27,720 nt of DNA, taken from NCBI GenBank assembly GCA_009602725.1, contig WELB01000215.1:193351-221070 (forward strand), in the 5' to 3' direction. Below, in pieces: positions 1 through 27,720 of this stretch (within the stretch, counting starts at the first letter, position 1; every line of letters starts with the position of its first letter). Under the pieces are notes generated by a model. That model searched no databases. It was not told where the DNA came from and saw only the letters and a program-made list of their open reading frames with translations. The DNA is from Spirogloea muscicola (Eukaryota; Streptophyta; Zygnematophyceae; Spirogloeales; Spirogloeaceae). The position numbers were made by a program, and so were the translations under genes.

Positions 1-402
1 GATCAACTCCTGCCAGCTGCAATCGACATCTTTGGCTGTCTGGGTCCTCGCTTCCACACTCTGCTTCAAAACATTGCCAATCTAGGCTACACTCGACGCG
101 CAGATGTGTTTCCGGCTGAGATGGGCTTGCCAGCTGCATATCTGTTGCTCTTGCGACGTCGAGCTTCGGCCTGTTTGCAGCGTGCTCAGGCTAGTGCCTT
201 GCACCAGAAAGCTGGGCGAGCTCTAGTAGGTGGCAGAAGGGCTCCGTTCCTGGCATCTAGTATTCATGCATCGAGTAGTGACCTTTATGTTTTGACCCGT
301 GGTTATTGAGCGGGTCAATCTGCTGTAGGTTATGTAGATTTTTAGATGTGCTTGCCTTTGTACCTGGCCATTTGGCCTACATTTCTTTCTAATACACGAT
401 CT
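1..402 (+). mobile_element. LINE family A, C-terminal tail plus 3'UTR (cut by window edge)
   Basis: Frame 1 is open from base 1 to the stop at 307-309 and encodes the last ~102 residues of a LINE polyprotein: DQLLPAAIDIFG near the left edge, then FPAEMGLPAAYL, CLQRAQASALHQKAGRAL and the terminal VLTRGY. The same protein segment recurs at 8752-9060, 7585-7742 and, on the minus strand, 2236-2470. After the stop comes the family A 3'UTR (310-402), with a GGCCATTTGGCC core and an end near AATACACG. The N-terminal part lies outside the window, so this may be the end of a longer copy. No catalytic residue is expected in this segment. Confidence 0.75.
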
Positions 403-431
403 TTTCCTCCGACGAGCGTTTTGCGCTGCTG

Positions 432-645
432 GAAGCAAAAGCTGTCAGTGGTGACGACGTCTGCGATGAGCCGAGGCCCCCCGCCGAGCGCGCTGGCGAC
501 GAGGTCGGCGCGCCGGGTGTGGATGCGGCCATCCGCCCCAGCGGTCGGAGGCATAACGCTGGTGTTCTCGAGCGCCACCGCATAACCGGCCTCGACGAAG
601 ATGCCAAACATGGCATTTCGTAGCAGGTCGTGCGTAGTCTCAGAG
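432..645 (-). mobile_element. LINE restriction-like endonuclease fragment, antisense
   Basis: Minus-strand translation reads ETTHDLLRNAMFGIFVEAG, then RRADLV and LIADVVTTDSF. This aligns with the segment between the CCHC knuckle and the endonuclease core of the longer copy at 5866-7370 (AHDRLRDAMHSILVEAGF ... RRVDLV ... LLLDVVTTDAF). The Asp of RRAD and the Asp of IADVV correspond to the putative PD-(D/E)XK catalytic pair. The fragment faces the family A 3'UTR on its left, so two truncated insertions meet tail-to-tail near 402-432. Confidence 0.65.
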
Positions 646-671
646 CTTGCCCAGTAGTATACAAATACGTA

Positions 672-815
672 GTAACCACGAGTGAGGAGCCGCAGATGCG
701 AAAGACTAGCAGCCGGACAGAAATACTCTTCACGAAAGTTAGATGCTGCAGATAGAAGCACGGCCAGCACGCAGGTGCAAGGCATGGGCCATGGACCGCT
801 GAGGCTTTTTGTGCG
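672..815 (-). mobile_element. LINE family B tail, antisense, fused to the 432-645 fragment
   Basis: At the DNA level the minus strand from ~815 matches the family B tail (GGTCCATGGCCC, a CACCTGCGTGCTGG block, then SLSHLRLLTRGY at 707-672). It diverges right after GGTTACT, where the stop codon should be, and within ~30 bp reads into the next antisense LINE fragment. The reading frame runs through both pieces, which makes an artificial fusion ORF (785-342). Confidence 0.55.
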
Positions 816-839
816 CTTTCTGCTTTTTGTGCTTGTTCT

Positions 840-1040
840 CTTCGCGCTTCCCCTGGCCCCCTTCTCGTACTTTGTTCATTCCTTTTTCTGGCTGGCTTTT
901 CCAGTCCCTATCCTCATTGGTCGCGCACTGTCTTCTTTTTTCTGCTGGAGGGAGATGGTAGCTGTAGCTCTTTGAATTTTGTCCATTCTTTTTTGGCTGG
1001 CTTCTGCCAGCCCCTCTCTTCTATGGGCGAGCTTTTTCCT
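840..1040 (+). repeat. Two LINE-type 3'UTR stem-loop modules
   Basis: Two copies of the family B-type 3'UTR lie in tandem. The first carries GCGCTTCCCCTGGCCCCCTT, TTTGTTCATTC and a degenerate hairpin at ~890-907. The second has GTCCATTC followed by a perfect 7-bp hairpin, GGCTGGC (995-1001), loop TTCT, GCCAGCC (1006-1012), then a GGGCGAGC motif. No coding sequence is attached to either, so they are extreme 5' truncations or relics. Confidence 0.6.
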
Positions 1041-1044
1041 GATG

Positions 1045-1195
1045 GAGGATGCGCATACGATAGACCTGAGCTATTGAGGCTCAGCTCAGCAGACGCGTTA
1101 AAGTCAGCCTGGTCACCTCGCCTGCGGCACACAGCGAGTCGCGCAAGCCGGCCCAACAGGTCGAACCACCTGGGACCCAAAAGTCCCGGAGCACA
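1045..1195 (-). mobile_element. Diverged LINE C-terminal fragment, antisense
   Basis: Minus-strand residues LLGPRWFDLLGRLARLAV and later DFNASAEL align with ALGARWLELLNQLARHAI and DFPAAGSL of the 5866-7370 copy; the segment ends near GLSYAHPP. The divergence suggests an older or different subfamily. It ends abruptly beside the 3'UTR module at 965-1040, which lies in the opposite orientation. Confidence 0.5.
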
Positions 1196-1214
1196 TTGAC
1201 GGTATGAAAAGATG

Positions 1215-1420
1215 GCCAACACAAGCCAGTTCACTGTTCTTGGCAAAAGAGTGGCTCTCACAAAGGGGGCGAGGGATGTGAACAGCCAATCCGATAAGAT
1301 TGACAAGGTCCGAAGGGGCCGAAAAGCGCTGAAAGAAGTGGCTCTCTCAGAGAAAAAAATTGTGTATCAAGAGATGGGGAGGCCATGTGTGGCCAAGTGC
1401 GAAGGCAAATGGCTGTGAAC
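1215..1420 (-). repeat. Antisense LINE 3'UTR remnants (hairpin type and family A type)
   Basis: 1230-1350 is the reverse complement of the hairpin-type 3'UTR: read on minus it has GCGCTTTTCGGCCCC, CGGACCTTGTCAATC, GGCTGTTCACATCC and GAGAGCCACT. Immediately after, 1376-1412 is the reverse complement of a family A core (GGCCATGTGTGGCCAAGT), nearly identical to 2158-2195. No coding sequence remains. Confidence 0.45.
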
Positions 1421-2140
1421 GGGCAGCTCGAAGACAACCTACGAGGTCCAAGGGTGCCGTGAAGCGCTTTCGCAAAACATTCTCCAGTAGGATAAGCACT
1501 CAGTAACTTCTAGTCAGAAAGTCAGCAAGAATAGCCGCCAAAACAGAGAAAAATTCTTTTAATAAAGGACGAGGGTTGTGATTGCCGGAAGCATTTCCCC
1601 TTGACGAAGCCAGATGCAGAGCTGAAAGTAAGCAGGACCATGTAGGATAATCACTTCGATATCCGTCGTAAGCTTTAGTGAGTAGCCGCACCGCCGAGAA
1701 GCAGCTCCAATCTGAGAATAATTAGCTCCTCCAATTTACGGAAATGGCTGTGAGAGGCCAGCCCAAAGGAATGTACAAGGTCTAAAAGGGTCATTAAAAG
1801 GGGGTCGAGGGCCAGCCCAGAAAGAAAAGGCGCGCGGTGAACATTAAATGACAGGGGAAGTTATCACGCCGCAGTGTGTTCAGGCAAAAGCTAGTGCGAT
1901 GAATGGGCAAGACAAAGTGATGCCCTATGCTAAGGGGTTAACCTGTGACAATACGAGAGTTGGCTGGAAGGGGCCTCTAATACCTACGAGTGAGCACATG
2001 CAAGTCCGAAAGGCTACATTGAGGAGGCTCGAGGTCGAGGAGGACAAAGGGGGTGAGAACAAGTCTATGGAATAGAGTTGTATAAGCTGATGGAGGGCTT
2101 GTATGGCCCAGTACAGAGGAGGAAAGGGGGGGAGGAAAAT
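1421..2140. other. Unassigned stretch with antisense hairpin-UTR relic
   Basis: No gene is recognisable here. The short open frames have no motif and no plausible splice structure. The one recognisable item is an antisense hairpin-type 3'UTR relic at about 1740-1835, with GGCTG (1746-1750) and CAGCC (1759-1763) arms followed by an AAGGTC motif. Confidence 0.4.
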
Positions 2141-2149
2141 GCGTGTATA

Positions 2150-2470
2150 TTAAGAGATGGGGAGGCCATGTGTGGCCAAGTACAAAGGCAAGCACATTGG
2201 ACAAATGTACGTCACCTGCTGCTAAGCTGACCCGCTCAGTAACCACGAGTCAGCACAAAGAGGTCGCTAGCTGACGCTCGAATACCGGACGGCAATTGAC
2301 TAGCTCTTGTGCCAGCAGCTAAGGCTCGACCAGCTTTCTGATGCAGAGCATACGCCTGAGCTCGTTGCAGACAGGTTGACACTCGACGTCGCAGAAATGA
2401 CAGATAGGCTGCCGGCATACCCATCTGGGCTGGGAGCATATCCTCGCGTCGTGCATAACCCAGACTCGCT
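2150..2470 (-). mobile_element. LINE family A tail plus 3'UTR, antisense
   Basis: The minus strand encodes the family A C-terminus (LPAQMGMPAAYL, CLQRAQAYALHQKAGRAL, ending FVLTRGY with the stop at 2236-2238), followed leftwards by its 3'UTR (2150-2235). The match extends to about 2470 (ARREDM). It is 5'-truncated, and the tail frame is intact. Compared with the 1-309 copy there are scattered substitutions but no frameshift in this segment. Confidence 0.7.
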
Positions 2471-2483
2471 ATGTTCTCGAGTA

Positions 2484-2562
2484 GGGTATGGAAGCGAGGA
2501 GGGGGGTGTGGGGGGAGGAGGGAAAGGGGGGGGTGGGAGGGGTGGGCTTTGGAGGAGAGAGG
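2484..2562 (+). repeat. Purine (G/A-rich) tract
   Basis: Roughly 80 bases consist almost only of G and A, with several runs of five or more G. It lies next to the 5' truncation point of the antisense family A copy. It is low-complexity sequence; no gene is inferred from the open frames that cross it. Confidence 0.7.
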
Positions 2563-3039
2563 AAGCGCGCTTGCGAGCCTTGAAGCTGCTGCATCTCCTG
2601 AACTAGAAACAACAAAGACAAGCTCACTGCCAGACCCTGCGGTGTGCTTACTGGGCAGCGGTAGGCCACTCCGGCCGTCTCACTTGCCTCTTGCCAGCAA
2701 GGCTGACACCATGGGTACTGCTGAGCCAAGCCAGGCTTGCGTTCCAGTTCCTAGCTACTGCCGCCTTAATCCCCATATCCCTTCTCCCTAATGTCCATCA
2801 ACACTTGCTTGTTGTGAGTCGTGACGGAGGAGACCTCTTCCCAGTCAAGGTCAAGGAACGACGCTCAATGAAGCATTATTACAACGACAGCGGAATGACG
2901 ACAAGGGCCGTAGCTTATGTCCAACTACCGCCAGAAGACCGATCAAGGCGCAATGAGCCCATCATGGAAGAGCTCTTCCATCACGGAAGAGCTCACTTCT
3001 CTTCTTCAAAGCTTTCCCGGTAGGATATTAGAGGATATT
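2563..3039. other. Unassigned stretch with an 18-bp palindrome
   Basis: No recognisable gene or element. The sequence at 2964-2981 is a perfect palindrome, ATGGAAGAGCTCTTCCAT, followed at once by a partial repeat (CGGAAGAGCTCAC). Open frames here are short and without motifs. Confidence 0.4.
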
Positions 3040-3175
3040 CTTTTAAAGGGGGCAAGGGCTCTGGACAGCTTGCCCGAAAATAATCGACAAGGTCTGAAGG
3101 AGCCGAAAAGAGCTCGCCTAAAGCCTTCCCAATAGAAGAATTGCTCGCCCATAGAGAAGAGGAGCTGGCAAGTGC
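3040..3175 (-). repeat. Antisense hairpin-type 3'UTR relics
   Basis: The reverse complement shows the family signature in order: CGGCTCCTTCAGACCTTGTC, a decayed GGGC...AGCCC hairpin and GCCCCCTTT. A second partial module ends near GAGGAGCTGGC (3160s). Both are decayed and carry no coding sequence. Confidence 0.4.
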
Positions 3176-3375
3176 CTGCTTTCCCAGCCCAGATCTAGAC
3201 CTTGCTAGGTGGTCACAACAAATTCTCTGATACAGCCCCTTACCGTTCTTTTTCCTTTACCCCAGCCTGTCGGAGGATGGCGTGCCTTGAAGGCCTCCCT
3301 GATGGGAAGAGCTACAGTTGACGTTGAGGCACTCCCCGCAGCAATGCCCGTCCAAGTTGTAACAGGTCATAACGG

Positions 3376-3822
3376 TTAAGTGGCAGGAGCGCTGTAGTTG
3401 AGGCAGATACTACACAGTAGGCCCTGCTGATAGTGAGCACACCAAAAGAAGCGGGTCCTCGGGCTTGCTGGCGATAGCAGCCTTTGAGATGGACTCGTCA
3501 CACATTCAAGAATTGACGCTATGGAAATGCACACTTGATGCAAGCTTGAAGTCCCCATTCTGCCCCCAGGGATTGAGAGCCTGCATCTGATACCCAAGCA
3601 GACGCCTGGTTGCGTCGGGTCGATTCTGAGAATAGCAGCTTGATACAGCAGCATAGACAAGTGGACCACAGTGTGGTTCCTTTTGGTGGCTGAACTTGCA
3701 TTATCAAGGCCTGATATCCAGGCCAAGAAAGCTGGCGCACTTGCTGCCAGAAAATTTTTGTGAAGTTTCTTGGTATTGCAGCGTCGACGCAGAGGCCTCC
3801 AGGCAGCAACTTTAAGCGCCAT
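3376..3822 (-). CDS. Uncharacterised 148-residue ORF
   Basis: This is the longest open frame of the stretch 3190-4000, running from ATG at 3820-3822 to a stop at 3376. I do not recognise the product. The N-terminus is basic (RPLRRRCNTKKLHK), and there is no signal peptide, membrane segment or convincing motif. A second, overlapping frame on the same strand (3809-3519) is also open, which weakens the case for either. It may be decayed transposon sequence or chance. No splice sites or neighbouring coding exons support a gene. Confidence 0.15.
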   Translation of the reverse strand: MALKVAAWRPLRRRCNTKKLHKNFLAASAPAFLAWISGLDNASSATKRNHTVVHLSMLLYQAAILRIDPTQPGVCLGIRCRLSIPGGRMGTSSLHQVCISIASILECVTSPSQRLLSPASPRTRFFWCAHYQQGLLCSICLNYSAPAT

Positions 3823-4044
3823 GGGTAGTCAAGTCCGTTCTGCCAGCCCCACCTGGAATATAAGATAGGCGGCGAGCACTAGTAGTAGACAGATGCCTCC
3901 TGAGGGCCGCCTAAATGCAGCTCTGATTGGCTGCTGTGGCCCTGTATCAAGAACTCTGGCTAGCCATGGCACCCTGCCCGATATGTGAATTCGAGATGCG
4001 TATTCAGCATCTCAGATTTCAGCATTTCATTTAGCCATGGCACC

Positions 4045-4440
4045 CTGCCCGAGACGTGACGTTCAGCATCTTCCCGGAGGCAGGCTACTATGTGGTAGTA
4101 AAGCTTACTTGGTGATACCCTTTCAGATGAGGGCTGACGGCCCTAACACAAGGCAGGTCGACCTCTTGGCCACCACGGCTTGCATGGATCCCCACACTAT
4201 CAGTCATGTGGTCACCACAAACGCGTCCGACCCTCCAATCGGATCACTCGGCCTTCAAGGCAGGGCTCGGGATCGCCAATGCTGCACGAGGCAAGGGAGC
4301 AAAGTACGTCAATGGAATGGCATCGGACGAAGCCAGTAAAGCTCCTCGCCATCGACAATAACGGGGCTTGACCTCTTGCACCAGCTTGCAAGACGCGTTT
4401 CCCATTAGCAACAAAGGGAGCAAGCAGGACACTATGCCGC
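4045..4440 (+). mobile_element. Degraded LINE endonuclease-domain fragment
   Basis: Segments in different frames align in order with the 5866-7370 copy: SIFPEAGYYV (SILVEAGFAV), RADGPNTRQVDLLATT (RADGLHARRVDLVATP), HVVTTNASD (DVVTTDAFD), SAFKAGLGIANAARGKGAKY (SATKAGYAVACAARAKEIKY) and LLAIDNNGA (PLAIDIHGA). At least two frameshifts and an in-frame stop separate them, so this is a dead copy. The putative catalytic Asp of RRVD is kept in QVDLL; the second catalytic Asp has become His in HVVTT. Confidence 0.6.
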
Positions 4441-4454
4441 AGGCTCAGGCCCCG

Positions 4455-4535
4455 GTATATTAACTGCAGCTTTTGGGCTGGCTTTTCGCAGCCCTTGCCC
4501 ACATTGGGAGTGCCACTTCTTCTTTCCATATCCCT
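4455..4535 (+). repeat. LINE-type 3'UTR stem-loop module
   Basis: GGGCTG (4475-4480) and CAGCCC (4489-4494) form a 6-bp stem with an 8-nt loop, followed by the usual GCCCACATTGGGAGTGCCACTTCTT end. A nearly identical module lies at 5690-5755, suggesting a common recent source. Confidence 0.6.
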
Positions 4536-4584
4536 GCAGCGCTCCCTGGCACATGCCTAACACCTTCTTGCTGGTTGTGCCCTG

Positions 4585-4900
4585 GCTGCCGCCTCCAAAA
4601 AAAGGCGGGTCATTCCTCTACTGCTACTTATTGTCCCGCTTGCGATTGCTGACTAGGAATTTCGGAGCAGGCATCCGTGAACGTCTTCATGATTTATTCT
4701 GTTGTGGGCTGATGTATGTTCAAATCCTCGCCCCCTTTCGAAGAGCTGCTTCTTCTTCTCTACGAGGCGCGGGCAGCAGGATGGCTTGTCCGTCAATGCC
4801 ATTTTAGTAGGGGCTACATCCTTACTGAAGCTGAGCTGGAGGTTCCACGCTCGCGACTCCTTCGCACATTCTCTCTCTGGGCTGGCCTCTACAGCTACCG
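4585..4900 (+). mobile_element. LINE tail stub and decayed 3'UTR
   Basis: SRLRLLTRNF is encoded at about 4635-4664 and matches the end of the LINE polyprotein (LRLLTRGY). It is followed by decayed 3'UTR pieces: CCCTTTCGAAGAGCTGCTT at ~4733 and GGGCTGGCCTCTACAGC at ~4878. A 6-bp hairpin (CCGCCT, eight-base A-rich loop, AGGCGG) at 4589-4608 precedes the stub. Confidence 0.35.
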
Positions 4901-5058
4901 CCCTCCTGGAAGCGTCTATTCTTCAAACAGGACCAGAGTATGAGAGCGAAGTATATAACTACGAGTGCAGCCACCTCACCGTTCTTGTCAGCCAACACCA
5001 AGGAGCCAGCGAACGTTGCAGCTCTACCAAAGTGGGCAAAAGCCTGGCTTAGGGCCCT

Positions 5059-5532
5059 GTTACACCGGGGCGGTCGGTAACAACCGTTTGGTTAGGGTTT
5101 TAAGGGGCAACGACACACACAAGGGGGTGTCGTTGCCACGGAGGCCGAAGCCGCCTGCAAGTGCGGAGGCGAATTTGAACGATTTGGAGGTGGTTGGTGC
5201 CAGCTGTCCCTTTTCGGGCCGGGCCAAAGTGGGGGGGGGGGGATGGTCGAATTTAGACCACCTCGGAAGAAATGCGTGTATGAGAACCAAATGTAGGCCA
5301 ACTGGCCAAGTAAAAGTACACCTCGGGAGGTGGTCTGGGTTTCGGCCGCCAACGTGGCAAATGCTGCGCGTTTCTTGCATCAACGCGCCCCCAAGCAGTC
5401 CTGGTCAGCTTCCGATGTGGCGCCTTCGCCTGGCGTGCGACCACGACCGGGCCCGTACCAGTGTTAATGTCGTTGCATTGCATGCAACGCGCGACACGTA
5501 CCCCTCGGCGCGGCCGACCGACCCGGTGTAAC
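5059..5532. mobile_element. 474-bp terminal-inverted-repeat element (MITE-like)
   Basis: The left end GTTACACCGGGGCGGTCGG (5059-5077) and the reverse complement of the right end (5514-5532) match at 18 of 19 positions. Inside the left end is a perfect 11-bp stem, GGCAACGACAC (5106-5116) with GTGTCGTTGCC (5127-5137). A related TGTCGTTGC motif recurs near the right end (~5468-5476), giving subterminal repeats. The interior has a 12-G run (5231-5242), an inverted AGACCACCTC / GAGGTGGTCT pair, and no transposase. Long frames cross it, but none has a motif. No clear target-site duplication is visible at the two borders. The features resemble a non-autonomous DNA transposon; the superfamily is not assigned. 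Confidence 0.6.
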
Positions 5533-5624
5533 CCGGCCAGTTGTCCTTAGTCCAGTTGACAAAAAGTGAAGAATGAGCAACCGAAAGGTCATCGCTGGAC
5601 TAGCCTCTTCTTCCTTTGTGAACA

Positions 5625-7370
5625 TTGTCAAAAAAATTCGGCAACCCTTTTGGCTCTTTGCACGTTGTCCACTCTTTTTCCGAACCGTTGTCAATTCTTT
5701 TTGGGCTGGCTTTTCGCAGCCCTTGCCCCCATTGGGAGTGCCACTTCTTCGTTTTGGGCTGGCCTTTTTCAGCCGCTACCCTCTGTCTCTCTTCTGTGGG
5801 CGAGCAAATTCACTTTCCGGTCTTATCACAGCCCTTCCCCGTTGGGAGAGCCACTTTCTACCTTCTCTTCCTGGGAGTCCCCATCGGCACGCCAGCCTTC
5901 GTGGAGGGGCAGCTGCGAGCCCGCCTCGCGGAGCACCTTCAGCCCGCGGCCCGGCTCCCCGAGCTGGAGGATATGCAGCTGTCCTTGGCCATGCTGACCA
6001 AGGCCATCGGGCAGCGGCCCCAGTACTTGACGCGGGCCACCCCGCCGTCCCCAGAGGCATTGGCGGCGTACGCGACTTTCGACGCGGGCATGGTGGCGAG
6101 CTTGGCGGCCCTGGTCCGCCACCAGGGCTTCCCCCAGTCGCCAGCCGCTATCCACCAGGCGGCGCTACCCATCAGCCACGGGGGTCTCGGCCTGCGCCCG
6201 CTCGTCCGCTCATGCCGGGCTGCATACCTCGGCAGCTGGGCGCAGACTGCCGCCTCCGTGGCTCAGCGCTTCATGGTCCATGGCCGGCGTGCACTGGAGC
6301 AGGCGGTGGTGGAGGTGGACAAGGGCGCGCTGCCGTTCCAGGTGGCGCTTCGCACCGCCCACCAGGAGCTGCTCGCGGCGCACCCCGACATGGCCGGCCA
6401 GGCGGTCTCCTTTGCGCACCTCGCGCACACCGCTGACCTGCGCGTCCAAGCGCGCTTCGCGGCCGTCGTCGACAAGGCCGCCTACACCACCGCCGTGCTG
6501 CAGCTTCCTGAGGCTGACCTGCGCGGGCGCGCGAGACTACATTCGGCCTCCTCCCCGGGGGCAGCGGCGTGGCTCCAGGCACTCCCCATCACTGACGCCC
6601 TGACCCTCCCAGATGAGGTGTTTCGCACTGCCGTCCACCGGCTCCTGGGGCTGCCGCCTCCATGCCTCCAGGGCGTGCGTCAATGCCAGTGTGGCGAGCG
6701 AGGGGCCAAGCCTGGCGAGCTGGCTGCTCACGTCCTGCGCTGTTCCCATGGCGGCGAGAGGACGGCGGCCCACGACCGCCTCCGGGACGCGATGCACAGC
6801 ATCCTGGTGGAGGCTGGCTTCGCGGTGGCAGCGGAGCACTCCGGCGTCATGCCGCTCCAGGCCAGGGCCGACGGTCTCCACGCTCGTCGCGTCGACCTGG
6901 TGGCCACCCCACAGGCCGGCGGGCCACGTCTGCTTCTGGATGTGGTGACTACCGACGCATTTGACCGCTCCCACCCAGCCCAGTCTGCCACCAAGGCTGG
7001 GTATGCGGTCGCCTGCGCCGCTCGGGCAAAAGAGATCAAGTACGCCGACCATCCACCGGAAGACGAGTTCTTCCCGTTGGCAATTGACATCCATGGGGCA
7101 CTGGGCGCTCGGTGGCTTGAGCTACTTAACCAGCTCGCCCGCCACGCAATCGCCCGTCGCTTCCATGGTGAACCGGTAGACTTTCCTGCAGCCGGGTCGC
7201 TGGCGCAAGTGTATCGCATGCGCTTGGCCGTCTCGCTGCAGAGGTCCATGGCCCGTGCGCTGCACCTTCGTGCCGGGAGAGCCCTCGCTGCTGCCTCTGG
7301 CTCTGTCCAGGGGACCCACTTCCAGGACCCTAGCCTCTCTGATTTGCGGCTGCTTAGCAGGGGTTACTGA
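5625..7370 (+). CDS. LINE polyprotein C-terminus: RT thumb, CCHC knuckle, restriction-like endonuclease (chimeric 581-aa ORF)
   Basis: A single open frame. Residues 1-82 derive from stacked 3'UTR modules and are not LINE protein. From residue 83 (LGVPIG, the end of the RT domain) the sequence is a LINE C-terminus. A thumb region carries LPISHGGLGLRPL (~181-193). C354-x-C356-x12-H369-x3-C373 forms a CCHC knuckle. The endonuclease-like core has E404, R422/D424 (RRVDLV) and D439 (LLLDVV), followed by K457 and K472-Y473. The protein ends LRLLSRGY. CCHC followed by a PD-(D/E)XK nuclease downstream of RT is the layout of LINE clades such as R2, CRE, NeSL and Dualen; the nuclease nicks target DNA to prime reverse transcription. 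The RT catalytic domain is missing, so this is a 5'-truncated copy that cannot move on its own. The frame is uninterrupted, suggesting recent insertion. The start at 5625 is the first ATG in frame and is probably not biologically meaningful. Confidence 0.8.
   Translation: MSKKFGNPFGSLHVVHSFSEPLSILFGLAFRSPCPHWECHFFVLGWPFSAATLCLSSVGEQIHFPVLSQPFPVGRATFYLLFLGVPIGTPAFVEGQLRARLAEHLQPAARLPELEDMQLSLAMLTKAIGQRPQYLTRATPPSPEALAAYATFDAGMVASLAALVRHQGFPQSPAAIHQAALPISHGGLGLRPLVRSCRAAYLGSWAQTAASVAQRFMVHGRRALEQAVVEVDKGALPFQVALRTAHQELLAAHPDMAGQAVSFAHLAHTADLRVQARFAAVVDKAAYTTAVLQLPEADLRGRARLHSASSPGAAAWLQALPITDALTLPDEVFRTAVHRLLGLPPPCLQGVRQCQCGERGAKPGELAAHVLRCSHGGERTAAHDRLRDAMHSILVEAGFAVAAEHSGVMPLQARADGLHARRVDLVATPQAGGPRLLLDVVTTDAFDRSHPAQSATKAGYAVACAARAKEIKYADHPPEDEFFPLAIDIHGALGARWLELLNQLARHAIARRFHGEPVDFPAAGSLAQVYRMRLAVSLQRSMARALHLRAGRALAAASGSVQGTHFQDPSLSDLRLLSRGY
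5690..5865 (+). repeat. Tandem LINE-type 3'UTR stem-loop modules
   Basis: Three modules follow one another. The first has hairpin arms GGGCTG (5703-5708) and CAGCCC (5717-5722) and ends GGGAGTGCCACTTCTT. The second has GGCTG (5757-5761) and CAGCC (5770-5774) and ends GTGGGCGAGC. The third is a partial that ends GTTGGGAGAGCCACTTTCT. The 5' truncation point of the next LINE copy follows immediately at ~5866. The open frame that continues into that copy therefore has a non-coding-derived N-terminus. Confidence 0.6.
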
Positions 7371-7515
7371 GTAATGTGTAGCTGCTTTCTTTCTTTGTGT
7401 GCTTTGGTTTCTTAGCGCTTCCTCTGGCTTCCTCTGGCCCCCTTCTCGTTCTTTGTTCATTCTTTTTTGGGCTGGCTTGTCCAGCCCCTATCCTCAATGG
7501 GCGAGCCCTTTCTTC
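7371..7515 (+). repeat. Family B LINE 3'UTR with 7-bp terminal stem-loop
   Basis: This is the 3'UTR of the copy ending at 7370. It contains TAGCTGCTTTCTTTCTTTG, a duplicated CTTCCTCTGG block, CCCCCTTCTCG, TTTGTTCATTC, then GGGCTGG (7469-7475), loop CTTGT, CCAGCCC (7481-7487), and ends CAATGGGCGAGCCCTTTCTT. The same subfamily-specific CTTCCTCTGG duplication occurs in the copy at 12166-12452. That makes these two the most closely related copies in the window. Confidence 0.75.
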
Positions 7516-7584
7516 TCTTTCCACCTGGCACCTCGGTTATCGGTGGAACAACCGTCAGGCCGTCCCTTGTTTTCCCTACAAAAT

Positions 7585-7833
7585 TTTCGGCCTGTTTGCA
7601 GCATGCTCAGGCTCGTGCCTTGCACCAGAAAGCTGGGCAAGCTCTAGTTGGTGGCAGAAGAAAAAGCAGAAGGGCTCCGTTTCTGGCATCTAATATTCAT
7701 GCATCGATTAGTGACCTTCATGTTTTGACCCGTGGTTCTTGAGCCGGTCAATCTGCTGTAGGTTATGTAGATCTTTAGATGTGCTTGCCTTGTACTTGGC
7801 CATTTGGCCTACATTTGTTTCTTGTACACGAAA
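7585..7833 (+). mobile_element. LINE family A tail plus 3'UTR with flanking near-duplication
   Basis: The frame ending at the stop 7740-7742 reads FSACLQHAQARALHQKAGQALVGG and ends HVLTRGS. The family A 3'UTR follows (7743-7833) with TTGGCCATTTGGCCTACAT. The flanks look like an imperfect target-site duplication: TTCCCTACAAAAT (7572-7584) on the left and TTCCCTAAAAT (7834-7844) on the right, differing by a CA indel. The 5' truncation falls inside the CLQ-AQA segment. The terminal Tyr has become Ser. Confidence 0.65.
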
Positions 7834-7852
7834 TTCCCTAAAATGGCACGCC

Positions 7853-7965
7853 CTCTGTCGGTAGCCGGCGCCGGCGCCGTCGCGGCCGGCAGCCGGCGCC
7901 TGCCGCGGCCGGCAGCCGGCGACGTCGCCGGGTAGCTGGCCCGTCAGGCGCGCCCGGAGTCGTGG
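7853..7965. repeat. GC-rich block with repeated palindromic motifs
   Basis: Almost pure G+C, with GCCGGCGCC-type palindromes and an exact 18-bp direct repeat CGCGGCCGGCAGCCGGCG at 7881-7898 and 7904-7921. No reading frame here has protein-like composition. It differs sharply from the AT-richer sequence that follows (7985-8090). Confidence 0.65.
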
Positions 7966-8174
7966 AGAAGGCGCGCGCTCCGCATGAAATGAAAGAAGAA
8001 AGAAAACATGAAAGGGAGGACAATTCAAGCCAATACATTACATTAGACTACCACACATGATAATACAATACAGCCCTTGCCCCCTTCTCTCCAACCCCTA
8101 CTCACGCCATTCTCCGCCCTCGCCCAAGCTTCTGATAGAGGGGCACAATCCAGACTGGTTACGGCAGTGGAGAT

Positions 8175-9160
8175 GAAGGCCGCAGAAGGTTGAGGAGGCT
8201 GCCAGAGATTCAAAACAATCCAAGGAGCTTGGCAAGACTTACTTCTCTGGCCACACCTGGTGCCACTGACTGGATCACCTCTCCCCCCGTCGCCAACGCC
8301 TTCAGCATCAGATCCGAGGCCTTTCGGACATCGCTTCAACTCTTCCTCGGCCTCCCACCTAACTGCCTGATTGGGGTGCGCCAGTGCGAGTGCGGCTTCC
8401 GTGCAGAGGGTGCTGTGCTCGCCACTCACATGCTGAGATGCCCCACTGGACCAGAGTTGTGGGCATTCACAACCTCCTTCGCGATGCCCTGGCGGGCTTG
8501 ATGCGCGACGCCGGCTACCGTGCGGTCGTGGAAGTCAACAACATCATGCCTATCACCACGGACGCCCGGGGACGTCATCATCGCCGCACACTTGACTTTG
8601 TGGGCGTGCAACCTGGTGGAGGACCACGGGCCCTGATCGACGTTGTTGTTACGGAGGCATATAAAGGCCCAGCATCGACACACATCGCTAGGCATGCAGT
8701 GGGCGGTGCAGAACAAAGAAAACTGCGGCACTACTCTGATACCCCCAATGCGATCAGCTCCTGCCAGCGGCAATCGACATCTTTGGCGGTCTGGGTCCTC
8801 GTTTCCACACTCTCCTTCAAGACATTGCCAACCTAGGCTACAATCGACGTGCAGATGTGTTTCCGGCTGAGATGGGCTTGCCAGCTGCATATCTGTCGCT
8901 CTTGCGACGACGAGTTTCGGCCTGTTTGCAGCGTGCTCAGGCTAGTGCCTTGCACCAGAAAGCTGGGCGAGCTCTAGTTGGTGGCAGCAGGGCTCCGTTT
9001 CTGGCACCTAGTATTCATGCATAGATTAGTGACCTTTATGTTTTGACCCGTGCTTATTGAGCGGGTCAATCTGCTGTAGGTCGTGTAGATCTTTGGATGT
9101 GCTTGCCTTTGTACTTGGCCATTTAGCCTACTTTAGTTTCTAATACACGAAATTCCTCTG
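8175..9160 (+). mobile_element. LINE family A copy: thumb end, CCHC knuckle, endonuclease, tail, 3'UTR (frameshifted)
   Basis: The copy runs through three frames. First come RLPEIQNNPRSLARL and FLGLPPNCLIGVRQCECG with the CCHC knuckle (C-E-C-x12-H-M-L-R-C). After a shift near 8455 come NLLRDALAGLMRDAGY, NIMPITTDARGR, RRTLDFV and ALIDVVVTEAY. After a second shift near 8745 come DQLLPAAIDIFGGLGPRF through to VLTRAY with the stop at 9058-9060; a stop replaces a codon just before ISDLYV. The 3'UTR (9061-9160) is the family A type. This is the longest family A copy here and shows that family A also ends in CCHC plus a restriction-like nuclease. It is a pseudogene: two frameshifts and one nonsense change. 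Confidence 0.75.
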
Positions 9161-9284
9161 GGAGAGCCACTTCCTGTAATACGTTGTTCAGGCAAAATGT
9201 AATGCAAGGAAAGAATATAGTGGGAGGACGGATTTGCGATTGGCATTGACGCCCTTTTCACCCCTTAAATCGTTCACTGCTTTG

Positions 9285-9450
9285 GTAAGTTCCTTTGGGC
9301 TGCAGCCTCTGGCTTTGCGAGCTATTCCGACTTGCATCTTCTGACTAGAGGTTACTGAGCGTCCCCTTGTTGATGTCTTAGTCCTTAGCACCTCGACTCC
9401 TTCAGACCTTGTCCATTCCTTTGGGCTGGCCCCTCCCAGCCACCAGTTTA
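9285..9450 (+). mobile_element. Short LINE tail (SDLHLLTRGY type) plus 3'UTR stem-loop
   Basis: GCAGCCTCTGGCTTTGCGAG leads into SDLHLLTRGY and a TGA at ~9356. A 3'UTR follows with TTCAGACCTTGTCCATTCC and a 6-bp hairpin, GGCTGG (9424-9429) and CCAGCC (9436-9441). It is 5'-truncated to about 70 bp of coding sequence. The tail wording differs from families A-C, so it may be a fourth subfamily. Confidence 0.55.
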
Positions 9451-9504
9451 TGTGGCCGCGCTTGCCTCTTTCGTCAAGAGCTGTTTTGTTCGTCAAGGGG
9501 TTTC

Positions 9505-9655
9505 CGGCGGCGTTTCAGGGCGACGTTTTCCTGCCCTCTGGCTTTTCAGACTTGCACTTGCTGACTCAAAGGTTACTGAGAAGAAGTGGCACTCCACTTC
9601 CAGGAGCCTAGCATCTCTGATCTGCGGCTGCTTAGCAGGGGTTACTGAGTGACTT
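9505..9655 (+). mobile_element. Two LINE tails joined at the stop codon
   Basis: The first tail (CCCTCTGGCTTTTCAGACTT..., SDLHLLT, with a 1-nt shift) ends in GGTTACTGAG at ~9575. The next copy starts directly after it, inside the family B segment CACTTCCAGGAGCC, and runs to LRLLSRGY with the stop at 9646-9648. There is no 3'UTR between them, so the second copy inserted at, or replaced everything after, the first copy's stop codon. Confidence 0.6.
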
Positions 9656-9659
9656 GTAG

Positions 9660-9875
9660 CTGCTTTGTTTCTTTGCATCGCCGGGCTGGTCGCGCCCTTG
9701 CAGCAGCCTCTGGCTTGCGCAGCGGGGTTGCTCTTCCTCCCCTCAGCTCATCCGACTTTCCACTGCTAACACGGGGGAATTGAGGGCGCCCTGTCTGCCT
9801 AGCCTTTGGCTCCGTCATGAACACCTGCATGGCTGGCACTTTACAGCCGACTCTTTACTCTCAACGGGGGCAAGG
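9660..9875 (+). mobile_element. LINE family C tail plus 3'UTR
   Basis: The sequence begins inside the tail at CATCGCCGGGCTGGTCGCGC, continues through CAGCCTCTGGCTTGCGCAGC and decayed LLLTRGY codons to a TGA at 9780-9782. The 3'UTR of family C follows: GGGCGCCCTGTCTGCCTAGC, CCGTCATGAACACCTG, and a GGCTGGCACTTTACAGCC hairpin. The end is decayed. Other family C copies lie at 10980, 17605 and, inverted, at 12625 and 12743. Confidence 0.6.
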
Positions 9876-9879
9876 GCTG

Positions 9880-9950
9880 TGAAAAGCCAGCCCGAAAAGA
9901 ATCAACAAAGGTTCGGAGGGGCCAAAAAGCGCTTAGCAGCTACAAAGGGG
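9880..9950 (-). repeat. Antisense hairpin-type 3'UTR
   Basis: GGGCTG (9884-9889) and CAGCCC (9898-9903) form the stem. On the minus strand the usual upstream parts CGCTTTTTGGCCCCTCCGAA and CTTTGTTGATTC are visible. This module is the host sequence for the family A 3'UTR insertion at 9958-10053. Confidence 0.5.
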
Positions 9951-9957
9951 CCTAAAG

Positions 9958-10053
9958 AGCTGGTCAATCTGCTGTAATTTATGTAGATCTTTAAATGTGC
10001 TTGCCTTTGTACCTGGCCATTTGGCCTACATCTGTTTCTAATACACGGTTTTC
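9958..10053 (+). mobile_element. 96-bp family A 3'UTR-only insertion with 7-bp flanking duplication
   Basis: Only the 3'UTR of family A is present: TGGTCAATCTGCTG, ATGTGCTTGCCTTTGTACC, TGGCCATTTGGCC, ending ATACACGGTTTTC. CCTAAAG flanks it on both sides (9951-9957 and 10054-10060). The interpretation is an extremely 5'-truncated retrotransposition event into an antisense LINE 3'UTR. The right copy of the flank is followed by a second CCTAAAG, so the exact boundary could shift by a few bases. Confidence 0.55.
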
Positions 10054-10184
10054 CCTAAAGGCCTAAAGGGGCCTCTCACAGCCACCAGTCAATCTGGAAG
10101 CGCAATTGTCATCTCTATAAAGAGCCCTACTTGCTGACGTCTTAGAGGATAGTAGTATCTTGCTCTCATCACTACTTTTTGTTC

Positions 10185-10440
10185 CATCCGGCCCTTTCAG
10201 ACCTTGTCCATTCCTCCGGGGCTGGCCTCTCACAGCCACTGCCCCATTTCGAAGAGCTGTTTTCTTTCCGGCGGCTAGTCTTTCTGACTTCCGGCTACTA
10301 ACAGAGATTAGTAAGTGGTTATCCTACATAGCTCCTTGCTTACTTTCTGTGTTTTAGCGCTTTCCAGCCCATTCGGACCTTGTCAGATGTTTCGGGCTGG
10401 CTGTTTAGCCCTCGCCCCCATTGGAAAAAGAAGTGGTCCT
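10185..10440 (+). mobile_element. LINE 3'UTR module, tail stub and second 3'UTR module
   Basis: The first hairpin is GGCTG (10220-10224) with CAGCC (10233-10237), preceded by CAGACCTTGTCCATTCC. Then AGTCTTTCTGACTTCCGGCT encodes SLSDFRLL, a decayed tail ending TEIS plus a stop. The second 3'UTR follows, with TTTTAGCGCTTTCCAGCCC, CGGACCTTGTCAG and hairpin arms GGGCT (10394-10398) and AGCCC (10407-10411). Head-to-tail stacking of truncated copies. Confidence 0.5.
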
Positions 10441-10500
10441 CCCAATGGGGGCAAGGGCTGCGAAAAAGCGAGCCCAACAACAATTGACAGCTTCGTAGGC
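10440..10500 (-). repeat. Antisense hairpin-type 3'UTR fragment
   Basis: GGGCT (10455-10459), GCGAAAAAGCG and AGCCC (10471-10475) make a hairpin extended by internal GCG/CGC pairing. It faces the plus-strand module that ends at 10440, so the two 3' ends lie back to back around CCAATGGGGGC. Confidence 0.45.
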
Positions 10501-10504
10501 AAGT

Positions 10505-10845
10505 GCTTGCCCATTGAGAATAGGGGCTGGAAAAACCAGCCCGAAAAAGAATGAACAGAATACGAGAAGGGGGCCAGGGGAAGCGCTAAGAAACAGAAAC
10601 AAAGCAGCTACACTCAGTAACCTCTGCTAAGCAGCCGCAGGTCGGAGATGCTAGGCTCGTTGAAGTGGGTCCCCTGGCCAGAGCCAGGGGCCTACAAGCG
10701 TTGAGCAGCTACAAAGGAGAAGAAAGTGCTCGCCAATTGAGAATAGGGGCTGGAACAACCAGCCCGAAAAAGAATGAACAGAGTACGAGAAGGGGGCCAG
10801 GGGAAGCGCTAAGAAACAAAGGGGCCTGAAGATGCAAAGAGCCAA
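10505..10845 (-). mobile_element. Two antisense family B copies in tandem (tail plus 3'UTR; 3'UTR only)
   Basis: Read on minus, the left copy has tail codons from about 10706 (PGTHFNEPSISDLRLL) to the stop near 10617, then the 3'UTR with perfect arms at 10524-10530 and 10536-10542 (loop AAAAA on plus). The right copy (10720-10845) is 3'UTR only, with arms at 10747-10753 and 10759-10765. On the minus strand the two are head-to-tail. The C-rich/CT tract begins right at the 5' end of the second. Confidence 0.65.
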
Positions 10846-10850
10846 TTGAC

Positions 10851-10868
10851 CCCCCCCCCNNNNCCCCC

Positions 10869-10930
<62 letters not shown>

Positions 10931-10931
10931 T
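10851..10931. repeat. Poly-C and (CT)n tract with a 4-N gap
   Basis: A C run is interrupted by NNNN at 10860-10863, then more C, then (CT)n to ~10931 with one interruption. The Ns mark an assembly uncertainty or gap of unknown true length, so sequence left and right of it may not be contiguous. Confidence 0.9.
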
Positions 10932-10979
10932 TGGCCCCACTACTTCTGAGACCGGCTTTACCGTGAAGGTGGCCGAATA

Positions 10980-11418
10980 GAAGAAGGTGCACAAGTACAA
11001 GGACCACCCGGCGGGTGATACCTTTTACCCCCGGGCCATGGACATCCATGGGTATTACGGGGATCGGTGGTCCTCGTTACTTTCGCTGCTGGCCTCTCAA
11101 GCTGACCAGCGGCGCCCGGAACAGGGTGCAGCCCATCCCGGTGGCTCGGTGCCTTTGGGTCTTGTTTCCTGCTACCGAATGCGCTTATCTATGTGCCTAC
11201 AGCGGTCCCAGGCGAAGGCTTTGCATCGCCGGGCTGGTCGCGCCCTTGCAGCAGCCTCTGGCTTGCAGCGGGGTTGCTCTTCCTCCCCTCAGCTCATCTG
11301 ACTTCCTACTGCTGACACGGGGGTATTGAGAGCGCCCTGTCTGCCTAGCCTTTGGCTCCATCATGAACACCTGTATGCATCTGGCTGGCAATTTACAGCC
11401 GATTCTTTAACATCAGCA
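10980..11418 (+). mobile_element. LINE family C tail plus 3'UTR
   Basis: The frame from ~10981 reads KKVHKYKDHPAGDTFYPRAM, DIHGYYGDRWSSLL, CYRMRLSMCLQRSQAKAL and HRRAGRALAAASG. It aligns with IKYADHPPEDEFFPLAIDIHG and the later segments of the 5866-7370 copy. A 2-nt deletion near 11268 shifts the frame, after which DFLLLTRGY ends at a TGA at 11327-11329. The 3'UTR (11330-11418) has the Family C signature and the GGCTGGCAATTTACAGCC hairpin. It runs directly into a (CT)n tract. A pseudogene, and the longest family C copy here. Confidence 0.7.
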
Positions 11419-11419
11419 G

Positions 11420-11420
<1 letters not shown>

Positions 11421-11517
<97 letters not shown>

Positions 11518-11522
11518 CCTCC
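11421..11522 (+). repeat. (CT)n microsatellite after a LINE 3' end
   Basis: About 95 bases of (CT)n with one CAGC interruption start at the last bases of the family C 3'UTR (CATCAGCAGC) and end in CTCCCTCCCTCCCCCCC. The position suggests either a pyrimidine-rich tail of the element or a microsatellite used as insertion site. Confidence 0.8.
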
Positions 11523-11564
11523 CCCCCAGCCCCTAGCCAGGCCAGGGTCCGTGTGTTAGAAAGA

Positions 11565-11637
11565 GATGTAGGCCAAATGGCCAGGTACAAAGGCAAGCAC
11601 ATCTACAGATCTACATAACCTACAGCAGATTGTAGCA
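11565..11637 (-). repeat. Antisense family A 3'UTR, solo
   Basis: The plus strand reads GATGTAGGCCAAATGGCCAG then AGGCAAGCACATCTACAGAT and AACCTACAGCAGATTG, the reverse complement of the family A 3'UTR. No coding part remains. Confidence 0.65.
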
Positions 11638-11640
11638 GCC

Positions 11641-11800
11641 AGGGGACCCGCTACCAGGAGACTAGTTTCTCCGACCTGCGGCTGCTTAGTAGGAGAAGAA
11701 AGAAAGTGCTCGCCCATTGAGGATAGGGGCTGGAAAAAGAAGAAAGAAGAAGGGCTGGAAAAGCCAGCCCAAAAAGGATGAACAGTAAGGGTTACTGAGT
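11641..11800 (+). mobile_element. Family B tail interrupted by an antisense 3'UTR insertion
   Basis: GGGACCCGCTACCAGGAGAC through CTGCGGCTGCTTAGTAGG (to ~11693) is a family B tail, and GGGTTACTGAG resumes at ~11789. Between them lies an antisense family B 3'UTR with perfect arms GGGCTGG (11752-11758) and CCAGCCC (11764-11770) and a decayed extra half-arm upstream. Similar words flank it: AGTAGG (11688-11693) and AGTAAGG (11784-11790), a possible target-site duplication. The interruption falls two codons before the stop of the host tail. Confidence 0.55.
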
Positions 11801-11810
11801 GTTAGGTAGC

Positions 11811-12030
11811 TACTTGCTGCTGCCTCAGGCTCTGGCCAGGGGACCCACTTCCAGGAGCCTAGCATCTCTGATCTGCGGCTGCTTAGCAGGGTTGTCTGAG
11901 TGATTCGTAGCTGCTTAGTTTCTCTGTGTGCTTGTTTTTTGTGTTTCCCCTGGCCCCCTTCTCGTACTTTCTTCATTCTTTTTTGGGCTGGCTTTTCCAG
12001 CCCCTATCCTCAATGGGCGAGCACTTCCTG
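11811..12030 (+). mobile_element. Family B LINE tail plus 3'UTR
   Basis: Starts at CTGCTGCCTCAGGCTCTGG inside the tail and reads GTHFQEPSISDLRLLS, with the terminal codons altered (GGTTGTCTGAG in place of GGTTACTGAG). The 3'UTR has GTTTCCCCTGGCCCCC, TTCTTCATTC, arms GGGCTGG (11985-11991) and CCAGCCC (11997-12003) with loop CTTTT, then CAATGGGCGAGCACTTCC. Confidence 0.7.
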
Positions 12031-12165
12031 TCCTTGCTTCCGTGTATGTTTTAGCGCTTTCCCTGGCCCCTTCGGACTTTTTCAATTCCTTCATCTGGGC
12101 TGGCCTCGCCCAGCTCGGGGGTTACTGAGTGACAGCGCCTAGCTCTCGCTGCAGCCTCTTCTGGC
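12031..12165 (+). mobile_element. 3'UTR module joined to a tail stub at GGGGTTACTGAG
   Basis: A variant 3'UTR (TTTTAGCGCTTTCCCTGGCC, CGGACTTTTTCAATTCC, arms GCTGG 12099-12103 and CCAGC 12110-12114) is followed without spacer by GGGGGTTACTGAGTGA, the last codons of another tail. That stub continues only ~40 bp into leader-like sequence before the next copy begins. Confidence 0.5.
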
Positions 12166-12455
12166 TTTCGTCTCGCTGCAGAGGTCCATGGCCCGGGCGC
12201 TGCACCTTCGTGCCGGCAGAGCCCTCGCTGCTGCCTCTGGCTCTGGCCAGGGGACCCACTTCCAGGACCCTAGCCTCTCTGATTTGCGGCTGCTTAGCAG
12301 GGGTTACTGAGTGATTTGTAGCTGCTTTCTTTCTTTGTCTGCTTTGGTTTCTTAGCGCTTCCTCTGGCTTCCTCTGGCCCCCTTCTCGTTCTTTGTTCAT
12401 TCTTTTTTGGGCTGGCTTGTCCAGCCCCTATCCTCAATGGGCGAGCCCTTTCTTC
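12166..12455 (+). mobile_element. Family B LINE tail plus 3'UTR, same subfamily as the 5866-7515 copy
   Basis: Starts within the tail (CTGCAGAGGTCCATGGCCC) and reads through RALHLRAGRALAAASG to LRLLSRGY with its stop at 12308-12310. The 3'UTR carries the CTTCCTCTGG duplication seen at 7371-7515, with arms GGGCTGG (12409-12415) and CCAGCCC (12421-12427). The near identity with the 7218-7515 segment suggests a shared recent source. Confidence 0.75.
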
Positions 12456-12615
12456 CAGGAGCCCAGCATCTCTGATCTGCGGCTGCTTAGCAGGGGTTAC
12501 TGAGTGTCTCGTAGCAGCTTTGTTTCTGTTACTTAGCGCTTCCCCTGGCCCCCTTCTCGTACTCTGTTCATTCTTTTTCGGGCTGGTTGTTCCAGCCCCT
12601 ATTCACAGCCCCATT
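12456..12615 (+). mobile_element. Family B LINE tail stub plus 3'UTR
   Basis: CCAGGAGCCCAGCATCTCTG begins right after the CCCTTTCTT end of the previous 3'UTR. The tail runs to LRLLSRGY and a TGA at ~12503. Its 3'UTR has arms GGGCTGG (12580-12586) and CCAGCCC (12592-12598), loop TTGTT. This is the last unit of the plus-strand head-to-tail array 11811-12615. Confidence 0.7.
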
Positions 12616-12624
12616 GAAGAAAAG

Positions 12625-12735
12625 GAAGCGGCTGCTGATATTAAAGAATCGGCTGTAAATTGCCAGCCAGATGCATACAGGTGTTCATGACGGAGCCAAA
12701 GGCTTAGGCAGACAGGGCGCCCTCGACACCCCCGT
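12625..12735 (-). mobile_element. Antisense family C 3'UTR with tail stub
   Basis: Read on minus: ACACGGGGGTGTCGAG (altered TRGY plus stop codons), GGCGCCCTGTCTGCCTAAGC, TCATGAACACCTGTATGC, a GGCTGGCAATTTACAGCC hairpin, then AATATCAGCAGCCGCTTCC. Only ~15 bp of coding tail remains. It is the target of the 12743-12810 insertion. Confidence 0.65.
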
Positions 12736-12742
12736 GTCAATC

Positions 12743-12810
12743 AAAAAAAAAAAGAAAGCGGCTGCTGATATGAAAGAATCGGCTGTGAAATGCCAGCCAG
12801 ATGCATACAG
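12743..12810 (-). mobile_element. 68-bp family C 3' end insertion with 7-bp target-site duplication and poly-T tail
   Basis: GTCAATC flanks the segment exactly on both sides (12736-12742 and 12811-12817). On its sense (minus) strand it reads CTGTATGCATCTGGCTGGC, then CACAGCC, CATATCAGCAGCCGCTTTC and a run of 11 T. The interpretation is an extremely truncated target-primed reverse transcription product. It is the cleanest definition of the family C 3' terminus here, with a pyrimidine rather than poly-A tail. Confidence 0.65.
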
Positions 12811-12935
12811 GTCAATCGGAGAGCCACTTTCTTCTCTCCTAGCCACCGCCCTCTCCCTGGAAGAGTCTTTCTCAGCACGCGCCAGGCACACTCTCGGGCA
12901 GTCTTCTCGCTCCCGCTCTGCTCGCGGCCTCGCCG

Positions 12936-15703
12936 ATGCCGCCTCGCCTGCGGATGATCGCCACGCTGAGTGCGGCAATGCAGGCACGGACGCCGCTGTC
13001 GCCGCCGAGGCATCGGCAGCGCCGCAGCGCCCTGACGCGCCTCGCTTGCGCCCTAGTGGTGGTTGGTGCAGTCTATGCCACAGCCGCTCACTGCCGTGGC
13101 AAAGGCGGGTCCAGCGGCGCTGGCGGCGGCAGGCGCCAGTTTGATGGGGCATCGCGTAAGCTTGCGACGAGCTCAGCACGGAACAACGATGCTGCGCTCT
13201 CGGCAGAGGCTGCGGCGACGTGGGGCGGGTGGAAGCTGGAGAGCCCGTTCGGATTCCAGCAGCAGCTGTGGGTCATGGCACCGGCTTGCTTCGACGGGAG
13301 CGGGCTAGCGGAGCTCGCAGTCGCCAGCTTCGTCTCACCGTCTCCGAAAGCTGCCGCTTCTCCCAGCATGGTGCCACTACTGCCATCAGAATCACTGGAA
13401 GAAATGCTTCGCCTGCGCCGCGCACGCCTTGAGACGGGCTGGCACTTCAAGCGCAAGCCCGCTGGCTGGCTCGCCCGTGGCGCTGCCAACAACCGCATCG
13501 ACTGGCGCCCCGGCACACGTTCCTGCTTCAACTCCCCCGGTCCACCACCAACGTTGCGCACTTAGTACAATGTGCTAATAGTCTTCTGCTTCTCGCTGCT
13601 GCCACTGGCCCGGCTCTTCGCCTGCCTGTACACAGGTGTGCTCCCTGCGCCCTGCCTTCTGATCCCAAATTTGAAAAAGGCAACATCTGGCCGGAGCTTG
13701 CTTAGGCACGGAGGGAGCACATACATACATACATGCCTTGAGTGCGTCCATATCCATGTCAATAATTCAAGGTCCAACTATCCCGCCTCTACCAGTCTAG
13801 TGGGGCCGCTTGCTCAACCACATGAATGGCTTGCGCCATTACAGGCCTGCCAGATGCTGTTGGAGTCTGCATGGTAGAGAACGCCGGTATTCATGGTAGC
13901 TCTTATCGTGTTGATTGGCAATCGGAAGCAGGAAGAGTTCCAGCTTCCTTCAGTGTCCCTATTAAGCATCAGCACCAATCTGTCAAATAGGTGAATCTAC
14001 TTCTGCTGCTCTCTCTCTCTCTTCCTGCCTAGCTTGCCAGATGCTCATCCAGTGCTGCTGTGCTCAGGGTGTTGCTTCAGAGAAGCCAAAAGTTGATGGA
14101 GCGGTTGGAAGTGCACGGGCCCAATGGTTTCCATGCTGTGGTGCTGAGAGAGGCCCTGAGAGCTGCATTGGAACAGCAATTAGGCCCTGACTGGCCTGCC
14201 TTCGAAGCTGCGGAGCTCCTGCAAGATTCTCCACTGGCTGGTGACTCTGTCCAATTTGAGTCTTCGTTGCACAATGCAAGTGACAAGTACCCAGTGTGCT
14301 TTGAGCAGGCCATCCTTCCTGGCCTTCTCAAGGTAAGACCTAATGTCTTTGTCTGATATACCTTGCTGATGCAATTTCTTGACGTCCTCTTACTTGAAGA
14401 TGGCTTACTTGCAGAGACTGTTAAGAATGGTACTTTCTCCTGAAGTCTTTCAATGGGTTTTCTTTCATTGTGTTCCAACCTGCTGATGGCCTTGAGATGG
14501 AACAATTGCTTCAATCAAATAGACAGGCCCCTTGCTACCATGGACCTGTCTGAGGCATGACATCTCATTATTGCCCCCCTGCTATAAATTTTTCACTCCC
14601 TTGGCAGATGGCGTATCACGAGGGCTGCTGACCTTGTGTCGACCTCGTCCATGACGGCAGGGAACTGTCTATCCAGGCGACATTAGTGTCGCCGAAGCAT
14701 TCCAACAGAGGCTTCACAAAGCCTTGGAGCTAAGCAGCACCTCTTCTGCGACTGCTACAAAAATTGTGCAACTCACCTCAGCTGCCTCTTTGCAACATTC
14801 AACAATGCTTCAACTCCTTTATGTGCAAAGAGTCGGCACAAGGCGCGTGTTTACAGACACGAGCGAGAAGGCCTTCCAAGCGATGATCCGAAATTTAGGG
14901 CCAAGTGTACAAGTTCGTACTGTGACGTTTGAATTTATGAGCTTCAAGGAGCAATTCATAGCATGTCAGAAAGCTCATGTGGTGGTCGCAATACATGGAG
15001 CAAATCTGCTCAACCCTACATTGTTTTCACGTGCTGGTACAGCAATCGTGGAGATTGCGCCATACAAGGTAAAGTATTATGCAGTATGTAGTGGTCACTC
15101 TGTATTGACAGCGTCACGCTGTTGCTTGTTGCAGCAAAGCCAATGAAAGCCCATCATGTCCGATGCTAGATGCTGTGTAAAGTGCAGATGGAGAAGGTTG
15201 CAATGCACTCCAAGTTCTTGCTGGGCATCATGACAAACATCAATTTCCGCTGACCCAAACAGATACAGCATCACATGTACGAGGTGCAGGCCATTGCGAC
15301 AGGGCTTGCTTACTATGGCCATCATTGCAGTCAGGGAACAATGCATGTGGAGGATAGAAAATGGGAACACCTCAGTCGCAAGGAATGTGCGATGGACGCT
15401 AGCTGCAAGGCCTTCCACACGCATGGGCGGAATGTCAGCCTGAGCGATGATGATGTCGTGCAACTTCAGGAATTATTGTCTGCAGCTTGCAGCTCTGCCA
15501 GACAAAGATTCGACTTGATTAGTGCAGATGACACCCTTCGGAAGGCTGTCAAGGAAAGCAATGCTTCAGAACCAGAGTTGAATTGCTTTCCGACGCCTTT
15601 TTTTTATGCATCCTCTCCGATGGATTTAAGGCATCGGTATAATTGGATGAGCTCAGGCGGACTACAGCCTCCGAGAACTTGCATTCTCAAAGCAATTGCA
15701 TAG
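12936..15703 (+). CDS. Family GT61 (DUF563) glycosyltransferase, type II Golgi membrane protein, at least four exons
   Basis: The product should transfer a sugar from a nucleotide donor in the Golgi lumen; acceptor and sugar are not predictable. Exon 1 starts at ATG 12936 (context GCCGATGCC) and has a basic N-terminus, then the signal anchor LACALVVVGAVYATAA (~residues 35-50). Its frame closes at 13565, so the donor lies before that; I could not fix it. Exon 2 (about 14041-14332) ends CFEQAILPGLLK at donor AAG|GTAAGA. Exon 3 (14661-15068) carries the GT61 core: LLYVQRVGTRRVFTD, VVVAIHGANLLNPTLFS with the HGA motif, and AIVEIAPYK before GTAAAG. Exon 4 (15263-15703) continues in phase with IQHHMYEVQAIATGLAYY and runs to the stop. 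Exons 2-3 and 3-4 join in phase 0. The total is roughly 580 residues, normal for the family. LINE debris ends about 100 bp upstream, and no clear promoter is seen. Confidence 0.8.
13718..13733 (+). repeat. (ACAT)n microsatellite in the presumed GT61 intron
   Basis: Four ATAC/ACAT units lie between exon 1 and exon 2 of the GT61 gene. A short (CT)n run at ~14010-14022 forms the pyrimidine tract ahead of the exon 2 acceptor TTGCCAG. Confidence 0.7.
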
Positions 15704-16639
15704 GCTTGCATAAATGGTTATGTTTTAGAGTAGGAGCTACTATTGCTTTGTGCTCTGCCGGCACCTAAGATGAGGCGGCTCTGATTTCTGAATTAGTGCA
15801 TGTCATCTTCACCATCCAGTCAAACACTAGGTGACAAGTACATGGGTCTTGCACTTTGTGGCCTGGTGCGAGGAGAGCTATCTTCACATCCTTCTGCTAT
15901 CTTGAAAATACTTCCCACTCAGTACTTGGGAGCATATACAAAGTACTGGACAACCATCAAGCTCGCGCGCTAAATAGCAGGTCACATGAGAGGGCTGTAT
16001 ACCCAACTCTTCATTCCAAGACCGACTGCACAGTATACATGGACTTCTGGTCAAGTGCACAGTGAGCATCTGGCAGTGGTGTGTGCAGCACGAGAAATAA
16101 GTAGCAACCCTGAATTTCCGTCCAACTGTCAGGAGGATAAGCTAAGCACATTGGGCCACCCACGTGTACGTTGGCAGGTGGGCTTGGTCTACATCTGCTG
16201 GGATCCTTGGCCGCCATTTTTCCTGCTGATCATATGTGCACAAGCCAACAGCAGGATACTGTACAGGAGGTCCTCTATGAAGACAAGGGTACTCACGTCA
16301 TTTGAGTCAGTTCTTGACAGTCATTTCAAAGTCACGAAGTTTTGATTGACGAGCTGCAAGAGTGGGCAGTCTCGTTTCCAACACTTACAATCGCCCTGCG
16401 TGTGAAACTCGCAAGCCTGCGTCAGTGGCATCAAATTGCATGCGCTCATGTTGAGCAGTGGTGCAGCCTTACACAAAGTGTGCGACGTCGCTGACATGGC
16501 TGTTAGCAGAAGGTCATTTGCTGTTGGCTGGTCAATGGTGGGTTGTTTCAATTGCACACGGGGCCGACTCTCCTGTTGAATGGATGACTCTTTGCCAGAG
16601 AACATGTAGCCGACCGTTTGAAAGAAGCTCTACCCAAAG
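15704..16639. other. Unassigned intergenic stretch downstream of the GT61 gene
   Basis: No coding exon, RNA gene or LINE segment is recognisable. The open frames are short and without motifs. The beginning is presumably the 3'UTR of the glycosyltransferase gene; no unambiguous polyadenylation motif was found. Confidence 0.4.
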
Positions 16640-16935
16640 AAAGAGAATGAGAAAGCAGATGGGTTTGAAAAGCGGGCTCAAAAGAACCTGAACACTTCGT
16701 AGCTACTTGAACAGAGAACGGCCGCCCACAGAATGGCCGAGATGCTTGACTCCCGGGCTGGCCGATCTCCTCAAGGGGCAAGGCAACTCTTGGTGCATCG
16801 GGCCGGCTGTTGTTGAAGATTATTCATTCTTTTGTGAGCTGGCTTTTCCTGCCCTTGCCCGCTTTGGAAGAAGCTTACTTCCTCGTGGAGCTTGTCCAGC
16901 CCCTATCCTCAATGGGCGAGCCCTTCTCTATGAGC
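16640..16935. repeat. Decayed hairpin-type 3'UTR relics, both strands
   Basis: 16640-16710 resembles an antisense 3'UTR (AGAATGAGAAAGC, TGAAAAGCGGGCT, ACTTCGTAGCTAC). 16820-16930 resembles plus-strand modules: GAGCTGGCTTTTCCTGCCC, a decayed stem, then GTCCAGCCCCTATCCTCAAT and GGGCGAGCCC without the left hairpin arm. Confidence 0.4.
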
Positions 16936-17124
16936 TGCTTCTCCTTTCAACCGACACGTCGTTAGACAGGGAACGCTTGTGCCGCCTCCCCTACCTATGG
17001 AAGCCTGAATATGGAAGGCCCTTTCATGGCTACTTGACATCAGTCCCGGCTGTCGTCCAACATATAGCCTCAGTAAATTAGCATTTTACCGAGTGGAGCC
17101 ATCGTACACTTAAGAGTCGCTCCA

Positions 17125-17200
17125 GAAGGAAATGCGCGCCCATTGAGAAGAGGGGCTGGCAGAGGCCAGCCCTAAGAAAATGGACAAATCCAAAGAGCCA
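17125..17200 (-). repeat. Antisense 3'UTR module with a perfect 8-bp hairpin
   Basis: GGGCTGGC (17153-17160), loop AGAG, GCCAGCCC (17165-17172) is the longest perfect GGGCTGG-type stem in the window. The CGCCCATTGAGAAGA border and the ATGGACAAATCCAAAGAG part of the module are present in reverse orientation. Confidence 0.6.
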
Positions 17201-17289
17201 AACAGATGCCGTACAGAAAAGCTACACACCGGAAGGAAGTGCGTGGCACCAGCTTACTAAGGACAGAGGGGCCACTGAGCGGCGGCCGA

Positions 17290-17568
17290 GCACAAAGAAA
17301 GTGCTCGCCCATTGAGGACAGGGGCTGGGAAAGCCAGCCCAAAAAAGAATGAACAGAGTACGAGAAGGGGTCCAGGGGAAGCGCTAAGAATAACAAGCAC
17401 ACGAAGAAACAAGGCAGCTACGAATCACTCAGTAACCCCTGCTAAGCAGCCGCAGATCAGAGATGCTAGGCTCCTGGAAGTGGGTCCCCTGGCCAGAGCC
17501 AGAGGCAGCAGCGAGGGCTCTGCCGGCACGAAGGTGCAGCGCGCGGGCCATAGACCTCTGCAGCGGAG
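17290..17568 (-). mobile_element. Antisense family B LINE tail plus 3'UTR
   Basis: On minus the tail runs from CTGCAGAGGTCTATGGCCC (~17568) through GTHFQEPSISDLRLLSRGY to the stop near 17430. The 3'UTR (17290-17427) has arms at 17322-17328 and 17334-17340 and a GGGCGAGCACTTTCTTTGTG end. It meets the plus-strand family C tail at ~17605 through a 40-bp bridge containing CCCCGGGAGAGTGA, a string repeated at ~17847. Confidence 0.65.
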
Positions 17569-17604
17569 CGTGAGGGCGTCAGCTCCAGACCCCGGGAGAG
17601 TGAT

Positions 17605-17825
17605 CCAGGCGATTGCTTTGCATCGCCGGGCTGGTCGCGCCCTTGCAGCAGCCTCTGGTTTGCGCAGCGGGGTTGCTCTTCCTCCCCTCAGCTCATCTGA
17701 CTTCCTACTGCTGACTCGGGGGTATTGAGGGCGCCCTGTCTGCCTAGCCTTTGGCTCCGTCATGAACACCTGTATGCATCTGGCTGGCAGTTTACAGCCG
17801 ATTTTTTAATATCAGCAGCCGCTTG
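17605..17825 (+). mobile_element. LINE family C tail plus 3'UTR
   Basis: Reads ALHRRAGRALAAASGLRSG and DFLLLTRGY to a TGA at 17726-17728, with no frameshift in this part. The 3'UTR has GGGCGCCCTGTCTGCCTAGC, CATGAACACCTGTATGC, GGCTGGCAGTTTACAGCC and the end AATATCAGCAGCCGCTT. It is the best preserved family C terminus and can serve as reference for the others. Confidence 0.7.
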
Positions 17826-17849
17826 TGAGAGTGAGGGCTGGCGGGACCC

Positions 17850-19150
17850 CGGGAGAGTGAGGGCGTCATTGATAGGGAGGGCCTGAAGCCACGCCGCTGC
17901 CCCCGGGTAGGAGGCCGACTAAAGTCTCGCGCGCCCGCGCAAGTCGGCCTCGGGGAGCTGCAGCACGGCGGTGGTGCAGGCGGCCTAATCGACCACGGCC
18001 GCGAAGCGCGCTTGGACGCGCAGGTCAATGGTGTGTGCGAGGTGCGCAAAGGAGATCGCCTGGCCTGCCAGGTCCGGGTGCGCCGCGAGCAGCTCCTGGT
18101 GGGCGGAGCGAAGCGACACCTGGAATGGCAGCGCGCCCATGTCGACCTCCACCATCGCCTGCTCCAGTGCACGCCTGCCGTGGACCATGAAGCGCTGGGC
18201 CACGGAAGCGGCAGTCTGCGCCCAGCTGCCGAGGTATGCAGCCCGGCAAGAACGGGCGAGCGGGCGCAGGCCGAGACCACCGTGGCTGACGGGTAGCGCC
18301 GCCTGGTGGATAGCGGCTGGCGACTGGAGGAGGCACTGGTGTCGGACCAGGGCCGCCAAGCTCGCCACCATGCCTGCGTCAAAATCCGCGGAAGCCGCCA
18401 ACGCCCCTGGGGACGGCGGAGTGGCCCGAGTCAAGCACTGGGGCCGCTGCCCAATGGCCTTGGTCGACATGGCCAACGACAGCTGCATATCGTCCAGCTC
18501 GGGAAGCCGGGACGCAGGCTGAAGATGCTCCGCAAGGTGGACTCGCAGCTGCCCCTTCACGAAGGACGGCGCGCCAATGGGGACCCCAACAGGGTGAAGC
18601 CATCTGCTGGAGTCTGGCAGCCGGTGGGTAGCGTCAGGGTGGCTGGGAGGCCGCAGGGAGACCAAGCCGCGCACTTCGACGCCCGGGTGGACAGGCCGAG
18701 GGTGGCCAGCTGCAGCTCAAAGGTGACGAAGGCTGCCGCCACGTCTTCCGGAGGGCCGACTATGGTGGTGTCGTCCGCGAAGGTGGGGAGTAGGACTCCT
18801 GGGTGTGCCGCTGCGGTAGCCTGCAGAGCCCGGTGGTGAGCGAGCGCAAAGTAGAAGCCGGCGAGGGGGTCCCCTTGCCGCGTGCCCGCTTGGGACTGCA
18901 GAACATCCACTTGATCACCCCCTGTCCGCCAGAGGAGGTCGCTGGGCTGACGGTACCCCAAGCGGGAAAAGGGTACCAGGGAGGGGAAGGATGCACGGAG
19001 CTCCTCCGCAATACTGGCGCGCTCCACAGTGTTGAAGGCATTCTTCACGCAACGACCAGCACCAGCCACTCCGGGTGCTGGTCCAAGGTCGCACGAACCC
19101 CGTGGACGACGGCCTCGCCCCCTCGCCCGTCAAGATTCTTATTACAAAGA
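17850..19150 (-). pseudogene. LINE reverse transcriptase palm and thumb, antisense, inactivated
   Basis: The only RT palm in the window. On minus, motif A reads KNAFNTVERASI (~19045-19010), then QAGTRQGDPLAGFYFALAHH (~18890-18835), the catalytic FADD (18781-18770) and a GFTLLG stretch (~18610). After a 1-nt shift near 18595 come VPIGAPSFVKGQL and the thumb, with LPVSHGGLGLRPL, AHQELLAAHPDLAGQA and RFAAVVD. Three lesions are visible. A 1-nt loss near 19051 removes the motif A Asp codon (the expected GTTGACGTG is GTTGCGTG). The second is the shift near 18595. The third is a nonsense change, TAG for AAG, at 17985-17987. Homology continues at DNA level to ~17850, just short of the CCHC region. 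It overlaps in content with the 5866-7370 copy and shows what lies upstream in that family. Confidence 0.8.
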
Positions 19151-19287
19151 TAGACGGCATGTCTTGCCTGGTCGGTGGCGAGGTCCATAAAGCCTGTGCG
19201 CCCGCACCAGCGGCACGCGGGTGGACCCGGGGCCGAACAGATGCTCGCGCCGCTCCATGACCGCCACTCTCCCCCCTACCCCGACTT

Positions 19288-19372
19288 TCTGTAGGTGATG
19301 TGCGTGTTGGATGTGCCTGCCTTTGTACTCGGCCATTTGGCATTTGTTTGTTTCACATACACGAAAATCTCC
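19288..19372 (+). repeat. Family A LINE 3'UTR, solo
   Basis: GTGCCTGCCTTTGTACTCGG, CCATTTGGCATTTG and CATACACGAAAATCTCC match the family A 3'UTR with several changes; the right GGCC of the core is lost (GGCA). There is no coding tail upstream. Confidence 0.6.
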
Positions 19373-19404
19373 TTTCTGAGGGTTTGGTCTTGTACATTTC
19401 TTTG

Positions 19405-19620
19405 GGCTCCATTCTTCCCGGCGGCTACTAACTCGAGGTTACGACAAGTACGAAGTCATCCTACATGGTCCTTGCTGGGTCCTGTCTTTCAGCGCTTACA
19501 GCGCTATTTTGGCCATTTCGTACCTGGTCAAGCTTTATCGGGCTGGCATTTTACAGCCCTCGCCCCCCTTTAGGGAGAGCTTTAGGGAGAGCCACTTTCG
19601 GGAGAGCCACTTACTCACAG
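19405..19620 (+). mobile_element. LINE tail stub plus 3'UTR stem-loop
   Basis: CGGCGGCTACTAACTCGAGG keeps a decayed LLTRGY. The 3'UTR has CATCCTACATGGTCCTTGC, CAGCGCTTACAGCGC, and hairpin arms GGGCTG (19540-19545) and CAGCCC (19554-19559). Its GGGAGAGC end is amplified three times, twice as TTTAGGGAGAGC and once as CGGGAGAGCC (19567-19614). The leader resembles that at 10311-10390. Confidence 0.5.
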
Positions 19621-19689
19621 CCATAGCGCTACACTGGAGAGCTGGATGAAGGTAGCGAGGGCTTTGAAAATAATAATGGCTCTCTCACT

Positions 19690-19815
19690 CTGTGTTCCTT
19701 TGTGTGCTTGTTTTTCTTAGCGCTTCCCCTGGCCCCCTTCTCGTACTCTGTCCATTCTTTTTTGGGCTGGCTTTCCAGCCCCTATCCTCAATGGGCGAGC
19801 ACTTTCTTCTCTCAC
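19690..19815 (+). repeat. Family B 3'UTR with terminal stem-loop
   Basis: TTAGCGCTTCCCCTGGCCCC, TCTGTCCATTC, arms GGGCTGG (19764-19770) and CCAGCCC (19775-19781), a 4-nt loop CTTT, then TCAATGGGCGAGCACTTTC. There is no coding tail upstream. Confidence 0.65.
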
Positions 19816-19859
19816 TAGGTGAGGGGGCAATAGAAGCTCCAAAACAACAAACAAACCAA

Positions 19860-20225
19860 CAGCTCTACCAATTAAAGGTAGTGGCTGTGAAAGGCCAGCC
19901 TAAAAAGAATGAACAAGGTCCAAAGAGCCCAAAGGCGCCTAAACCACACAGCCATGCAGCGGATGGGAGCTTAGTAAGCTAAAGGAGCTCTGGTTCACTG
20001 GAGCTGGCCTTGCACATTGTAAGGCCAGCCCTAAAGCCAGGCCTGATCAAGAAAGTGCTCGCCCAGCCAGAAGAGGAGCTGGCAAAACTATTACCAAGTG
20101 ACCATCCTTCATGGTACTTGCCTATTTGTGTGTTTTAGCGCTTTCCGCCCCCTGCGGACCTTGTCCTTTTGTTCCGGGCTGGCTTTCACAGCCCTTGGAC
20201 GAGCTTACTATCTACACATTACCCC
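19860..20225. repeat. Cluster of hairpin-type 3'UTR modules, both strands
   Basis: 19883-19900 is an antisense hairpin (GGCTG, CAGCC) followed by AAAAAGAATGAACAAGGTCC. 20003-20029 is a perfect 9-bp stem, GCTGGCCTT, 9-nt loop, AAGGCCAGC. 20100-20210 is a plus-strand module with CATCCTTCATGGTACTTGCC, TTTTAGCGCTTTCCGCCCCC, GCGGACCTTGTCC and arms GGGCTG (20176-20181) and CAGCCC (20189-20194). Confidence 0.55.
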
Positions 20226-20551
20226 TCTCGAGGAGCTCTCCCTCAAATGTTTACCCCAACGGGACTTGTCCATCACGATTGTTCAGTGACTCAGCAGGCC
20301 CTCCCTCCTCATTCTCCTGGGCATCTCCTGTGGGCCAGGTATTTCTCCAGGCTCAGCTTGTGGCTATGGCGGAGATTCTCTTGATGGCTAGCAGACAGCA
20401 CTTGGAAGGCCCCCTGCAGAGAAAGGGACCACTTGCTAGGTTACTCATCCACAGCTCAACCGCCCTTTCCTGTCGACCAGCTGCTGGAGACTGCTAGACG
20501 CTCTTCTTGCCGCTCCAGCTGAAGCCGACGGCCCTACTCCGAAGCCCAAAA

Positions 20552-21704
20552 ATGGCAGTCAAGGCTGCGGCATTCGCCGCCCTGCTCACTGTGCTGCTTG
20601 GGGGTGAGCTTGATCCAGCTCTGTGCCCAGGGCGTTTCTGTAGTAACTTCTGCATTTGTATGGATTGCAGGCACAGGAGTAGCACTCGCATGTGAGGGGA
20701 AGCTATTATGCTTATGAACCGAATTGAAAGCGTCTCTAACGCACTCTCACGTACATCGCAGCGACAGCCTTTGAAGCCGAGGCTCAAGCATGTCTTACGA
20801 CCTGTACCAGTGAATGCTGCTTGGTCAGTTCCTCTTCCTTCCTCAAGGCGTGACCTGCTTTGTCCTCATCTTAAGCACTTGCAATCTCATATCGCCTATA
20901 TCCGCTTGCCGCCATCGTTTTACAGGTAGGCGACTTAACAGTTACGAGGATTGCATAGTCATGACCTTCTATTGACTGTGGTCACGCACTGCAACCACAC
21001 AATCACTCTGCTTGACTGCGACGCAGTGTCTTCGCGCAAACAATACCTGCGGCTGCTGTCCGTCCAACCAAGTTTGCTACCAGGTTCGTGTTGCTGCACC
21101 TTAAGCTACTCATAATCTCACATACCAACCTCTGAATGTCACTCTGAATGTCACTTCTTAATACGCCTTCGTGCTACATGGGTGACTCTGCCTTGGCGTT
21201 TCACACGCAGGGACATTGTGTCCTGGAACAGCAAACATGCCCACTGGCGCCTCCTAGCACTGCTGTTGTCCTTTGTCCTACCGGGGAAGTGTGCTGCCCC
21301 AGCACTCATCAGTGTGTTCCTTCTAAGCGTGTCTGCTATGCCAAGACTTACCACGGGTGTGAAGTACCTTTGCTGCCCCCCTAACCAGGTGTGAACAGTG
21401 TCTACTTCTGCTAGACGCAAGCGCTTGCTGCAAGTCGTCATATGAAGCTATGCTGCCAAAGGGTGCGCTGCTGCAGCTACATATTACTGCTGAATATGAA
21501 AAAGATGCTAAGGCCTCCTAAGATGTCGTTGTCAAACTAAGAATTGAAAGGGAAGTGTTGGCCACAGCGCCTAGTAACAGAAAGAGGTTGTGATTACTGA
21601 CATGGTATTGTCTTCCTTTTTTCTAGATATGCTGCAATGGAGGAGGGCCAGTGATGCCTGATAGCAGATTTGTCTGCATCACTGGCCCTGCCTGCCCAGT
21701 ATAA
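20552..21704 (+). CDS. Secreted cysteine-rich protein, six exons (granulin-like CC motifs)
   Basis: Exons: 20552-20603, 20671-20691, 20762-20823, 21027-21083, 21211 to about 21363, 21627-21704; phases agree across the junctions. ATG 20552 (CAAAAATGGC) is the first in frame. Exons 1-2 encode the signal peptide AVKAAAFAALLTVLLGGTG followed by VALA. The mature part is short and has about 21 Cys: ACLTTCTSECCL (exon 3), CLRANNTCGCCPSNQVCYQ (exon 4), VLCPTGEVCCPSTHQCVP (exon 5), ICCNGGG and CITGPACPV before the stop. CC pairs and the CP-x-G-x-x-CCP spacing recall granulin or whey-acidic repeats, but family membership is not established. The exon 5 donor is uncertain: GAA|GTACCT keeps frame, whereas CAG|GTGTGA (21388) would add a CCPPNQ motif but needs a frame change. 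About 140 residues. An extracellular or cell-wall location is inferred from the signal peptide. Confidence 0.7.
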
Positions 21705-23470
21705 CGACAGTACCTCTTCAATCGCAGTTGCTGTTGCGCTAAAGCTAGACTTGCAATGAGCCTGTGCAGCCTGTGCAATGTCACAGACTTAGGGCCGAAG
21801 GCCCTTTCTTGTTCTCAATAAGGGGGCATGGACCCACACACAGCTGGATCGTATTGCTGGCATGCATATGATAGCAGATAGCTGTCACCAACTATTGCCT
21901 TGAGCTAGATGCAATGCGCTATCTCATACTAAGAGGCCTCTGCTCGAGACCAATCTTGTGTACGTGGATGAAATTGTTGAGCTTTGTTTGCTTCACATGA
22001 TGTTCATTATCCAACTTGTGTGGTGTCGAGGCTATTGTACACATTCTGAGGGCCAGCAATTGTATCACATCTCAATGATCAACCCACAGGCCACAGATGG
22101 CCCCACTTTGACCTCAGCTTTATTGCTGTACTTAAAGGTGCTGAGCTTGACAATCTGTTTGAATGGCTTGCTTTCTGGGTTTGGCTTTCTACATCTAGAG
22201 AAGCCTAAGCTACATCTTGCTCATCTCTTGCCGAAGTTGGCCACTGACTTGTGAACATTACCTGGCAGGTTGTCAAGGTTAGGCAGAGCGTGCAGCAGTG
22301 GAGCACGCTGGCCGGCAGGTCAGGCCTGCACAGCAGGTACGAGCATCACTCATCTGTCAGCTAGTATCAAGGCAGCAACAACGCCATGTACTACAGCAGT
22401 ACGGTGAAGGGAGAAATGGATGTCATGCTCAAGCGTTCATAAGGGCAGTAGCATTGAGAAGCCAGCTAGAGGAGTGGACGAGTGGGGCAAGAGTTGCATG
22501 GGCCAAAGGTGCGAGTCAGAAGAGGCAATTTGATGGAGTCTTCCAGCTGCTGGAGTTGGTGCAGTTGCCCACTAGCTGAATTCAATTGGTTCCTAATGAG
22601 AGCCGGTGTCTGTGAGGAGCCAGTCAGACCGGATCATTGCTGGTGTTGCAGACTTCTGCTGCCGCTACGCATGAGGTGCTTTGGTCTGCGGCACAAGGTA
22701 AGTCGGCAACGTGCTTCAAGTAGACAGCATTCAAGTCGACGCACTGGAGGAATCCTGTAATAGTTACACTAGGATATACTTACATTCCCTTGCCTCAGCA
22801 ACCAGGATAAGAGTCCTCCAAAGGGGTCATCACAGGAAAGTCAGATTTTTCAGAGGTGGCTGGCAGGTGGCTATGGGCTGTGCCACAAGAGGTAGTGGCT
22901 GTGAAAAGCCAGCCGGAGTTATTGCTCCTAACTGGCATAAGCACAGCAGTTTAAGGTGCAACGGGGCCCAAGGCAAGCACAGAAGTGGACTTCTCGATTG
23001 TAGTCAACAGCCACAGCCTCCTGTATCTCCCACTTCGTGTCCTCAGCTGGGCTTATGCGCCCCTCCATAGAACCAGCAGACTAAAGCTGTCTCTGCGGCA
23101 CAGACTCAGACCTGCTAATGGCAGTAGATGACATTCTAGACTGATACATACGCCCGCATTCACGTTGGGTTGGAGCCTTGGATAGGAATGCATGGCTTCC
23201 ATGCATGATGCATAGCTTCCATGCACCCTAGCATCGGAGCAATGGGGTGGCCTCAGATTCAAGTTATACCCGATGTGCCGGTGCATCCCTTCTTACAGGG
23301 AGGGCTCTAACGACTCATAGGCTGTCAAGACTACTCAGCTAACCCGCAAGTCACCAAAGTACCACAATCAACACTTCAAAGACTTCGACATGAGTATCAG
23401 CCAGAATAAGCAAGCTCGAACATTTACTAGGCCGCCTATTTTGCAAAGTTTGCGTTCCATGGAGCCACAG
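21705..23470. other. Unassigned stretch between cysteine-rich genes
   Basis: No firm gene. A possible exon at 22652-22697 (acceptor GTTGCAG, donor AAG|GTAAGT) has a phase that would fit the downstream paralogue exon at 24074, but its content is not diagnostic. An antisense hairpin relic (GGCTG 22897-22901, CAGCC 22910-22914) and a 20-bp-period tandem palindrome at 23189-23225 are the only repeats seen. The open frame 21958-22254 has no motif. Confidence 0.35.
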
Positions 23471-23473
23471 ACA

Positions 23474-23902
23474 TCAGAATGCACCAAAACTAAAAGCTTC
23501 TCTTTGGACTCCATCTGCTGGGAACGGCCTTTCTCCAGCTGGTAGATCCACGTCCTCCTCAGCTTTCAACGCTACATCTCCAACTTTTGCAGCAGCCTCT
23601 GGCAGCCTGTGGCAGATAGAGGGCGAGCGGCAGCACATCATACCGCCAGACCCGAAACCACAACAACGCCCACAGTCCTTGCTTCCTGTCTGCCGCCAGA
23701 TGTACTTCCTGCCTTCACACAAACAACAGGAGCGTGGAGCAAGCCTTCTGCAGCATCCGGCAAGAAATAGGCCTTGTATGCAGCTTTTCACAAAGCACAG
23801 GTACTATCGTTCAAGAGTTCGCAATCCGCAAAGAGCAGCCACTTACTTCCACTGCCATGTCTCTTCGTGCCACTCTTCGTCTCCTTGTCCAGATCCAGCT
23901 TC
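23474..23902 (-). CDS. Last two exons of a cysteine-rich gene on the minus strand
   Basis: The exon at 23902-23847 (56 nt) encodes EAGSGQGDEEWHEETWQW and ends at a consensus donor GTAAGT. The intron closes with GAAGGCAG, and the final exon 23708-23474 continues in phase (split Lys codon): KYIWRQTGSK, DCGRCCGFGSGGMMCCRSPS, an acidic stretch VGDVALKAEEDVDLPAGE, and the C-terminus EAFSFGAF with a stop. Three CC or C-x-x-CC clusters echo the neighbouring plus-strand genes, but I find no residue-level alignment. Upstream exons are not resolved; the open frame 24055-23918 on minus is a candidate, but the gap to 23902 is too short for an intron. The plus strand is also open across 23480-24140, so the strand choice rests on splice sites and composition. 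Confidence 0.5.
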
Positions 23903-24073
23903 CTGTTTGAGAGGATATCATCTTTTCACCCTAATTTGTAATGTCATAGATGCCATCGTTACGCTTGAAGTAACCCTCTGTGGACGGGGAAACAGTCTGC
24001 GCAGCCCATCCTTTTTCCAATGTCTAGTTGTCTTGCTCCATACTACTTTACCCATAGTATCACATCTATACAG

Positions 24074-24971
24074 TGCAAACGGACATCTACAAATGCAACC
24101 GGGTAAAAGATTTGCCCGGTTGCTGGACATCGGTCTATGACATGAAGAAGTGCACCAACGGTTGTCATCAATTCGGTCAGCTAAAGCGCTACCCTGGCCC
24201 CCCCTTGGAGCCGGGCTCTCCAGAGAAGCAGCAATTGTAAGTGGCTAGGCTAGCATTTATTGAGTGCTGCTATGTTTGTCCACCTTTATGCTCCTCTCAG
24301 CTGCGACGTAAGCCCTTCATAATATTTCCCGCAATCTCTATTGCCAATTACGCACATGCACATATTTGTCACATCGCTGGCGGTATGTAAATTCTAGATA
24401 ATCTATGGGTGGTGATGCAAGGCCGTTATTAGGTTGAGTAATTCGTTTAGTTCATTCGACGAACGAAACGTAAGCCTGCTAAGGTTCTCCTCCGTGGCCA
24501 CCTTCTTAGAATGATACAGAATGTATGAAGCTTGGCTGCTCTTGTCGCGCATTAAGTCACCACAGTTGACGACAATGTACTTGTCATTCTTTGTTCCTGC
24601 AGTGCCTTAGTCATAAGAACCTGTAGATGTTGTCCCAGTGACCAAGTTTGCTATGGTGTAAGTCATGCCTGCTCCAGATGTATCTATAGCACGCACTTTG
24701 AGGGTCCTGTCGTTGTCAGGCAGCTTGCAAATTTTCCGACAATGCATTACCAATTAGGCTGAATGCACCACTTAGGCTGTGTGCAACCTTCTATGATAGT
24801 CACGATAAATTAAGTAGGCTTTCACTAGGCACAATTTACACGTTAGGGGAAGCGTGTGTACAGCCAACCTGGTCCTGGTGCGATCGTCCTCTGCCCTGCT
24901 GGCGAAGCATGCTGCCCCAGCAATCACAATTGCCTCCCCAGCCAAGCATATCTGTTGTGCCTGTACTTCCG
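24074..24971 (+). CDS. Diverged paralogue of the 20552-21704 cysteine-rich gene, three exons seen (partial)
   Basis: Exon a (24074-24236; acceptor CTATACAG, donor GTAAGT) encodes TDIYKCNRVKDLPGCW, YDMKKCTNGCHQF and a Pro-rich end. Exon b (24603-24657; acceptor CCTGCAG, donor GTAAGT) encodes ALVIRTCRCCPSDQVCYG, matching exon 4 of the first gene (TCGCCPSNQVCYQ). Exon c (24847-24971; donor GTAAGA) encodes AIVLCPAGEACCPSNHNCLP, matching exon 5 (AVVLCPTGEVCCPSTHQCVP). Phases agree throughout. Several Cys of the first gene are missing (for example HC and TC of exon 5), so the disulphide pattern has changed. The first exon (signal peptide) and last exon are not found. It could be a functional diverged copy or an early pseudogene; no frameshift is seen in the three exons. 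Confidence 0.6.
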
Positions 24972-25890
24972 GTAAGAGCCAGACCAAGAAGGACTCTGCC
25001 ATGCAGACTAAATCAAGAAAGTGCAGGGTAGGGTAGGATGGTGGGTGGTGGGCAAAGAAAAAAAGGGGCGGAGTTAGAAGAAAGTGATGATTACAAGCGT
25101 ACTTGGTGAGCTGCAAGTCAATGGAGGCTTCTGGTGCGAACTATTTGACTGCAGCCCAAGGTGCGCCAGCGCTTTTTCATGCATGGGATATAGAGGATGT
25201 CTGCTCGACAATCTCAGTGGGCGGCCTCTCTGCCTGGCACCTTTGTCCAATTCCTTCCAATCTTCTCCATCTTTCTCCTCAATAGCCACTCCCTCTCATA
25301 GGAGCCCTTCGACTTAGATGTTGATTGGGAAACATTGCCTCTTTGTGTGAACGCCACCAAGTGGCGACATTTGTGAGTACCTAGCCCCAATATTTTGAGA
25401 AAGTGAGTAGCAGAACGATGTAGCAGCATTGCCAGCCGCGCAGCGGCAGGAGCAACGTAGTCTGAGTGACAGAGGGCCAGAGAGGTACAACAGCAAGCAA
25501 ATCTCTGAATGTGGGCTACCTGTTGCTGCTTAAACAATCTGCTCAGTTGCCATCAGGAAGTAAAGCTTGACAACCGAGGACTGGAAGCTGGACAGCGAGA
25601 TCCTGGCGCCTCTGCTATAAGCTAGAATTCGCCCACCTTTCCGATGGCACCATAAGAGCCTGAGCATGTGGCTGACATACTGACACTCAGTGACGCAAGC
25701 TGAAGACGGACAGTCCATCCACCACAGCACATCCGCACAGCATGCACGCCACGGGCTAGCGCTCCTCTCAAGCAAGGCATTGACTTGAGGACCTTGACAA
25801 TGACACTCACTGATTGCAGCTGGAGAAGGTATCAGAACAGGCATGTCACAGCTATCCTGAACTTACTCTCCAATGCAGTGATGATCACGT
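24972..25890. other. Unassigned stretch
   Basis: I see no convincing gene. The last exon of the cysteine-rich paralogue should lie here but was not recognised. Open frames on minus (25844-25530, 25537-25214) lack motifs. A CVTECQYVSHMLRLLWC string on minus (~25690) faintly resembles the LINE CCHC knuckle (H-M-L-R) and may be old LINE debris. Confidence 0.3.
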
Positions 25891-25899
25891 GGCTAGCAA

Positions 25900-26581
25900 C
25901 AAAGACACTCGAAGATGTGGGCCTTAAGATTATATCGTTAATGGTCAGCTACACACTGCATTGAGGATGCAGCGGTGAGCACCCTACTGGGCGTCAGTAG
26001 TGATTGACATGACATCACTCACCTCCAGTAGCTTGCATCTCCTATCAAAGTGGTCAGGGGGTCTTGACATGTTTCTGGGTGCATTTGTTTCAGGGCCAGT
26101 TGGGCAATGCAGCATGTGCATGTCGAGGTCTTCATCTGGGCCCCGGTGCTCACACTCGCATTAGCTGGACCCTGCTAAGCAGGCGGGGAAGGCCGGAGAG
26201 ATGCATGAGCATCAGGTAGGCCTTGTGGCTGAAGTTCAGCTCCTACAGACTTGTTACTACAACCTTAGCTCCGTAGGCGGAGAGGGAGGTGGGAGGTGAG
26301 TCTTGCTGATGCCTCGATTGCGGTCAGACGGAGGCTGGAGGACATAGAACTGCCGTAGCAGGGCGAAAGGGAATGGCTGGATGCTGTAGCAGAGAGGCCA
26401 ATGTCTGGAGGAGGGATGTGTCATACTCCTCGTAGAGCTCGCACAATGAGTTCAGTGGGGCGAAAATACGCTGCAGGTAGCATGCCCTAAGACCAATGCA
26501 GCAGGTGAGGTGGTCAGCCCCAGCTGCAAGTCGTTGAGGGAATGGAGGAGGGGTGGGGGATCTAATTAATCTATCACTCAA
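25900..26581 (-). mobile_element. Old LINE copy: RT thumb, CCHC knuckle, start of endonuclease; antisense
   Basis: On minus, CYLQRIFAPLNSLCELYEEY and DTSLLQTLASLLQHP (~26490-26380) align with QYLTRATPPSPEALAAYATF and the following DAGMVASLAALVRHQ of the 5866-7370 copy. Then SLRLTAIEASARL, SGLPRLLSRVQ (LGLPPPCLQGVRQ) and a knuckle CECEHRG...DLDMHMLHCPTGPET (~26165-26090) follow, and after a gap VMSITTDAQ with HRCILNAV (NIMPITTDARG, HRRTLDFVGV of family A). Several frameshifts and stops. It is the most diverged copy with this much length and probably represents a distinct, older lineage. Confidence 0.6.
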
Positions 26582-26639
26582 AACGCTGTAATGATCACAG
26601 TCTAAATCCCAAACCCCAGCTACTGCGCGCAGTAGCAGG

Positions 26640-26865
26640 TGCCAGCCCTCACGATGGACCAGAGCATGTCCGCACCAGCTCCCGAGTCAGAAGCCACCTG
26701 GTGACTGACTTAGGCTGGCCCCAGACCGGGCGTGCCTGGGTAAGTTACTCGCTGGCTGCCTGCGTCCGGTTGGAGCCGGTGCCAGAAGCTCTTCAGAGAA
26801 GGACGATTACTGCAAAGGTGGTGCTCTTGCCAACGGAGGCAGTCTTTTGGAAGGTAAAGAGCTCT
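26640..26865. other. Unassigned junction sequence
   Basis: Short sequence between the antisense copy ending ~26581 and the next plus-strand LINE copy. Contains GTAAGTTACTCG (~26740) and AAGGTAAAGAGC (~26853), but no coding exon is recognisable. Confidence 0.3.
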
Positions 26866-27451
26866 ATCGACGCGATGCATGGCATCCTGTTGGAGGCTGG
26901 CTTCTCCGTGGCAGCGGAGCACTCCGGCATCATGCCGATCCAGGAAAGGGCCGACGGTCTCCACGCCCGGCGTGTAGACCTGGTGGCCACAGGCCGGCGG
27001 GCCACGTCTTCTCCTGGACGTGGTGACCACTGATGCCTACGACCGCTCACACCCAGCTCAATATGCAACCAAGGCTGGGTATGCGGTCGCCTGCGCTGCT
27101 CGGGCTAAAGAGCTGAAGTACGCAGACCATCCGCGGGAAGACGAGTTCTTCCCGTTGGCCATTAATACCCATGGGGCGCTGGGCGCTCGGTGGTTCGAGC
27201 TGCTCACCCAGCTCGCCCGCCACACCATCGCCCGTCGCTTCCATGGGGAGCCGGTCGACTTTCCTGCAGCCGGGTCGCTGGCGCAAGTGTATCGAATGCG
27301 CCTGGCCGTCCCGCTGCAGAGGTCTATGGCCCGGGCGTTGCACCTTCGTGCCGGCAGAGCCCTCGCTGCTGCCTCTGGCTCTGGCCAGGGGACCCACTTC
27401 AACGAGCCTAGCATCTCCGACCTGCGGCTGCTTAGCAGATTGGCTTATTGA
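26866..27451 (+). mobile_element. Family B LINE endonuclease domain and tail (one frameshift)
   Basis: Starts at SIDAMHGILLEAGFSVAAEH (26866) and reads HARRVDLVAT. A 5-nt deletion near 26985 shifts the frame, then VVTTDAYDRSHPAQYATKAG, KELKYADHP, FFPLAINTHGALGARWFELL and on to LRLLSRLAY with a TGA at 27449-27451. It is very close to the 5866-7370 copy otherwise. The Arg-x-Asp catalytic region is kept, but the shift separates it from the second Asp. The normal RGY end is altered to RLAY. Confidence 0.75.
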
Positions 27452-27455
27452 GCAT

Positions 27456-27720
27456 GATGCATTGCTCATGGGTGACCACATGCTCAGGTGTGCCAAAGGC
27501 AGTGAGCGCACGGGCTCCCACAACCTCCTACGTGACGCCATGTATGGCATCGTCAAGGAGGCGGGATATCAAGTGGCGTTGGAGAGCACTGGGGTGATGC
27601 CCATCCTCCTCCGCAATGGGGTCCCTCGGACGAGGCGTGTCGATCTGGTCGGCGTCCCCCTGGGAGGTGGCAAGCGGCTCCTCATGGACGTTGTCCTCAC
27701 CGACAGCTTCCGGACGAAGG
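27456..27720 (+). mobile_element. LINE CCHC/endonuclease fragment running off the right edge
   Basis: An open frame from 27456 to the window end reads DHMLRCAKGSERTGSHNLLR, DAMYGIVKEAGYQVALESTG, RTRRVDLVGVPLGG and RLLMDVVLTDSF. It holds the last two ligands of the CCHC knuckle and both putative catalytic Asp residues (RRVD, LMDVV), with no lesion in 265 bp. It is clearly different from family B in sequence and closer to the 432-645 fragment (VALE-T-VMP). It begins five bases after the stop codon of the previous copy. Confidence 0.7.

Follow-up and report, generated by a model that had tools for sequence, protein, structure and literature searches.

What is the short GC-rich hairpin that recurs near the 3' ends of the LINEs at this locus, and do the elements depend on it? 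The window, by which we mean the whole stretch of 27,720 nt analyzed, holds many copies of it in both orientations, and the hairpin is real. In our reading it probably forms the central part of a 3' template tag with which a large superfamily of apparently RLE-type non-LTR retrotransposons enters target-primed reverse transcription. Eleven sites had been listed in the first-pass annotation. All 11 are GC-rich inverted repeats of 7–8 bp with a loop of 4–5 nt, and the loop does vary while the arms stay fixed. According to that annotation the hairpin invariably follows a LINE stop codon and directly precedes a GGGCGAGC or GGGAGAGC end, and neither rule held throughout: a LINE coding match ends within 130 nt upstream at six of the 11 sites and is absent at the other five, which look like 5'-truncated tails, while an exact GGGCGAGC or GGGAGAGC follows within 25 nt at only six. 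The separate version ascribed to family C, GGCTGGC-...-TTACAGCC (TTTCACAGCC at 12780), was found at 9830, 11382, 12650 (reverse strand), 12780 (reverse strand) and 17781. The hairpins of the window and the type tail are as follows.

995..1012, forward strand: family B hairpin GGCTGGC-TTCT-GCCAGCC, preceded by a decayed family A tail (hairpin 890-906)
4475..4494, forward strand: hairpin of tail family F2, GGGCTG-GCTTTTCG-CAGCCC
5703..5722, forward strand: hairpin of tail family F2
7437..7516, forward strand: 3' tail of a family A LINE, with a pyrimidine-rich side carrying a TTTGTTCATTC box, the hairpin, a CTATCCTC linker, a AATGGGCGAGC box and a terminal CCTTTCTTCT
7469..7487, forward strand: type hairpin GGGCTGG-CTTGT-CCAGCCC, 98 nt past the stop codon (7368-7370) and ~29 nt upstream of the common 3' end near 7516
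9424..9441, forward strand: hairpin of tail family F4, GGCTGG-CCCCTC-CCAGCC, absent from the minimum-energy fold of the tail
9830..9849, forward strand: family C (F6) hairpin
10524..10542, reverse strand: family A hairpin after a LINE C-terminus (10691-10617)
10747..10765, reverse strand: family A hairpin without a coding match just upstream
11382-11401 (forward), 12650-12669 (reverse), 12780-12799 (reverse) and 17781-17800 (forward): hairpins similar to family C (F6)
11752..11770, reverse strand: family A hairpin of a rearranged tail, in which TTCTTC... and another 3' arm come after it
11985..12003, forward strand: family A hairpin after a LINE C-terminus (11813-11890)
12409..12427, forward strand: family A hairpin, a 98% copy of the 7469 tail
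12580..12598, forward strand: family A hairpin, 3' box missing
17153..17172, reverse strand: family B-like hairpin of 8 bp, GGGCTGGC-CTCT-GCCAGCCC
17322..17340, reverse strand: family A hairpin after a LINE C-terminus (17563-17432)
19540..19559, forward strand: F2-like hairpin GGGCTG-GCATTTTA-CAGCCC
19764..19781, forward strand: family A hairpin with a 4-nt loop, without a coding match just upstream
20176..20194, forward strand: hairpin of another tail family, to which the fold adds an outer helix CUUGUCC/GGACGAG

Such a density is far above chance. The core GGCTGG-N2..7-CAGCC gave 39 matches in the window (both strands, palindromes counted twice) against a mean of 0.6 in 200 Markov-1 shuffles. 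The window and 20 fetched loci together comprise 225,740 letters, including 25,052 N, and matched the core 243 times, a density which is not that of the genome as the loci were fetched around a family A tail, and seven permuted arms gave 0, 1, 3, 0, 4, 3 and 0 matches; loci L001-L008 were left out of the counts, being the same places as the window and L009-L015. Genome-wide searches covered the 153 Mb assembly (471 contigs). ATTC followed by GGGCTGG-N2..8-CAGCCC is present in 10,373 copies (reversed control 0). Patterns built on the flanks gave matches too, namely TTCATTCTTTTT..CAATGGGCGAGC with no hairpin required (2602 matches, reversed control 0), TTGTCCATTC..GAGC (3760 matches, reversed control 8) and GGAC.TTGTC.ATTC..GGAAGAGC (61 matches, reversed control 0). 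A few antisense matches remain among the rows of the ATTC-anchored count and of the genome-wide counts for pairs 3 and 6 given below.

The elements that carry the hairpin show the features of LINEs: a reverse transcriptase (RVT_1), 5'-truncated inserts, a common 3' end and target-site duplications. Their coding parts in the window are the following.

5625..7370, forward strand: truncated LINE ORF, C-terminal part, ending ...LRLLSRGY* (stop codon 7368-7370); no Pfam match
~6684-6743, forward strand: CCHC-like motif in that ORF
~6894-6941, forward strand: RLE-like D-X14-D motif in that ORF
17850..19069, reverse strand: LINE fragment encoding a reverse transcriptase (18557-19069 matches RVT_1, E 1.9e-8)

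RVT_1 was also found by Pfam in the fetched locus L025 (E 4.3e-11). Among the aligned window proteins, a CxC-x12-H-x3-C arrangement was seen by eye in the first, and D-X14-D in three, a fourth keeping the first D alone. We take the CCHC-like and D-X14-D motifs for those of a restriction-like endonuclease (RLE) domain, the motifs having been placed by eye, and the C-terminal domain would then be such an enzyme; a Pfam search of this region matched no family. N-terminally, a weak C2H2 match (PF00096, E 0.096) lies in L010, where frames are broken, and a search of five protein pieces from L010 and L025, the N-terminal ones broken, gave no match to an APE domain. The top PDB sequence match of the reverse transcriptase was an R2 protein (E 0.63, not significant), followed by a bacterial group II intron-type reverse transcriptase (E 0.73). 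By their look, the elements are RLE-type. Amid the repeats, a host-like gene fragment of glycosyltransferase family 61 (PF04577, E 2.2e-9) lies at 14724-15146 on the forward strand. Beside LINE tails there are four N bases (10860-10863) and long (CT)n runs (10879-10930 and 11421-11521), which may mark an assembly gap or a repeat expansion.

The 3' end of family A was located from its copies. Forty-seven other matches to positions 7400-7560 stop at query positions 111-130, mostly 117-125 (7516-7524), and this clustering places the end of the element near 7516. In the 41 family A ends listed, the downstream sequence varies from copy to copy and holds no A-run, and five of the 41 copies have directly abutting target-site duplications of 7–13 bp; copy-specific flanks and duplications together indicate that these ends were retrotransposed. 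A hairpin close to a 3' end that lacks poly(A) is a feature of stringent-type elements, and the putative tail tag would be roughly 75–80 nt in size. Very short 5'-truncated tails stand head to tail in L012, L018, L023 and at 5690-5800 of the window, some of them starting right before the hairpin at TTCTTTTT, and they recall the nested 3'-end arrays of Zepp (PMC8226300, in part). Three family A inserts were seen by eye to lie within the hairpin of another tail (L028:4863-5046, L013:3384-5031 and L023:1944-2018), the first flanked by the 13-bp duplication TTTCTTTTGGGCT, and a nested insertion preference for tails is possible. One might suppose that the palindrome is itself a preferred DNA target, kept since new copies land there. 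The three inserts out of the 41 listed (L028, L013, L023; by eye) would fit, but most of the listed insertions lie elsewhere, a target need not sit in the element's own tail, and the sample had been chosen around tails; we give this explanation practically no credence.

A second simple explanation is that the hairpin is merely inherited by young copies of one family, with no selection acting on it. Many of the window matches are indeed copies of the 7469 tail, 76–100% alike. However, the hairpin is common to 46 differently flanked tail clusters (chosen by hairpin), including family C with its ~48% C-terminal identity to A. These clusters come from 159 hairpin tails, which fell into 50 loose clusters; four seemingly chance matches were removed ahead of the tests of hairpin energy and outer helix described below, leaving 46. 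Of 66 tblastn matches that reach the C-terminus, 50 have a hairpin within 250 nt downstream, although some of these hairpins belong to nested or neighboring tails and some are in reverse orientation. Ten family ends, chosen by hairpin presence, share only 56–95% pairwise C-terminal identity, and their 11 core arm letters are identical; their 3' UTR identities were set aside, since free gaps inflate them. Family C (11015-11424 and 17605-17824 in the window) keeps TGGCTGGC-N-ACAGCCG, while its flanking boxes differ from those of A. Judged from these alignments, the hairpin is kept across elements whose coding ends diverge by tens of percent. At L021:3659-4066 (reverse strand), a coding end 88% like that of family A is followed by a family B tail 46 nt past the last codon, which looks like a tail swap between families. 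In L029, L030 and L031, on different contigs, one tail is flanked left and right by sequence that is the same in all three as far as compared, as in a larger duplicated unit.

Rows chosen by their flanks show how well the arms are retained. With at most one mismatch allowed in 12 arm letters, 50 of 61 rows of the GGAC.TTGTC set and 73 of 94 rows of the TTGTCCATTC set (six overlapping rows of 100 having been removed) pass, as do 0% of shuffled bodies; a threshold of at most four mismatches is weak, being passed by 61/61 and 93/94 rows and also by 37% and 36% of shuffled bodies. Mean conservation in the 61- and 94-row sets (averaged by hand) is 0.93 and 0.91 for the arms, which were placed by best consensus match and are thereby somewhat favored, against 0.80 and 0.85 for the loop edges, 0.76 and 0.86 for the four bases before the arm and 0.67 and 0.68 for the six after the hairpin. 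This excess over linker and loop edges in flank-chosen rows is a further point against passive inheritance by young copies, which we regard as very improbable.

The first-pass annotation had named covariation and slower arm decay as the marks of a selected RNA structure. The arms are kept better than linker and loop edges; covariation was nearly absent. In 47 family representatives, each picked for a hairpin with no more than one mismatch, the observed covariation score is equalled in 81 of 500 shuffles, three of the six pairs are invariant and no compensatory core-stem change across families was seen. The stem hardly varies and the covariation test is for that reason nearly uninformative; its outcome is compatible with a selected hairpin, the stem of which may be kept letter for letter. 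More can be learned from the variants of individual pairs, counted genome-wide for pairs 3, 4 and 6. At pair 4, U·G occurs 667 times (U-A is rare, one row among those listed) vs. 72 C·A. At pair 6, G·U occurs 432 times vs. 103 rows with A then C or U (about 96 of them A·C), and A-U is in no clear excess (seven among the matches listed vs. 4.0 expected by independence). The U·G form of pair 4 and the G·U form of pair 6 both run to hundreds of copies, mostly of one tail type, with pairing kept, and the double form was seen in 4/93 rows. At pair 3, G·U exceeds A·C (95 vs. 61, binomial p 0.008), a p-value that is optimistic because copies share descent. Compensated A-U at this pair was found in five copies vs. 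0.56 expected, three of which are one duplicated unit and two another family; the excess is significant by copies (Fisher p 0.0004), not by lineages (~2; p 0.11). The three arm substitutions with repeated copies all keep pairing, for which the chance is 1 in 8, and a fourth, CAGCTC, consists of two unrelated singles. Single transitions in the diverse set are evenly divided (seven keep pairing, six break it), and the outermost pair is repeatedly mismatched (of 93 rows, 18 have G·A and 9 have U·C). Counting copies exaggerates the support for pairing, again because copies share descent. Two expanded subfamilies retain pairing via G·U, and there is rare A-U compensation in few lineages.

These counts bear on a third explanation, in which the arms are two sequence boxes, read single-stranded or as protein sites on DNA, and the inverted repeat is incidental with no selection on RNA pairing. 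The core arm letters are near-invariant in sequence, beyond what pairing demands, and the flanking boxes, which have no proven pairing, are conserved too. Nevertheless, exactly complementary boxes a few nt apart are odd for linear motifs, both arm variants with hundreds of copies stay paired by G·U, and at pair 3 palindromic contexts predict equality of G·U and A·C rather than the 95 vs. 61 seen, with the optimistic p already mentioned. We consider two unpaired boxes unlikely.

A second LINE clade in the window, with about 33–40% C-terminal identity, bears on the same point. Its parts are listed here, the hairpin coordinates having been converted by hand except for 7798-7809.

~1-399, 2173-2500, 7586-7831, 8752-9150, 9957-10056, 11550-11639 and 19289-19373: pieces of the second LINE clade
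366..377, forward strand: GGCC-ATTT-GGCC hairpin in a second-clade tail
7798-7809 (forward), 10015-10026 (forward), 11571-11582 (reverse) and 2164-2177 (reverse): further GGCC hairpins of this clade
9117-9128 and 19331-19342, both forward strand: GGCC hairpins of this clade with one arm mismatch

The hairpin had been attributed to all LINE families in the window, which is too broad, since the tail proper to this clade lacks the GGCTGG hairpin and has GGCC-N-GGCC, or a one-mismatch form of it, instead. Its ends read TGCTTGCCTTTGTAC-TTGGCC-loop-GGCC..ACACGA or similar, with loops ATTT, ACACAT, ACACA, ACTCA, GCTCA, GTTT, ATT and TT. Twenty-seven tails were found by their upstream box, six of them in the window, where a seventh (7798-7809) escaped the box search through a deletion. 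An exact GGCC-N2..8-GGCC is present in 17/27 tails vs. 0.07% of shuffles, and the remaining 10 have no more than one mismatch in either arm, a lax standard that 13% of shuffles also reach. The second-clade coding ends in L021 and L028 are followed first by their own box (42 nt), and the GGCTGG hairpins at 156 and 220 nt are those of a neighboring tail. As far as the tails themselves tell, the GGCC hairpin indicates that a hairpin near the end is common to both clades and its arm letters are not. A clade that keeps the hairpin in other letters also speaks against two linear boxes. The GGCTGG and GGCC hairpins may be of shared descent. The CGA of the ACACGA-like box of the second clade may correspond to the CGA in GGGCGAGC.

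Folding gave a mixed picture. Eight window stretches were folded, including the family A tail in antisense. The top scores were z = -4.9 (978-1040) and -3.7 (20157-20215), three stretches did not stand out from their shuffles (z -0.55, -1.2 and +0.1), and the best fold of the F4 tail is without the hairpin. The hairpin alone has a median of -10.6 kcal/mol over the 46 clusters and -9.7 in antisense, and with energies so similar folding does not tell the strand. An outer helix (UUUGUCCAUU with AAUGGGCGAG) is predicted for families A, B, F3 and the 20176 type. It was rejected as a general feature: cognate flanks pair no better than swapped ones (7.21 vs. 7.30 of 10 paired, 4608/5000 swaps at least as good; -4.54 vs. 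-4.56 kcal/mol, 5318/10000 swaps at least as good), and in a wider version 1335/5000 swaps were at least as good. This missing cognate advantage is a point in favor of the arms being sequence boxes. A second small downstream hairpin (CTACC/GGTAG, CCAG/CTGG), noticed by eye, was inconsistent over the 61 flank-chosen rows and was also dropped.

Could the hairpin instead form or stabilize the RNA 3' end, in the manner of histone mRNA, producing a poly(A)-free end without being a site for the reverse transcriptase? The inserts do end without poly(A), and the F4 form, a hairpin followed by ACCA, resembles the histone stem-loop. Yet no Rfam family reached threshold in the window or in five loci, and the element ends ~29 nt past the hairpin with a conserved box of its own; a role in 3'-end formation is thus distinctly improbable. 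With looser Rfam cut-offs the family A tail still had no match (E up to 1), and one F4 tail had a single snoRNA match at chance level (E up to 10). A tRNA search of the window found none, and a SINE or tRNA origin was rejected on this ground and for want of an Rfam match at threshold. A transcription terminator was also rejected, as the U-run precedes the hairpin in the sequence.

We therefore return to the 3' template tag. That a hairpin of this kind is recognized by the reverse transcriptase of an endonuclease-type LINE had been proposed from the eel and zebrafish elements, and it remains the best reading of a hairpin with kept arms ~29 nt from a common, poly(A)-free end; the pattern of conservation, however, is unlike that of ZfL2. 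In the mechanism we propose, a GGGCUG/CAGCCC stem in the element RNA, flanked in most families by a UUGUCCAUUC-like upstream box and a GGGCGAGC/GGAAGAGC-like downstream box, would be bound by the element's own reverse transcriptase. Binding would place the RNA 3' end, ~29 nt downstream, on the nicked target, and target-primed reverse transcription would then start there, a role in initiation that the position of the hairpin suggests. A fixed stem with a variable loop suggests that base pairs of the stem or letters of its arms are read, and the enzyme may well read the stem itself, although a signal carried by sequence alone would give nearly the same picture. Tentatively, one can go further to a shared, swappable and letter-fixed stem tag, in which the reverse transcriptase reads the stem and not the loop, dozens of families are cross-copied and the sister clade has switched its stem; we regard this extension as possible but rather doubtful.

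Hairpins in LINE tails have been described from several lineages. UnaL2, ZfL2-1 and ZfL2-2 are APE-type, and the monocot L1 lineage belongs to the APE-type L1 clade, whereas the elements presented here are RLE-type by look. UnaL2, ZfL2-1 and ZfL2-2 (L2 clade) likewise have a short hairpin near the 3' end, needed by the LINE protein, and ZfL2 proteins bind their own hairpin mainly through the loop, with stems that are partly swappable (PMC4176376, in part). In ZfL2 the loop decides specificity, while in the present elements the letters of the stem are fixed and those of the loop vary. The monocot L1 lineage and its SINEs (LINE1-1_ZM, ZmSINE2/3) provide a case from a plant-lineage LINE tail, where a hairpin with a variable stem and the conserved loop UCU is followed by CGAG (PMC3747384), to be compared with GGGCGAGC of the family A tails. 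In that lineage changes in the stem are compensated and it is the loop that stays constant, opposite to the fixed stem and variable loop found here.

Among RLE-carrying elements, R2 has a 3' UTR core (P1, J1/2, P2) that likewise combines a stem and a single-stranded junction in a compact tag; in R2Bm, NTE-1 binds a stem of the 3' UTR together with a junction, and 43 nt are enough for the tag (PMC10499050, in part). From one R2 element to another the stems differ in size as well as base composition, and models of the 248-nt 3' UTR contain at least 11 of them (PMC10499050, in part), in contrast to one short, letter-fixed stem within ~80 nt here. R2 targets rDNA, and the 41 family A ends showed no fixed target. 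In green algae, LINEs of the RandI/Dualen type carry an RLE, and SINEs share their tails (PMC3747384, PMC4640811, in part); the elements described here look RLE-like, and RandI ends in (ATT)n or (CTATTT)n repeats (PMC3747384, in part) as opposed to CTTTCTTCT. Dualen/RandI have both APE and RLE (PMC4640811, in part), whereas no APE was found in the broken N-terminal pieces of L010 and L025. In the open-access literature we found no paper combining restriction-like endonuclease, green algae and non-LTR retrotransposon, and no title describing a GGCTGG tail among the matches listed, which is weak evidence of novelty in both cases. The choice that a LINE enzyme makes of its own RNA is directly testable in few systems only. 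A tag with one near-invariant stem, found in dozens of tail types that differ naturally in loop and flanks, and with a different stem in a sister clade, would be a ready panel for studying template specificity, and such a panel could yield a small tag for RNA-templated insertion, for which the R2 tag of 43 nt now serves as the example (PMC10499050, in part). Compared with these systems, the hairpin tails of this locus belong to a familiar class of signal but are unusually uniform.
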